From Blastocatellia bacterium (GTDB taxonomy: Bacteria; Acidobacteriota; Blastocatellia; Chloracidobacteriales; JADJPF01), in NCBI GenBank assembly GCA_025057015.1, contig JANWYG010000011.1, forward strand, positions 1 through 64,000: a stretch of DNA of 64,000 nt, read 5' to 3'. The position numbers and the translations under genes were made by a program. The notes below the pieces were generated by a model. It did not search any database. It saw nothing but the letters and a program-made list of their open reading frames with translations, and had not been told where the DNA came from. Below, one piece after another: positions 1 through 64,000 of the stretch; position 1 is the stretch's first letter; the number at the start of each line of letters is the position of its first letter.

Positions 1-273
1 GGAGGTATGCCTTCAGTCAAACCATCCTCGCCTCCTTCCGACCCTATGGCGACGGTAGTCGGAGGTATACCTTCAGTCAAACCATCCTCGCCTCCTTCCG
101 ACCCTATGGCGACGGTAGTCGGAGGCATACCTTCAGTCAAACCATCCTCGCCTCCTTCCGACCCTATGGCGACGGTAGTCGGAGGTATACCTTCAGTCAA
201 ACCATCCTCGCCTCCTTCCGACCCTATGGCGACGGTAGTCGGAGGTATGCCTTCAGTCAAACCATCCTCGCCT
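1..273 (+). repeat. 60-bp tandem repeat, about 4.5 copies, in frame
   Basis: Units start at 1, 61, 121, 181 and 241; the last breaks off near 273. The copies are almost identical at DNA level. The only differences I see are at the GGAGGT/GGAGGC and ATG/ATA positions near the unit start. The length is a multiple of three, so copy-number change keeps the reading frame. Near-identity at synonymous sites implies recent expansion or homogenisation. Confidence 0.95.
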
Positions 274-438
274 AAGCCCTATTCGCAACCACCTGCTCCT
301 TTTCAGCCTAAGCAGCAGCAAGACGTGGAGTTTAAGTCATTACTAGAAAAACCTTCATCTAATCTAACCACGACCCTACTCATAATAGCCGGACTAATCG
401 TATTAGCTGTCTTAGCCTTGCTTGCGCTCTATTTCTAG
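1..438 (+). CDS. Pro-rich repeat protein with C-terminal membrane anchor (5' end outside window)
   Basis: The frame is open from base 1 and ends at TAG 436-438, so the gene probably begins before the window. The first ATG (7) sits directly on GGAGGT with no spacing, which makes it a poor start. The visible protein has four complete and one partial copy of a 20-residue unit rich in Pro and Ser (core PSVKPSSPPSDP, then MATVVGG). A Pro/Gln-rich linker follows, then about 22 hydrophobic residues ending in ALYF at the very C-terminus. That arrangement suggests a tail-anchored protein with its repeat stalk in the cytoplasm or periplasm. No catalytic domain is visible. In Acidobacteriota such tails often follow zinc-ribbon or signalling domains, but nothing here shows that. 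Function unknown. Confidence 0.7.
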   Translation, partial: GGMPSVKPSSPPSDPMATVVGGIPSVKPSSPPSDPMATVVGGIPSVKPSSPPSDPMATVVGGIPSVKPSSPPSDPMATVVGGMPSVKPSSPKPYSQPPAPFQPKQQQDVEFKSLLEKPSSNLTTTLLIIAGLIVLAVLALLALYF

Positions 439-440
439 TT

Positions 441-668
441 CTAGAAATGATTCTGTAGGACTTTGCGTTTTATTTGCTCCCACCAAGCCCAGTAAGCCAT
501 CTCAAACTCTTCTTGCTCAGCAGGAGTAAGCTCTGCAAAGGCAATAATTTCCACCAACGAATCCACTTCCTTTACCACCTCAGAGAGCTCATCTAGAACC
601 CTCTTGTCAAGGGCAGAAAGAAGAGGCAACAATACTTGCTCGTAGTGGTCCAGGGATGTTTTCTGCAC
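441..668 (-). CDS. small acidic hypothetical protein
   Basis: A 75-codon frame converges on the repeat-protein gene, leaving only 2 nt between stops. The start is GTG (668) and no clear Shine-Dalgarno sequence precedes it. The product is acidic and helix-prone (EQVLLPLLSALDKR, ELTPAEQEEFEMAYWAWW), with a Trp-rich C-terminal stretch and no signal peptide or membrane span. I do not recognise a family. Amino-acid composition and helical periodicity look protein-like rather than random, but a spurious frame cannot be excluded. Confidence 0.5.
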   Translation of the reverse strand: MQKTSLDHYEQVLLPLLSALDKRVLDELSEVVKEVDSLVEIIAFAELTPAEQEEFEMAYWAWWEQIKRKVLQNHF

Positions 669-722
669 AGCTTTATGTTACCCGAACTATAATTTCCAGG
701 ACAAATCCTCCAAGAGGAATCG

Positions 723-1343
723 ATGCTTATCAATGCACAACAGCATTTGGCCCACGCAGACAGCGTGCTAGCAAAGCTGATACAAAAGTATGGGAACTGT
801 AAACTATGCCCTAGATTGGCCTACGATGTTCTCTGCGACGCTATTATTTCGCAGCAACTGTCTCTCAAAGCAGCAATTACAATCTCGTCAAGGTTCAAAG
901 CGCTGTTTAAAGACAGAAAACTTACTCCTAGCCAAACATTATGCATATCCGATGAGCAGCTACGTATGATAGGCCTTTCCAGAGCTAAGATAGATTATTT
1001 GAAGAACTTAGCACGAAATTTCAAACATATATCTGACATTTCGTTTCAAGAAATGACAGACGAAGAAATTATCTATCAGCTTACTTTATTTAAAGGAATA
1101 GGTGTGTGGACAGCACAAATGTTTCTCATCTTTTCGTTAAACCGATTAGACGTATTACCTACTTGCGATCTTAGCCTGCGCAAAGCAATTCTAAAACAAT
1201 ACAAGCTAAATAATCTACCAAGCAGAGTAGATATCGAACGAATAGCGCAAAAGTGGAGGCCTTACAGGACGATAGCAGTATGGTACTTATGGCGCAGCAT
1301 AGACAACTTTCCGTCAGAAGCTACAGAATACGCTCTCTCATAA
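723..1343 (+). CDS. DNA-3-methyladenine glycosylase II (AlkA-like, HhH-GPD family)
   Basis: This protein likely excises alkylated bases from DNA as the first step of base-excision repair. Its 206 residues fit the compact HhH-GPD family that lacks the N-terminal domain of E. coli AlkA. The helix-hairpin-helix is seen as LFKGIGVWTAQMF (about residues 123-135). The segment LDVLPTCDLSLRKA carries the catalytic Asp at about residue 149. ATG 723 follows GAGG with good spacing. The start region has an AIISQQLS segment typical of the family. The gene stands alone, and its active-site segment is copied in inverted orientation downstream (1446-1517), which is unusual. Confidence 0.9.
   Translation: MLINAQQHLAHADSVLAKLIQKYGNCKLCPRLAYDVLCDAIISQQLSLKAAITISSRFKALFKDRKLTPSQTLCISDEQLRMIGLSRAKIDYLKNLARNFKHISDISFQEMTDEEIIYQLTLFKGIGVWTAQMFLIFSLNRLDVLPTCDLSLRKAILKQYKLNNLPSRVDIERIAQKWRPYRTIAVWYLWRSIDNFPSEATEYALS
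1130..1201 (+). repeat. left arm of 72-bp inverted duplication (inside alkA-like gene)
   Basis: Bases 1130-1201 encode roughly residues 136-160 of the glycosylase, including the catalytic Asp. The reverse complement of 1446-1517 matches this segment at 69 of 72 positions by hand alignment. The match begins abruptly at CTTTTC and ends abruptly after AAAACAATA. Confidence 0.92.
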
Positions 1344-1445
1344 TCAACGAACTTTTTCACGTAGCCCAACAAATCGTAATTTTAGACATGATTTCGAGAC
1401 TTCATGTGAAGTCCGTTAATAAGTGCTCAGCCTTTCTATACTGTC

Positions 1446-1517
1446 TATTGTTTTAGAATTGCCTTGCGCAGGCTAAGATCGCAAGCAGGTAATACGTCTA
1501 ATCGGTTTAATGAAAAG
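1446..1517 (-). pseudogene. inverted 72-bp copy of the glycosylase active-site segment
   Basis: Read on the minus strand, this segment encodes 24 codons nearly identical to the alkA-like gene, with LDVLPACDLSLRKA in place of LDVLPTCDLSLRKA. The three differences are A/G transitions; two are silent and one gives Thr to Ala. In-frame stops lie just upstream (TGA) and just downstream (TAG), so it is a fragment and not a second gene. The rest of 1344-1775 shows no convincing gene. It holds a small palindrome (1398-1413, arms GACTTCA/TGAAGTC) and otherwise AT-rich sequence. A transcript running past 1343 could fold this copy onto the alkA coding region. Confidence 0.85.
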
Positions 1518-1775
1518 CGGTCTCAAGTAATCCAAGAACGAAAAATCAAACTGTTTCATAATATAGATTAGAAAGCATCCCCTAAAACGGCCAAGAAGCT
1601 TGTCAAAATAATAAAAAAGCTGCTATTTTGTATCTCTTAGGCAGAATTTGCAATATGCCTATACCTTACGAGGGATCTTTCGGTGAGATATTGACGTCGT
1701 CACGGCCTACAGCAATACTGGTAGAGCTAAACGTAAGGCTTTCTTAGCAAACAAAGAGATTAAGGACAGACACGG

Positions 1776-2153
1776 ATGAAAGTAGCAGTTTTGATCCTAC
1801 TCTCAATTTTCTGTATTGACACATATGGGCAAGGCGCATATGGCACAGGCAGGCTCCCGCGGACGCAGTCTAGAGTAAGGCGTGAGTTAAAGACAATTGT
1901 CGTAGTCGAAAGCATCAACCCTGAGGAAATGACTTTCAAAGGTGTAGATGAAATCACTGGCGATCGTATGACATACAAGTTGAGCAAGCGAACCGAGATT
2001 AAATTAGAAAAGGGTATGTTTGACTTCTTCGGTAAGAAAGAAATAGCATTTTCCGATATACAAAAAGGGCAGCGACTAGAGATCAAGTATAACGAGTACT
2101 TACCGAGCTCGGTCACTGAGATCAAGGTACTCAAGCCTAGGAATAAGAAATGA
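1776..2153 (+). CDS. small secreted hypothetical protein
   Basis: The 125-residue product begins with a Sec-type signal peptide (MKVAVLILLSIFCIDTYG, cleavage likely near G18-Q19). A basic segment and a mostly beta-strand domain follow, containing KTIVVVESINPEEMTFKGVDEITGDRMTYKL. The pattern of a short strand-rich domain regulating a 'valley' of charged residues resembles small OB-like periplasmic proteins (DUF5666-like), but I cannot assign a family. The stop overlaps the ATG of the YgfZ gene (ATGA, 2150-2153), so translation is probably coupled. It is the first gene of a five-gene plus-strand operon reaching 6229. Confidence 0.8.
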   Translation: MKVAVLILLSIFCIDTYGQGAYGTGRLPRTQSRVRRELKTIVVVESINPEEMTFKGVDEITGDRMTYKLSKRTEIKLEKGMFDFFGKKEIAFSDIQKGQRLEIKYNEYLPSSVTEIKVLKPRNKK

Positions 2154-3160
2154 ATGAACTAGAGTACAAAGCCGTACGCAGTACCGTTGGGCTACTTGAT
2201 CTTTCTGCACGAGGGCGTATCGAAGTAAGTGGCCGTAATAGCGTACAGTTTCTGCAAGGACTTGTCAGCAATGACGTCAAACTGCTAACCGATGGCGAAG
2301 GCACTTATGCTGCATTTTTAAACGCCACCGGTCGAATACAAGCCGATTGTTTCATATACCGTGATGGAGAGCGCTTTCTAATAGACGTGCCTACTATCAG
2401 ACGGTCTTGGGTTTATGACAACTTAACAAAGTTTTCTCCTGCCGGGGGATTTGATGTAAGCGACGTGACAGACCAAACAGTGTTGCTCTCGTTACAAGGT
2501 CCACAGTCAACTAGCTTATTGCGCTCGTTAGGCATAGAAGAACCGGTTGGATACCTGAAAGCGAAATGGGGTAAAATAGGCGGAGTAGCTACTTTTGTTA
2601 CCTGTGTGTCTAGAACCGGAGAGCAAGGATACGACTTATTCGCCTCGGTTACCGAAAAGAGCCAATTATTGAAAGTGCTTACCGACGCTGGAGCGACACC
2701 TGTAGCACAGGAAACTGCCGAGGTGCTTAGGATAGAAGCTGGTATTCCGGCGTATGGTCAAGATATGGATGACAGCATCATACTGTTAGAAGCTGGTTTA
2801 GACCATGCAGTAAGTTATAAGAAGGGCTGTTACCTGGGACAAGAAACGATAGCGAAGATTCATCACCGCGGTCAGGGACAAACGGCAAAGCGGCTCGCAG
2901 GCCTACTCATAGACAGCACCCAGATTCCAGAAATCAGATCCAAAATTTACAATGACGCTGGTAACGAAATAGGTTATGTGACAAGCAGCTGTTATTCGCC
3001 CATCCTAGGCAGAGCAATAGCTCTTGCGTATCTACGTCGCAACAACTTCTCGATAGGAATGCGGCACACCATAGCTTCAGGAGGAGGAGAGCACAGACTT
3101 GCCGCCGAAGTCGTAGCTCTGCCCTTCGTAGGCACGTACAGTCAAGGAAAGACAAGATGA
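2150..3160 (+). CDS. ygfZ: YgfZ/GcvT-domain folate-binding protein (Fe-S cluster maintenance)
   Basis: YgfZ proteins are folate-dependent factors needed for assembly or repair of certain Fe-S enzymes such as the MiaB-type methylthiotransferases. The N-terminus has the GcvT-like fold (VGLLDLSARGRIEVSG, FLQGLVSNDV). The diagnostic K-G-C-Y-x-G-Q-E motif is present at about residues 225-232 with its conserved Cys at 227. The length of 336 residues fits the family. The start overlaps the upstream stop, and the stop overlaps the next ATG (3157). The protein is not GcvT itself: it is shorter and carries the YgfZ signature. No Fe-S enzyme is adjacent. Confidence 0.93.
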   Translation: MNELEYKAVRSTVGLLDLSARGRIEVSGRNSVQFLQGLVSNDVKLLTDGEGTYAAFLNATGRIQADCFIYRDGERFLIDVPTIRRSWVYDNLTKFSPAGGFDVSDVTDQTVLLSLQGPQSTSLLRSLGIEEPVGYLKAKWGKIGGVATFVTCVSRTGEQGYDLFASVTEKSQLLKVLTDAGATPVAQETAEVLRIEAGIPAYGQDMDDSIILLEAGLDHAVSYKKGCYLGQETIAKIHHRGQGQTAKRLAGLLIDSTQIPEIRSKIYNDAGNEIGYVTSSCYSPILGRAIALAYLRRNNFSIGMRHTIASGGGEHRLAAEVVALPFVGTYSQGKTR

Positions 3161-3405
3161 GCGAGCTAGATGATATAAGCCTCAAGGAAACCTACAAAAT
3201 AATTTCGGTGCTTTTGGAACAAGTAGAAGCCTCAAACAACCTGATAGCATTGATGGCGGCTCAGTTAGGCGAGGAAAATACCCGCAAGATCACACAATCG
3301 TCTTCGTGGGCGGCTTTCATGACGGCCAAGAGGTCATTGGAAACCCTGCGGCCGCTGCTAGAAAAGTACGTTGCTACCGCCGCAAAAATGACAGCTGAAA
3401 TGTGA
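3157..3405 (+). CDS. small helical hypothetical protein in ygfZ-pilD operon
   Basis: Eighty-two residues, all predicted helical, with no membrane span or signal peptide (KETYKIISVLLEQVEASNNLIALMAAQLGEENTRK). The ATG overlaps the ygfZ stop (ATGA), which supports a real, coupled gene. Its own stop lies just before the prepilin peptidase. I recognise no family. Size and helical heptad-like spacing would suit a small dimeric adaptor, but this is only a structural guess. Confidence 0.72.
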   Translation: MSELDDISLKETYKIISVLLEQVEASNNLIALMAAQLGEENTRKITQSSSWAAFMTAKRSLETLRPLLEKYVATAAKMTAEM

Positions 3406-3431
3406 AAGATTTTCCCCTGGAGGTCGGATGC

Positions 3432-4505
3432 TTGGAGCAGTTCACAGAAATGCTGCACCTAATGCCGCAGTGGTATTGGAATTTGACTGTCTTTGTGTTT
3501 GGCTCGATAGTGGGCAGCTTTTTAAACGTAGTCATCTACCGACTGCCATTAGGCCAATCAATTATTACTCCCCGCTCAGCCTGTCCAAAATGTGGACATA
3601 AGATCACTGCCCTAGAAAACATCCCGTTAATTAGTTATATCCTACTAGGCGGTAAATGCAGCGGATGTAAAACGGCTATCTCTCCTATCTATCCTTTTGT
3701 AGAGCTGCTGACAGCACTGCTATTTCTAGCAACATATTTTAAACATAAACAACAGCTTAACTTCTATGCTTTCTTCGCTGATTTATCGTTCGTTGCAGCC
3801 TGCATCTGTCTCATATTCATTGACTATCGCCACATGATCCTACCAGACGCAATCACGCTACGAGGAACAATTGTAGCCATACTGATAAGATTATTTATAC
3901 CCAACCCAACAGCCGCTACTGCTTCTTTCTTCGGGATACAGTTTTCAGCACTTATAGTCCTCACGTACCTGCTGTTTCTAGCTGTAGAAAAATTCGACTA
4001 TGGCGTAGTACGGCTAGCTGCCTATTTACTTTTATTGATGATCACAGGCGGATGGCTGTTGATGAGCATGCTCTACTTGGAGCAATACTTAGACTTACAG
4101 GTCACTTTCCTCATTCTCTGGGAAAACTATCTAGGCAGCAGAGCTTGGGCATTATCTCTAGCCAATGGACTTATCGGCTGCACAATAGGTGCTGGCCTTT
4201 TGCTTGCTTTGAGGCAGATCTATTTCGTACTTCGCGGCATAGAAGGCATGGGACTAGGCGATGTGAAAATGATGTTGATGGTAGGGTTCTATCTCGGTTG
4301 GCAACTCACGATAGCTACTCTGGTTATAGCATCCCTTCTCGGTACCATACTAGCTTTAGCAATGTTCTTACAGACCGGACGAGAGGTGCTGAAAGCCAAA
4401 GTACCTTTTGGAGTATTTTTAGGCATGGCAGCAATTATACTTACCTTATATGGTCAGCAAATACTCGAATGGTACTTTAATAACCTCATCTCGGTCAGAC
4501 AATAA
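3432..4505 (+). CDS. pilD: prepilin peptidase (A24 family) with an enlarged membrane region
   Basis: This inner-membrane enzyme cleaves type IV prepilin or pseudopilin leader peptides and N-methylates the new N-terminus. The N-terminal domain has the two CxxC pairs (CPKC and CSGC) that bind zinc in PilD-type enzymes. The catalytic aspartates are in FIDYRH and GLGDVK. Between them lie about 146 residues, where the family usually has about 64, so roughly 80 extra residues with two additional hydrophobic segments are inserted. Start: TTG 3432 has GGAGG 8 nt upstream. GTG 3402 overlaps the upstream stop but lacks a ribosome site, and ATG 3450 is also possible. The stop overlaps the histidine kinase start by 1 nt. 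No pilin genes are in view. Confidence 0.9.
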   Translation: MEQFTEMLHLMPQWYWNLTVFVFGSIVGSFLNVVIYRLPLGQSIITPRSACPKCGHKITALENIPLISYILLGGKCSGCKTAISPIYPFVELLTALLFLATYFKHKQQLNFYAFFADLSFVAACICLIFIDYRHMILPDAITLRGTIVAILIRLFIPNPTAATASFFGIQFSALIVLTYLLFLAVEKFDYGVVRLAAYLLLLMITGGWLLMSMLYLEQYLDLQVTFLILWENYLGSRAWALSLANGLIGCTIGAGLLLALRQIYFVLRGIEGMGLGDVKMMLMVGFYLGWQLTIATLVIASLLGTILALAMFLQTGREVLKAKVPFGVFLGMAAIILTLYGQQILEWYFNNLISVRQ

Positions 4506-6229
4506 TGAAAGCAGGACGTCTTGGCAGCACTTACGCCGTTTTGTGGGTACTGTCCATACTTACTACAACAGCCGCTAATTTACTTGCCACCACGCTATAC
4601 ACTAGCATAGGCAGCGAGCTAACTACCGAGCGCCTACGTCGTCAGCGCGCGCAAGCTACCTTATTTGCGATGCGTGTTGCAGCGCTAGAAGTTACCGAGC
4701 TCAATGAGCAACGGCTAGCCGCTATAGCAGACGATCTCGAAGCTGCTGCCGTCTATAACTGCGATGGTTCCCTGCGCATCAAATGGCATTCCCGTCCGAA
4801 CAACCACCACCTGTCCAGTCTGCTCTTCCAGCCGCTGCAAAATCCTAGCAATATGCACTATACCCGCCATGGCAAAGAGTCATACGCTCTAGCTTATGTT
4901 CCTGTGCCAAACAGCAAACAGATCTGTGGCGTACAGGTAGCCTTCAAGCAGATCGCCGTGGAATTTAGAAGCGGGCAGCTAATCATGTTTCTATCCGTGC
5001 TAAGCCTAATGACAATTCTTCTAGCAGGAGGCTTGTCAGCACGCCTGCTCTTTAGTCGAGTCCAGCAGAAACGACAAGATGCTAGCGAAATCATTTTCGA
5101 GTCACTTCAGGCTCTAATTGACAGCTTACAAGTCAAAAGTGCTCAGCTCGAACGCATGCACTCTGCACAGAAGCGCAGAGCCGAGTTTATAGAGCTCTTT
5201 AACCAAAGAATTGTAGCGTCCATTCCAAGTGCTCTAGTAGTGGTAGACCTAAATGGACGAGTCCTAATAACAAATGCTAAAGCCTCACAGATGTTTGCCG
5301 GCAGAGATTTAAAGCCTCTAGAAATCAACTACGAGTCACTTTTCAGGTCAACTCCCCGCCTAGTAGAACTTATCACCGACTGCATAAAGCAAAGACGAAG
5401 TGTCGAACTAGAAGAGTTAGAGGCCGAGTTATGCACAGGCAGAGCATTCCTAGCAGTATCCATCTCGCCGATATCTTGGCAAGAAGGTGAACCAGAAAAC
5501 GGCGCTCTCATACTGATATCCGATCTAACTGAAGTAAAACACTTGCGAGACCGCTTGGCTATGCAACAAAATCTCGCCAACTTAGGAGAAATGGCCGCAG
5601 GCCTAGCGCACGAGTTCAAAAACTCGCTTGCAGCCATCTCTGGCTACGGCCAACTTATCGAGTCGGTGTCAAGTAACGATATGGTATGCAAGGCTTCCAG
5701 AGCACTCGTAGAGGAAGTAAACAGTCTTTCACAAATGGTAACAGACTTTTTGAACTTCGCACGTCCACAAAAGCCACAGCTTACTCGAGCTAAGTTGCGC
5801 GAGCTTGTAGAAGATTGCGTCGAAACCCTGCAAAACAAGTGTAAGCAAAAAGCCGTACAAGTTGAGATAGAAGGTACCGAGGTTGAAATATCCTGCGACC
5901 CATCGCTACTTAAGCGCGCTCTAATAAATCTCATAGACAATGCTTTAGATGCCGTCGAGCCAGATACTGGGAAGGTTAAAATATCTATTAAACAGCTCGA
6001 CTCTTATGTATCAATAACCGTAGAAGATAATGGCAGAGGTGTAGCTCCTGAAGAGCTGAAACATATCTTCATACCATTTTTTACTACTAAATCAAAAGGT
6101 TACGGTATCGGCTTAGCACTAGTACAAAAGATAATCCTTGCGCATGAAGGACGTATAGAAGTTGAGAGTCAAGCAAGTCAAGGAGCCCGATTTACCTGCC
6201 TGCTACCTTACAAATCCCATCCAGGCTAG
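4505..6229 (+). CDS. membrane PAS-domain sensor histidine kinase
   Basis: A transmembrane sensor kinase of 574 residues. The first membrane span is at about 10-32, followed by an extracytoplasmic stretch of some 120 residues. The second span (LIMFLSVLSLMTILLAGGL) is near 160-180, then coiled coil. A PAS domain lies at about 230-345 (ALVVVDLNGRVLITN). The HisKA H-box is LAHEFKNSLAAISGYG with phospho-acceptor His369. The HATPase boxes are NLIDNALDAV, DNGRGV and GIGLAL. H-box and ATPase type match the NtrB/AtoS/ZraS group, which usually signals to sigma-54 activators. No response regulator is adjacent, so the partner is encoded elsewhere. It is the last gene of the operon and its stop overlaps the convergent gene by 4 nt. 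Confidence 0.92.
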   Translation: MKAGRLGSTYAVLWVLSILTTTAANLLATTLYTSIGSELTTERLRRQRAQATLFAMRVAALEVTELNEQRLAAIADDLEAAAVYNCDGSLRIKWHSRPNNHHLSSLLFQPLQNPSNMHYTRHGKESYALAYVPVPNSKQICGVQVAFKQIAVEFRSGQLIMFLSVLSLMTILLAGGLSARLLFSRVQQKRQDASEIIFESLQALIDSLQVKSAQLERMHSAQKRRAEFIELFNQRIVASIPSALVVVDLNGRVLITNAKASQMFAGRDLKPLEINYESLFRSTPRLVELITDCIKQRRSVELEELEAELCTGRAFLAVSISPISWQEGEPENGALILISDLTEVKHLRDRLAMQQNLANLGEMAAGLAHEFKNSLAAISGYGQLIESVSSNDMVCKASRALVEEVNSLSQMVTDFLNFARPQKPQLTRAKLRELVEDCVETLQNKCKQKAVQVEIEGTEVEISCDPSLLKRALINLIDNALDAVEPDTGKVKISIKQLDSYVSITVEDNGRGVAPEELKHIFIPFFTTKSKGYGIGLALVQKIILAHEGRIEVESQASQGARFTCLLPYKSHPG

Positions 6230-7140
6230 CCTTTATCAGGCTCATTGCCCACGCTTACGGGATTAGGCGCTCCTTCTAGAAACGGAGCTATAATATCAGC
6301 AAGTCGTTGTTCCTCAGCAAGGCGTCTGATGGCAAAGTCTATTGATTGTTTATTACACTCCGCTGCATAGGCACGTAGCTTTTCTATTTCTACCTGCTTT
6401 TTCTTTAAAAATTCTTCTACTTCCTTCTGAATATTCTCTATCCGTTCCTTAGTTTGTTCCTCAGCTTCTTTTGCACGCTGACTGAGCAAAACTTGATAGG
6501 CATCCAAGGCAGAATCTCTGCTGATTGCATCTGCTATATAATCTTCTATCTTTTCACCCTTGGCAGAAAGAGCAAGCTTGACAGCTACTACCTTAACCGC
6601 CGTAGGCTGGTTTTGCACCGTTGGACTATTCATAAGTTCAACTAGCTGCTCAATCCGTTTGCCAGTTATACCTGCTTGTTTGTAAATTTCTTCGAGAGGC
6701 TTCTCGGCAGGATTAACACCAGTTTCCTTCTCTACAGCCTGAGGAACTGACTCAGCAGCCATTAGTTTACTAAGATCAGCTGCTAGCTGAGGATTCACCA
6801 TCTTAGGATTAGGATAAAGTGATTGTGATTGAGCTATCGTTCCGCTATCAAGACGACCGGCAGTGGCTTGACTTGTCGCTTTGTCGGGATGACCTGCAGC
6901 TCCTTTTAGCTGCTTAGTACCCGCAGTAGGCAATGGTGCTTGCTTAGGTGGACTGTCTTCAGCATCATGCACTTTTACAAAAAAATTAAGCAGAGACTTA
7001 AGTGCCCCACCCTCGCGAGCATAGCGCTCTTCTTGTTTCTTACCTTCTGCCAATTTATTACTGTCTGCTTCTCCTATCCCTTTGGATATCTCTGTCATTT
7101 CTCTTAGAATATCTTCAGTCGTTCTCATTTGCTTTTTCAT
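6226..7140 (-). CDS. hypothetical charged coiled-coil protein
   Basis: The 304-residue product has no signal peptide or membrane span. The N-terminus is charged and helical, the centre (about 60-120) is low-complexity and Pro/Gln/Ala-rich, and the C-terminal half is a long coiled coil rich in Lys/Glu (KERIENIQKEVEEFLKKKQVE). It ends with IIAPFLEG. It starts 3 nt after the stop of the upstream membrane gene, so the two are almost certainly co-transcribed. I do not recognise a family. A structural or scaffolding role with the membrane coiled-coil partner is an inference from context. Confidence 0.78.
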   Translation of the reverse strand: MKKQMRTTEDILREMTEISKGIGEADSNKLAEGKKQEERYAREGGALKSLLNFFVKVHDAEDSPPKQAPLPTAGTKQLKGAAGHPDKATSQATAGRLDSGTIAQSQSLYPNPKMVNPQLAADLSKLMAAESVPQAVEKETGVNPAEKPLEEIYKQAGITGKRIEQLVELMNSPTVQNQPTAVKVVAVKLALSAKGEKIEDYIADAISRDSALDAYQVLLSQRAKEAEEQTKERIENIQKEVEEFLKKKQVEIEKLRAYAAECNKQSIDFAIRRLAEEQRLADIIAPFLEGAPNPVSVGNEPDKG

Positions 7141-7143
7141 GAT

Positions 7144-7995
7144 CTACTCCACCACCTTTTGTCTCTTAATTAGTTGATCCCAATCAGGCTCTAAGACTAA
7201 ATTTTCAGATTCAAAATCTAAGTTTAAAGCATCATTATAGTAGTTTCTAAACTCCTCGTTTAGCTGAAGGTTGACCAGCATTCCATCAACTATCTCTGAA
7301 ATACTTCTTACATTAGTCATACTATAGAGTTCATCTTGAATAAGCCTCAAAGAGTTCCTAACAATCTGGATCTTTATTTCGAGCAACCGCACCAGTTCCT
7401 CTAGCTGTTGAGACTTACTACTGCGCTGACGCAGGATCTTGAGATTCTGCATCATCGTAGCTTTGACTTGTTGGGAAGATTCCTTCTGTATTTCTTGCTC
7501 AGCTTTAGCTATATCAGCTTCAAGGCGCTTGCGTACACTTTGATAGTTCCTAGTACTAAGAAGGGAATGTGCCTTTAGAATGCGAACATACTCGCTCCTG
7601 AAGGATGACAGCTTATCTACTATTCCCGATATAACCACCGACGCAGCAGCATCTGAGGACATAGTTTCCAGCATCAGCTCATTTGCTCGCTTTTCTATCT
7701 CCTCGCATAAATGAGCTACTCCTTCATAATCTTGCCTGTACTGCACAGGTAGCGACGCAACTAAGCTACGTTCCGCCTGTTCAAGCTGCTTACGCCTTCT
7801 TTCCTCTTCTTTCGTATCAATCCACCTCTGCACTAATCCGACTTGGGAAAGTACGAAAAGCCCTAGCTCGGCTGCTAGAAGCAGAAAGAGGTACCCCCAA
7901 TTGAAAACCAAAGACAAAAACACCATCAACCCAATGAAAGCAAGATTAGCGTTACTAGCAAGGATTATCTTCAAGTAGTCCGTTTGTTGAGCCAT
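7144..7995 (-). CDS. hypothetical membrane protein with cytoplasmic coiled coil
   Basis: The 283-residue protein has two closely spaced N-terminal hydrophobic segments (about 14-33 and 35-52, NWGYLFLLLAAELGLFVL). A long, highly charged helical region with heptad character follows to the end, with no catalytic motif. The hairpin anchor implies that both ends face the cytoplasm. ATG 7995 heads a two-gene unit with the 6226-7140 gene. The function is unknown. The architecture resembles membrane-tethered scaffolds, but no homologous family comes to mind. Confidence 0.78.
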   Translation of the reverse strand: MAQQTDYLKIILASNANLAFIGLMVFLSLVFNWGYLFLLLAAELGLFVLSQVGLVQRWIDTKEEERRRKQLEQAERSLVASLPVQYRQDYEGVAHLCEEIEKRANELMLETMSSDAAASVVISGIVDKLSSFRSEYVRILKAHSLLSTRNYQSVRKRLEADIAKAEQEIQKESSQQVKATMMQNLKILRQRSSKSQQLEELVRLLEIKIQIVRNSLRLIQDELYSMTNVRSISEIVDGMLVNLQLNEEFRNYYNDALNLDFESENLVLEPDWDQLIKRQKVVE

Positions 7996-8211
7996 CGTCG
8001 CTTCCTAAAAGCGTCTTTATATTAAGTACCCACTAGCCAGATTCTTTTAGGTATTGGATTTATACCATCCTTGCTGTTTTGCACAAAGAGAAAGTTAAGC
8101 ATATCAAAACGTTACATACTCAAAAACGACTTTTGAGCAAAGTATCATACTATTTTCTAAAGTTTTGCCTTAAAATCTCTCCTAGTCTTAATGCTCTGAC
8201 GGAGGAAAATC
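7996..8211. other. divergent intergenic region before pckG
   Basis: This 216-bp AT-rich region separates the divergent coiled-coil genes and pckG. It must carry promoters for both. Candidate plus-strand boxes include TTGCAC with TATCAA 17 bp downstream (near 8078-8106), but none is strong. A short hairpin (arms CTCAAAA/TTTTGAG) lies near 8119-8137. The pckG ribosome site GGAGG ends just before 8212. Confidence 0.4.
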
Positions 8212-10098
8212 ATGTCGGCAAACGTACAGCGCAAGTTGGAAGTACCTGAGTATGTCAAGAACCAAAAACTGATAGCTTGGGTACAAGAGATGGTCGAACT
8301 TTGCAAACCAGATCAGGTGCATTGGTGTGACGGATCTCAAGAAGAGTACGACAGGCTTTGCGAACAGATGGTACAGACGGGAACCTTCATAAGGCTCAAT
8401 CCAGAAAAGAGGCCAAACTGCTACTATGCTAAATCTGATCCCAGTGATGTCGCCCGTGTTGAAGACAGAACCTTCATCTGCAGTGTGCGCAAGCAAGATG
8501 CCGGACCTACAAACAACTGGGCAGATCCAAGAGAGATGAAGGCCACACTAAACAAGCTATTTACCGGCTGCATGCGTGGCCGCACCATGTATGTCATACC
8601 TTTCAGCATGGGACCTTTAGGTTCACCTCTCTCTATAATAGGTGTCGAGATATCAGATTCCCCCTATGTAGTCGTCAACATGAGAATTATGACCAGGATG
8701 GGACGTGCTGTATACGACGTCCTAGGTGATAAAGATTTTATCCCTTGTATACACTCGGTCGGTGCACCGCTCGAACCAGGCCAGAAAGACGTACCTTGGC
8801 CATGCAACAAAGAGCACAAGTACATAGTTCATTTTCCTGAAGAGCGATCCATATGGTCTTACGGAAGCGGTTACGGAGGAAATGCACTGCTTGGTAAGAA
8901 ATGCCTGTCACTACGCATAGCCTCCGTGATAGGACGTGACGAAGGCTGGCTTGCCGAACATATGTTGATACTGGGCGTAGAATCCCCGCAAGGAGAAAAG
9001 ACTTATGTTGCCGCTGCTTTCCCAAGTGCCTGCGGAAAGACCAACTTTGCCATGCTCGTACCACCTAAGGGTTTCGAAGGATGGAAAGTAACCACTGTTG
9101 GAGATGACATAGCCTGGATAAGACCTAACAAAGAAGGCAAACTATATGCGATTAATCCAGAAGCTGGATATTTCGGCGTAGCTCCTGGCACTTCTGAGAA
9201 AACCAATCCGAACGCCATAGAAACCATTAAGAAGAACACCATCTTCACCAACGTAGCACTAACACCTGATGGAGACGTCTGGTGGGAAGGTCTCACAGAT
9301 GAGCCGCCAGCCGAGCTGATTGACTGGCAAGGCAACCGCTGGACACCTGACTGTGGACGCAAAGCCGCACATCCCAACTCACGTTTTACAACGCCAGCTT
9401 CGCAATGCCCGTCAATAGATCCGGAATGGGAAAATCCAAACGGTGTTAGAATCAGCGCTTTCATTTTCGGAGGCCGTCGCGCTCAAGTCGTACCGCTGGT
9501 TTATCAGAGCATAAACTGGAATTTCGGAGTATACATGGCAGCAACCATAGGCTCGGAAATGACCGCTGCAGCTTTCGGTAACATCGGGCAAGTCCGTCGT
9601 GACCCTATGGCTATGCTCCCGTTCTGCGGCTACCATATGGGCGATTACTTCAACCACTGGCTACAGATAGGAAGGGATATCGTCAATCCTCCGCGCATTT
9701 TCTGCGTTAACTGGTTCCGTAAAGACGAAAACGGCAATTTTATCTGGCCTGGCTACGGTGAAAACATGCGCGTGCTCAAGTGGATCATAGACCGAGTTCG
9801 TGGCCGAGCCTACGGTACAGAAAGTCCCCTTGGCTGGATGCCACGCTACGAGGATCTCGAATGGACAGGCTTGGAAGGTTTTACCAAAGAACAATTCAAT
9901 AAGTTAATGATGATAGATCGCGAGGCGTGGAAAGCAGAAATACTCTCCCACGAAGAACTGTTTGAGAAGCTCTACGACAGACTACCAAAAGAGTTCCTGC
10001 ACATGAGAGAGCTGATACTATCGAGCTTGTGGCGTTCACCAGAACACTGGCAACTCGTAAGCGAACGCTATTCTGAAGAATCTGGCCAGACCTCCTGA
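8212..10098 (+). CDS. pckG: phosphoenolpyruvate carboxykinase (GTP)
   Basis: This enzyme converts oxaloacetate plus GTP to phosphoenolpyruvate, the entry step of gluconeogenesis in the cytosol. At 628 residues it has the size of the GTP-dependent class rather than the ATP-dependent PckA. Visible motifs are the P-loop FPSACGKTN (residues 270-278, with the reactive Cys274) and kinase-2 TVGDDIAWI. Also visible are the PEPCK-specific [15 protein letters not shown] and the GTP-class segment [14 protein letters not shown] 8212 is preceded by GGAGG. The gene stands alone; a perfect palindrome follows 7 nt after the stop. Confidence 0.97.
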
Positions 10099-10105
10099 AA
10101 GTATC

Positions 10106-10129
10106 GTCGGCAGTAGCGCTACTGCCGAC
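10106..10129. terminator. perfect 24-bp palindrome after pckG (possible 3'-end hairpin)
   Basis: The arms GTCGGCAGTA and TACTGCCGAC flank a GCGC centre, giving a 10-bp GC-rich hairpin just after the pckG stop. There is no T-run on either side, so it is not a textbook intrinsic terminator. It may protect the mRNA 3' end, act as a factor-assisted stop, or be a protein-binding palindrome. Confidence 0.5.
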
Positions 10130-10238
10130 CTAATCCAAAAAGCCAAGCCTAAAGCTGACAGAGCCGTGGGAAAAATCGAGAGCTTACAATCTATTTGGCT
10201 AATTTGAGAAGGGAAGGCTATAGAAAGCGTAGGAAGAA

Positions 10239-10311
10239 AGCCAACTGCGGGACTCGAACCCGCGACCTGCTGATTACGAATCAGCTGCTCTACCAACTGA
10301 GCTAAGTTGGC
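10239..10311 (-). tRNA. tRNA-Thr (anticodon CGU)
   Basis: The minus strand folds into a complete cloverleaf. The 7-bp acceptor pairs GCCAACT with AGTTGGC. The D arm has AGCTCAGTTGGTAGAGC, and the anticodon stem GCTGA/TCAGC carries loop TTCGTAA. The T loop has GGTTCGAGTCC. The anticodon CGU reads ACG, so it is a threonine tRNA. CCA is not encoded; the base after the acceptor stem is T. A good sigma-70 promoter lies just upstream (10326-10353). Confidence 0.96.
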
Positions 10312-10325
10312 ACTAGGAAGGCAAG

Positions 10326-10353
10326 ATCATATAAGATTTTTGCCGATTGTCAA
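10326..10353 (-). promoter_or_regulatory. sigma-70-type promoter for tRNA-Thr
   Basis: On the minus strand, TTGACA (10348-10353) and TATGAT (10326-10331) are separated by 16 bp. The tRNA 5' end lies 14 nt beyond the -10 box, which fits a short leader removed by RNase P. Confidence 0.75.
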
Positions 10354-10367
10354 GATGGACCAAGAAA

Positions 10368-11189
10368 CTACCAAACAGCAAGCACCCTACTTGGCCCTCC
10401 GGATCCACCTGCTACCTTTGGTGCTCCTACAAAAAGTATTGCTCCGCTTGGTGGTATCATTTCCAAATTAGCTAGGTTCTCTAACCCCCAGCGGTTCGTA
10501 GGCAACAAGGTATAGTGCACAGCAAAACTCTTTGACGGCCCGTGATCTAAACTAAGCGTATCTACACCAATGCCAGATATGCGCCGTTCAGTAAGCAAAA
10601 AATCTACTGCTTCCTTGCTAAACCCAGGAAAATGCATTACGCCGCTGCGGTCAGCATTAAGAAAAGCCTCAACCGAACCAGCACGAGCAGACCAACCACT
10701 TGCCATAAGCACGGCAGCATTATCTGGCAACCGCCCATGTCGTCTTTCCCAGGCGCGGATGTCATCAGGAGTTACAACAGCATCAGCATCACGCTTCACT
10801 CTCTCAGCTATATTTATCACCGCTGCCGGCACTACAAAGCTTTCTACCGGCAGTTGATCTACCTTCAAACCAGCAGGAGAAAAGTGTACCGGAGCATCTA
10901 AATGTGTACCAGAATGTTCCCAATAACTTAACATACTCCCATAATAGCCATTCTTTTCGTAAGACACAGCAGGCTCAATTCGAAAAGGAGCAGCCCCAGG
11001 AAAGAGAGGAAACTCCGGCCCAAGGGTGTGCGTCAAATCTACTACTTTGCGAAATTTCACACCGATAGGATTTTTCGCCGAACTACTGGGTAACGCTGCA
11101 GCTACGGCCGCCGATAGGCCGTATTTTAACAGATTGCGTCTGCTGAACTCAGCAGATTCAAAACTAGCTATAGTCTCCGGCAAGCACAT
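10368..11189 (-). CDS. Tat-exported cyclase-family (kynurenine-formamidase-like) hydrolase
   Basis: The protein belongs to the metal-dependent 'cyclase' family (PF04199), which includes bacterial kynurenine formamidase and isatin hydrolase. The metal-binding signature HSGTHLDAPVHF is present. The frame is open to 11297, but ATG 11189 is preceded by AGAGG with good spacing and places a twin-arginine signal (SRRNLLKYGL, then an Ala-rich hydrophobic stretch ending SSA) at the N-terminus. That gives 273 residues. The product is therefore probably folded in the cytoplasm and exported to the periplasm, which is unusual for the kynurenine enzymes. The substrate is unknown. The gene lies beyond the end of the PP2C cluster with a gap of about 180 bp, so it may have its own promoter. 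Confidence 0.87.
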   Translation of the reverse strand: MCLPETIASFESAEFSRRNLLKYGLSAAVAAALPSSSAKNPIGVKFRKVVDLTHTLGPEFPLFPGAAPFRIEPAVSYEKNGYYGSMLSYWEHSGTHLDAPVHFSPAGLKVDQLPVESFVVPAAVINIAERVKRDADAVVTPDDIRAWERRHGRLPDNAAVLMASGWSARAGSVEAFLNADRSGVMHFPGFSKEAVDFLLTERRISGIGVDTLSLDHGPSKSFAVHYTLLPTNRWGLENLANLEMIPPSGAILFVGAPKVAGGSGGPSRVLAVW

Positions 11190-11371
11190 AAGTCCCTCTC
11201 TCACAAAATTAATATACATATCCTGCAACTTCCAAGACCAGTAAAATCCCCTGCCATAAGAAAACTTACGAAAATGAGACTTCCAAAGGCACGGCAACTA
11301 ATCCGTCTTAGCGACGCTTAGATTGTATTAGCTGACCTTAGCGATCAAACACAACGATTTTAGCTCGCGCA

Positions 11372-12580
11372 CTAACCTTGCGGGTGATCTCTAGAAATGA
11401 AAGCCACGCGTACCAAAAAGTAGCCAGAATCCTGCTTACTCACTTTGCGTACCTGAGCATAAATGCTGTAACTATCCTCTTCAAAATCATAGAGCCTAAG
11501 TTCTCTAGGCATAGGCAGAGTGATATACAGAATATCATCCACACTTACTTCCTGCCTGAGCAAAAAAGAAGCGTCCCTACTGCTTACCTGCAAGGTCTCA
11601 GAACGCTCTACAAAACTACCTGCCACCGAATCCACACCGCATACTGTCAAGGGAAAGACGTTCCCTACTTCACGCTTTGTTTCGTGCCCACTCAGTAGTG
11701 CCGTCCTCTTATAGTTTTTCACCTTATCCTCATTTGGATTAAAGACGACCAGCTCTTCAAGCTCATGCAGCTTTGCAGGTGGGGGCAAACCATCTCCGTC
11801 AAAACTAGCTACTATCACCGTAATGTTGTCTTCTCCTCCACGATCACGTGCAAGATTGACCATTAACCGGCAAGCTTCCTGCAACGAATAATAAAGGCAG
11901 TAATGACAGATTTCCTCAGCAGCAAGCTTGTTTGAAAGCCCATCGCTACATAGTACCAGCTTGTCCTGTGCTGCAAGCTGCAGACGAGAGACCGGCACTT
12001 GCACAGTGTTCAAATTTCCGATCGCCTGTACTATGACATTTCGCCTGGGATGCCTTTCAGCTTGCTCGCGGCTGAGTACGCCTTGCGATATCAAAACCTC
12101 GCCAAGCGTCTGGTCAACAGTCAACTGACTTATCTGATGATCGCGAACTAGGTAGCATCTCGAATCGCCTATGTTAGCTATATAAGCTTTGTCAGCTTCA
12201 ACAAGAACAACCGTAGCAGTAGCCTTCATTCCCGCAAGCCTAGTAGAACGGCTGTTTTCTGTCCAAACCAGATGATTCGCTTGCTCTACCGCTGCCGTCA
12301 ATCTATGTACCGCATCCACACTAGGATCGATATTCAGTAAGGCATCTTTAATACTCAGCACAGTTAACTCGCTAGCAAGCTCTCCTAAGTGTGATCCTCC
12401 TACTCCATCGGAAACGACCATCAGCAAGCGCACCGCCGATAACTGCCTCTCTAAAGCTACTACGTCAGGCAGGCTCTTCTTGCGAGCAAGATCACACAGC
12501 AAGAAACTGTCTTCATTATTGGCTCTTACTACGCCCGGATCGCTAAGCGCAGCAACGGCTATGCTAACTGCTTTCATCAT
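11372..12580 (-). CDS. PP2C-type Ser/Thr phosphatase with C-terminal PilZ-like domain
   Basis: Residues 1-255 form a complete PPM/PP2C phosphatase that removes phosphate from Ser/Thr using two metals. The motifs seen are SDPGVVRANNEDSF, SDGVGG (57-62), IGDSRCYL, LCSDGL and EDNITVIV. After a linker, about residues 300-400 look like a PilZ-type beta-barrel: FVERSETLQVSSRDASFLL, then a Gly-less VDDILYITLPMP and a terminal QVRKV strand. PilZ domains often bind c-di-GMP, but the canonical RxxxR and D/NxSxxG motifs are not clearly present here, so binding is doubtful. ATG 12580 follows AAGGT. It lies 77 bp downstream of the flippase and may be the last gene of the cluster from 19896. Confidence 0.88.
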   Translation of the reverse strand: MMKAVSIAVAALSDPGVVRANNEDSFLLCDLARKKSLPDVVALERQLSAVRLLMVVSDGVGGSHLGELASELTVLSIKDALLNIDPSVDAVHRLTAAVEQANHLVWTENSRSTRLAGMKATATVVLVEADKAYIANIGDSRCYLVRDHQISQLTVDQTLGEVLISQGVLSREQAERHPRRNVIVQAIGNLNTVQVPVSRLQLAAQDKLVLCSDGLSNKLAAEEICHYCLYYSLQEACRLMVNLARDRGGEDNITVIVASFDGDGLPPPAKLHELEELVVFNPNEDKVKNYKRTALLSGHETKREVGNVFPLTVCGVDSVAGSFVERSETLQVSSRDASFLLRQEVSVDDILYITLPMPRELRLYDFEEDSYSIYAQVRKVSKQDSGYFLVRVAFISRDHPQG

Positions 12581-12657
12581 CCATACCTTATGCGGAACTA
12601 TTTTAACAAAACATGTTTAGCAGCAAGTAGTCTTTCTAATTTATCGGCAAGACAAAA

Positions 12658-14148
12658 CTAACGGCTTTTGCTCGTCGCTACTTTAAGCTGCTGTAGGCTA
12701 AGCCGCATAAGTACTCCTCTGATGTAAGCCCTCTCTCTTGCATCATAGAAACCCGTCACCCAAAGCACTATAGGCAAAGATAGTGCTAAGGGTAATTTGA
12801 TCAGGAACGAATAAATCGGCCTATCAATCCCTATAAACGAACCCACAGCGTAGATCCCAGCACATACTACGAGCACATGGGCTAGCCTGCGCCATTCATA
12901 ACTAACCGGCAGTAGCTCCATAGTGATGAAATACCGCATCGAGTTCATCACTACGTAAGATATAACCGTAGCTACAGCCGCACCCATCATTCCAAAAGAA
13001 GGTATAAGGAGAAAGTTGAGCCCTAAGTTAATGCCTGACGAAGTAACTACTATAAACGGATTAACCATCGATTTGCGCTTGATGCTGATGCCAACATTCA
13101 AGACAGGATTAATCGCATCCAGCACAGCCGCAAAAGCAAGCCAAGGAACAACAGTCGCAGCTTCCCAATATTTGAGCGGCGCAAAGATCCGCAACACATC
13201 CCTCGTCAGAACAGCTATCGGCATAGCAAAACACATACCTACAAAGAAGACATAGGTAAGCATCCTGGCATAATACTCACTTGCGTCTTTATCATTCATA
13301 GTCGCAAACTGCATATTCGCCCAGACCATGCTAAACGGCGTTGAAACGAGCAGCGTTATCGGAGAAGCTATCTGACTGGCCAAAGTATACAACCCCACAG
13401 CTCGCAGGTTCACATAATGGTTGATGAAAAACCTATCTACCCATTGAAAGCATATCGCTGCCAACCTGCCGAAAATTAGCGGCGTGCCAAACTCAAGCAT
13501 CACCTTCAGCTCTCTAAAATCGAAGCCCCAGCTGAGTAAATGCCGAGAAAACACTGTAAATAAGCCTAGCTCAATTGCAGAGCCAATAATGTTACCTACT
13601 ATGACGCCAGTTATGCCGAGCCTGTAAACAACAACCAACACAACGTTAGTACTAAGCTGTACTACAAGCGCTAAAGTCTCTGCTAAGGCATACTTAAACG
13701 AGGCATTCTGTAGGCGCATCAACGTGTCCGGGACGGTCTTCATTATCTCTAGAGCCGACAACACCATCACCAAGCAAAAATGCATCTTGTAGGCAGAGGT
13801 TTTAAGAATCAGCTCCGACAACTCAGGTGAAAAAAATACAATGATCAGCAGAACAGGCAGGGAAGTTGCTGCAAGAAAAATCCAAGCCGTCGTGGCTAAA
13901 ATTGGACGGTGAGGTTCTTCGTAGTCATACCAGGATCTGAGCAGAGCGTTTCCCAAGCCAAAGCGCAGCACTACCGGTACTAGAGCACTAATTATCATCA
14001 ACAAGCCCAGCGCTCCATACTCGCGAGGCACAATATAATGCACATAAAACGGCAACAACAATACCGATAAGGCTCGGTTGATAGCTCCGCTTACGCCAAA
14101 GACCAACATGTGCTTGAACGTGGTCTTTAGCTTTTCATACATTCCCAT
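12658..14148 (-). CDS. oligosaccharide flippase (Wzx/MATE-like)
   Basis: A 496-residue membrane protein with about 12-14 hydrophobic segments and the polysaccharide-transporter (PST/MOP superfamily) pattern at the N-terminus (GAINRALSVLLLPFYVHYIVPREYGALGL). Such proteins move lipid-linked glycans across the inner membrane. It starts 18 bp after the phosphodiesterase-family gene, so the two are probably co-transcribed. No polymerase or ligase is next to it. The glycan it moves cannot be told from the sequence. Confidence 0.87.
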   Translation of the reverse strand: MGMYEKLKTTFKHMLVFGVSGAINRALSVLLLPFYVHYIVPREYGALGLLMIISALVPVVLRFGLGNALLRSWYDYEEPHRPILATTAWIFLAATSLPVLLIIVFFSPELSELILKTSAYKMHFCLVMVLSALEIMKTVPDTLMRLQNASFKYALAETLALVVQLSTNVVLVVVYRLGITGVIVGNIIGSAIELGLFTVFSRHLLSWGFDFRELKVMLEFGTPLIFGRLAAICFQWVDRFFINHYVNLRAVGLYTLASQIASPITLLVSTPFSMVWANMQFATMNDKDASEYYARMLTYVFFVGMCFAMPIAVLTRDVLRIFAPLKYWEAATVVPWLAFAAVLDAINPVLNVGISIKRKSMVNPFIVVTSSGINLGLNFLLIPSFGMMGAAVATVISYVVMNSMRYFITMELLPVSYEWRRLAHVLVVCAGIYAVGSFIGIDRPIYSFLIKLPLALSLPIVLWVTGFYDARERAYIRGVLMRLSLQQLKVATSKSR

Positions 14149-14166
14149 AGAAACTGCGTAAGATGA

Positions 14167-15822
14167 TTAAAGGTAGCCTAGCCCTCTTAGCTTCTCAGCC
14201 ACTTCGCGTTCTTCTAGTTCCGAAAAGCTATATCTGCCAGCAGTATTTTCGTAAGAACTCTGTATTGAAACAGCTAGCTGTTCTAATGCCTCTTCTTTCA
14301 ACAACTCTTGCAATACTCGCCCGTCCAAATCAGATGGTGGCACTATCGCCAAAAGTAGCAGTACCGTCGGTACGATGTCATAAACCACAGCATTTTGAAC
14401 AGTAGAGCCAGGACGAATTTTAGGCCCATCGCAAATAATTACCCCATGCGGACGGTGTGCACCATTCCACCAAAAACCTTTCCTACGAATAGCCTCCGGT
14501 ACAGGCCGCTTCAGTATCACATCTGGATTCCAAACAACATAGAGATCACTAGCGTGCGAGACATACTGCCCAGTGTAAACTTGCGAGCGCTTACGCACTT
14601 CAGAAACTATCGGTCGACCTGTCTCAACTTCCTTCCACTGCAGCAGCAGGTTCGTTACTTCATCACACACCTTCTCATAATCCTTTGGCTCCACTATGCC
14701 GTACTTGTTACGTCCTTTGAGGTTTATATTGACAATATTGCGGCCATATTCTGTATAAGCGATAGTCTTTTCCCAAACAATCCTCTCATAAAAACTATTC
14801 TTCTGCGCTATAGGAATGTTTACTTCACCAACCATTCCCTTTATAGCTCGCTTCACACCCCCTGGTAATACAGCCGAAAGAGTACGTCTTACACCTTGCT
14901 TTAAAGCTCCTAAAGTCCCCACATCAGCCGACGGAACACGTGATTCTTTGAGCGTCAACAAGCCGCAACTTTGCAGATACTCGACCATATGAAAAGAGCC
15001 CTGCGTATGACAACCCATTCCATGATCAGAAACTATTATGAAATTAGCATCTTCACCTGCAACAGCACGCAATTCACCTATTTGTTCATCCATAAGCTCA
15101 TAAAAATATCTTATCGTCCCGCCATAGCGACGAGCCTCCCGCTCGTCATACTCAGGATGACGAGGCTCGATGTACTTCCAGAAATAATGCTGTGCCCAGT
15201 CAGTACAGGTGTAGACCACCATAAAGAAGTCGGGCCTATACAACTCCATCAGATATTTAGCCGCCTCAGTACGCAACACCGCAAGCTCTGTCCAAAGCTC
15301 TATAGCTTCATCCAACCGCCCCTTAGCCATAACCTCCGGCAACTTAGGAGGCGTAGGAGCATATCCTGGGAAACGCTTCATAACTTCGGTCCTAAGTTCA
15401 ACAGGACTGAACGCATTCTCATCAAACAACGGAGCATCTAGCCCCGAAATCATAAAGCTGCCTTGTGCACTCTCTGCAGGATAAGTCATAGGAACATTTA
15501 TCATACCGGCCGTCTTACCGGCATGAGCCAGCATAGCGAAAATAGACTCACACTTTCGGTCTCGGCCAGTGTAGATAACTTGTTCGTTAGTTGCAAAATC
15601 CCGCTCGGAAAATACATACAGTCCGTGTTTACCTGGATTTTTACCCGTAATGATCGAGGTCCAAGCCGAAGCGCTATGTACGTTAGGTGTAGAAAGCAGC
15701 AAGCCTTTTCCGCCGTTACTCATCATCTTGGCAATGTTTGGCAAACGTCCTTCGGCAACATACTGCTCGATGAGTAACATAGTTGCTGCATCCAGTCCCA
15801 CTACCACCACCTGCGGATTCAT
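14167..15822 (-). CDS. alkaline phosphatase-superfamily / type I phosphodiesterase protein
   Basis: The protein belongs to the alkaline phosphatase superfamily of nucleotide pyrophosphatase and phosphopentomutase-like enzymes. The N-terminus has VVVVGLDAATMLLIEQYVAEG, and the presumed nucleophile region is SASAWTSIITGKNPGKHG. A metal-binding block is seen as VSDHGMGCHTQGSFH, and a late GAHRPHGVI motif supplies more His ligands. The open frame reaches 15852, but ATG 15822 has AAGGAG 7 nt upstream, giving 551 residues and no signal peptide. Family members clustered with flippases are thought to act on nucleotide sugars, glycolipids or other phosphodiesters. The substrate is unknown. It lies between the beta-propeller gene and the flippase in a same-strand run. 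Confidence 0.87.
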   Translation of the reverse strand: MNPQVVVVGLDAATMLLIEQYVAEGRLPNIAKMMSNGGKGLLLSTPNVHSASAWTSIITGKNPGKHGLYVFSERDFATNEQVIYTGRDRKCESIFAMLAHAGKTAGMINVPMTYPAESAQGSFMISGLDAPLFDENAFSPVELRTEVMKRFPGYAPTPPKLPEVMAKGRLDEAIELWTELAVLRTEAAKYLMELYRPDFFMVVYTCTDWAQHYFWKYIEPRHPEYDEREARRYGGTIRYFYELMDEQIGELRAVAGEDANFIIVSDHGMGCHTQGSFHMVEYLQSCGLLTLKESRVPSADVGTLGALKQGVRRTLSAVLPGGVKRAIKGMVGEVNIPIAQKNSFYERIVWEKTIAYTEYGRNIVNINLKGRNKYGIVEPKDYEKVCDEVTNLLLQWKEVETGRPIVSEVRKRSQVYTGQYVSHASDLYVVWNPDVILKRPVPEAIRRKGFWWNGAHRPHGVIICDGPKIRPGSTVQNAVVYDIVPTVLLLLAIVPPSDLDGRVLQELLKEEALEQLAVSIQSSYENTAGRYSFSELEEREVAEKLRGLGYL

Positions 15823-15911
15823 CGTACTACTCCTTAAAAACAAGTTGCTCAACCTCGGTCAAGCACTCTTAGTCTTAAGCCTAACAGCAAGAGCAGCCAG
15901 ACCCAGAGCCT

Positions 15912-18053
15912 TTATCGAAGCTCAACCTGCAAAGCAGTTGAGTTAACGTTATCGTCATAGCAGCGCAACGTTATAAACCTTACTCCATCCGCAATTTTCG
16001 TTTTGATACGATAAACTTCCATCTTTGAATCTGCAATACCGTCTTCAGGAAAGACCGTCTTCCAAGGGCCTCCATCGACGCTAAACTGTGCACGTCTAAT
16101 ATTTGCATTTTCGTCTGACGCAGTAAAAGCAATCTCCACTAAGTCACCACTAAAAACGGGTTTCGACGCAGTAAGCTTCGGAGGTGTGTTGTCTATAACT
16201 ACCTCTTCAGTGATCTGGAAACCTGAAAGAGAACTCTCTGCTGGATTAGAGTTCTCATCGCTTGCTACTACTTTGAAATAGTATTTGCCGTCCGCTAAAG
16301 CGTCAGAATCTAGCGTATAATAATTCGTCTGAAGGTCCTTAGCTACCAAATGCCAAGGGCCTTCTAAATTCTGCGAGTAGTAGATAGCGTAAGACAAGGA
16401 ATCACCGTTGGGGTCCTCAGCTGTCCACTGTAGCGACCTTGCTCCTTTCTGAAAAACCTTGCGAGGCTGCAAGGTTGCAGGAAAGCCAAACATAGCTGGG
16501 TCCAAGCCAGCAGCTAAGATACCGGGATCGAGCGGTTGTTGAGGAACCTCCTGCAAGGCCACACCTGGCTGCAACACCACAATTTTGGATACACTCGGAG
16601 CGAGATTATGCTGCAGATAGGCTATTTTCAAACCATACAGAACACTGCCTCTTTGCAAAACTGCTTTCCACTGCACAAAACGTGCTTCCGGGCCGGCTAC
16701 TTCGTATCCCAACTTTGTCTTCTCAACTTCCTGCCACTCGCTCCAGGTATTATCTGGTACTTCTGTGTTACCGCAGCGCGTCATTATCTGGAGGTCTCCC
16801 ATGCCGCGCCAAGAAACAGCACCCCACTTAGAAACCACCTTTGCGTCAAAAACATAGGAGACATACTCACCTTGCAGAGCAGCTTCTTGATCTATCCGAA
16901 ACAACTTACCAATGTTGTTAGAAGTAAAGTAAACAACGTCCCGAAATTCGATCAAAGTGGAAGTTTGCTCTTCAGAAGATTGAGCTATCAGCTCAAAAGT
17001 TTTGTCTTTTGGATCTATCGAATAGATTCTTCCCTTGGTACCCGTGCCCACAAGCACTCTGTCTCTACTTAGTAACAAAGCGAAGGCTACACTATCCTTA
17101 CTACTCCAAATAACATCCACTGCTCCCGAAGGGGTAATTTTATAGACTAAGCTCTTTACTGCTGTAGAGCCGCTGCTCGTCGAAGAAGCGGTAGAACTAG
17201 AAGCAACCACCTCATCTTCAAAGATGACCGTTACACTGCCACTTGATGAATCTCCACCGGTAGCCGAAGTAGCAGATGAGAGAGACCTATCTGGGCTACT
17301 CTGCACACTTAGTGCGAGAGCGTAAATAGTCCCATCAGCTGCTACGGCAATCTGATGGATTTCGCGCAAGGGGCTGTCAGTCAGCGCAAAAAACTTAGCT
17401 TCATTAGCCGCTAGATAAGTTCTCAGGAGTAACCCTGACGGTTCGGTGCCCAGCAGCAATCCGCCCCTTCGGTCACTGGTCAAGCACATGACGTGCTTAT
17501 CACTTACTCTGCCGTAGAGCGCAGCTTTTCCATCAAGCGTTACTCTGTACAGAGCCCCTTTCTCACCAGTACCGACATAGACATGTTTATCCTCAAATGC
17601 TAGAGACCAGATATATTTATCCTCTGGGTCGAAGAATTCCGTAGCCTGTCCGGCAACTATCTTGTACACCTTACCGTCGGGAGAAGTAGCTGCATAGATT
17701 ACATCATCTTCACCGACAACAAGTGCTGTTACATCCAGTTCTGAACTATCAAAGAATAGGCTGCTTTTGCCTGACCAGTCTACCTTATAGACTCTGCCTT
17801 CATGCCCTGTACCAAGATAGAGATTTCCTTTGCTATCAACAGCACTACAGAGGATGAGCGGTTGCTCGGTGTTGAAAACCTCAACAAGCTGCGGTGCGAC
17901 CCGCATTCGACCTTCGCTAGAAATCGCTACGTTCTTAGCATCACCCCTTTCTATTTCAGAAAGTCTAGAAACTTCCCAAAAAGCAGTACTGCTAGCCAAC
18001 ACGTTAGAGCAGAAGAGCACTGCTGTAAGTATGTCAAGAAGAAGTTTTTTCAC
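15912..18053 (-). CDS. secreted beta-propeller protein with C-terminal Ig/FN3-like region
   Basis: The 713-residue protein has a Sec signal peptide (MKKLLLDILTAVLFCSNVLA). Residues about 60-400 contain repeated blades of the form DSKGNLYLGTGHEGRVYKV, EDDVIYAATSPDGKVYKI and DKHVYVGTGEKGALYRV, typical of a seven-bladed propeller. A Ser/Thr-rich insert (about 255-300) interrupts one blade. The C-terminal third has FN3/Ig-like segments (DPNGDSLSYAIYYSQN, FSGDLVEIAFTASDENANI). No catalytic motif is seen, so a periplasmic or outer-face binding role is likely. It starts 19 bp after the S55 protease gene, which suggests that the two exported proteins are made together. Confidence 0.85.
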   Translation of the reverse strand: MKKLLLDILTAVLFCSNVLASSTAFWEVSRLSEIERGDAKNVAISSEGRMRVAPQLVEVFNTEQPLILCSAVDSKGNLYLGTGHEGRVYKVDWSGKSSLFFDSSELDVTALVVGEDDVIYAATSPDGKVYKIVAGQATEFFDPEDKYIWSLAFEDKHVYVGTGEKGALYRVTLDGKAALYGRVSDKHVMCLTSDRRGGLLLGTEPSGLLLRTYLAANEAKFFALTDSPLREIHQIAVAADGTIYALALSVQSSPDRSLSSATSATGGDSSSGSVTVIFEDEVVASSSTASSTSSGSTAVKSLVYKITPSGAVDVIWSSKDSVAFALLLSRDRVLVGTGTKGRIYSIDPKDKTFELIAQSSEEQTSTLIEFRDVVYFTSNNIGKLFRIDQEAALQGEYVSYVFDAKVVSKWGAVSWRGMGDLQIMTRCGNTEVPDNTWSEWQEVEKTKLGYEVAGPEARFVQWKAVLQRGSVLYGLKIAYLQHNLAPSVSKIVVLQPGVALQEVPQQPLDPGILAAGLDPAMFGFPATLQPRKVFQKGARSLQWTAEDPNGDSLSYAIYYSQNLEGPWHLVAKDLQTNYYTLDSDALADGKYYFKVVASDENSNPAESSLSGFQITEEVVIDNTPPKLTASKPVFSGDLVEIAFTASDENANIRRAQFSVDGGPWKTVFPEDGIADSKMEVYRIKTKIADGVRFITLRCYDDNVNSTALQVELR

Positions 18054-18072
18054 TTGTGCTATTCACCTCGTC

Positions 18073-19896
18073 TTAGGGTATTACGGTTATCTGTATAGTC
18101 TGTTGACCGCTGATAAGGAATTTCGATGGAGGAAGCTCATATTCAGCCACGGTAGAGATGGGTAGCGGCAGATAGTTGTTGCTGCTGCGCGAGCTATCAA
18201 GTGCAGCCAGCATCGAAGCAGGCAAGGCCGGCATAGCTTTGTTCTTTATAACAGCTCCACCGGCGGTACGATAAAGCTTAACATAAAGCCTGTCATTTCT
18301 AGGCAACCGGTTCATCGCTGCTATCAGTGCAGAAAGCTCTTTAGGATTAGAATCTATAATCGAACGCCTATCTAGTGTAGCCATCATTTGGCCGTCACCA
18401 ACTGTAAGCATTAGCTTACCGAGAGGGGCATCTTGTGGCACCCCTATCGTTACCCGCTCATAGAGCGTCTCGCCGCGGTCGTTTTGAGCAAAAGCATTAA
18501 CCGTGAGAGTTTCGCCGCGGCGCACTTCTGTTCGGTCGACAGTTATCGCCGTAAGAAAACCCACGCTCCTACTATCCTCAGCTTTTAGTTCCAGTTCGAT
18601 ACTTTCAGCTTCAAAGCTGAACCCGCTGCCATAGAGCACAGCTATAGGATAACTTGAGTAAAGTACAGCTGATATAAAAGCATTGTTAGCCGAGAAACGA
18701 TTGCTGAAGTTAATATCAGGTTGACCCTTGAGCTTTATGCGTCCCTGTAGCCATATTGTTAAGTCTCCAAAGCTGCGCTCAGTAGCGACTATAGAGTTCA
18801 GGGTAACTATTTGCATCAGTATAGGCGTCAGTTGGCGATCGTCTATCATTTCCATATTGTAAACTTGGCGCCTACCACGACTTGCCACCGATATCTTAAC
18901 AGGAATCATTCGCGGCAGCTCGCCAAGCTTACCACAGATACCAGCAGAGCGATCCTGGTGTACAGCACCTACAAGCCTCTTTGCTACGCCTAACTTAAAC
19001 GAGTTAAACATTGAAGGTACTACGGTTACTACTTCAGCTTCTGACATAGGTATACAGCTTGTCCCTATACCTCCGGGCGGGAACATAGGATGGCCGAAAG
19101 CGTAGATCTTATTGCCGTCGCGCCAAGTTACTGTACCCTGAATAGAAAGCCCATAATCCCCACGTACCAACTCTAGGGCGATACTTTTGCCGGGCGTAAG
19201 CGTCTGCTCGTCATAAGGTGCGAGGGTCCCACTAGATGTTGCAGTTCCATTTACTATCACTGGAACTAGACCCAAAGCTTGAAAATGCCGAGAAAAGTAC
19301 TGCATAGCCGCCGTATCGATACCGCTTGCAACGAGCGCCGAAGCAATAGGCGTCAAAGTCTGTCCGACAAAAGGGAGAAGTTGAGGATTCGAATGGTCTT
19401 CTATTAAGATTTGTCGCAACCCAGTTGGAGGGCGCAATTCAGCCTGTTGTCCACTAGCAACGGCAAGTAGTTCCTTAAAAGATATATCTTCCTGACATTC
19501 ATCTACCTGCTTCTGTTCCGATTCTAGAACTTGCAGCGTATCTGCTATTGGAGTGACAGCTCCTATAGGCTCTTTTGCAAACGTAAACGCATAAGCAATC
19601 GCACCGAGCAGTTTACCTTCTATAAAGACGGGACTACCGCTCATACCAGCGAATACTCCACTGCGTTCGACAGCCTCACCTTTGAGTCGCACCACTACAA
19701 GCGAGCGATTTGGAGCAGGTACTCCCTGCAGTACTCCTAAGACTTCCACCTCAAACTCTTCTACAAAGTTACTAGAAAATGTAGTCTTACCAACACCTTT
19801 CATACCAGGCCGAACAGCGTCTACCGAAAAGAAACTAGGATTATCTACTGCGTACGTCAAACTGCAAAATAATAAGAGGAAGACCAAAAAAGGCAT
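18073..19896 (-). CDS. SpoIVB/S55-type serine protease domain protein, exported
   Basis: After a signal peptide (MPFLVFLLLFCSLTYA) the N-terminal half has the S55 fold known from SpoIVB of Bacillus. VRPGMKGVGKTTF is followed by the serine motif VFAGMSGSPVFIEGKLLGAI (GMSGSP at 84-89), then FGHPMFPPGG. SpoIVB cleaves an envelope regulator during sporulation, but S55 domains also occur in non-sporulating Acidobacteriota and others with unknown targets. The C-terminal half (about 400-607) is beta-rich and carries no recognised motif. ATG 19896 follows GGAG by 7 nt, and a candidate promoter lies at 19929-19956. It heads a run of envelope genes and probably works in the periplasm. Confidence 0.88.
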   Translation of the reverse strand: MPFLVFLLLFCSLTYAVDNPSFFSVDAVRPGMKGVGKTTFSSNFVEEFEVEVLGVLQGVPAPNRSLVVVRLKGEAVERSGVFAGMSGSPVFIEGKLLGAIAYAFTFAKEPIGAVTPIADTLQVLESEQKQVDECQEDISFKELLAVASGQQAELRPPTGLRQILIEDHSNPQLLPFVGQTLTPIASALVASGIDTAAMQYFSRHFQALGLVPVIVNGTATSSGTLAPYDEQTLTPGKSIALELVRGDYGLSIQGTVTWRDGNKIYAFGHPMFPPGGIGTSCIPMSEAEVVTVVPSMFNSFKLGVAKRLVGAVHQDRSAGICGKLGELPRMIPVKISVASRGRRQVYNMEMIDDRQLTPILMQIVTLNSIVATERSFGDLTIWLQGRIKLKGQPDINFSNRFSANNAFISAVLYSSYPIAVLYGSGFSFEAESIELELKAEDSRSVGFLTAITVDRTEVRRGETLTVNAFAQNDRGETLYERVTIGVPQDAPLGKLMLTVGDGQMMATLDRRSIIDSNPKELSALIAAMNRLPRNDRLYVKLYRTAGGAVIKNKAMPALPASMLAALDSSRSSNNYLPLPISTVAEYELPPSKFLISGQQTIQITVIP

Positions 19897-19928
19897 CGAT
19901 AAACTCCACTATTTTTATGATGGCGAAA

Positions 19929-19956
19929 TATATAAAGAGGCTCCACCCTTTGTAAA
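19929..19956 (-). promoter_or_regulatory. candidate sigma-70 promoter for the S55 protease cluster
   Basis: On the minus strand, TTTACA (19951-19956) is followed after 16 bp by TATATA (19929-19934). The S55 gene starts about 32 nt beyond the -10 box. The boxes match the consensus at four or more positions each. Confidence 0.5.
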
Positions 19957-20027
19957 GTAAGCCATACGGAAGCATACAATTGTTGCCTAAATCACTATGA
20001 TCATTTTATCGTCATTTAGGAGGTATT

Positions 20028-20204
20028 ATGAAGAAAAGCGCGGTTATTCTGCTCATAGCTGGTGCGTTGTTGATAATTGCCGGTGTGATACTAAAGCGCT
20101 CTCTAAACATGGGGCAGTATCTAGTCTTCTTTCATGCGGCCGGCGGACTATCGATGGCTGTTGGTTTTTGTCTGTGGCTACTTGCTGGTGAAAAAAAAGC
20201 CTGA
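20028..20204 (+). CDS. 58-residue two-span membrane protein
   Basis: A short ORF with a perfect AGGAGGT ribosome site 5 nt before ATG 20028. The product begins MKKSAVILLIAGALLIIAGVIL, then a short polar loop (KRSLNMGQYL), a second hydrophobic stretch (about 33-53) and a basic tail GEKKA. Two membrane spans with both ends inside are likely. It overlaps the end of the convergent NUDIX gene by 27 nt. I do not recognise a family; size and topology resemble small stress or assembly proteins of the inner membrane. The strong ribosome site is the best evidence that it is real. Confidence 0.72.
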   Translation: MKKSAVILLIAGALLIIAGVILKRSLNMGQYLVFFHAAGGLSMAVGFCLWLLAGEKKA

Positions 20205-20729
20205 TCTAGCCAAACTCAAGAAGCAGAAAGCAACTATAACCAACGCATGGTTTATCAACCCTGAAGCTATCATAGGCGGTATCTCCAACAGAGGCACTTT
20301 GACAATCTCTAGCTCTTCTGCCGGTCCTAAAGACTGTAACTTATCGGGAGAAGCTTGTTCAGCTAAGAAGGTATAGCAAAAATTGTCCTGTATAGCAGGA
20401 TTAGGGCGGACACTGCCGAGCAGTGACCATGCTTGCGAAACATAGCCAGTTTCTTCTTCTAGTTCGCGCTGGGCTGTTTGTAGGGGAGACTCGCCAGGAT
20501 CTACCATGCCACCGGGAATTTCGAGAGTCACTTCTTGTGTTCCTTGGCGAAATTGCTTGACTAAGATCACCTCCTGCTGCGGAGTAACCGCTATGACATT
20601 GACCCAGTCAGAAGGCTTTATGACAAAGACTTCTTGCTGAAAATCAGCAGAATTCTTCCGCAATGTACTGTATACACTGAAGATGCTACAATCAAAAACC
20701 TTTTTCGAAGATAATGTTTCCCATCTCAT
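20178..20729 (-). CDS. NUDIX hydrolase (ADP-ribose pyrophosphatase-like)
   Basis: This is a metal-dependent hydrolase of nucleoside diphosphates linked to another moiety. The Nudix box GxxxxxExxxxxxxREUxEExGU is complete at about residues 74-96 (GMVDPGESPLQTAQRELEEETG). The upstream segment VNVIAVTPQQEVILVKQFRQGTQEVTLEIPGG is typical of the ADP-ribose/NudF-like branch. The length of 183 residues fits. The last 15 residues overlap the convergent small membrane ORF, so the C-terminus could be looser than drawn. It is divergent from the hybrid kinase, and the exact substrate is unknown. Confidence 0.9.
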   Translation of the reverse strand: MRWETLSSKKVFDCSIFSVYSTLRKNSADFQQEVFVIKPSDWVNVIAVTPQQEVILVKQFRQGTQEVTLEIPGGMVDPGESPLQTAQRELEEETGYVSQAWSLLGSVRPNPAIQDNFCYTFLAEQASPDKLQSLGPAEELEIVKVPLLEIPPMIASGLINHALVIVAFCFLSLARSGFFFTSK

Positions 20730-20738
20730 AGTCTTTTT

Positions 20739-20765
20739 CAGTATAGTCTTAGCTAACAGTATAGT
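20739..20765. promoter_or_regulatory. direct repeat CAGTATAGT x2 between divergent genes
   Basis: CAGTATAGT occurs at 20739-20747 and 20757-20765, 18 bp apart, in the 56-bp gap between the NUDIX and hybrid-kinase starts. The spacing approaches two helical turns and the site would affect both divergent genes. It could be an operator or just AT-rich promoter sequence. Confidence 0.35.
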
Positions 20766-20785
20766 ATACTCAAACTTTATAGACT

Positions 20786-22801
20786 ATGTCCCTATTCGAA
20801 TCTGGTGAAAAGCGTAGCTTCAAAATCAGGTTTGGTAAAAGCCTGCGGTTCAAATTTGCTATAGTGGTAATGGCGCTTACCACGTCAGTTCTATTTGGCA
20901 ATGCAGCGCTTCTTACCTATAGCCGTATCTCAGATCTGAAGCAGCAGATCCAGCAAAGTGCTGTCAACTTTGCGCTGCTTACACCTGCTGCCATAGTAGC
21001 GTCTTACCAAAAGTACTCAAACGCTGAAGCAAGCAAGTTTAGGGAAGACGTAGCCAGCCTGATGCGCAGAGATAAGAATGTTGATCGCATAGTGCTATTT
21101 GATGCTCAAGGACAAAAGCTTTTTGATTCAGGTGATGAATCACTTGACAAAAATTTCAAGCTACAGCCTAAGCAGGCTTCTGAAATGAAGCAGCTGTCTG
21201 CAGAACTCACTTTGCGAGAAACAAAAGACCACAGCGGGGAAACAGCAATAGAAATCACTTCTCCTTATTTTGACTCTACTGGCAACCTCGTTTATACAAT
21301 AAACTACCTAGTTTCTCTGAGGGTACTAAGACAGCAAACAAGGCAAGCCATAGGACAGACGTTAAGCTTTACGCTCATTTCGGTATTGCTATCAGTAGTT
21401 TTTGCTACTTTGTTTGCAAGCAAGATAACCCATCCCCTCAAGATGCTCAAAGAAGGTGCTTTTGAAATAGCAAGGGGTCAGTTCGAGCATAAGTTGAGGA
21501 TAGAAACCGGAGACGAACTAGAAGAGCTAGCTCAGAACTTCAACCGGATGGCCGAAAAACTGAAGCAAAACATAAGCGACCTAGAAGACTCTAGGGCCAA
21601 AATACTTGAATCAAATCTCAAGCTAGAACAAACAAATTCTCGCCTTGCAAAAACCAACAAGATGTTAGAAGAGGCAAACGAAAACCTCAAAGAGTTAGAC
21701 AAGATGAAGAACGAATTTCTTCAAACCTTGTCACACGAAGTGCGTACACCTCTTGCAGCAATTAAAGGCTATACAGAGTATTTACAGGAAGGGACTTTAG
21801 GCCCGATAAATGCTACCCAGGCGCGAGCGCTTGAAGTAATGCAGCGCAACGTCGACCGTCTTGCAGGCTACTTGAATACTCTACTGGACTTCACTAGCCT
21901 AGAGTCAGGCGAATTACCGATAACCAACGCTCCTTTCAACATCAGGACGGTAATAGAACAAAGCCTACTACCATACAAACCAGAGATGGAAAAGAAGTCT
22001 CTAGAGCTAGACCTACAGATAGGCATCGACGTGAGCTATTGCATAGGTGACAGGGATAGAATTTTACAAGTACTCGACAATTTACTATCTAACGCAGTCA
22101 AGTTTACTCCTGCTAAAGGAAAGATAACTGTTTCGGCAAAGGTAGTGGAAGGCTCAAAAGTAGAGATTGCAGTAAGCGACACAGGCATAGGAATAAGCGA
22201 AAATGACCTGCCAAAAATTTTTGATCGTTTCTACCAAGCTGATGCCTCTACTACCCGCAAGTATGGGGGTATAGGAATAGGACTTTCTTTTGTCAAAAAA
22301 ATCTTAGATGCACATAAAACGACGATACATGTAGAAAGCAAGTTAGGTAAGGGAACAACCTTCAGATTCTTGCTAGAAGCACCACAAAAATCAAAAACTG
22401 CAGAGTTCAAACTACTACCGGTAGATAGAAAAAAGTACTTTTTGATACAGCTAATAGACGATGAGCCCGAAATAAACGACATGCTGAAATTATCACTAGT
22501 CAAAGAAGGCTACAACGTCATAGACGCAACCACCGGAGAAGAAGGGCTAGAGATAGCAAAGCGTCATTTACCAGACATTATCTTCCTGGATGTAAGACTG
22601 CCTGACATTGACGGGTTCGAAGTGCTCAAGCGTCTTAAGGAAAATTCACAGACGAAAGCTATACCTGTAATAATAATGTCTATCCTTCGGGACAAGGCTA
22701 AGAGTCTTGAACAAGGTGCTGTAGACCACTTGGTGAAACCCATAGATATCAAGCAACTTAAATCTAAGCTCAACAGATGCTTGCAAGCAACGCAGTTATG
22801 A
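20786..22801 (+). CDS. hybrid sensor histidine kinase (HAMP, HisKA, HATPase, receiver)
   Basis: A 671-residue membrane kinase. It has a first span at about 22-44, an extracytoplasmic sensor of about 145 residues, a second span near 190-212 and HAMP at 212-265. A coiled coil follows, then the H-box TLSHEVRTPLAAIKGYTEYL with His317. HATPase boxes are NLLSNAVKFT, DTGIGI and GIGIGLSF. A C-terminal receiver domain starts near 551 with acidic DDEPE, phospho-acceptor Asp602 (IIFLDVRLPDIDG) and a Lys in LVKPI. The attached receiver suggests a phosphorelay or internal control. A CheY-like regulator gene follows 90 nt downstream and is the likely partner. No DNA-binding output is seen here. Confidence 0.95.
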   Translation: MSLFESGEKRSFKIRFGKSLRFKFAIVVMALTTSVLFGNAALLTYSRISDLKQQIQQSAVNFALLTPAAIVASYQKYSNAEASKFREDVASLMRRDKNVDRIVLFDAQGQKLFDSGDESLDKNFKLQPKQASEMKQLSAELTLRETKDHSGETAIEITSPYFDSTGNLVYTINYLVSLRVLRQQTRQAIGQTLSFTLISVLLSVVFATLFASKITHPLKMLKEGAFEIARGQFEHKLRIETGDELEELAQNFNRMAEKLKQNISDLEDSRAKILESNLKLEQTNSRLAKTNKMLEEANENLKELDKMKNEFLQTLSHEVRTPLAAIKGYTEYLQEGTLGPINATQARALEVMQRNVDRLAGYLNTLLDFTSLESGELPITNAPFNIRTVIEQSLLPYKPEMEKKSLELDLQIGIDVSYCIGDRDRILQVLDNLLSNAVKFTPAKGKITVSAKVVEGSKVEIAVSDTGIGISENDLPKIFDRFYQADASTTRKYGGIGIGLSFVKKILDAHKTTIHVESKLGKGTTFRFLLEAPQKSKTAEFKLLPVDRKKYFLIQLIDDEPEINDMLKLSLVKEGYNVIDATTGEEGLEIAKRHLPDIIFLDVRLPDIDGFEVLKRLKENSQTKAIPVIIMSILRDKAKSLEQGAVDHLVKPIDIKQLKSKLNRCLQATQL

Positions 22802-22902
22802 AGCAGTAAACCTTGTTGCAACATTTCCTACGATATGCTAAATTTGGCAAGCCATTCACAGGTCGTACGCAGATATAGAAGTACTACTCCGTGGGGAAGA
22901 CA

Positions 22903-23265
22903 ATGAAAAAAATACTTGTCGTTGATGATGAGCAAGATTTACTAGACCTAATGGAGATAATTCTTGGTGCAGAAGGTTATCAGGTAGTCAAAGCAGTCAA
23001 CGGCAAGGACGCTTTAGAAAAAGTCGATAGCGAGAAGCCCGATCTTATACTGCTAGACGTAATGATGCCGATAATGGACGGCTGGCAGGTGCTTAGGACG
23101 CTCAAAAAAAATGAGTCTCTCAAACACATACCCATAGTGATGGTAACGGCCAAAATAGGTACTGAAGACAGAATGAGAGGCTTGCAGGAAGGAGCAGCCG
23201 ATTACATCTGCAAGCCTTTTGCACCTAGAGACGTAGTGACTCGTCTCAGAGCTATTCTACATTAA
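22903..23265 (+). CDS. single-domain response regulator (CheY-like)
   Basis: A stand-alone receiver domain of 120 residues. The acidic pocket is DDEQD, the phospho-acceptor Asp52 lies in LLDVMMPIMDGW, the switch Thr is in MVTAK and the Lys is in KPF. It has no output domain, so it works by protein contact or as a phosphorelay step. The frame opens at GTG 22891, but ATG 22903 is preceded by GGGGAAG with suitable spacing and starts at the usual KKILVVDDE. It sits just after the hybrid kinase and ends 2 nt from the convergent rpoD stop. Confidence 0.93.
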   Translation: MKKILVVDDEQDLLDLMEIILGAEGYQVVKAVNGKDALEKVDSEKPDLILLDVMMPIMDGWQVLRTLKKNESLKHIPIVMVTAKIGTEDRMRGLQEGAADYICKPFAPRDVVTRLRAILH

Positions 23266-23267
23266 GT

Positions 23268-24947
23268 TCAGTTACAAGAAGCCTCGTAGAAAGTCTTCAA
23301 CTTCTTGCTTCTGCTAGGATGACGCAGTTTCTTTAGCGCTTTTGCTTCTATCTGCCTTATACGCTCACGAGTAACAGAAAAATGCTTGCCTACTTCTTCA
23401 AGGGTTCTCTCATTACCGCTCTCATCTAAACCAAAACGCATTTTGAGTATTTGCGCCTCACGTGTAGTAAGCGTACTGAGCACCTCCATTATAGCCTCGC
23501 GCAAGTTCTTGCCTACAACCATATCTGCAGGATTTACACTGGAGATATCCTCGATAAAACTGCCAAGGGATGATTCACCATCATCGCCTATAGGAGTTTC
23601 AAGCGAAATAGGCTCTTGTGCTATCTTGAGGGCCTGTCTTACCTTAGCCAAAGGCAAGTCAGTACGTTTCGCAAGTTCTTCATGAGTAGGTTCGCGGCCA
23701 AGCTCCTGCACCATCACTCGTGAAGTACGTACTATCTTATTTATCGTCTCAACCATATGAACCGGCACTCGAATAGTACGGCCCTGGTCAGCTATGGCAC
23801 GAGTTACCGCTTGACGAATCCACCAAGTAGCATAAGTAGAGAACTTGTAGCCCCTACGATAATCAAACTTCTCAACGGCACGCATCAGGCCTATGTTTCC
23901 CTCTTGGATGAGATCAGCAAACTGCATACCCCGGCTACGGTTGATGTAGTTTTTTGCTATCGACACTACAAGCCGCAGATTAGCCTGTATCATCTCAGCA
24001 CGAGCCTCATTAGCCAGTGCTGACGCATTGCTGATCTGCTTAAAGCTACGCTTTATCTCCGAAGCAGTGCAGCAGTAACGAGCTTCTATCTCGGACAACC
24101 GCTTTTGAAGAGCGCGTATCTGTCGCTTGAGCTCAATAGCCAAAGCTGACCGCTTTGAACTTTGATTCTCTAACTGCGTAGACAACTCCGCTATGCGATT
24201 TTCTATCGTTTCTATCTCACCAGCTACGGACTTTATTACCTCAGTAAAGTGAGCACGCATCTCAGCCGAAAACGATATTTCACGAATTTTCCTCGCTAAC
24301 TGTGCCCGCAGCCTACTTAACTTGCCCCGAGCTTTAGCAGAACTTCTCCTTCTCTTTCCTAAAAGTTTCGCCTGCCTGGTTATTTGTTCGTATAACTCCA
24401 TCACCGCATCCAGCTTTTGCAACACCTCTCTGAGAAATTTTTCCTCATTCTCTGAAGTGATATCCTCCAGCTCAGAATCGCTTATGTCCATGAATCTGCG
24501 AATAGATAGCTCACCCTCTAGCAGTCTCTGGCGCTGCTCTACCAGATCCGCAGCTACGATCAAGGAATGTGACTGCACTCGCTCCAACTTGTTTCGTCCT
24601 CGCTCAATCCTCTTGGCTATGCTAATTTCATCCTCCCGCGTCAAGAGCTTCACGTTACTCATCTCGCGCAAGTACAAAGTCATAGCATCGAGCGATCTTT
24701 CATCCTCTAGCCCAGCCTCTACCGCCGCCAGACAAGCCTTCTCCTCATAGTCATCAGCCATCTCCTCCGATACGTCACAAAACCCGCTTCCCGCAAGCTC
24801 ACCATCTTCTGCTTCGTCTAGTTCAGCAATCCTGCTAATATCAGGAGCAATTAAAGATGTCTCCATGTCAGACTCGTCATAAGGCCTTTCGTAAATTACA
24901 CTCCTCATACGCTTCCTTTCCCGCCCAGTTTTACCGTTTTTCATCAA
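23268..24947 (-). CDS. rpoD: primary RNA polymerase sigma factor (sigma-70)
   Basis: The housekeeping sigma factor, directing core polymerase to -35/-10 promoters such as those found in this window. In order, the 559 residues show region 1.2 ([22 protein letters not shown]), then about 230 residues of charged non-conserved insert. Region 2 has [30 protein letters not shown] and [12 protein letters not shown]. Region 3 has HMVETINKI, and region 4 has [24 protein letters not shown] short, acidic N-terminus stands in for region 1.1. ATG 24947 or the adjacent ATG starts the gene. It is convergent with the CheY-like gene and divergent from the 25246 gene. Confidence 0.96.
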
Positions 24948-24981
24948 TTACCTACCAAACTATCAATAAACCCAAAAACAT

Positions 24982-25009
24982 TTGACATTTAAACTTAAGT
25001 TTGTATATT
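24982..25009 (+). promoter_or_regulatory. sigma-70-type promoter with a palindrome in its spacer
   Basis: TTGACA (24982-24987) and TATATT (25004-25009) are 16 bp apart, facing the 25246 gene. The spacer holds a perfect 12-bp palindrome, AAACTTAAGTTT (24991-25002), a possible operator also placed to touch rpoD transcription on the other strand. The implied leader to 25246 is about 230 nt. Within it I see only weak hairpins (for example AAAAATC/GATTTTT near 25145) and another possible promoter near 25180-25205. Confidence 0.5.
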
Positions 25010-25245
25010 CTATATTGATACGCCCTCGCATCTCAAGGTTAAACGGTACCGCATCTACATGCGATGCCATTAAACCTCTCTTTAGTTGTCCATGCTCTCG
25101 ATAATAAGACGTAATAGCAAGATAATCGGTTTCAACAAAATGCTAAAAATCCGATAAAAGATTTTTGGTTCTGGATGTTTCAGTAAAGATGTGCTACAGT
25201 ATGCTCCGCAAAGACAGACCTAATTTGTGTGGATAGAGTATAAAG

Positions 25246-25869
25246 ATGGACATAAGAAAGAAAAGCATAGAGCAACTGCAAGCAGAGCTAGAATTCGAGT
25301 CCGAAGCCCTTGCAACTCTTCAGTCTATATACGCCGACAAGGTAAAGCAAGTGCGTACCAACACCTTGCTTCCCCCGGACATACAAACTCGCTTCCTAGC
25401 AGAGTGGGAGACCTTTTACCAACAAAGGCTACTTATAATTTTTAAAAATAACCTACCAATACAATCTATACCCCTAACTGTTACGCCGCCATCACCACCC
25501 CTTAACCTGCCCCTGCCACCTCCACCGCCGCCAGTCATAGCTTCGCCCCTTCTGCAAAACGAGCAATTAGCCCCTGAAGCAGCAAAATTTCCCCCAGCAG
25601 AGGCCGCAAATTCCGCAGTTCAGCCTACCGAAGATAAACCTACCGACGAAGTTGACCTGTCAAACTTCAATAAGGAAGTAAGTTTCAATACTGATAGCTG
25701 GGTAAACCCCGCCGAATCCCTCGACTATGAGCCGTATGAAGCCTCAGAAGCTGATGATGTAAGAGCTGAAGAGCCACCTTACAACCAACCTAAAGGCAAC
25801 TTCCCACCTACGTCAGGCCTTAAAGGCTTGACTAGCTTTATGGATTTTGACATTAAGAAGAAAAAGTAG
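25246..25869 (+). CDS. hypothetical protein with coiled-coil N-terminus and Pro-rich middle
   Basis: The 207-residue protein has a helical N-terminus (RKKSIEQLQAELEFESEALATLQ, about 1-65), a Pro-rich low-complexity middle with a run of Pro (about 80-105) and an acidic C-terminal region ending in KKKK. There is no signal peptide or membrane span. It lies 3 nt upstream of trpS and is probably co-transcribed with it. I recognise no family. The Pro-rich linker between a coiled coil and an acidic tail suggests a flexible adaptor, but this is only inference. Confidence 0.72.
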   Translation: MDIRKKSIEQLQAELEFESEALATLQSIYADKVKQVRTNTLLPPDIQTRFLAEWETFYQQRLLIIFKNNLPIQSIPLTVTPPSPPLNLPLPPPPPPVIASPLLQNEQLAPEAAKFPPAEAANSAVQPTEDKPTDEVDLSNFNKEVSFNTDSWVNPAESLDYEPYEASEADDVRAEEPPYNQPKGNFPPTSGLKGLTSFMDFDIKKKK

Positions 25870-25872
25870 CCC

Positions 25873-26838
25873 ATGAAACGAATCCTCTCGGGCATACAAC
25901 CTACAAGTAAAATTCATTTAGGCAACTACTTCGGAGCAATAAAACAGCATATCGAGCTACAAGAGCAAGGAGAGTGTTTCTACTTTGTAGCTAACTACCA
26001 CGCCCTCACGTCTGTAAATGACCCAAAAACATTGCGCGAAAACACTCTAGACATAGCCCTGGACTACCTCGCTCTTGGCCTAGATCCAGAAAAAGCCTGC
26101 CTGTTTAGACAATCAGATGTGCCTGAAGTCACTGAACTAACCTGGTTGCTTTCGACCGTAACCGGTATGGGACTACTAGAACGAGCTCACTCTTTCAAAG
26201 ACAAGGTGGCGAAGGGAATTACCCCCAACGTAGGACTCTTCACCTACCCAATACTTATGGCCGCCGATATACTCATCTACCAATCAGACCTCGTACCCGT
26301 AGGTAGTGATCAGTTACAGCATATAGAAATGGCTCAGGACATCGCCGGCTACTTCAACAACACCTACGGCTACGTATTCAAGCGCCCCGAAGCCCTGCTG
26401 AGCCCCACACCTAAAGTCCCAGGTACTGACGGACAAAAAATGAGTAAGTCCTACCATAATACCATACCCGTCTTCGCTGAAGACAGCGCACTAAGAAAAG
26501 CAGTAATGAGCATAGTTACAGATTCGCTACCATTAGAAGCACCTAAAGATCCAGACTGTAACACCGTCTACAGGCTATATGAGCTGTTTGCCTCAGCCGA
26601 TGAAATTGCTGAAATGCGTAACCGCTTTCTCAGCGGCGGTTACGGCTACGGCCAAGCAAAAAGAGCCCTGCTAGAAAAGATAGACGCATACTTCGCTCCA
26701 GCACGAGCTAGACGTAAAGAACTGGCTTCCAATCTCGACTATGTCGAACAAGTCCTGCGTCAAGGGGCACAAAAAGCCCGTCACGAAGCCGCTCTTACCC
26801 TCAAGGCTACACGCCTCGCCTGCGGATTAGATACTTAA
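25873..26838 (+). CDS. trpS: tryptophanyl-tRNA synthetase
   Basis: This class Ic synthetase charges tRNA-Trp with tryptophan and ATP in the cytoplasm. The HIGH-type motif is seen as SKIHLGNYFGA near residues 11-20, and the KMSKS motif is complete at 189-193 (GQKMSKSYHN). The sequence GIQPTSKIHLGN is characteristic of bacterial TrpRS, and 321 residues is a normal length. ATG 25873 follows the preceding stop by 3 nt. A peptidase gene follows 24 nt downstream, so the three genes from 25246 form a likely operon. Confidence 0.97.
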   Translation: MKRILSGIQPTSKIHLGNYFGAIKQHIELQEQGECFYFVANYHALTSVNDPKTLRENTLDIALDYLALGLDPEKACLFRQSDVPEVTELTWLLSTVTGMGLLERAHSFKDKVAKGITPNVGLFTYPILMAADILIYQSDLVPVGSDQLQHIEMAQDIAGYFNNTYGYVFKRPEALLSPTPKVPGTDGQKMSKSYHNTIPVFAEDSALRKAVMSIVTDSLPLEAPKDPDCNTVYRLYELFASADEIAEMRNRFLSGGYGYGQAKRALLEKIDAYFAPARARRKELASNLDYVEQVLRQGAQKARHEAALTLKATRLACGLDT

Positions 26839-26862
26839 GAAATATATTCTAGGAGAGACACG

Positions 26863-27810
26863 ATGAGAACCCTCTATGACGAGATAGAACCTTATGAAAC
26901 CGGTTACCTGCAAGTTTCGTCACTACATTCGCTATACTATGAACAATCCGGTAACCCTCAAGGCAAACCAGTAGTCTTTCTACATGGCGGCCCTGGAGCC
27001 GGATCAGAACCCATCCACCGCCGGTTCTTCTCTCCCAAAGCCTACAGAATTATCATCTTTGACCAGCGCGGCGCCGGCCGTAGCAAACCTCATGCCTGCC
27101 TCGAAGAAAATACTACCTGGCACCTAGTAGAGGATATAGAACGCCTACGCGGCCACTTGGGCATAGATCGCTGGGTCGTCTTCGGCGGCTCCTGGGGTAG
27201 CACGCTCGCCCTTGCTTATGCTCAAACATACCCCCAGCGCGTCAAAGCCCTCGCCCTACGAGGCATTTTCCTCTGCCGACCAGAAGAAATAACCTGGTTC
27301 TACCAAAAAGGAGCCGATGCCATCTTCCCAGATTTCTGGGAAGAGTACCTCGCCCCAATACCCCAAGAAGAACGCTCCGATATGATAGCCGCTTACTACC
27401 GCCGGCTAACCTCCGAAGATGAAACAGTAAGGCTTGCAGCAGCTCGCGCTTGGAGCATATGGGAGGGATCAACTTCTAAACTGTATGTCTCACAAGCGCT
27501 TATAGACAACTTCGCCGAACCACATAAAGCCCTAGCACTGGCACGTATAGAATGCCACTACTTCATCAACAATGCCTTTATGCCCACAAATAATCATTTA
27601 ATAGAAAATGTGCCAAAGATACGACACATACCTGCTGTTATAGTTCAAGGCCGGTACGACATAGTATGCCCAATGATGAGCGCCTGGCAGCTACATAAAG
27701 CCTGGCCAGAAGCCCGCTTCCAAATCATCCCCGATGCCGGACACTCAGTAACAGAACCTGGCATTACGGATGCCCTCATCAGAGCTATGGACGAATTCGC
27801 CGAGCTGTAA
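26863..27810 (+). CDS. pip: proline iminopeptidase (S33 alpha/beta hydrolase)
   Basis: Removes N-terminal proline from peptides in the cytoplasm. The oxyanion motif HGGPGAGSEP (about 41-50), DQRGAGRS, and the nucleophile elbow GGSWGS with Ser110 match the bacterial Pip family. Asp in GRYDIVCP and His in DAGHSV complete the triad near residues 267 and 294. The length of 315 is typical. AGGAG precedes ATG 26863. Base composition matches its neighbours; the link with trpS is probably only operonic. Confidence 0.95.
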   Translation: MRTLYDEIEPYETGYLQVSSLHSLYYEQSGNPQGKPVVFLHGGPGAGSEPIHRRFFSPKAYRIIIFDQRGAGRSKPHACLEENTTWHLVEDIERLRGHLGIDRWVVFGGSWGSTLALAYAQTYPQRVKALALRGIFLCRPEEITWFYQKGADAIFPDFWEEYLAPIPQEERSDMIAAYYRRLTSEDETVRLAAARAWSIWEGSTSKLYVSQALIDNFAEPHKALALARIECHYFINNAFMPTNNHLIENVPKIRHIPAVIVQGRYDIVCPMMSAWQLHKAWPEARFQIIPDAGHSVTEPGITDALIRAMDEFAEL

Positions 27811-27838
27811 CTTGCAAAATTACTCAAACTTCAGCAGA

Positions 27839-27867
27839 TTGACTTTTAGTAGCTCGTTTTAGATAAT
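27839..27867 (+). promoter_or_regulatory. sigma-70-type promoter for the GAF/repeat protein gene
   Basis: TTGACT (27839-27844) and GATAAT (27862-27867) are spaced 17 bp. The start codon at 28020 lies about 150 nt further on, leaving a leader that holds a direct repeat of GCTTAAAC (near 27908 and 27943) and the ribosome site GGAGG at 28008-28012. Confidence 0.6.
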
Positions 27868-28019
27868 TTACCAGCTACCCCAAGCAGATAAACGCTCTAC
27901 TGGCATAGCTTAAACCATTATGCGTGACCATAAAAACCAAAGGCTTAAACATTCCTCCCTAATACCTGCCAGCTCCCTATCAGTTGCGGAGGCTTGCGAT
28001 CTAGAATGGAGGTATTACC

Positions 28020-29564
28020 GTGTCTATAGATTTTGAGAGCAAACTACAACAATACCTGTACTCGTTAATTTCTACTTCTAACACTAACCTTGCAAACACT
28101 TTCGATAGCTTTCAGCTAACATTGCAGCAAACCATCTCTGAAGCAATCAATAGAGCTATACAAGAAGGCCTCCCTCTACTTGCCGACTCCGTCCGTAAAG
28201 AATATGCCTCTCTGCCGACCGACCCCACCCTTCTGGCTATGGCCTCCGAAATAAGCTCTATGCTGAAAACCGCTATAGCAGAACGCGACGAAGCTCTAGC
28301 TGCAGCCTCCGCCGCTAAAGAACAACTGGCTGCTCTCACTAGCTCTCCACAAACGACTTCGGTAGTACCTGCTCTCAAGTCCGCCGTGTTCGAAATTCAA
28401 AAACATGCTACTCAAGCCGAAATACTTACCTCCCTCGTGGAGCAAAGCGCAAATTTTGCTCCTAGAATTGTGCTGTTCGTAGTCAAAAGCGGTAATGCAG
28501 TAGCATGGTTGGCTAAAGGATTCGACTCAAACACCATAGGAGACGAGGCAATAAGAGGTAAAATGCTTGCTCTAAACAGCGATACTATCCTGCGAAAAGC
28601 CCTTAGCAAGCAGACAACTTACTACGAACCCCCACTAGGACACAAAGACAATAAACAGATATTCGAACTGCTTTCTAGCCCCCTACCTGCCGTAATAGCA
28701 GCTATTCCCCTCGTAGTAAGAGGCAAAGCAGCAGCTGTACTCTACGCCGACGCACCTAGCGAAAATCTTGATGTCGATTCCCTAGACATACTAGTTGATG
28801 TTGCCGCTCTAACCATAGAATTGCTCTCCTTCAGACCAAAAGGATCAGACGTACAGTTAGGACACAAGCCAAGCCCGCCAGGACACACCTCTCAGAAAAC
28901 TCAAGGAACCCTCGAAGAGAATGCTATTAAGAGCAACCAAGCGCTAGCTAAAAGCTCAGAAATCTCTTCCACTGAATCCGTTGTCACAGCTCCCGCTCCA
29001 TCCTTTCCTCCTGCTTCACCTACCATCACTACAGAACCTCAGAAAGGCTTCGACTTTGCTGCTTCTCCTGCTCCAACTCCCCCTTCGTTTTCTTTCACTC
29101 CGCCACCCGCTACAGAACCTCCTCAGAAAGGCTTCGACTTCGCTGCTTCTCCTGCTCCAACTCCTCCTTCGTTTTCTTTCACTCCGCCACCTAGTGCTAC
29201 CGCAGATCCTAGGAAAGGTATCTCAGGGCCGACTCAGCAATCTTCACTAGCCTTTAGCGACGAAAATGAACGCAAGCTGCACGAGGAGGCTAGGCGTTTT
29301 GCCAGACTACTGGTATCAGAAATAAAGCTTTATAACGAGAAAAAGGTAGAGGAAGGCCGTAAAAACAAAGATCTCTATGACAGGCTAAAAGAAGATATCG
29401 ACAGATCTCGGCAAGCATATGAAAAACGTGTCAATCCCATAGTAGCTGCAAAATTTGACTATTTCTATGACGAGCTCCTAAACATTTTAGGAGAAAGTGA
29501 TCCCTCAAAGCTGGGAAGTGATTGCCCTGGTCCTGTGATAATTCCGCTAGAGAAGCAAAAGTAA
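28020..29564 (+). CDS. GAF-like domain protein with Pro-rich repeats and conserved C-terminal helix domain
   Basis: GTG 28020 follows GGAGG by 7 nt. The 514-residue product has a helical N-terminus with heptads (about 60-105) and a GAF-like region (about 130-265: LVEQSANFAPRIVLFVVKSG, then AAIPLVVRGKAAAVLYADAP). A Ser/Pro-rich linker follows with two 27-28-residue repeats (KGFDFAASPAPTPPSFSF). The C-terminal helical domain begins EARRFARLLVSEIKLYNEKKVEEGR and is of a kind I associate with Acidobacteriota and Myxococcota regulatory proteins. No enzymatic motif is seen. It is probably a cytoplasmic sensor or adaptor; no partner gene is adjacent. Confidence 0.8.
   Translation: MSIDFESKLQQYLYSLISTSNTNLANTFDSFQLTLQQTISEAINRAIQEGLPLLADSVRKEYASLPTDPTLLAMASEISSMLKTAIAERDEALAAASAAKEQLAALTSSPQTTSVVPALKSAVFEIQKHATQAEILTSLVEQSANFAPRIVLFVVKSGNAVAWLAKGFDSNTIGDEAIRGKMLALNSDTILRKALSKQTTYYEPPLGHKDNKQIFELLSSPLPAVIAAIPLVVRGKAAAVLYADAPSENLDVDSLDILVDVAALTIELLSFRPKGSDVQLGHKPSPPGHTSQKTQGTLEENAIKSNQALAKSSEISSTESVVTAPAPSFPPASPTITTEPQKGFDFAASPAPTPPSFSFTPPPATEPPQKGFDFAASPAPTPPSFSFTPPPSATADPRKGISGPTQQSSLAFSDENERKLHEEARRFARLLVSEIKLYNEKKVEEGRKNKDLYDRLKEDIDRSRQAYEKRVNPIVAAKFDYFYDELLNILGESDPSKLGSDCPGPVIIPLEKQK
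29031..29195 (+). repeat. two tandem in-frame repeats of about 81-84 bp
   Basis: Copies start at 29031 and 29112 (both ACAGAACCTC) and differ at only a few bases. They encode the KGFDFAASPAPTPP segment twice. The second copy has an extra CCT codon near its start. Confidence 0.88.
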
Positions 29565-29577
29565 CCTCATAGGTTAC
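29561..29577. terminator. short inverted repeat covering the stop codon region
   Basis: GTAACCT and AGGTTAC flank CAT, forming a 7-bp hairpin that includes the TAA stop of the GAF/repeat gene. No T-run follows, so termination here is uncertain. Confidence 0.35.
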
Positions 29578-29682
29578 CTCATACAGTTTACTTCATAGTG
29601 CGATAGGGAAGATTTTCAGAACTTAGTAGGGGTATGTCAGGCTCTGGAAGCCTCCTTCCAATCGCTCTTTCTAAAATGAGAA

Positions 29683-30165
29683 CTATTCATACTCTAGTGT
29701 TATGTCTGCTAATGCCTCGGCTTCGCTGCAAGTAAGAGGTCTATCAGGCTCGCCCAATAGCACCAAAGATCGAAGATGAACAGCAAATTCTTCGTCTCCC
29801 GAAATCAACTGGTCAAAAGATCCCAGCCACCTTACTTGCGAGATTCCGCTCATTAACAGGTTATAGTCTTTCAGAAACTCCTCCTTTGAAACACTGCCTG
29901 ACGCAAATTTTTCAACCAAAAGCTCTGCAGTTCTGACCACGATCGGATCAGTCTCACCGGCAAACAGGGCTTCATAAGTGCCCAAGTAAAGCAGTAGTTC
30001 CGGCTTACTCTCGAACCACATAAAAGCTCCCGTGCGATATCCAGCCGAACTATCGTCATACGCATAAAAACCCCAATCACCCTGTTTAGGCCGATGTTGA
30101 TGACCGCGATCGGCAAACAGCATAGCTTCATCTCTCAACTGCTCTATGTCTTGTGTAGTACTCAC
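29683..30165 (-). CDS. hypothetical cytoplasmic protein
   Basis: GTG 30165 is preceded by a near-perfect ribosome site (AAGGAGGGGA, 6 nt spacing), which makes the gene convincing. The 160-residue product is acidic with an aromatic core (GDWGFYAYDDSSAGYR, FMWFESKPELLLYLG). It has no signal peptide, membrane span or known catalytic motif. It follows the TPR membrane-protein gene on the same strand by 30 nt, so they may be co-transcribed. I do not recognise a family. Confidence 0.78.
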   Translation of the reverse strand: MSTTQDIEQLRDEAMLFADRGHQHRPKQGDWGFYAYDDSSAGYRTGAFMWFESKPELLLYLGTYEALFAGETDPIVVRTAELLVEKFASGSVSKEEFLKDYNLLMSGISQVRWLGSFDQLISGDEEFAVHLRSLVLLGEPDRPLTCSEAEALADITLEYE

Positions 30166-30195
30166 AGCTCCCCTCCTTTCTTAGAACTAATTTTA

Positions 30196-31881
30196 TCAAG
30201 GAAGGGAAGACACAGAATGTCTCCTTAGAAAAAAATTGTTTAGCTCGGCAAGCTTTGAGCGTGCGTGATCGGCAATCCTTGACTGCGGAGCTACTTCCAA
30301 GACTTTGTTGCACAAGTCAGCAGACTTGTCACTTTCTCCTCTTCTTTGCGCAACTAGCGCCAGATTGTAGTAGCAGGCAGCTTTCATTTCCGGAGAGTTT
30401 GCATGCTGCAAGACGTACTGTAATTCGACTTCTGCCTCATCCAATCTATTCTGATTGAGATAAAGGGTACCGATCTGAAAATGCAGATTAGTTTTATCAC
30501 TGCAAGACTCCGCAGCGATCTGGTAGTGATATATAGCTTGCGGGATAACGTTATGCTCAGAAAAGAGCCGTCCCAGTTCTTTGTTAGCAGTGCAATGTCT
30601 TGGGATTGCTTGCTGGGTCGTCTGCCAATAGCTCCATTCATCTACCCATACCTGATTCTGCCTAATTGTAACAACAAACAATCCAGCAATAACAATACCC
30701 AGATAGATCCTCATCCTAAAGGCAAGAGGCTTACTTAAAGAGCCTAGATAAGCTGCACCATAACCTAGCAATAATCCAGCACCTATGGTGGATAAATAAA
30801 GATATCTGTCAAATATCAAATGCTCTACCTTCAAAGGACGTATATTGAGAGCAGGGAACAATGGTACTAAAATCCATATCAAAGCTAATCTTACATGAAC
30901 ATCTCGGCTCAACATACCTGCTGCTACAGCAAGTAACACCAACAAGATAGCTGGTACATAGAAATCAGGCGACCATGCAGATGTGACGTGATAAATAGGA
31001 TAAAAAGGTAGTAGATAAAACGGAAAGAAGATGTTTTTGAAATAAGTAAGTAACAAGACAGGTAAAGTATAAATTTGCGCGCTAAATGGCAAGCTTCTTT
31101 GACCAAAATCAATCCCCAGCCAAACCCTAACAATCAGGTATGCCGACGTAACCACTAGAAAAGGCAGTAACTGCAGCAGAAAACCAAGCAGCCGAGTTTT
31201 TAGCGATCGTTCTCTTTCAAACAAGAAAAGTTCGTAGCAAGCCAGCAAAAGCAACAACGCTACTGCAAATTCCTTGGTAAGCAAAGCTAATCCATAAAGT
31301 ATTGCGCTTATAAACAACCAGAAATAACGCTGCTTTCTTCTAGCCTTTAGATATGCTATCAGAGCTGCAAGCATCGGTATGGCAGTAAGTGAGTTAGCCG
31401 AAGCTGATATCCAAGCTACTGACTCTGCCTGTACGGGATGTATAGCAAAAACACATGAAGCTACCGCTGCTAAAAACCTACTCTGAGGTTGAGCTAGATT
31501 TTCTAGACTCAGGTAGATAGCAAAGTAGGCTATTATTACCGCAACCGCATGTAGCAGTACTGAAGTCAAATGCCACAGCCGGGCGTCAGTTCCAGCATAG
31601 GCATAGCTGAGCATCAAATACAGGCTCAGCATAGGACGATAGTAAAACGAGGCGAACTTCTTGTCAGCAGGGTAGTCCCGCATAAGAAACGTCCAACTAT
31701 CAGTAGTAAAAGCAAACTTTATGTTCGCCACCGAAAAATCGCTCAAAACACTGCCTGCCTGAACCACGTGATAGATGTCATCGTGCACAAAACCATAGTT
31801 TAGAGTAGGTTCAAAACAGATTAGTGCCAAAAGCACTGGCAGTAGTGGTGCCAAGAACTTTGCTTCTGAAGACAACCACAA
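30196..31881 (-). CDS. polytopic membrane protein with C-terminal TPRs (TMTC/GT-C-like)
   Basis: The first about 420 residues contain some 10-11 membrane spans. The N-terminal loop has LNYGFVHDDIYHV, whose acidic pair recalls the DD/DE motif of GT-C O-mannosyltransferases and TMTC proteins. About three TPRs follow at 435-545 (KELGRLFSEHNVIPQAIYHYQ, NRLDEAEVELQYVL, YYNLALVAQRRGESDKS). This arrangement is common in Acidobacteriota and points to transfer of sugar from a lipid carrier to proteins outside the membrane. That function is inferred from fold only. The start codon and ribosome site are weak. Confidence 0.82.
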   Translation of the reverse strand: MWLSSEAKFLAPLLPVLLALICFEPTLNYGFVHDDIYHVVQAGSVLSDFSVANIKFAFTTDSWTFLMRDYPADKKFASFYYRPMLSLYLMLSYAYAGTDARLWHLTSVLLHAVAVIIAYFAIYLSLENLAQPQSRFLAAVASCVFAIHPVQAESVAWISASANSLTAIPMLAALIAYLKARRKQRYFWLFISAILYGLALLTKEFAVALLLLLACYELFLFERERSLKTRLLGFLLQLLPFLVVTSAYLIVRVWLGIDFGQRSLPFSAQIYTLPVLLLTYFKNIFFPFYLLPFYPIYHVTSAWSPDFYVPAILLVLLAVAAGMLSRDVHVRLALIWILVPLFPALNIRPLKVEHLIFDRYLYLSTIGAGLLLGYGAAYLGSLSKPLAFRMRIYLGIVIAGLFVVTIRQNQVWVDEWSYWQTTQQAIPRHCTANKELGRLFSEHNVIPQAIYHYQIAAESCSDKTNLHFQIGTLYLNQNRLDEAEVELQYVLQHANSPEMKAACYYNLALVAQRRGESDKSADLCNKVLEVAPQSRIADHARSKLAELNNFFLRRHSVSSLP

Positions 31882-32229
31882 GTTGCTTCCTCCCTATAGC
31901 AGCCTGCAAGATACGGCTAATTATGCTTCCTACAACTTCGCTGTTCTCTCTATAGCCTACTCCGTAGCCACAGCTGCCTCTCAGCTGCCAAGTAATTTGT
32001 TAACTGCCTGTTGCAAAAAAGGCATAGCAGCTTGCATAGCAACTGTGTCAACGATATTCAGTAAACAACTACTATTAAGTCTTGGATATTTAGTGCCTTA
32101 CAGCTCTTTAGCAAATGTCTAACCCTATAGCAATTCCAAGCACCAAGCTGAATACTCAGTCTGGCTTAAATCAGCTTTGGTCTTTTCCGATAAAGGCAGC
32201 AGCAGGGTAAATCCAAATTGACCCAGCGT
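31882..32229. other. 348-bp gap without convincing gene
   Basis: Between the TPR membrane protein start and the end of the glycosyltransferase. A 79-codon plus-strand frame (31883-32122) has no ribosome site and poor coding character. Promoter sequence for the TPR gene must lie near 31882-31950, but no strong boxes were found. A short imperfect repeat of AGCTG-rich sequence is visible; otherwise nothing. Confidence 0.6.
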
Positions 32230-35436
<3,207 letters not shown>

Positions 35437-35502
35437 AAGTTTTTCTCCCCTAATAATAAGTAGTTGGAAAATAATTACTTAAATGCACATCAGGTGCGAT
35501 TA

Positions 35503-35534
35503 TTAGCACTTCCAGCTTTTGAGTTTTAGCACTC
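35503..35534 (-). promoter_or_regulatory. two extra CIRCE half-sites in the groES leader
   Basis: TTAGCACTT (35503-35511) and TTAGCACTC (35526-35534) precede the complete CIRCE (35549) at exactly 23-bp steps on the plus strand. The two 23-bp units agree at about 18 positions. In the gene direction they lie downstream of the CIRCE, as GAGTGCTAA-type half-sites in the leader. Confidence 0.7.
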
Positions 35535-35548
35535 TTAGCTTTGAAGTT

Positions 35549-35575
35549 TTAGCACTCTCACCTGACGAGTGCTAA
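35549..35575 (-). promoter_or_regulatory. CIRCE operator (HrcA-binding site) upstream of groESL
   Basis: A perfect inverted repeat TTAGCACTC - 9 bp - GAGTGCTAA, the canonical CIRCE element bound by the heat-shock repressor HrcA. It begins 2 bp inside the -10 box and covers the start of transcription, so repression is direct. No hrcA is in the window. Confidence 0.95.
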
Positions 35576-35602
35576 TATATAGCGATCCAACATCCCTGTC
35601 AA
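35574..35602 (-). promoter_or_regulatory. groESL sigma-70 promoter
   Basis: On the minus strand TTGACA (35597-35602) is followed after exactly 17 bp by TATATT (35574-35579), abutting the CIRCE operator. Confidence 0.88.
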
Positions 35603-35630
35603 TACAAAGTTGCCGAGAATTCTTCCGGAT

Positions 35631-35888
35631 TTAGCGGTAGTCAGAAGAAACACCTCTACGCAGATACCGTTGCCGTGGCTCTCCTAGCTGCTGCTTTCTG
35701 TATAATGCCACTCGCTTAGCAAGCGTATTACGATGTAAGCCCAGCTCTTGCGATGCCCGTGAGATGTTATCCTGATGTTTTGCCAAGACACGAAGTATAA
35801 AGATCTTTTCAAACTCCGCTACGGCATCCTCAAATCTTATACCCGAACTGATCATTTCCTCAACTATAGCCTCAAGGCGATCTCTCAT
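35631..35888 (-). CDS. small Fis-type helix-turn-helix protein
   Basis: The 85-residue protein has a helical N-terminus followed by a Fis/NtrC-type DNA-binding HTH (LAKHQDNISRASQELGLHRNTLAKRVALYR, about 38-66). Fis-like proteins bend DNA or act as nucleoid factors, and this HTH also ends sigma-54 activators, but no AAA+ domain is present here. The ATG (35888) overlaps the purC stop (35885-35888), so it is coupled to purC. The basic tail (RRGVSSDYR) may add DNA contact. Confidence 0.85.
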   Translation of the reverse strand: MRDRLEAIVEEMISSGIRFEDAVAEFEKIFILRVLAKHQDNISRASQELGLHRNTLAKRVALYRKQQLGEPRQRYLRRGVSSDYR

Positions 35889-36808
35889 AAGCTCTCCATC
35901 AGAAGTGGCTTACCTGTCAGCCTCGTATAAGCCTCTGCATATTTGTCAAAGGTAATCCGCACTATGTCCTCAGGAAGGGCTGGAGCAGGAGGAGACTTGT
36001 CCCAGCCTACTGTTTCCAAATAGTCCCTTACGTACTGCTTATCGAAAGACGGCTGTGGCAGTCCAACGCGATAACCTTCAGCCGGCCAAAAACGCGACGA
36101 ATCAGGGGTAAGCACCTCGTCTATGAGTACGATACGACCTTCTGAAATCCCAAATTCCAACTTTGTGTCACAAATTATGATCCCACGCTCTAAAGCATAC
36201 TTTGCTGCCCGCAAGTAGATCTCAAGAGTCAAACGCTTCAGCTCATCGGTCAATCTTTCACCTAAGAGATCGCGCATCCTCTGCTCAGAGATGTTCTCAT
36301 CATGGCCGCTACTAGCCTTAATAGCAGGCGTGAATATAGGCTCAGATAGCCTCTCGGATTCAACTAGTCCTGGCTGCAGCTCTAACCCACAAACCCGTCT
36401 ATTCTTGGAGTACTCCTTCCACGCTGATCCAGCTAAATAACCCCTAGCCACGCACTCTACAGGTATCGGCTCAGTACGACGTACCAGGCAAGATCGACCA
36501 ACTAGTTGTGAAGCATATTCGGCCAAAGATTCCGGATACTCAGCTAAGTTGGCAGTAAGCAGATGATTTTCCACCAAGTCAGAAAAGAAATCGAACCAAA
36601 ATAACGACAGCTGATTGAGTATGACGCCTTTACCAGGTATAGCACTCGCTAGTATACAGTCAAAAGCAGAGATCCTGTCAGTAGTTACAATCAGCAGCTT
36701 ATCGCCAAGGTCGTAGACGTCACGCACCTTACCTCGCCTAAAACAAGGCAGCGGCAAGTCGGTCTTGTAGACAGGCCGAATAGATGTAACCTTATCAATA
36801 GGACGCAT
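35885..36808 (-). CDS. purC: phosphoribosylaminoimidazole-succinocarboxamide synthase
   Basis: Catalyses the ATP-dependent joining of CAIR and aspartate to SAICAR in purine synthesis. The family signatures are RRGKVRDVYDLGDKLLIVTTDRISAFD near the N-terminus, IPVECVARGYLAGSAWKEY, the DTKLEFG motif, and IDEVLTPDSSRFW. The long form of 307 residues matches the yeast-type and acidobacterial PurC. ATG 36808 lies 48 bp from the divergent transporter. No other purine genes are adjacent. Confidence 0.97.
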   Translation of the reverse strand: MRPIDKVTSIRPVYKTDLPLPCFRRGKVRDVYDLGDKLLIVTTDRISAFDCILASAIPGKGVILNQLSLFWFDFFSDLVENHLLTANLAEYPESLAEYASQLVGRSCLVRRTEPIPVECVARGYLAGSAWKEYSKNRRVCGLELQPGLVESERLSEPIFTPAIKASSGHDENISEQRMRDLLGERLTDELKRLTLEIYLRAAKYALERGIIICDTKLEFGISEGRIVLIDEVLTPDSSRFWPAEGYRVGLPQPSFDKQYVRDYLETVGWDKSPPAPALPEDIVRITFDKYAEAYTRLTGKPLLMESL

Positions 36809-36856
36809 AAACTTTTTGCAGAGAGTAAAAAGGTATCATCTGCGAGACTAGGTACC

Positions 36857-37720
36857 ATGTCAAGTTCTTCTAGAAAAGAAGCAGAAAAAGGACTGCTTTG
36901 TAGCTTGTTAATGGGATTTTCCTTTGGACTTATGGGATATCTAGTGAACATATGCCACCTACCACCTCCAGATCTTGTTTTTCTGCGATCGGGCATTAGT
37001 TGCTTCATCCTCACTCCGCTCATATACACACACCTGAGAGAGCTATTTTTACCCCACGCAACAACACTGTTGCTACGAAGCCTAGCCGGAGCAGCAGCGA
37101 TGCTATGTTTCTTTTCAAACCTACAGCAAGCCGGCGTAGGCATCGCTACCTCTTTCGCAAATTTCGCTCCGATCATAGTCACGCTCATTGCAGCCTTATT
37201 TTTCAAAGTCAAACTGAAACGCGCAGAACTTATCGGCATAACCATTGCGGTAGCTGGAGCACTTAGTCTGTACAAAGTTAGCACCACTACTGCTTCAGTA
37301 GCAGCAGTAGGTCTGTTTGGCGCTCTTTGTACTGCCGTTGCTCAGTTAGCCCTACGACAAGCAGCACTTTCCTTTTCCCCTGCGCTAGTAGTTTGGTCCA
37401 TGAGTCTGGTAACAATGATAACCTCAATGCTTGTCGGTGGAAGGCCGAGCAATGAATGGTGGACTTCGTCGACAACTCTCTGGGCAGCTCTAGGAGTAGC
37501 TCTAACAGGCCTTCTCGGACAAGTCTTTATGACACTCGCATATACGAAGCTTTCTGCACCAGTGGCATCCACTTTTGGGCTCAGTTCGCTCGTTTGGGGT
37601 GTACTTTTCGAAACAGCTTTTTCGAAAAACCCTCCCTCATTTGCCGAATGCTTAAGCTACCTAGCAATCATTCTTGGCGTCTGTACAATACACCTTTCTC
37701 AGAAAAATCGGTCTTTCTGA
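36857..37720 (+). CDS. DMT-superfamily permease (two EamA domains)
   Basis: A membrane transporter of 287 residues with about 10 spans arranged as two EamA repeats, typical of drug/metabolite exporters (YdcZ/RhaT-like group). Start is ATG 36857 after a weak ribosome site; the N-terminal Ser/Lys-rich tail (MSSSSRKEAEKG) is cytoplasmic. Substrate not predictable. It is divergent from purC and is followed by a possible terminator at 37753. It could be an exporter of amino acids or metabolites. Confidence 0.87.
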   Translation: MSSSSRKEAEKGLLCSLLMGFSFGLMGYLVNICHLPPPDLVFLRSGISCFILTPLIYTHLRELFLPHATTLLLRSLAGAAAMLCFFSNLQQAGVGIATSFANFAPIIVTLIAALFFKVKLKRAELIGITIAVAGALSLYKVSTTTASVAAVGLFGALCTAVAQLALRQAALSFSPALVVWSMSLVTMITSMLVGGRPSNEWWTSSTTLWAALGVALTGLLGQVFMTLAYTKLSAPVASTFGLSSLVWGVLFETAFSKNPPSFAECLSYLAIILGVCTIHLSQKNRSF

Positions 37721-37752
37721 GACACGCGTCACAGATTCCGCCTAACATGAAG

Positions 37753-37775
37753 AGAAAGCTTCCTTTCTATTTTTA
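37753..37775 (+). terminator. weak intrinsic terminator after the DMT permease
   Basis: AGAAAG and CTTTCT flank a 4-nt loop, followed by ATTTTTAC. The stem is short and AT-rich, but the U-tract is in the right place between the DMT gene and the next gene. Confidence 0.45.
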
Positions 37776-37807
37776 CACCTTCTAGAATTTCTATTTCAGG
37801 AGTGAGC

Positions 37808-40741
37808 ATGCAAGAAGAACTGATAAAGCTGCTGCAAAAGCAATTCAAGAACTCGATCTTACTTGAGTTTCTAGCTAACCTGTCGCCCGACAAACTTACA
37901 GCCATACTAGAGCCAGGTAAGCAGATAGCCTCTATATCACTTAAGGCATCGATAGAATACTTCTTCGCCTGTCAAGAGCTAGCCAAGCTGCTCGACGCAG
38001 AAGCCATAAGGCTCTGGAGCGAGACAGGCAAACGCCTTGCTTCACATAGCAGCGACGCAGCAGTAGAGTTCTTCCGTAACAGTCAGCAGCAGCTCGCAAG
38101 TATAGACCCGGCTTTTAGAAAACGCATGCTGGTTCTGCTGAGCAAACAAGCCGGTCTCTCGGCTTCTATGCCGATTGAAAGCCTGTACTTTCTGCCAACA
38201 AACCTTCGGTTGATAGAAGACAAAAACATAGCAGACGAGCTGCTCACCATAGCAACAGAAGTATCCAATTACTCGGTAAAACACGGATTCGAACTAAGTA
38301 AACAGGCTGCTAAAATAGCTGCTTTTTTGCAAGACCCTGCTACAACTCTAGATGTTTTGCGACTTGCCAGAGCCTTCGCAAATAAGGCAGGAAGTTCAGC
38401 CGCAGAGTTTTTACTCCTGCTACCACAGCTTACCCAACATAGTCTCACCCTCTGGCCGCAGTTGTTAGAATATACAGCTTGTTTTCTCGAACGTAGCGGT
38501 GGCTTGGCGTTGCAATATTTCCGCGCTGGCAGCCTAGTAGTCGAATTTATCAGTAGCAAAGCCTTCGACTTATGGACATACTTTGGCCTACAGCTGGCTG
38601 CACAAAGCAACCCCACAGCTTACCAATTCTTCAAGCAAAGTCCACGGATACTCAAGCAGCTCAGCAACCATGAGCAATCCAACAGAGTGATAGAGACCGT
38701 TCTGAAAACGGTACTCGATGTAGGGCAAGTAAACCTCACGGCTGCTGTAGAGTGCTTCAAAGTTAGTCCCCAAGCTCTCAGACTGGCTTCTCCACAAAAG
38801 TTTCACGAGTGGGCACTCAACGGCAAAAAGCTCGTCTCTGAACCACTACGCATGCAAGCCTACTACTTGCTTGAGTCCCAAGCTTCACTAAATGCCCTAC
38901 AAAACGACAAAGCTACCGTACTTCTTGAAAACATCGCTCAAATACTAAGACTCTACATCGAAGGTCTTACAGGTCGTAGCGTACAACTAAGGCCGGTAAG
39001 CGAGATGAACTACGAGCAGAAACTGTCCGATGGAAAAACAATTTTCTTACCCGCTGCCATAAATGAATTTGCCGATGAAACGTCAAATTTCAAGCTCTAT
39101 AAAGCGCTAGCAGCACATGCTGCAGGACAACTTGAGTTTAAGACTTTTGAAACAGACAGTCCTGCACTTCTTGCAATAGATATTGAGATAGCTGAATGCT
39201 ATGCCGACGAACGACAGCTACCACACAGAAACTTCCTCACTATACTGACTCGCTTCCCAGAACAACGTGTTTCTAGACGAATATTCACAGCTATCGAAAA
39301 CGGACGAATAGACCGTCATCTGAGGCACAACTACCGCGGCATCAGACGTGAGCTAGACTTCGTCAAAGAACAGCTCCTCAAGACACGTCCGCGTCTAGAG
39401 GAGCTACCAACTGAGTTAGTGCCTTACGAGCTGCTCTTTCGTTGCGCTACTTTTGGAAACACCGGCAATGACGCACGTGAGCTTTTCCCGTTTGCTCAAG
39501 AGTTCGACAACATATTCGAGCAGTACGTAAACCATAAATCAACGGTAGCCGACTCTCTGAAAGCTACGATGCTTATCTACGACCTGATAGAAAAGATCAA
39601 AGAAGGCGAGGCAGCTGGAGTAGAAGCGGAGCAAATAGATAGGCAAAGCAGGCAAGAAGATCGTCGAATAGACGATGCTACTGCTGAAGCAAGTATAGAA
39701 AATGCAGAAGTTAAGCAAATTGAAGGTCCTTTCAGTTATTGGCTTGCAGAAGCAGACGACGGACAACACGACACAGTTTTGCCATCACAATTTGAACTGC
39801 AAGAAAGACCGCTCGAAGCAGGTGAGACAGCCTACTATTATGACGAATGGGACAGAGACCTTGCCGACTACAGAGTACAATGGTGCAGAGTGATAGAAAA
39901 ACGCCTCTCTGGCAACACCACCGAATTTGTAGACGCAACCAAAGCCAAATATGCTGGCATCATTTCATCCATAAAGTACCAGTTCCAATTATTACGACCA
40001 GAGAGCTTGCTTAAGATACGAGGCGAACTAGATGGAGAAGACTTCGATCTACAGGCAATCGTCGATTATGCTGTTGATCGCAGGTCATCCGGAAGAATAG
40101 ACGAGCGGCTTTACATTAAGAGGCTACGCAAGCAACGTGACGTCGCCGTTTCCTTCCTACTTGATATGTCTAGCTCGACAGCGCGCATCGTCTCGCGACA
40201 ACACTTACCTTATTCCAAGCCTGGTCAAAGAATCATCGAGATAGAAAAAGAAGGACTCGTACTGATGGCAGAGGCGCTCGAAGCAGTCGGGGATTCGTAC
40301 TCAATACTTGGATTTACAAGCGAAGGTCGAAAAAATGTGAGGATATATGTAGTCAAAGATTTCGACGAAAAATACTCCACAGAGGTAGCCAAGCGCATAG
40401 GAGCAGTTACTTACCACAACAACACTCGTCTAGGAGCCGCCATAAGGCATGCTACGGCTCGCTTAGAAAGGCAACCAGCTCATACCAAACTGCTAATAGT
40501 CCTCTCTGACGGCCGCCCATATGACCACGACTACGGTGATTCACGTTATGCCCGCGAAGATACAAAAATAGCCCTCATGCAAGCCAAGGCAGCCAAAATA
40601 ACGCCTTTTTGCATAACCATAGACCGCGACTTCGAGCAGCATCTAGTAGAGCTTTACGGTGAAGTAGGTTTCACTATTATAGACAACGTACTGAGTTTGC
40701 CAGAACGATTACCTGGTATCTACAAGCGCCTTACCACCTGA
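37808..40741 (+). CDS. large NorD/CbbO-like VWA-domain protein
   Basis: Start ATG 37808 follows AGGAG by 5 nt; GTG 37802 is too close to the same site. The 977-residue product begins with repeated alpha-helical motifs of about 35-45 residues (the pattern EFF..S...L..), as in the N-terminus of NorD-family proteins. The middle has acidic stretches and Tyr/Asp-rich segments. The C-terminal VWA domain starts near 780 with the metal-binding motif DMSSST (from about 786), and later [13 protein letters not shown]. NorD/CbbO proteins pair with MoxR-type AAA+ ATPases (NorQ/CbbQ) to activate metalloenzymes. No MoxR gene is adjacent here, and there is no target metalloenzyme. Confidence 0.85.
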
Positions 40742-40763
40742 GACAGAAGAAAATGCAAGGATT

Positions 40764-41411
40764 TCACTGCTTGAAATGTATCCTGTAGTAGCAATAAGGT
40801 CCGCCTCGGGGAATTTGCCGCTTAAGTTTTACTTTTGCGTCGAGAGCTTGCCGCTGCATGTTCAGCTCTGCAGCACATACTTCGGGAAAGTCGGCTGCTA
40901 TCTGCGATATCGGACAATGCTTTATAGTAAGCATATATTCGTTGACACCTATAGCTTCGACTTCCACAACATAACCAAGTTTCCTCAGTAGCTCGGCAAG
41001 CTCGCTGACCTTAGTCACCTCCAGCGTCTTACCCTTGAGGCGTTCCTGCAGTTCGGCTAAAAACTGTTCGGCTCTACCCAGAAAGATCTCTCTAACTGCT
41101 TGTATTCCAAACAAGCGCTTGACCTGATGCAAGACTTCGCTTGCAAGGTGGTTGTAGGCTGAAGGAAACAGTTCGTGGCCTTTGTCGGTCAGCCTGTAAA
41201 GATAAGATGGGCGACCGCGTTCATGCACTTTTTCCGTATCTACCCGCATGCAGACAAATCCATCCCGCTCAAGTCTACTGAGGTGCCCACGCACGTTCAC
41301 TCCAGAAACACCGAGTTCCTTGCTGAGGCTAGCCACGGTCATCTCGCCGTTTATCTTCAGCAGCTCCAATATCTTGTCGCGGGTAGTATGCCCAAGTGAA
41401 TCTTTCAGCAT
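40764..41411 (-). CDS. SufR-like winged-helix regulator with C-terminal cysteines
   Basis: A DeoR/ArsR-type winged helix (GHTTRDKILELLKINGEMTVASLSKELGVSGVNVRGHLSRLERDG) is followed by a helical domain and a C-terminal cysteine set. The three cysteines are spaced C-x12-C-x27-C (HCPISQ, FPEVCAA, PYCYYRI), as in SufR-type Fe-S sensors, which repress suf operons when their cluster is intact. The frame is open to 41435; MLKDSLGHT (ATG 41411) is another start, matching usual lengths better. The gene is divergent from eno with a shared promoter region, so it could control enolase or itself. Fe-S binding is an inference from spacing only. Confidence 0.82.
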   Translation of the reverse strand: MLKDSLGHTTRDKILELLKINGEMTVASLSKELGVSGVNVRGHLSRLERDGFVCMRVDTEKVHERGRPSYLYRLTDKGHELFPSAYNHLASEVLHQVKRLFGIQAVREIFLGRAEQFLAELQERLKGKTLEVTKVSELAELLRKLGYVVEVEAIGVNEYMLTIKHCPISQIAADFPEVCAAELNMQRQALDAKVKLKRQIPRGGPYCYYRIHFKQ

Positions 41412-41459
41412 GCTAGAAGTATAACCGAGATACACATTTTTTAAAGTCGGCTTGGATAA

Positions 41460-42854
<1,395 letters not shown>

Positions 42855-42864
42855 TCTGACTGGT

Positions 42865-43236
42865 ATGATGAGGATATTTCTAGCAACTGGTGCGATATCT
42901 GCACTACTTGCCGTAGCAGCCGGCGCTTTCGGAGCGCATGGACTGAAAAATCGGTTGTCGAGCGAAATGTTAGCTGTTTTCGAAACAGCAGTACGGTATC
43001 AGATGTATCATTCGCTAGCACTATTAGCGTGCGCCACCCTGTGCGAACGCCGCCCTGATAATGGATACTTAGCTATGGCCGGTTGGCTATTTTTATTCGG
43101 CATAACGGTTTTCTCCGGCAGTCTCTATGGCCTGAGCTTAACCGGTGTCAGATGGCTAGGTGCGATCACTCCGATAGGAGGCGTAGCATTCCTGCTAGGC
43201 TGGGCGTTACTTGCTCTGTCTGCAATAAAAGGTTAA
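42865..43236 (+). CDS. DUF423 family membrane protein
   Basis: The 123-residue protein has four predicted membrane spans. It shows the DUF423 signature AAGAFGAHGLKNRLSSEMLAVFETAVRYQMYHSLALL, then WLFLFGITVFSGSLYGLSLTG, and APITPIGGVAFLLGW-like near the C-terminus (AITPIGGVAFLLGW). The function of DUF423 is not established. It starts 10 nt after eno, with ATG at 42865 or 42868, so the two are likely co-transcribed. Co-occurrence with eno does not by itself imply a metabolic role. Confidence 0.9.
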   Translation: MMRIFLATGAISALLAVAAGAFGAHGLKNRLSSEMLAVFETAVRYQMYHSLALLACATLCERRPDNGYLAMAGWLFLFGITVFSGSLYGLSLTGVRWLGAITPIGGVAFLLGWALLALSAIKG

Positions 43237-43294
43237 ACGCCTGGCCTAGATCTACCATCTAAAAATGCTAAGATTTCTCTAAGCGGAGGGAGAC

Positions 43295-43840
43295 ATGAAG
43301 CAGATATGCTATCTAGTGATAATAACTATGCTAACTGCCATCATACCGATCGGCAGTCTCGCTCAAGAACGCACCATTAGGCTTGAAAGCCATGACTTAC
43401 AATATCGCTACTATAGAATCGATACATACAACCAGGTCAGACTGCTCAGGCAGTTCTCCAAGGCTCCTTGTCGCAAGGATTACAGTTGGGGCTATGACAG
43501 TCGCGGCGTTTGGGTAGATAAGGGTTGCAGAGGCGAGTTCCTAGTAGGTAGAGACACTCGCGCTCGTGACGCCGCTATAGCTGCTGGAGTGTTAGGTGGT
43601 GCAATACTAGCTGCACTCATAATTTCGAAATCTCGTAACAAAAAAGACAAGGAAGACTTCGACAAGTGGTCTCTAGAACAACAAGAAGCATACGAAATAG
43701 GCTACAACTACGGCGTGCAGGACCGGCGCAACAAACGTTCTAACGACTACACTCGCTACAAAGACGAGTACAACACAAACACAGAAGATCCTTTTAGACG
43801 CGGCTATCGCGAAGGCTACGAACATGGCTATAAGCGATAA
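43295..43840 (+). CDS. secreted hypothetical protein with internal hydrophobic segment
   Basis: ATG 43295 follows GGAGGGAG. The 181-residue product has a signal peptide (QICYLVIITMLTAIIPIGSLA, cleavage near 24). It then has a basic extracytoplasmic region with several Tyr/Arg (YRYYRIDTYNQVRLL, two Cys at about 49 and 68), a hydrophobic Ala/Gly-rich span (AAIAAGVLGGAILAALI), and a charged, Tyr-rich C-terminus (GYNYGVQDRRN, FRRGYREGYEHGYKR). The Gly-Tyr repeats recall beta-rich or RNA-like binding tails. Family not recognised; 31 nt before the metalloprotease gene, which suggests co-transcription. Confidence 0.75.
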   Translation: MKQICYLVIITMLTAIIPIGSLAQERTIRLESHDLQYRYYRIDTYNQVRLLRQFSKAPCRKDYSWGYDSRGVWVDKGCRGEFLVGRDTRARDAAIAAGVLGGAILAALIISKSRNKKDKEDFDKWSLEQQEAYEIGYNYGVQDRRNKRSNDYTRYKDEYNTNTEDPFRRGYREGYEHGYKR

Positions 43841-43871
43841 TAACCTACCTCTTCATTCGAAGGAGTAAGCA

Positions 43872-46406
43872 ATGCATTTTCTGGCCTTCCTGCTGATTAC
43901 AATTTTCACCGTAACTCAAGAAGCCGATCAAAAACAACGCAAGCCTAGCGATCTAAAAAAATACTCGGAAGTAGTTACTGAGAAAGCAAAGACGGCTAAA
44001 GGGCTGTTCAGCGTGCATCGTATAGACGAAAAGGTATACTATGAAATCCCTCAGTCTCTGCTTGGACGCGACATGCTTTGGAATAGTGAAGTTGCCAAGT
44101 TGCCTGTAGGTGTAGGCTACGGTGGGTTGCAGCTAGGCTATCGAGTAGTCCGATGGGAAAGAAAAGGCCTAAAAGTATATTTGCGAGATGTGTCATATGA
44201 CAAAAGAGCTAAAGAAGATGAAGCTATAAAGCTTGCGGTAGAAGCATCATCTTTTGCACCGATAATTATGGCATTTGATGTAGAGACTGAGAATGCTGAA
44301 AAAGATCCAGTAATAAACGTCACCAAGCTACTTACCAGTGATGTTCCCGAATTTTCTGCTCAGCGGGCACTTTGGGAATTGGGCGTAACAGCAGCTCCAG
44401 CAGTAGATACTTCTCGCTGTTTCGTCGACGAGGTCAAGGTATTCCCTACCAACATAGAGGTCAGGTCTACGATCACTTACAATCTAGGTGTGCCACAGCC
44501 TCCATCTCGAAATCCGGCTACACCGACACCTCAGTATCCTAACAACATCCGCAGCATCAGCGCATTAGTGCACTACAGTCTGGTGCTTTTGCCAGAAAAG
44601 CCGATGATGGGTAGATATGCCGACTCCCGGGTTGGTTTTTTTACCGAAGACTTCGAAGATTACGACAACAGTGAAAACCGTGTTGTGCCTCGTTCTTTCA
44701 TTACTCGCTACAGGTTAGAAAAGAAAGATCCACAAGCAACTATATCTGAGCCTATAAAACCTATAGTTTACTACATCAGCCGTGAAGTACCTGAAAAATG
44801 GCACGTCTATATCAAGCGTGGAGTAGAGGCCTGGAACGAAGCCTTTGAAGCAGCTGGATTTAAGAACGCTATAGTTTGTAGGAAAGCTCCGAGTCCAGAA
44901 GAGGATCCAAACTGGGACCCAGAAGATGCACGTTATTCTGTCATACGCTGGGTAGCTAGAAACGTGCAGAATGCACAAGGTCCACACGTACATGATCCTC
45001 GCAGCGGCCAGATCATTTCAGCACATATCATCCTTTGGCACGACATACTAAAACTACAACAGGGATGGTATTTCGTGCAGTGCGGCGCAGTCGATCCACG
45101 TGCTAGCAAGTTGCCCTTGCCTGAGTCTCTTGTAGGCGAGCTTCTTCAATATGTAGTTTCCCATGAAGTTGGTCATACATTAGGTCTTAGGCATAACCAT
45201 AAGGCAAGCTCTGCCTACACTGTAGCGCAACTACGCGATCCTGAGTTTACTGCCAAGTACGGCACCGTAGCATCCATAATGGCCTATGGTCGGTTTAACT
45301 ATGTAGCTCAGCCTAAAGACGGCGTAACGCAGTTATTGCCCAAGATAGGCCCTTACGACAAGTTTGCCATAGAGTGGGGCTACAGACAATTAGGCGCTTC
45401 TTCACCGGAAGCTGAAAAGCCTTTACTCGACAAGATAGCTGCGAGACAGATTGAAAACAAGTGGCTAGAGTTTGGTGGTGAAGATGGGCCTGCATTCGTA
45501 GATCCTTCAGTGAAGCGAGAAAACATAAGCGACGATCCTATAGAGGCAACCGAACTGGGTCTCAAGAACATGGACCGTTTAGCAGAACTGCTTGTCCCTG
45601 CTACAGATCGGCTAGGCGAAGATTACACTCTACTGCGTGAAATGTATGATTACATCATCTTGCACAGGCGCAGTTGGTTAGACTCAGTGGTAAGACTGGT
45701 AGGTGGCGTAGTTGAGCGACGTACTTTAGGTGGGCGCTCAGAGGTACAATTTACTCGCGTGCCGAAAGAAACGCAAAAGCGTGCAGTCGAGTTTCTACTC
45801 AAGCATGCCTTTTCCAAAACAGATAAGCTACTAGCTAGCCAAATAATTGATAGATTTAAATATATCGGTGTCGCTGATCAACTGCTCACTATGCAACAAG
45901 GATTGTTACAGTCACTTCTATCACCGCTAAGGTTTAGGCTTCTTGCAGATGCCGAGCTAATGGATGGCAAAACAGCTTATACTCAGGCAGAGTTGCTGAA
46001 TACCGTACAAGATGGGTTATGGAGCGAGCTAGCCGCTGCAAATCCTCAGATAGACATCTACAGGCGAAATCTCCAACGTTTTTACCTAGAGCATATTAGA
46101 ACACAGCTACAGCAACCAACAGCTGCAGTTTCGCCAGCCTCTACCGGTACACCGATTGCCGCTTCCCCTGCAGACAAGCTTACAGATTTCCGTGCGCTTG
46201 CTCGAGCAGCCTTAACTTCTTTATCTAAAAAGCTACAGCGCGCAGCTCTGAGAACCACTGATCAAGCAACCCTTGCGCACATCAATGACTGCCGCAAAGA
46301 AATAGAATTAATACTCAAAGGTGAAGACGAAAAAGCTACTGCTCGCGCCCTGCCGCCTGCTGCGACCTCTACTCCAGCAGAAAGGTTTTGCGCGTGGGAG
46401 CGTTAG
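43872..46406 (+). CDS. exported zinc metalloprotease (DUF5117/DUF5118/DUF4953 type)
   Basis: ATG 43872 is preceded by AAGGAG. After a signal peptide (HFLAFLLITIFTV) the 844-residue protein has an N-terminal region (about 30-60) and a domain with LGRDMLWNSEVAKLPVGVGYGG and FFTEDFEDYDNSENRVVP. The catalytic domain has the zinc motif HEVGHTLGLRHN at about 431-442 (HExxHxxGxxH), a metzincin-type site, with a Met-turn-like SIMAYGRFNYVAQP downstream. These are features of the DUF5117/DUF4953 'zinc-dependent metalloprotease' group common in Bacteroidota and Acidobacteriota. It is probably periplasmic or secreted. Its stop overlaps that of the convergent DinB-like gene by 4 nt. Substrate unknown. Confidence 0.93.
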   Translation: MHFLAFLLITIFTVTQEADQKQRKPSDLKKYSEVVTEKAKTAKGLFSVHRIDEKVYYEIPQSLLGRDMLWNSEVAKLPVGVGYGGLQLGYRVVRWERKGLKVYLRDVSYDKRAKEDEAIKLAVEASSFAPIIMAFDVETENAEKDPVINVTKLLTSDVPEFSAQRALWELGVTAAPAVDTSRCFVDEVKVFPTNIEVRSTITYNLGVPQPPSRNPATPTPQYPNNIRSISALVHYSLVLLPEKPMMGRYADSRVGFFTEDFEDYDNSENRVVPRSFITRYRLEKKDPQATISEPIKPIVYYISREVPEKWHVYIKRGVEAWNEAFEAAGFKNAIVCRKAPSPEEDPNWDPEDARYSVIRWVARNVQNAQGPHVHDPRSGQIISAHIILWHDILKLQQGWYFVQCGAVDPRASKLPLPESLVGELLQYVVSHEVGHTLGLRHNHKASSAYTVAQLRDPEFTAKYGTVASIMAYGRFNYVAQPKDGVTQLLPKIGPYDKFAIEWGYRQLGASSPEAEKPLLDKIAARQIENKWLEFGGEDGPAFVDPSVKRENISDDPIEATELGLKNMDRLAELLVPATDRLGEDYTLLREMYDYIILHRRSWLDSVVRLVGGVVERRTLGGRSEVQFTRVPKETQKRAVEFLLKHAFSKTDKLLASQIIDRFKYIGVADQLLTMQQGLLQSLLSPLRFRLLADAELMDGKTAYTQAELLNTVQDGLWSELAAANPQIDIYRRNLQRFYLEHIRTQLQQPTAAVSPASTGTPIAASPADKLTDFRALARAALTSLSKKLQRAALRTTDQATLAHINDCRKEIELILKGEDEKATARALPPAATSTPAERFCAWER

Positions 46407-46912
46407 ACGCTGTCACATATCTGCAAAGCGTGTCGGCGTTCGTGGTGAGCAAGCAGCGAAAGCCAGCCAAGACCACTCAGCCTGCCTATCCTACGGAAAG
46501 GATGTGGAAAACTCACCGAAGCGACCTCGTCCAGCGTAGCCTTACTGAGCAACTCCAGAAGTGCTTTGCGCGATTCAGCAAGCAGTTCCTTAGTCCGCTC
46601 TAGTGGCGGCGGATTGATTGGCACAACTGACTCTGGTGCCTCCATACGTATATTTTTGTCACTCAAGAAAGCCACTACTTTTTCCCATTCCTCCCGCAGC
46701 TGGTCATCTGAAGGTCGACTTGAAGTGTCTGCTTGCTTGAGTAGTGATTGCAAAGTCTCGGTTATTTGCTTTTCAGCTAGGTAGAGATGGTAAGCAATTT
46801 CTGTCACTGACCAACCGGATTGTTTGTCAGTTTTGCTGTCCAGTGCCTTGAGCAGCATAGCTCTGGCGGTATCTAATTCTGCTATGCGAGCATCTAGTGT
46901 CTGTGGATACAT
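46403..46912 (-). CDS. DinB-like (DinB/YfiT) putative metalloenzyme
   Basis: A four-helix-bundle protein of the DinB/YfiT superfamily, whose members include thiol-dependent transferases. WSVTEIAYHLYLAEKQI carries one of the His ligands, and LSLLAHHERRHALQI carries two more near the C-terminus, matching the three-His metal site. The frame opens at 46942, but the first ten codons contain the ribosome site AAGGAGG, so ATG 46912 (170 residues) is preferred despite an 11-nt spacer. It is followed by no clear terminator and shares the strand with the zinc-ribbon gene upstream, 33 nt away. Confidence 0.85.
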   Translation of the reverse strand: MYPQTLDARIAELDTARAMLLKALDSKTDKQSGWSVTEIAYHLYLAEKQITETLQSLLKQADTSSRPSDDQLREEWEKVVAFLSDKNIRMEAPESVVPINPPPLERTKELLAESRKALLELLSKATLDEVASVSFPHPFRRIGRLSGLGWLSLLAHHERRHALQICDSV

Positions 46913-46944
46913 ATTGAGTTCTGCCTCCTTTACGACAACCACTC

Positions 46945-47667
46945 CTAATTGACTTCGTACGCTGCTTTAACGATCTTTCTAAACGTCTCATCCAGCCATT
47001 TGAGAAGTGCAACACCCTCGGTGCCCTGCGGGGGCGAGATCGTGTAACTGAACCCCGACAGTAGCCTTTCTACGCGTCCGCCGATCCGCTCAGTGCGCAA
47101 GTACCTTGTATCCTTATCCTGAGCTATTTCATAGAGGTCGATCGTAACAGAAACCTCACGACGTGGCTCTCGATGATAGCTTACAGTCAAAGGGAAAACT
47201 CGTTGATATTTACCGTAGCCGAAAGAGAAGTTAAATATCATACTTCGTTTTGCATATTCTTCCAGGTGAACGATTTCACAGAAGAAATTCTCGCTTTCGG
47301 ATGCAAGTTTCTCTACAAAGTAATGCACCGTGCGGCATTGTATGTTAAAAGTTTCATACAAAGCAGCATACTTACGCAGCTCTTCCAAGTCTCGGGCCTG
47401 TAGCTGTTCGATAGCCACATCGGCAACCTTCGCCAGACTCGGCGGCGGTTCTTGGCTTAAGCTCTTCTCCAACTCGGCCTCGTGAAAGATAAACTCTGAC
47501 AGCAGTTCGAATTTCGCCTCTCTCTGACGCTCTTTAGAGCTAGAATCACCTAGCTTGGGAGTATCTACCTGCGACTGAGTGGCCACTAACTTCAGCTTAT
47601 GCCCATCCATGGGACAAAAAATCTTTTCATCATCCCAACGTCTATCACACAATGGACAACGTTTCAT
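46945..47667 (-). CDS. hypothetical protein with N-terminal zinc ribbon
   Basis: The first 25 residues form a Cys4 zinc ribbon (RCPLCDRRWDDEKIFCPMDG; the second pair is weaker, with CPMDG). The rest is an unfamiliar alpha/beta domain: a helical charged segment (KERQREAKFELLSEFIFHEAELEKSL), then FNIQCRTVHYFVEKLASESENFF and FSYTISPPQGTEGVALLKWLDETF. No enzyme motif is seen. The start (ATG 47667) overlaps the end of the aminopeptidase gene by 23 nt. The pattern of a ribbon on a variable body is frequent in Acidobacteriota. Function unknown. Confidence 0.8.
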   Translation of the reverse strand: MKRCPLCDRRWDDEKIFCPMDGHKLKLVATQSQVDTPKLGDSSSKERQREAKFELLSEFIFHEAELEKSLSQEPPPSLAKVADVAIEQLQARDLEELRKYAALYETFNIQCRTVHYFVEKLASESENFFCEIVHLEEYAKRSMIFNFSFGYGKYQRVFPLTVSYHREPRREVSVTIDLYEIAQDKDTRYLRTERIGGRVERLLSGFSYTISPPQGTEGVALLKWLDETFRKIVKAAYEVN

Positions 47668-48991
47668 ACCTACCCACCATAGCTTCTAACTCTTCTATCT
47701 CCTTAGGCAAGCCTTCAGTCAGGACTTCTCGTCCAGCTGAGGTAACTAGCACGTCATCTTCTATACGTATCCCCAACCCTCGGTAGCGCTCTGGCACATC
47801 TTCTTCGTTCGGGATATACAGCCCCGGTTCGACAGTAAGTACCATACCAGGCTCCAAGGTGCGCGAGACCCCGTCAAGCATGTACTTGCCTACATCATGT
47901 ACGTCTATACCCAGCCAGTGACTGGTACGATGCATGTAGTACCGTCTATAAAGGCCGTTTTCAAGAGCCGCTTCAAGATCAGCCTTGACAAAGCCTAGGC
48001 TCAAGAGCCCCTCTAGGAGCACCTGCACAGCGCACTTATGCACTTCGTCAAACCTAACTCCGGGACGTACCGTTTCTATGGCAGCCTTTTGTGCTCTGAG
48101 CACTAGTTCATAGAGCTCCCGCTGTGGCTGCGTAAAACGACTATTTACGGGATAGGTACGTGTGATATCAGCACAATAATACTCGTATTCAGCGCCAGCA
48201 TCCACAAGCAACAAATCCCCATCCATCATCCGTCTTCGGTTAGCAGTGTAATGCAAGATAGTAGCGTTAGGGCCTGAGCCTACTATAGGAGTATAAGCTG
48301 GCGCATTGGCCCCTTCGCGTCTGAACCGGTGCTCTAAAATGGCTTCTATCTCAAACTCATACATTCCCGGACGACAAGCTGCCATTGCCTCCAGATGAGC
48401 GGCTGCTGAGATCTTGGCAGCCTGTCGAATAAGCTTCACTTCCTCCGAAGATTTGTAGAGGCGCATTTCGTGTAGCACTTCGCTCGGATCGAGCACTCCG
48501 TACGGGCCTCTGCCGCTGCGTTGCCTAACCGTTCTGAAGTGCCTCAGCCATCGGAAAACCCTTCTGTCAAACTCTTCATCGCGTCCTAAGCTGTAATAGA
48601 GCAAATCGACGTGCTCTAAGTACATTGGCAACAGTTCGTCAATCTCATCTATGCTGTAAGCTTCGTCGGCACCAAATAGCTCTTTTGCGGCTTCTGGACC
48701 GCAGCGACTACCTTCCCACAACTCACGTTCCTTGTTACGAGGTCGGACAAAGAGAACGTATTTTTCAGGAAGCAGCAGGCAAACAGCATCAGGTTCAACA
48801 AATCCCGTCAAGTAGTAAAAATCGCTATCTTGACGGTACCTATATTCTGCATCGTTGCTTCGGACAAGAAGCGGCGCACTACGAAAGAGCGCGGCAGCAG
48901 AGCCCAAATGCGACCTGAACTGCTTGCGCCTTTGCGCATACTCGCTTCTTTCTATACGAGGAAGATTACAACTCGTGGAGACACTTGGCAT
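47645..48991 (-). CDS. pepP: Xaa-Pro aminopeptidase (PepP-like, M24)
   Basis: A dimetal aminopeptidase that removes N-terminal residues before proline. The 448-residue product has an N-terminal creatinase-like domain (APLLVRSNDAEYRYRQDSDFYYLTGF). The catalytic pita-bread domain carries the ligands in VDAGAEY, YCADITRT, HRTSHWLGIDVHD, LTVEPGLY and IRIEDDVLV. ATG 48991 has a weak ribosome site. The DNA downstream overlaps the zinc-ribbon gene by 23 nt, suggesting coupling. The DinB-like gene follows on the same strand. Confidence 0.95.
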   Translation of the reverse strand: MPSVSTSCNLPRIERSEYAQRRKQFRSHLGSAAALFRSAPLLVRSNDAEYRYRQDSDFYYLTGFVEPDAVCLLLPEKYVLFVRPRNKERELWEGSRCGPEAAKELFGADEAYSIDEIDELLPMYLEHVDLLYYSLGRDEEFDRRVFRWLRHFRTVRQRSGRGPYGVLDPSEVLHEMRLYKSSEEVKLIRQAAKISAAAHLEAMAACRPGMYEFEIEAILEHRFRREGANAPAYTPIVGSGPNATILHYTANRRRMMDGDLLLVDAGAEYEYYCADITRTYPVNSRFTQPQRELYELVLRAQKAAIETVRPGVRFDEVHKCAVQVLLEGLLSLGFVKADLEAALENGLYRRYYMHRTSHWLGIDVHDVGKYMLDGVSRTLEPGMVLTVEPGLYIPNEEDVPERYRGLGIRIEDDVLVTSAGREVLTEGLPKEIEELEAMVGRYETLSIV

Positions 48992-49037
48992 TCAAGATAC
49001 TTCTAAAGTTATATGGTTATCTTATATACTGATAGAC

Positions 49038-50012
49038 ATGGTCAAAGTCAACAAAATAGACACAACCAGTCCCTATCACCTGTCAAGTGGAGAAACACTC
49101 GAGCAGTATTTGACAAGGCCAGGCGATACTCTGCAGTCAATAGCAGAGGCTTTCGGCAGCGACTTGGCGACACTCGTTGCAGCCAATCCCTTCATAGCCG
49201 ATCCCAACCGTCTGCCAGCCGGCGTGTACATAAAGATTCCATCTCGACAAGATAAAGAAAGAACCGAAGAGAAGCAAGATGACTCGCCCAAGAAAGACAA
49301 GGACGAAAAACAAGAGCATCCAACAGCAGAACTAGAAACAGTAAGCAACAATCCCATAGCTAACAGTAAGAGAGGATACGAGCTTTCGCAAGGCTACTTG
49401 AGCCTAGCTTTCATCAGTCCTAACCCTACGGCAACGCTGATAAACTTACCCAATCCAAACACTACAGGCAAAGCTACTGCGGACTATCTACTTCCTGACG
49501 AGACATTCGCTAATCACCTAGCAATGGACTGGGGTAACATTCAGTACTTATTTCACGAAAAAGGCTCAGGCCTGGCCTCAAAGCCTTTACCAGATGGACG
49601 CATACCAGCCAAAGTAATAGAATCTGCTGCTAGAGCAAACAAGATCAACCCTCAAGTACTAGTTACTCTCCTCCAGCGAGATTGCGGTTTTATCTTCGGT
49701 GAGTACTCCCGAAACATTCCTCAGGAGCATCTTGAGTGGTGCTTTGGGCTTGGCGAAGGACGTGTCGAGCGTTTGCGCGGATTCGACAAGCAAATAGAAC
49801 TGATGGCTCGCCGCATAGGTCAAGCTTTCTACGAAAACAAGTTACGTGTCCCAACAACAGTGCGCCTCGATTCTAACAAGCAGCAGAAAGTAGAAACGGC
49901 AGCTACGCTCACTGTTTATCAATTCTCCTCTGGACGAGCTGCCGCAGAAGCTTTCATAGACATCTGGCGTAAGCTATTTGGTAAAGCCGGACTCGGAAAG
50001 TTGCTCAGCTAA
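49038..50012 (+). CDS. LysM protein with C-terminal lysozyme/glucosaminidase-like domain
   Basis: ATG 49038 is the best start in a frame that opens earlier but overlaps pepP; the ribosome site is weak. A LysM peptidoglycan-binding domain lies near 23-68 (YLTRPGDTLQSIAEAFGSDLATLVAANP..., ending VYIKIP). A Lys/Glu-rich linker with tandem charged stretches (about 70-105) follows. The last about 140 residues have KVIESAARANKINPQVLVTLLQRDCGFI, a pattern found in endo-beta-N-acetylglucosaminidase and lysozyme-like domains. The conserved acidic residue of that site is not clear. No signal peptide is seen, so export may depend on another system or lysis. The next two genes are on the same strand. Confidence 0.82.
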   Translation: MVKVNKIDTTSPYHLSSGETLEQYLTRPGDTLQSIAEAFGSDLATLVAANPFIADPNRLPAGVYIKIPSRQDKERTEEKQDDSPKKDKDEKQEHPTAELETVSNNPIANSKRGYELSQGYLSLAFISPNPTATLINLPNPNTTGKATADYLLPDETFANHLAMDWGNIQYLFHEKGSGLASKPLPDGRIPAKVIESAARANKINPQVLVTLLQRDCGFIFGEYSRNIPQEHLEWCFGLGEGRVERLRGFDKQIELMARRIGQAFYENKLRVPTTVRLDSNKQQKVETAATLTVYQFSSGRAAAEAFIDIWRKLFGKAGLGKLLS

Positions 50013-50137
50013 GAAAAAATTTTTCCGCTCAACAAGCAACTTTTTATCTCTCCTTCCGATAAGCTGAGTGAAAAGTATTTTTGATACACGTAATTCAAAA
50101 ACGGTATTTCAAAAGATCAAACATTTGGGAGGATAAA

Positions 50138-50758
50138 ATGGGATTTCTAGGTGGTGTAGGTAAGGTATTTAGTGGAGTATTTAATGCAGTAAGAAACATC
50201 GCTTCTAGCGGCTTAGGAAAAACCTTGATTGGTATTGCAGGTCGAGTTTTAGGCGGTCCGCTTGGCGGAATAATCGCCAATGCAGCCACTAGCCTCTTGT
50301 CGAAAGGCAAGCTAGACTTTAAGAACCTGCTAAAGACTGGCCTAAATATATTCGGTGGTATAGCCGGCAAGTTCGGCTTGAGCGATGTTGTCAAGAATCT
50401 GCCCTCTATATTGAAGAACCCGACTGGTTTGCTCGGCAGCATCGGAAAGCTGTTCCAGGGTGGCATTGGGAAAGTTATAGGCGATCTGATTAATGGCACT
50501 GGTCTTGGCAAAAAGATTGGTGATATCCTAAACAAAGTTACAGGCTTCCTCGGCAAAGTAGCTGAGTTTGGCTCGAAAGTTCAAGACGTACTGAAGACCG
50601 TCACTGACCTGCTCGGCAAGTTTGGTATCCAGGTCAAGTTCCTGAATGACTTTGCAGAAAAGCTGAGTGCAGGTTTGAATATGCTCAACAAGATCATAGA
50701 CATCGCTAACAAGATCAACGGCATATTCAACGATGCTATGCAGCTGCTTCGTGCGTAG
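50138..50758 (+). CDS. Gly/Lys-rich amphipathic hypothetical protein
   Basis: ATG 50138 follows GGGAGGATAAA; an open frame from 50081 lacks a ribosome site. The 206-residue product is strongly repetitive in composition: Gly, Leu, Ile, Lys and Asn make up most of it. Short motifs resembling GLGKKIGDILN recur (GLGKTLIGIAGRVLGG, GIGKVIGDLING, GLGKKIGDILNKVTGFLGK). It has no signal peptide and no clear transmembrane span, but many amphipathic helices and glycine-rich turns. Such composition resembles pore-forming or membrane-active peptides and some structural repeat proteins. I cannot assign a family. It follows the LysM protein by 125 nt. Confidence 0.72.
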   Translation: MGFLGGVGKVFSGVFNAVRNIASSGLGKTLIGIAGRVLGGPLGGIIANAATSLLSKGKLDFKNLLKTGLNIFGGIAGKFGLSDVVKNLPSILKNPTGLLGSIGKLFQGGIGKVIGDLINGTGLGKKIGDILNKVTGFLGKVAEFGSKVQDVLKTVTDLLGKFGIQVKFLNDFAEKLSAGLNMLNKIIDIANKINGIFNDAMQLLRA

Positions 50759-50790
50759 TTAATGGTTTCGAAAGTGGGTTTATCTCTTGA

Positions 50791-50829
50791 CAGGGCAATC
50801 GTTAAGTAGTACGGTTGCCCTGTTTCTGT
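50791..50829 (+). terminator. intrinsic terminator after the Gly-rich protein gene
   Basis: CAGGGCAATCG pairs with CGGTTGCCCTG (11 bp with one G-U pair), leaving a loop of about 10 nt. TTTCTGTTT follows the stem. It lies 33 nt after the stop at 50758 and separates the Gly-rich gene from the TPR gene. Confidence 0.82.
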
Positions 50830-50869
50830 TTGCCATACAGGCAAAAATCTCGCTGGAGATTGGTTTTCT

Positions 50870-51451
50870 ATGAGTGATCTAGATCGTCCCCAACACTTGC
50901 AAGCAACTAATGAGACAAAAGACTCAATTCTTTCGGTTACAACAGAACAAGAGTTTGCCGAACTCATCCGCAAAACCGCCGAAGGAGAGATTTCCTTCCA
51001 GCAGTTTCTCAGTCTAACAAACCAAGACGTAGAAAACATAACCATTATGGCGCATACCCTCTATGAAGAGGATCGCTTAGATGAAGCACTGGTACTGATA
51101 GAAGGTCTTATAGCTCTAAATGACAAGAACTCGGTCTACTACAATGCCGCCGGTGCTATCTTCATCAGGCAAGAGAAGTATGACGAAGCTCTGGCTGCAC
51201 TAAATAAAGCTATAGAGCTTGACCCAAACAACCTAGATGCTTATGTTAATCGAGGCGAAGTGTACCTGGTCACTGCTCATCTCGAAGAAGCTGCTGCAGA
51301 CTTCGAAAAAGCTATCTCTATGGATCCCAGAGAAGAAAATCCTTCTGCAAACCGTGCGCGTCAGCTCGTCTGGGGTATGTATCAGCTGTTGCGAGAATGT
51401 GAAAAAGAAGGCTTCTTAGACCCAGATTTCGAAATAGATGTGAATTCCTAG
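50870..51451 (+). CDS. TPR protein
   Basis: Residues about 55-155 form two to three tetratricopeptide repeats (TLYEEDRLDEALVLIEGLIAL, GAIFIRQEKYDEALAALNKAIELDP, YVNRGEVYLVTAHLEEAAADFEKAISMDP). They follow an N-terminal helical region (about 1-50) rich in Glu. There is no signal peptide. TPRs bind peptides or partner proteins. The gene is separated from its plus-strand neighbour by a terminator but shares the LysM/Gly-rich neighbourhood. GGAGAT is the likely ribosome site. Partner unknown. Confidence 0.88.
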   Translation: MSDLDRPQHLQATNETKDSILSVTTEQEFAELIRKTAEGEISFQQFLSLTNQDVENITIMAHTLYEEDRLDEALVLIEGLIALNDKNSVYYNAAGAIFIRQEKYDEALAALNKAIELDPNNLDAYVNRGEVYLVTAHLEEAAADFEKAISMDPREENPSANRARQLVWGMYQLLRECEKEGFLDPDFEIDVNS

Positions 51452-51504
51452 TTGGCACATACCAACCTCCGAGTTAGATAACCTCCTGCTTGCCAAATTC
51501 AGCC

Positions 51505-51530
51505 GACTGGCACTCTCTATAGTGCCAGTC
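51505..51530. terminator. convergent hairpin spanning the HAD gene stop codon
   Basis: GACTGGCACT and AGTGCCAGTC form a perfect 10-bp stem with a 6-nt loop that contains the minus-strand TAG stop of the HAD gene. No T-run follows on either side. The location between converging genes suits a shared transcript-end structure. Confidence 0.55.
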
Positions 51531-52104
51531 GCAGATCCTCGACTAAGGTACTTACATCTCGAAACAGTATAGCCGATAGACCAAACCTACGGGCTGCCTC
51601 CACGTTAGCTTCTCGGTCATCTATAAAAGTACACTCTCGAGGTAAAGCGTTTATCCTTCCAAGAGCACGTTTATATGCGGTACAGTCGGGCTTGCGCGCG
51701 CGTATCTCATAAGACAGTACATAGCCCTTAAAGAAACGATCTAAACCAAGCCGATCACGAACTACTTCGAACCAAACAGGATAGTTCGAGTGTACCCAAA
51801 GTTGATAGTTACTCCGCTTTAGCTCCTCTAGCAGTCGCTCCATCCCCTCAACGAATTCATAAGAAGCAAAGATTCTCTCCTTAAACCACCTGGTATTGTC
51901 TAACCTTAGATTAGTCTCCCGACGATAGAACCGCTCAAAATATTCGTCTTCAGTAATCTCCCCCAGTTCAAACAAAATCCAGCTTTCCGGATCTTTCACT
52001 TCGAGCAGCTGTCGCATAGTCATTCCACACAGAGAAGGGAAGAGCTTCGAAAACGGATCTACAACTATAGTATCCATCAGATCGAATATGATCAGCTTAC
52101 TCAC
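51517..52104 (-). CDS. HAD-superfamily protein with altered catalytic motif
   Basis: The HAD fold is clear: motif I FDLMDTIV (from residue 7), motif II VHSN (Ser), Lys in RKPD, and motif IV FIDDREAN. The usual DxDxT/V of motif I is D-L-M-D-T, so the second Asp that acts as acid/base is a Met. The FD(V/L)MDT variant is known in other bacteria and plants, so this is a subfamily trait rather than damage. Phosphatase activity may be changed. GTG 52104 is preceded by AAGGG and is preferred over the open ATG at 52137. Substrate unknown. Confidence 0.82.
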   Translation of the reverse strand: MSKLIIFDLMDTIVVDPFSKLFPSLCGMTMRQLLEVKDPESWILFELGEITEDEYFERFYRRETNLRLDNTRWFKERIFASYEFVEGMERLLEELKRSNYQLWVHSNYPVWFEVVRDRLGLDRFFKGYVLSYEIRARKPDCTAYKRALGRINALPRECTFIDDREANVEAARRFGLSAILFRDVSTLVEDLRLAL

Positions 52105-52191
52105 AATCCCTTCCCTGTAGGAACTTGAAAATACCAAACTTGCCGAGTAGGTCAGCGAAGCTCTTCAGTACGTCCTGAACTTTCTAAAGCG

Positions 52192-52491
52192 TTAAAGCTT
52201 CTGACCTAACAACCGACGGGCATCTATTTGACTGCGGTCCTCTACCTCGTCCTCTTCTTCTAGATCTCCAGGCAGCACTAGCTCACGCAGCCAGTCTGCC
52301 AAAGCGCCATTTCCAGATAAATACCTTCTTATCTCAGTAGAGCTAAGCAGTTGCCAATCGCTGCCATCTTCAGCAAATTTACCTTCAACAGCCTCACGTT
52401 TATAAAACCTACCGTCACTACCACGCCGAAACTCCACAGGTGGGTCCTCATCCGGCACTGCATAGACTAATTCTTCGAGTTGCTCCTGCAT
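52192..52491 (-). CDS. small acidic hypothetical protein
   Basis: ATG 52491 follows a strong AAAGGAGG ribosome site with 5 nt spacing. The 99-residue product is acidic and hydrophilic (YAVPDEDPPVEFRRGSDGRFYKREAVEGKF, then ELVLPGDLEEEDEVEDRSQID), without signal peptide, membrane span or known motif. It lies 12 nt after the amidohydrolase stop on the same strand, so it belongs to the same transcription unit. The acidic C-terminus might bind a basic partner, but nothing more can be said. Confidence 0.78.
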   Translation of the reverse strand: MQEQLEELVYAVPDEDPPVEFRRGSDGRFYKREAVEGKFAEDGSDWQLLSSTEIRRYLSGNGALADWLRELVLPGDLEEEDEVEDRSQIDARRLLGQKL

Positions 52492-52503
52492 ATATACCTC
52501 CTT

Positions 52504-54159
52504 TTACCTATTCTCATAGACTATCTCGCCACCCACAACAGTCATAAAGCAACGAGTCTTCAATATCTCCCCTTCGGGTATAGTCATTATATCTGCCGAA
52601 AGAATTGTAAGGTCGGCAAGTTTGTCGACCTCTATACTGCCCCGCAAATGCTCCTCCATAGCTGCCTGAGCCGGCCATATCGTCAACATCTTCAGTGCTT
52701 GCTCGCGAGTTAGTGCTTGCTCTAGGTGCCAACCATCACCAGCATATCCTTGCATATCCCTACGTACTACAGCAGCATAAAACTCGATCAGCGGATCGCC
52801 AGCTTCCACCGGCGCATCAGAACCAGCAGCAATGATAGCTCCACTCTTTAGCAAACTCTGCCAAGCATAGGCACCCGCTAAGCGCTGTAGACCTATCCTA
52901 CGCGGCGCAAAATGCAAGTCGCTTATAGCATGCGAAGGCTGCATCGATGCTATTACACCTAATTTCGCAAAACGTCCTATATCTGCTGGACTAAGGATCT
53001 GAGCATGCTCGACGCGCCATCTAGGCTCTGGTACCAGCCGTTCATTAGGCGGCACCGCAGCAAATGCTCTCTCGTAGAGATCTAGTATCCTTCGGTTTGC
53101 AAGATCGCCTATCGCATGGGTCTGTACTTGTATCCCAAACCTGAGAGCTTCTAGCAGCATAGGGAACAGTTCTTCTTCTTTTACAGTCAGAAAGCCCGAA
53201 GTAGCTTCATCAAGATATGGCTCCATCATCGCTGCGCCACGTGAACCTAATGCTCCGTCTAACAGAACCTTTATGCTGCGCAGCGTAAATCGATTCCCGC
53301 AAACACCTATTTTTGCACCCTGCCTTATGAGCTTATATGCATCCTCGCTAGGCCCATGCACCGCCTTGTATATTCGAATACGAAGTTTGCCCTGCTTGCA
53401 AAGCGAATGTATCAGTTCAGCTTCAGAAAGCGTTCCTCCGGCATCTTGAAGCTCTGTCCAACCAAGTCTCAGACTACGCTCTGCACCAGTTATGATAGCT
53501 TTCTCAAGCTGATGCAAAGTAGGTGCTGGGATGTGCTTCGTTACTAACTCCTGAGCCCGATCAAGCAGAACCCCTGTAGGCAGCCCGCTATCGTTGCGCA
53601 GAATCTTTCCACCAAACGGATCAGGCGTGTCTCGGCTTATCCCCGATAGTTTCAGAGCTACCGTATTTACTACTGCAGCATGCCCATCAGCCCGATAAAG
53701 AACCACGGGCTTATCTGAAACTACGCTGTCTAGATCGCGGCTAGTCGGGAAGACCGGCGGACTCCAAAACGTCTCTATCCAACCACGGCCTATTACCCAC
53801 TCACCTTTCCCCACATCGGCCGAGTGCTCTTTAACCCGCTCTAGCATCTCCCTTAGGCTTTTCGTACCTTCGAGATTGAGGGATAATTCGCGCTCACCTA
53901 TGCCGCGTAAATGACAATGTGAATCGGTAAATCCCGGATAGACCGCTTTGCCTTTGAGGTCTATCACCTTCGTCTTCGGCCCTTTTAACAAACTAGCGCC
54001 TTCCGCAGAACCAACGTAGACTATCCTATCTCCCTTTGTTGCTACAGCTTCTGCTCGAGGCTGCCTCGGATTAACTGTGTAAACAACACAGTTAGTAAAG
54101 ATAATGTCGGCTTCTATCTGTCCCATCAACGGTAATAACAAAAGCAGCAAAGTCATCAT
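52504..54159 (-). CDS. exported amidohydrolase (amidohydrolase-3 / YtcJ-like)
   Basis: A metal-dependent hydrolase with a Sec signal peptide (MTLLLLLLPLMGQIEA). The N-terminal beta sandwich leads to HxH in TDSHCHLRG (His81 and His83). Family signatures include a late WRVEHAQILSPAD, GSDAPVEAGDPLIEFYAAV and LTREQALKMLTIWPAQA. The length of 551 residues fits the YtcJ-type family, which acts on small amides such as N-acyl amino acids or formamides. Its ATG overlaps the medium-subunit gene stop (ATGA), so it is coupled to a molybdenum-hydroxylase pair. Substrate unknown; exported location is predicted from the signal peptide. Confidence 0.9.
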   Translation of the reverse strand: MMTLLLLLLPLMGQIEADIIFTNCVVYTVNPRQPRAEAVATKGDRIVYVGSAEGASLLKGPKTKVIDLKGKAVYPGFTDSHCHLRGIGERELSLNLEGTKSLREMLERVKEHSADVGKGEWVIGRGWIETFWSPPVFPTSRDLDSVVSDKPVVLYRADGHAAVVNTVALKLSGISRDTPDPFGGKILRNDSGLPTGVLLDRAQELVTKHIPAPTLHQLEKAIITGAERSLRLGWTELQDAGGTLSEAELIHSLCKQGKLRIRIYKAVHGPSEDAYKLIRQGAKIGVCGNRFTLRSIKVLLDGALGSRGAAMMEPYLDEATSGFLTVKEEELFPMLLEALRFGIQVQTHAIGDLANRRILDLYERAFAAVPPNERLVPEPRWRVEHAQILSPADIGRFAKLGVIASMQPSHAISDLHFAPRRIGLQRLAGAYAWQSLLKSGAIIAAGSDAPVEAGDPLIEFYAAVVRRDMQGYAGDGWHLEQALTREQALKMLTIWPAQAAMEEHLRGSIEVDKLADLTILSADIMTIPEGEILKTRCFMTVVGGEIVYENR

Positions 54160-54992
54160 ACGATTTCTCTCAAGAATTTCGCCACTAGATTTCCGCTTAC
54201 AGTTCTGCGATAAAACTCAGTAGAACGAACATCAGTAATAGGCTTGACTTCATTCATCATAGTCCTACGGGCTGCGGTAACCAGCTCGTCGTCTATTTGT
54301 CGGCCAAGCATAACGCCCTCTGTGGCCTTCGCTCGTATAACGGTCGGAGCCACGCTACCTACGCCTATGCCTACAGCAGCAATCAAGCCACCTTGTAGAA
54401 CGGCGCGAGCTGCCATCACCACCTTCGAGATGGCTTGCGCAGCACGCGTACCAATCTTGTAGAACTTGGAGACTTCATCTTCGCGCTGCTTAGGCAAGAG
54501 TATCGCCGTAACCATCTCGTCAGCAGCCAGCACGGTCTTGCGGTATCCAGTGTAAAACTGCTCCAAAGCAACTGTTCGAACGCCACGCAGCGAACCAATC
54601 TCAACTTTTGCGTCGAACGCAACTAGAACCGGCAACGAATCACCGGCAGGAGAAGCATTCACTACGTTTCCACCTATAGTACCGCGGTTTTGGATCTGGA
54701 CTGCTCCTATAGTACGTGCTGCATCAACTAGAGCAGGAGCAAAGTTCTTAGTCAACGGATTATTGATAATTTGCGTGTAGGTACACCTCGCACCGATGCG
54801 TAAAACTTCACCTTCGTCGTCTATCTGGGCAAGCATCTTCATCCGCCAAATGTCCACTACGACTTGAGGAAGCTTGGCAACGTTACTATTCCATAGCACC
54901 ATGAGATCGGTGCCGCCTGCAAGTATCTTAGCTTCCGTCGACGCCAAGATCTCGTATGCTTCTTGAAGAGACGTAGGCGAATATACTTTCAC
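54156..54992 (-). CDS. FAD-binding medium subunit of a xanthine dehydrogenase/CO dehydrogenase-family enzyme
   Basis: This is the flavoprotein subunit of molybdenum hydroxylases, which passes electrons from the Fe-S subunit to the acceptor. The FAD motifs are AKILAGGTDLMVLW near the N-terminus and TIGGNVVNASPAGDSLPVLVAFDAKVE in the middle. The start is GTG 54992, overlapping the previous stop (GTGA) with GGAGGT upstream, which gives about 278 residues; an ATG-led frame from 55058 has no ribosome site. The large molybdopterin-binding subunit, usually next to it, is absent here. An amidohydrolase follows. Confidence 0.92.
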   Translation of the reverse strand: MKVYSPTSLQEAYEILASTEAKILAGGTDLMVLWNSNVAKLPQVVVDIWRMKMLAQIDDEGEVLRIGARCTYTQIINNPLTKNFAPALVDAARTIGAVQIQNRGTIGGNVVNASPAGDSLPVLVAFDAKVEIGSLRGVRTVALEQFYTGYRKTVLAADEMVTAILLPKQREDEVSKFYKIGTRAAQAISKVVMAARAVLQGGLIAAVGIGVGSVAPTVIRAKATEGVMLGRQIDDELVTAARRTMMNEVKPITDVRSTEFYRRTVSGNLVAKFLREIV

Positions 54993-55456
54993 TTTACCTC
55001 CAACTTGGCCGCTACTGCTGCCTCTATTGCATCTACTATCTTCATATACCCAGTACAACGACAGAGATTGCCTGCTATTGCTGCCCTTATCTCGTTACGT
55101 GTCGGGCAAGAATTCGAATCAAGCAAAGCTTTCGCTGCCATTAGCATACCAGGAATGCATATACCACACTGCGTAGCTCCGTACTCCACAAAGCATTGTT
55201 GCAGTAGTGAAAGCTCACCATCAACAGCAAGTCCCTCGACAGTAAGGATTTCGCACCCATCCACTTGACAGATAGGTATCAAGCAAGAATTTACTAGTTC
55301 ACCGTCAATTATCACCGAGCAGGCCCCACATTCTCCCTCACCACAACCTTCTTTTGTTCCAGTAAAGCCAAGTGTTTCTCGAAGAACGTCGAGCAGACGA
55401 GCCAGCGGTTCAGTCTGTAGTACGTGCTCGTGCCCGTTTATTTTCACTCTCACCAT
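54989..55456 (-). CDS. 2Fe-2S small subunit of a xanthine dehydrogenase/CO dehydrogenase-family enzyme
   Basis: The 155-residue protein has the two [2Fe-2S] domains of the small subunit. The plant-type ferredoxin part has CGEGECGACSVIIDG. The helical part has GATQCGICIPGMLMAA and AIAGNLCRCTGYMKI. These match the CoxS/XdhC-type subunits of molybdenum hydroxylases. ATG 55456 has GGAG 5 nt upstream. The gene is followed by the medium subunit with overlapping stop and start codons. The catalytic subunit must be encoded elsewhere, or these proteins serve a different oxidoreductase. 55457-55645 upstream is AT-rich, with no clear promoter. Confidence 0.92.
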   Translation of the reverse strand: MVRVKINGHEHVLQTEPLARLLDVLRETLGFTGTKEGCGEGECGACSVIIDGELVNSCLIPICQVDGCEILTVEGLAVDGELSLLQQCFVEYGATQCGICIPGMLMAAKALLDSNSCPTRNEIRAAIAGNLCRCTGYMKIVDAIEAAVAAKLEVK

Positions 55457-55645
55457 AGCCGCTCCACGATTAAAGTCCAGCTTTGCAAGCTAAGCTGAAA
55501 ATAAGAAGGGACAACCTTCCGAAGCTCCCCCAAAACGCGTTCATTATATCTAGAGGCTGGTTTGTAAGGTACAGAGTTTTTCAAACTTTCGGTGACAAAG
55601 AGCTACGCTCTTTCGAGATTGAATCCTCGTTTAGGAGAAGTTGAG

Positions 55646-56053
55646 ATGAACACAGATAAACTAGTTAAAAACACATCTAACGAGCTATCCGCCAGACGTA
55701 CACGAGTACAGGTTGAACAAGTGTATCTTAAAGATGATGCAGTGGAATTGTTAGAAGTAACGACAGTGAACACTTGCTATCTTTTCTTTCGCAAAAGCGT
55801 TACCCGCAGCGGGTTACTTCTTTGGGAAGTACTCGACGGACGACAGAAAATAATAGGCAAAACCGTAGGAATACTTTCAATGGGAACAGACATATACAAG
55901 CTTGAGATAGGTAAGCGCTTTGCCATTCACAACATAGAACCATTTACCGCACCGCTATACACAAGCAGGATACTATCAATAGGTCTAGAATATAGCCCAT
56001 GGTATAATCGCCGCCAATGCAAGTATTCGTCACAGGAGCAACAGGTTTCATAG
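55646..56053 (+). CDS. hypothetical protein
   Basis: ATG 55646 is the first start with a good ribosome site (AGGAG 8 nt upstream); an earlier ATG at 55592 has none. The 135-residue product begins NTDKLVKNTSNELSARRT, has a beta-rich core (YLKDDAVELLEVTTVNTCYLFFRKSVT, LLWEVLDGRQKIIGKTVGILSM) and a basic, Gln-rich end. The last 37 nt overlap the start of the HpnA-like gene in another frame, which is a longer overlap than usual. Family unknown; the final residues may be non-essential. Confidence 0.68.
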   Translation: MNTDKLVKNTSNELSARRTRVQVEQVYLKDDAVELLEVTTVNTCYLFFRKSVTRSGLLLWEVLDGRQKIIGKTVGILSMGTDIYKLEIGKRFAIHNIEPFTAPLYTSRILSIGLEYSPWYNRRQCKYSSQEQQVS

Positions 56054-57003
56054 GTGCAAATCTCGTGCGTGCCCTTCTGACAAACGGAGCTAAGGTACGA
56101 GCTCTAGCACGCCCGCAAAGTGACACAGCCAATCTTGCAGGACTAAATCTAGATATAGTCTATGCCAGCTTAGAAGACGAAACAGCCCTTTTGAAAGCTA
56201 TGCAAGGCTGCGAGTGGATCTTTCACGTAGCGGCACACTACAGCCTGATGGCACGAGACGCTGCATCCATCTACCGCACAAATGTAGATGGTACTCGCAA
56301 CGTACTCCGTGCCGCTCGCTTAGCAAACATCAAAAGACTAGTACATACTAGCTCTGTAGCAGCTATAGGCGTTGCCGCTAACGGCAGCTTAGCTAACGAA
56401 CAAACACAAACAAATCTGAAAGATCTTATAGGCGACTACAAAAAGTCCAAATACCTTTCTGAAGCACTCGCTCGTCAAGCTGCAAGTGAAGGGTTACCAG
56501 TAGTAATAGTCAATCCTAGCACTCCAATAGGCCCGTATGACCGCAAGCCTACTCCTACTGGCGACATAATAGTCAGGTTTTTACGACGCAAGATGCCGTT
56601 TTACGTAAATACGGGTCTAAACCTTGTTCATGTAGCGGACGTTGCGCAGGGACACATCTTAGCTGCAGAACGTGGCCGCATAGGCGAAAGATACATTTTA
56701 GGAAATTGCAATGTTACTCTCAAAGAAATGTTAGATCTGCTTTCTTCTATCACAGGCCTTCCTGCTCCTACTAAGGCCATACCCCACTGGATACCAATAG
56801 CCGTAGGATACCTGGATGAGATGCTGCTTAGCAGAATAACTGGTCGACCTCCACAAGTCAGCGTCAGTGCAGCAAAAATGTCCAAGCAATACATGTATTA
56901 TTCCACAGAAAAGGCTAAGTATGAGCTAGGACTTCAAAATACCCCCATAGAGCAAGCACTTAAAGAAGCTGTCGACTGGTTTGTAGAAAATAGATATGCT
57001 TGA
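56017..57003 (+). CDS. hpnA: HpnA-like hopanoid-associated sugar epimerase
   Basis: A Rossmann-type NAD-dependent sugar epimerase/dehydratase. The NAD motif TGATGFIGANLV begins at residue 6. The VNPSTPIGPYDRKPTPTGDIIVRFL and LVHVADVAQGHILAAERGRIGERYILG segments match HpnA, which occurs in hopanoid gene clusters and modifies the sugar side chain of hopanoids. The YxxxK-type motif is seen as YKKSK near 142. The 328-residue length fits. Its ATG (56017) lies inside the previous gene. No squalene-hopene cyclase or other hpn genes are adjacent in this window, so a hopanoid role is an inference from similarity. Confidence 0.88.
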   Translation: MQVFVTGATGFIGANLVRALLTNGAKVRALARPQSDTANLAGLNLDIVYASLEDETALLKAMQGCEWIFHVAAHYSLMARDAASIYRTNVDGTRNVLRAARLANIKRLVHTSSVAAIGVAANGSLANEQTQTNLKDLIGDYKKSKYLSEALARQAASEGLPVVIVNPSTPIGPYDRKPTPTGDIIVRFLRRKMPFYVNTGLNLVHVADVAQGHILAAERGRIGERYILGNCNVTLKEMLDLLSSITGLPAPTKAIPHWIPIAVGYLDEMLLSRITGRPPQVSVSAAKMSKQYMYYSTEKAKYELGLQNTPIEQALKEAVDWFVENRYA

Positions 57004-57253
57004 AATCGCTTACAAAACCAATTTGTAGCGTTCTGAAAGTCAGCAACGCTCTCAAGTACTTCTCTTACGGCAAGCGCGCTACATCGTTATCAAGACCCAC
57101 ACTTCAACTAACTTACTCGCTAAACTTGTCTCGAAACAGCTCTTGTTACTTACTCTGAACTGTCTCGAAGCAATTCTTGAGTGGATGCAAAAAATAACGC
57201 TGGATCCAGAGAATAGAGAAACCAGGAGCGGATGATTCAGCACATCAAAAAGA
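57004..57253. other. 250-bp gap between converging genes
   Basis: The gap holds a bulged stem-loop (57007-57030, arms CGCT-ACAAA/TTTGT-AGCG), a second weak hairpin (AGCGTT at 57027 with AACGCT at 57045) and the repeated motif TGTCTCGAA near 57124 and 57165. No coding frame is convincing. Confidence 0.45.
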
Positions 57254-58438
57254 CTACTCAGTTAAGAGTTTTTCTATTTCCTTTTCTAGGTCTTCACGAG
57301 GAGTAAAGCCCAAGTGTTTTGCACGAACACGGCCAGAGCGATCTATTAATATGGTCTTAGGTAAGCCAGGAAAAGGATCGAATTGAGAACTTTGCTCAGC
57401 AGATCCGACGGCTACTTTATAGCGCACACCATAGTCCTTGATGAACTTCCTGATAGCCGCATCGTCGCTATCTACCGCTACGGCCAATATCTGCAGGCCT
57501 TTTTCAGCAAACTTTTGGTTTAGCTCATTAAAGATAGGAACTTCTTCTCTACAGGGAACGCACCAAGTTGCCCAGAAGTCAAGTGCTAATACCCTACCGC
57601 GAAACGAAGAAAGCTGTATGGTGTTACCATCCAAGTCAGTAAACGACATATCAGGAGCGCTGCTAGCTTCTGTAGCAGAAGTCGTCGCTTTGGAAACTTT
57701 AGGAGCTTCTATCTTAGGTTCCGGCAAAAAGGCTGACACATCCGGCAGCAAGCGGTTTAGCAACGTGAGATTGTTTGTAACTATTAGCAGTCCTATTCCT
57801 ACGAGCAAGACTCCGGCGCCAACTTCTATTTTATGAAGATGCGCCTTGAATTGGTTCATTATGCTTAGGAACTTGTTAACGGCAAGAGCAGTAAGAAGAA
57901 ACGGTATTGCCATACCTAACGAGTAAGCTACCAGCAACACGGTAGCTTGCATAACGGTCTCACGGTTAGCAGCAAGGACCAGTATACCAGCAAGTATAGG
58001 TCCTACGCAGGGCGACCAACCCGCAGCAAAAGCAAGCCCCATCAGCAGCGAGCCAAGCGGGCCTCTAACAGAAGAGCCCTGACTTCTTGTATCCCGATAA
58101 AGCACCGGAATCTTGAAAAAACCAATCATATGTAAGCCAAACAGTATCACCAGCACGCCTGCTACACGGGTAATTATCGGAAGGGAAGCATTTAGCCGTG
58201 TTCCGAGAAGACCAGCAGCTACACCAAGGGCTATAAAAATGGCAGAAAAGCCAGTAACAAACATAAGTGAGTTAACAAAGACCACTCGGCGTAGACCTGC
58301 CTGCGCATTTTTGAGCTCGCTTATCGAAGCTCCAGATATTATCGATACATATATCGGAACGAGCGGCAAGACGCAAGGCGATAAGAATGATGCTAGACCA
58401 GCTATCAATGACAGCGTTAGAGAAATTTCAGTATTCAT
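57254..58438 (-). CDS. CcdA-type membrane protein fused to a thioredoxin-like domain
   Basis: Residues 1-240 form a CcdA/DsbD-type electron-transfer protein with six or so spans. Redox cysteines are in FLSPCVLPLVPIY (Cys22) and GWSPCVGPILA (Cys144). A Ser/Thr/Pro-rich linker follows (about 245-262), then a TlpA/ResA-like thioredoxin domain with the WATWCVPC active site (Cys293/Cys296) and DRSGRVRAKHLG near the end. In other bacteria CcdA passes electrons to a separate periplasmic thioredoxin for cytochrome c maturation. Here both parts are on one chain, so reductant delivery may be intramolecular. The 394-residue gene has no clear ribosome site. Confidence 0.93.
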   Translation of the reverse strand: MNTEISLTLSLIAGLASFLSPCVLPLVPIYVSIISGASISELKNAQAGLRRVVFVNSLMFVTGFSAIFIALGVAAGLLGTRLNASLPIITRVAGVLVILFGLHMIGFFKIPVLYRDTRSQGSSVRGPLGSLLMGLAFAAGWSPCVGPILAGILVLAANRETVMQATVLLVAYSLGMAIPFLLTALAVNKFLSIMNQFKAHLHKIEVGAGVLLVGIGLLIVTNNLTLLNRLLPDVSAFLPEPKIEAPKVSKATTSATEASSAPDMSFTDLDGNTIQLSSFRGRVLALDFWATWCVPCREEVPIFNELNQKFAEKGLQILAVAVDSDDAAIRKFIKDYGVRYKVAVGSAEQSSQFDPFPGLPKTILIDRSGRVRAKHLGFTPREDLEKEIEKLLTE

Positions 58439-58548
58439 AGTGACTAGTTTAGATAATAGGTTCAGCTAAAAACTTGGTCAAGCTATTCAAAGAAGTTGGC
58501 AATTGAAATTGTAGCTACCAAAGAGTATTCTATGGAAAAGGATAGTTT

Positions 58549-59706
58549 ATGCAAACTAACATAAAAGACATAAAGAGGAAAGACGACAAAGTCGACTCTG
58601 CTGCAGAGCGTACTATCACACCTAAAAGCGAGGAATTATCGACACTACTACACAAGCACAGTGGTGAGCGACATATAGTGGCAATACAGAATTTTCCCGA
58701 TCCTGACGCTATTTCTTCTGCACTCGCACATCAAATGATTTCCCACGAGTTCGGCATAGAAACCGACATAGTCTACGACGGGTTTATCTCACATCAAGAA
58801 AACCTAGCCATGGTAAGGTTGCTAGAGATAGACCTGCTGCGCTACCACCCAAAGATGGACCTATCCATCTACAAGCACTCTATCTTCATAGACAATCAGG
58901 GAAACACGACCACTCTTACTGCAAAGTTGCGTGAGGCTGGGATCAAGCCGCTCATTATAGTTGACCACCATGAGCGGCAAAACATACTAGAAGCTCAGTT
59001 TACCGACATAAGGAAGGTAGGGGCTACAGCAACAATATATACCGACTACCTACGCGACGGGTTGCTACAACTTGATAAATCTCGTCCAGCGCACACAAAG
59101 CTTGCCACAGCTTTGATGCATGGACTCAGAAGCGAGACTGCAGGTTTAATCAGAGCCCGGGAGAAAGATTTCCTCGCAGCCGCATATTTGAGCAGCTATG
59201 TCGATCAACCGCTCTTAGCCGAAATACTCAATGTCAAGCGCTCGCATAGAACGATAGACATAATCAAGGTTGCACTGGAAAACAGGATCATAAAGCAAAA
59301 CTTCAGCGTCGCTGGCGTGGGTTTTCTCAGGTATGAAGACCGCGACTCGATTCCTCAGGCAGCAGATTTTCTGCTGTCCGAAGAAAATGTACACACAGCC
59401 GTAGTCTATGGAATAGTCCAGAAAGAGGGAGAGAGAGAAGTCATAGTGGGAAGTCTGCGGACTACGAAAGTGACGCTTAACCCCGACTCTTTCCTCAAGA
59501 GCGCGCTAGGTAAGGACTGGCAAGGAAACTATTATGGCGGCGGCAAATACGAAGCAGGCGGCTTTGAAATACCCATAGGCTTTCTGTCGGGCACATACGA
59601 TGAAGACTTTATGAAGATGAAATGGAAGATATATGATTCGCAAGTTCGCCGCCGACTATTTGAAGAAATAGGAGTAGAAACCGAGAGACCAATCGATGAT
59701 GACTAG
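58549..59706 (+). CDS. DHH/DHHA1 phosphoesterase (NrnA-like)
   Basis: A manganese-dependent phosphoesterase of 385 residues. The DHH motifs are QNFPDPDAISSALA (about 51-60), SIFIDNQG and VDHHERQ, and the DHHA1 end has GGGKYEAGGFEIP. Nano-RNA degradation (NrnA) or hydrolysis of cyclic dinucleotides and pApA is usual for this group. The N-terminal about 35 residues are charged and non-conserved. AAGGA precedes ATG 58549 by 6 nt. It stands alone between the divergent CcdA fusion and the convergent QueD gene. Confidence 0.92.
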   Translation: MQTNIKDIKRKDDKVDSAAERTITPKSEELSTLLHKHSGERHIVAIQNFPDPDAISSALAHQMISHEFGIETDIVYDGFISHQENLAMVRLLEIDLLRYHPKMDLSIYKHSIFIDNQGNTTTLTAKLREAGIKPLIIVDHHERQNILEAQFTDIRKVGATATIYTDYLRDGLLQLDKSRPAHTKLATALMHGLRSETAGLIRAREKDFLAAAYLSSYVDQPLLAEILNVKRSHRTIDIIKVALENRIIKQNFSVAGVGFLRYEDRDSIPQAADFLLSEENVHTAVVYGIVQKEGEREVIVGSLRTTKVTLNPDSFLKSALGKDWQGNYYGGGKYEAGGFEIPIGFLSGTYDEDFMKMKWKIYDSQVRRRLFEEIGVETERPIDDD

Positions 59707-59715
59707 CCAAGTCGG

Positions 59716-60090
59716 CTAATCAGGCAATTGGTACGTGGCACAAGTAGAAGGCGTCTCCCAAGCACGTACCTTATAAACCTGCCGATACTGGTTATTGATA
59801 AGAGCACCAACCTCGTTGAGTATGAATCTCGCTATGTTCTCTGAAGAAGGATTCCACTCTTCAAACGGGTGTAGTTCATTTAAAAATTTGTGATCCAAGT
59901 AGTCTATTACTTTCTTCGTAGCAGCTTTCAGCTCTTTAAAGTCAACAAGTATACCTATTTCATTGAGCTGTTCACCTCTTACATAAACCTCTATCTTCCA
60001 GTTATGACCATGTAAGCTCTCACACTTACCCTTATAACCGCGCAAAGCATGCGCAGAAGAAAACTCCGTTTCTATCATTACTTCATACAT
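59716..60090 (-). CDS. queD: QueD / 6-pyruvoyl-tetrahydropterin synthase-like
   Basis: This enzyme acts on dihydroneopterin triphosphate, making 6-carboxytetrahydropterin for queuosine synthesis. The zinc ligands are in FSSAHALRGY and SLHGHNW, with the catalytic Cys in GKCESLHGHN. The segment VDFKELKAATKKVIDYLDHKFLN and the late WETPSTCATY are typical of QueD. The length of 124 residues fits. The queuosine partners queC and queE are not in the window. A PTPS role in tetrahydrobiopterin synthesis is the alternative. Confidence 0.92.
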   Translation of the reverse strand: MYEVMIETEFSSAHALRGYKGKCESLHGHNWKIEVYVRGEQLNEIGILVDFKELKAATKKVIDYLDHKFLNELHPFEEWNPSSENIARFILNEVGALINNQYRQVYKVRAWETPSTCATYQLPD

Positions 60091-60247
60091 AGAACCATAC
60101 TCTTCACAGTTTTAATTTATGAGGATAATCATTTTGCATTGCCAAGTCTACCTCAGACTGGCAGAGGAAATTCCCCTTTTTGCTGAAACAAGCCCCAAAT
60201 TGCACACGTAATAGGGTATACTAGTAGTTACTTGGAGAGTAAGTGAC

Positions 60248-61834
60248 ATGCTTAGACATATCTTGACCTTCTTTCTACTGACTTCTATATCTTTAGCTCA
60301 GCATTTAGCAAGGCCATCAACCGATGATCTACCGGTAAATCTGCCAACTGAAAGAATTGGTATTGACAGCAGCAAACAGCTAAAGCTCTCGCTCAGAGAT
60401 GCCATTGCCATGGCTCTCGAACGCAATCTAGACATACAGATAGAGCGAGATAATGTTAGGATTGCCGAACATAACCTGCTCGCCGCACAGGGTGCATATG
60501 ACATCAGCACTAGGTTTACTTATAACCTTGCAGATAACACTTTTCCTTCGGCGTCGGTTCTTAATCGCAGCGGCGATTCGCTAAAGATAAAGTCCAATTT
60601 GCAAGATTTTAATTTTGCCCTCTCACAATTATTCCCCATAGGCAGCCAACTTAACGTAGAATTCAACAACAGGAGACAATTAACCAATAACGCATTCCAG
60701 CTACTTAATCCACAATACACTCCCAACCTGAACATACAACTAGTGCAGCCCTTATTGCGAAACTTCAAGCAGAATCAAGCTGAACGTTCTATTCTCAGCC
60801 TAAAGAAGCAACTTGGCATATCAGACCATGCCTTCAGGCAGCGGCTGATAGACTTAGTAGCACGCGTATCGAACGCCTACTACGATCTTGTTTTTGCCAT
60901 AGAAAACGCACAAATACAGCGTGACTCAGTAGAACTAGCAGCAATACAGCTGCGAAATAACCGGATACAGGTAAAAGCTGGTACTGCAGCTCCTATAGAG
61001 ATAGTTTCTGCTGAAGCAGAACTAGAACGCCGTAAGGATGCCGCCATATCTGCATTACTTGTGATCACACAGGCTGAAAATGCCCTCAAATCCTTGCTTC
61101 TAGACGATCCAGCTAGCGAATACTGGTCATACGTCATAGTGCCTACAGACAAAATAGAATTCGTTCTTGAACCTATAGATCTTACAAGCGCAATGAACGT
61201 AGCCATAGAACGTAGACCAGAGCTAAGACAACTCGACCTCAGAACTGAAATAAACAAGATAGACGTAGAGTTTTTTAAAAATCAGGCCAAGCCACAAATA
61301 GACCTACTGTTTGGCTTTTCAGCTGTAGGTATAGCCGGCCGACAAACACAAAAGTTCATCGTAGATCCTGGCGGTGCTATCATTCCCGTACCTACTACCT
61401 TCGATGGTGGCTATTTCAAGGCCTTAGGAAATATGTTCGATAGCAGGTCATACAATTTCGGCCTGACCTTTAGCTTTCCGCTGCGTAATCGCACGGCTAA
61501 AGCAAACCTCAGTCGCGCAATTCTCGAGGCTCGTCAACTTGAAGCTCGTAAGCGACAAGCCATAGAAGCTGTCTTGGTAGAGGTACGAAATGCCTTACAG
61601 GCCCTTGAGACCGCCCGTCAACGTGTAGAGGCAGCTCAAGCTGCGGTTCGAGCAGCAGAAACTCAGCTCAAGGCTGAAGAGCAAAAGTTTGCCGTAGGGC
61701 TATCTACCAACTTCTTCGTGCTACAGCGACAGAATGACTTAGCCGCAGCCCGCGGTAACGAGCTGCGAGCACGCACAGACTACAACAAGGCTCGTGCTGA
61801 CCTGCAACGAGTCATGGCAAACAATATACCCTAG
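60248..61834 (+). CDS. TolC-family outer-membrane efflux protein
   Basis: The 528-residue protein has a signal peptide (HILTFFLLTSISLA). Two repeats of the OEP type follow, with the typical helices: LSLRDAIAMALERNLDIQIERDNVRIAEHNLLAAQGAYD, then TSAMNVAIERRPELRQLDLR and ARQLEARKRQAIEAVLVEVRNALQALETARQRVEAAQAAVR. The coiled coils form the periplasmic tunnel and beta-strand stretches the outer-membrane barrel. No inner-membrane transporter or fusion protein is adjacent; only a glycosyltransferase follows (3 nt). Its partner pump is unknown. ATG 60248 has GGAGAG upstream. Confidence 0.93.
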   Translation: MLRHILTFFLLTSISLAQHLARPSTDDLPVNLPTERIGIDSSKQLKLSLRDAIAMALERNLDIQIERDNVRIAEHNLLAAQGAYDISTRFTYNLADNTFPSASVLNRSGDSLKIKSNLQDFNFALSQLFPIGSQLNVEFNNRRQLTNNAFQLLNPQYTPNLNIQLVQPLLRNFKQNQAERSILSLKKQLGISDHAFRQRLIDLVARVSNAYYDLVFAIENAQIQRDSVELAAIQLRNNRIQVKAGTAAPIEIVSAEAELERRKDAAISALLVITQAENALKSLLLDDPASEYWSYVIVPTDKIEFVLEPIDLTSAMNVAIERRPELRQLDLRTEINKIDVEFFKNQAKPQIDLLFGFSAVGIAGRQTQKFIVDPGGAIIPVPTTFDGGYFKALGNMFDSRSYNFGLTFSFPLRNRTAKANLSRAILEARQLEARKRQAIEAVLVEVRNALQALETARQRVEAAQAAVRAAETQLKAEEQKFAVGLSTNFFVLQRQNDLAAARGNELRARTDYNKARADLQRVMANNIP

Positions 61835-61837
61835 CGC

Positions 61838-62602
61838 ATGGCGTTGCCTATCTCAGTCACCGTCATAACTAAAGACGAAGAACGCAATATAGACCGAGCG
61901 CTTGCGTCAGTAGCTTGGGCAGACGAGATAGTAGTGTTAGACGCTGGTAGCAGTGACAAAACTGTAGAGCTGGCAAGCAAGTACACCAGCCGAGTCTATG
62001 TCACAGACTGGCCAGGCTTTGCAGCACAAAAGCAACGCGCCGTCAACCTTGCTAAGCACGACTGGATACTCAGCATAGATGCTGATGAGGTCGTAACTGC
62101 TGAACTACGGGATGAAATAAAAGCACTTTTCGCTGCCGGAGAGCCCCCTTTCGACGGCTATTACATTTCCCGCTTGAACTATTATCTGGGTCGTCCAGTA
62201 AAACATTCCGGTTGGTCACCAGACTATCAACTACGGCTATTCCGCAAGCAAAAGGGACGTTGGCAAGGAGACTACATACACGAATCAGTGAAAGTGAACG
62301 GCCAAACAGCCTACCTGAAAGCAAAATTAGAACACTACTCTATCGAAAGTTTAAGCGCACATCACTTACGTCTCGATCGCTACACTGATCTAGCAGCCGA
62401 GGAACTGTTTCGTAGCGGTAAGTCAATTACCTCTTTAGACTTGCTGCTACGGCCAACTCTCACTTTCTTTAGAAACTATTTCCTCAAGTTTGGGTTTCTG
62501 GACGGTACTGCCGGTATAATCATCTGCACTTTTTCGGCTTACTACGTATTTCTAAAACTTGCGAAATGTTGGCAGCGGCATCTGCTGTCGTCTCAAAGAT
62601 AG
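61838..62602 (+). CDS. glycosyltransferase family 2 (WaaE/KdtX-like)
   Basis: A GT-A type transferase likely adding glucose or heptose in lipopolysaccharide core synthesis. The start is ISVTVITKDEERNIDRALASVAWADEIVVLDAGSSDKT, then SIDADEVVTAELRDEI with the metal-binding DxD. QLRLFRKQKGRWQGDYIHESVKVNG is characteristic of WaaE-type enzymes. The C-terminus (about 205-245) has a hydrophobic stretch that may attach it to the membrane. It starts 3 nt after the TolC-family stop without a ribosome site of its own, so it is translationally coupled. Its end overlaps the convergent GT4 gene by 51 nt. Confidence 0.9.
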   Translation: MALPISVTVITKDEERNIDRALASVAWADEIVVLDAGSSDKTVELASKYTSRVYVTDWPGFAAQKQRAVNLAKHDWILSIDADEVVTAELRDEIKALFAAGEPPFDGYYISRLNYYLGRPVKHSGWSPDYQLRLFRKQKGRWQGDYIHESVKVNGQTAYLKAKLEHYSIESLSAHHLRLDRYTDLAAEELFRSGKSITSLDLLLRPTLTFFRNYFLKFGFLDGTAGIIICTFSAYYVFLKLAKCWQRHLLSSQR

Positions 62603-63709
62603 TTCTGTAAACAACTGCACCGTCAGCCCTAGGGCCCGTTCATAAGAATAGTACTCTGCTCGTTTCTGAGCTACCGCCGCAAGCTTTTCGCGCAGTACAG
62701 CATCTTCAATCAAAAGCTTCAACTTCTTAGCAAGGTCATTACTGTCGCCAGGAGCAAAATGTAGCCCCGAAACACCGTCCTCTATGAGTTCCTTTAGTCC
62801 ACCGGCACAAGCAGCTATGACCGATCGCCCGGCTGACATCGCTTCGAGGCAAGAAAGCGAAAAAGCTTCGTCAAAAGAAGGTACGACGCAGATATCGCTT
62901 GCCGCAAGTAGCGATGCTATATCTTCTACTTGTCCAGCAAAAGTGACCCGCTTTTCTAGACCTGCTTTTCTAACCTGTGCCTCTAACTTCTCAAGATAGC
63001 TCTGCGAAGCACTACTACCTGCAAGAATGACGTGAAAGTTAGCCTCTATGCAGGCACAGGCATCCAAAAGCAGGTGCTGTCCTTTGTCTTCATCCAAGCG
63101 ATTGACTACAGTAATTACAACCCTATCTTTCGGCAAACCAAGCATTTGCAGGTATCTGTCCCTGGGTAGTCGCGGGCAGATCTTTTCCCGATCTACCCAG
63201 TTTGGTATATGCACTATACAAGGAGTTTCATCAATAGAACCTATCTGTGCTTTTGGCCATCGTAAACGTTCGAGCAACCGACTTTCGACATAGTGCGAGA
63301 CAGCTATCGCAGCATCAGCTTCAGCCAGTAAGCTACGATACAGAAAGTTATTTTTGACCGGTAGATAGTGATGCCTAGTAAAGACGTAACAGAGATGCGG
63401 TCGCTTCCTTCGTGCCAGTTTCATTGCCAGCGCAACTACTGGATAGTCTCTTGCGTAGTGAGCGTGTACGAGATCGTAATTTTCAAGCAAGCGCGATAGT
63501 CTCAATGCCGAGTAGAAATCGACTGCACTCACTAAGGGAAGTTCCAGCACGTTATAAGTAGAAAACAAATTTTTTATAGGTGAGTTAGGTCTAACGAGCA
63601 GGTCTACGCTGTGCCCCTTAGCAGTCAAACCTCGCACGATCCCTATAAGATGACGCTCGCCGCCACCTATCTGCTCGGCTGAGCTAACTTCCAAGATTTT
63701 CACCCGCAC
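62552..63709 (-). CDS. glycosyltransferase family 4
   Basis: A GT-B fold enzyme of 385 residues. The N-terminus has KILEVSSAEQIGGGERHLIGIVRGLTAKGH, the linker has IVHIPNWVDREKI, and the donor-binding domain has VVNRLDEDKG and PSFDEAFSLSCLEAMSAGRSVIAACAGG with the E-x7-E retaining motif. It transfers sugar from a nucleotide sugar, probably to a lipopolysaccharide or exopolysaccharide core. The gene converges on and overlaps the GT2 gene by 51 nt. It is divergent from the P5C dehydrogenase gene. Substrate unknown. Confidence 0.92.
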   Translation of the reverse strand: MRVKILEVSSAEQIGGGERHLIGIVRGLTAKGHSVDLLVRPNSPIKNLFSTYNVLELPLVSAVDFYSALRLSRLLENYDLVHAHYARDYPVVALAMKLARRKRPHLCYVFTRHHYLPVKNNFLYRSLLAEADAAIAVSHYVESRLLERLRWPKAQIGSIDETPCIVHIPNWVDREKICPRLPRDRYLQMLGLPKDRVVITVVNRLDEDKGQHLLLDACACIEANFHVILAGSSASQSYLEKLEAQVRKAGLEKRVTFAGQVEDIASLLAASDICVVPSFDEAFSLSCLEAMSAGRSVIAACAGGLKELIEDGVSGLHFAPGDSNDLAKKLKLLIEDAVLREKLAAVAQKRAEYYSYERALGLTVQLFTELSLRRQQMPLPTFRKF

Positions 63710-63773
63710 TCCTATACAAAAGCGTGCAAGTAGCTATAATAGCTATGCCAAATACATTCTGTCGAGGTGCAAA

Positions 63774-64000
63774 ATGAACTTACCGCCGTTCAGGAACGAG
63801 ACTTATCGAGACTTTAGCAACGAAGCCGTAATGTCAAAATTTCAAAAATCGCTCGATTATGTAAGCTCTTGCCTAGGTCGGCATTATCCGATCATCATCG
63901 GAGGAGAGAAGATAGAAACCGGAGAGTTTCTTATCTCTACCAACCCGAGCAACAAGTCTGAAGTAGTAGGCAGGGTCCATCTTGCCAACAAAGAGCTTGC
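63774..64000 (+). CDS. 1-pyrroline-5-carboxylate dehydrogenase, N-terminal part (3' end outside window)
   Basis: ATG 63774 follows GAGGTGCAAA; 75 codons are visible before the window ends, in frame. The segment starts NLPPFRNETYRDFSN. It contains HYPIIIGGEKIETGEFLISTNPSNKSEVVGRV, which is typical of the N-terminus of RocA/PruA-type aldehyde dehydrogenases. These oxidise glutamate-gamma-semialdehyde to glutamate in proline breakdown. The catalytic domain lies past the window, so this rests on the N-terminal match only. It is divergent from the GT4 gene. Confidence 0.82.
   Translation, partial: MNLPPFRNETYRDFSNEAVMSKFQKSLDYVSSCLGRHYPIIIGGEKIETGEFLISTNPSNKSEVVGRVHLANKEL

Follow-up and report, generated by a model that had tools for sequence, protein, structure and literature searches.

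In a Blastocatellia bacterium, an alkA-type glycosylase gene is followed, in its downstream spacer, by a short inverted copy of its own coding sequence. We consider it quite probable that this copy is a neutral inverted templated insertion generated by a replicative template switch, and that it is probably tied to a genome rearrangement. A second inverted fragment in the same window (the whole stretch of DNA that was analysed, 64,000 nucleotides, positions 1 to 64,000 of contig JANWYG010000011.1) and the order of the surrounding genes point to a mutational origin.

The copy (1446-1517, minus strand) and the source arm (1130-1201, plus strand) are reverse complements of 72 nt each, identical at 69 of the 72 positions (95.8%), so that direct comparison reproduces the figure given in the sequence-only reading of this DNA. 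The arms, separated by 244 nt, share exact runs of up to 24 nt, and similarity is lost abruptly at both ends. Within 860 kb of the genome, the match between the arms has a BLAST E of ~1e-25; no exact inverted match exceeded 16 nt in 100 resamplings of the region 723-1775 by a first-order Markov model, which approximately keeps dinucleotide content. The match is far above chance expectation. The copy is a non-coding fragment and, as had been stated, not a second gene.

The source arm spans codons 136-160 of an intact gene (723-1343, plus strand) encoding a 206-aa Mag/AlkA-type DNA-3-methyladenine glycosylase of the HhH-GPD family (PF00730, E 3.6e-15). The best PDB match of the product is Mag1 of S. 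pombe (3s6i, E 2.7e-30), and its identity to the orthologues from sister genera is 51-53%. In addition to the HhH-GPD match, the protein contains the motif aspartate: in the alignment to Mag1, Asp149 (within LPTCDLSL) falls on the PADDLS-motif Asp. The Asp of this motif is the catalytic one in the family, which makes Asp149 the likely catalytic residue, and the alignment supports the previous assignment of the copied segment to the likely catalytic-Asp region. Both flanks of the donor segment align to orthologues, and the gene continues uninterrupted across it. Two residues ahead of the motif Asp149, this glycosylase has Thr147; the 17 other aligned orthologues have Val, Ala, Glu, Asp or Leu at this position.

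The three differences between the gene and the copy are all A/G transitions, two of them silent, in agreement with the sequence-only reading. In the sense of the gene, position 1136 (codon 138, position 3, silent) is G in the gene and A in the copy, position 1184 (codon 154, position 3, silent) is A in the gene and G in the copy, and position 1161 (codon 147, position 1) is A in the gene and G in the copy, so that this codon reads ACT (Thr) in the gene and GCT (Ala) in the copy. The first base of codon 147 is G in 16 of the 17 other aligned orthologues and C in one, and none of them encodes Thr. Because nearly all orthologues start this codon with G, the copy most likely keeps the older base (a likely ancestral Ala147 codon), whereas the gene appears to have mutated after the duplication. 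Retention of the older codon in the copy disfavours both an artefact and ongoing homogenisation of the arms. Furthermore, the probable codon 147 change in the gene would have created an A-C mismatch and therefore speaks against selection for pairing of the arms; in the would-be RNA stem, two of the three differences disrupt pairing as A-C mismatches.

An assembly or amplification artefact might be suspected in a draft genome of 23 contigs, with a window that begins at a contig end and an arrangement seen nowhere else, but such an origin is very unlikely given the three differences, including the codon 147 base common to nearly all relatives, and the unique sequence on either side of the copy. 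The sequence-only reading had also regarded an artefact as less likely, on the strength of the three differences, and the presence of the relatives' codon 147 base in the copy reinforces this view. Judging from these comparisons, the copy is a slightly decayed fossil rather than a sequencing artefact.

In a DNA search of the whole genome, the spacer (1344-1775) matched only itself and the alkA arm, and there was no clear match at the corresponding sites of the sister genera. A DNA search of 58 relatives, which look like members of Blastocatellia/Chloracidobacteriales and include no genome of the same genus, found no copy of 1446-1517; thus, the same arrangement, for which a search of related genomes had been proposed, is absent from this set. 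The spacer is not alignable to the copy-less relatives. Palindromes and short repeat clusters account for nearly all the inverted self-matches in the alkA loci of the relatives, and none of these matches duplicates an extended part of the glycosylase gene. A 42-nt match in one relative (G046; E 4e-4, 83%) lies mostly in the spacer beside the copy and was taken as a chance similarity. A scan of genome collections yielded one member of the family (52% identity, on a 25,510-base contig that is evidently from G001) and one distant MAG, and no genome of the same genus.

The spacer with the copy lies at a break in gene order. In three sister genomes (G001, G002 and G003), a zinc-ribbon repeat protein gene, a small ORF (seen between the zinc-ribbon gene and alkA in G001 and G002) and alkA are followed by a convergent gene of 222-226 aa and by genes for proteins that, from our own reading of the sequences, we take to be an S41-like peptidase and a TrmL-like protein. 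Upstream of alkA, the gene order in the window is the same as in the sister genera. Downstream of alkA, the window contains a gene for a conserved 125-aa secreted-like protein (1776-2153, plus strand) and a GcvT-like gene, a pair that is conserved as a syntenic block elsewhere in the sister genera. The convergent gene (14246-14896) and its two followers are found on contig C23 of this genome, where a 728-aa ORF beside the convergent gene occupies the place of alkA. Because the downstream neighbours of alkA are on C23 and the 125-aa/GcvT-like block is located elsewhere in the sisters, we identify the spacer as the breakpoint interval. The overlap of the copy with the gene-order break may be accidental, because breaks of synteny are frequent among genomes as distant as those of the sister genera, whose glycosylase is only about 50% identical.

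Inverted duplications are known from inversion breakpoints in Drosophila, where they are attributed to staggered breaks (PMC3355041), and the alkA copy resembles them in that single-copy DNA is duplicated in inverted orientation where gene order breaks. However, a staggered break would leave each copy with one of the donor flanks; the alkA donor has both ancestral flanks intact and the copy is purely additive, which excludes a simple staggered-break inversion. An origin of this kind, or from a mobile element or retro-element (MITE, DGR, retron), is decidedly unlikely. The copy sequence is not repeated elsewhere in the genome, and no reverse transcriptase was found in the genome, which is ~97% complete; on the latter ground, DGRs and retrons were rejected. 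The repeats of DGRs have the same orientation and are mutated at adenines. Other candidates were also tried and rejected: a repeat element, as there are no further copies and the CACAGAG-type intergenic repeats are unrelated; a phage origin, for which there was no match; and Ku-dependent end-joining capture, as Ku was not found in the genome.

Several repeat features were observed along the way. Positions 1-273 of the window contain near-perfect 60-bp tandem repeats (units of PSVKPSSPPSDPMATVVGGI) within a zinc-ribbon-type gene truncated at the contig end, and the sister orthologues of this gene contain looser repeats of the same type. Between genes of this genome, ACCACAGAGACACAGAGGACACAGAG-type repeats of either orientation form clusters in the stretches L076 (5500-8160), L081 (870-1790), L066 (19250-19500) and L069 (11450-11870). 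Some contig ends have identical or near-identical termini (L065 1-253 and L080 1-253; L063 1-141 and L064 1-141), and these common sequences suggest assembly breaks at repeats.

Template switching produces reverse-complement repeats in a single step (PMC8794818) and has been studied at E. coli quasipalindromes (PMC7202029). As expected of a template-switch insertion, the fragment downstream of alkA is the reverse complement of a donor that lies nearby and is intact. Under the scenario that we favour, a switch during replication or replicative repair would have moved the nascent strand onto the opposite-sense template within the alkA-type gene; after ~72 nt of backward copying, synthesis would have resumed in the spacer 245 nt downstream, probably at or near the time of the rearrangement that placed alkA next to the 125-aa/GcvT-like block. 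The gene and the copy would then have diverged by the three transitions, at least one of which (codon 147) probably occurred in the gene. With template-switch insertions as described by the four-point model and by E. coli quasipalindrome mutagenesis, the alkA copy shares a short reverse complement, an intact donor and the capacity to form a hairpin, but its length (72 nt) and its distance to the donor (245 nt) both exceed those of classic quasipalindrome corrections. Also, 72 nt is well above the ~10 nt expected for short-range template-switch events in apes (PMC7954356), and no clear microhomology extends beyond the arms at the junctions of the copy, although microhomology is not required in every template-switch event. 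Because of this length and these junctions, we infer, rather than observe, the mechanism; the link to the rearrangement and neutrality are put forward on the same footing.

A second inverted copy is present in the same window. The source arm at 50575-50643 (plus strand), within a 225-aa ORF (50081-50758), has an inverted counterpart at 52119-52184 (minus strand; 85.5% identity, with a 3-nt gap). The donor ORF is syntenic with a TPR gene and a HAD-hydrolase gene in G001. The copy lies directly upstream of the HAD gene, between it and a lineage-specific 99-aa ORF that was not found in the sister genera; the synteny with G001 stops at this point, and at the corresponding site, G001 has different genes and no such copy. 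This second copy is older than the alkA copy. After removal of the CACAGAG-type repeat clusters, the 860 kb of the genome that were sampled contained no other clean local inverted copy of unique sequence. Two in 860 kb would correspond to about 8 per genome, but this is not an unbiased rate and leans upward because the window was picked for one of them.

The sequence-only reading had suggested that the copy silences or tunes the glycosylase, either in cis or through a convergent RNA acting in trans. In the cis version, a transcript reading through past 1343 would fold the copy onto the coding region, and RNase III would cut the stem and lower or tune the glycosylase. The folding proposed for such a transcript is borne out by prediction, with 70 arm-to-arm pairs and an arm duplex of -114.9 kcal/mol; on the plus strand, no intrinsic terminator-like site was found between the stop codon and the copy, and RNase III is present in the genome. 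Nevertheless, the same folding is expected of every fresh inverted copy, the stem has two A-C mismatches, one of them probably due to a mutation of the gene that was left uncompensated, the 5' arm lies within the translated region, and the arrangement is not conserved, so we regard this reading as quite unlikely. Neither the conserved arrangement nor the compensatory changes expected of a regulatory element were found among the 58 relatives. Thus, of the regulatory proposal, the possible stem stands, whereas silencing or tuning is accompanied by no conservation, promoter above chance or compensation.

The trans version has the wrong polarity. A convergent, minus-strand RNA of 1446-1517 would share the sense of the alkA mRNA, so that the two could not pair; antisense polarity would require a plus-strand transcript of the copy. 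Such a plus-strand RNA would be near-perfectly complementary to the alkA mRNA, but promoter-like sites occur at chance number, the nearest plus-strand one upstream of the copy ending at 1329, and Rfam gave only two sub-threshold chance matches, neither of them at the copy. We therefore consider regulation by an antisense RNA from the copy extremely improbable. Hardly more credible is an invertible switch, in which homologous recombination between the arms would flip 1202-1445 and turn the gene off. After the flip, the gene would specify a 159-aa protein that ends right after the arm (KQ-stop), with the C-terminus cleanly lost; against this, the arms are just 72 bp long with three mismatches, the assembly contains the intact form, and the arrangement is absent in the relatives. 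It is also very doubtful that the inverted copy, itself made by template switching, is a newborn self-antisense element that renders the alkA read-through mRNA a substrate of RNase III; if true, it would represent an early stage in the birth of a regulatory RNA.

A partial coding copy with the potential for a long dsRNA stem also recalls the plant miRNA genes that arose by inverted duplication of their targets (PMC3237417). The alkA copy differs from these in that it shows no sign of conservation. To our knowledge, plant-type RNAi machinery is not expected in bacteria.

The copy downstream of alkA is real, ordinary in kind and probably neutral. Seen as a mutational fossil, it is a clean case, in a bacterium, of a long inverted templated insertion located where gene order breaks, and the window holds another, older one. 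Should fragments of this sort prove to be transcribed, they would illustrate a one-step route by which bacteria can acquire long RNA stems and antisense elements.
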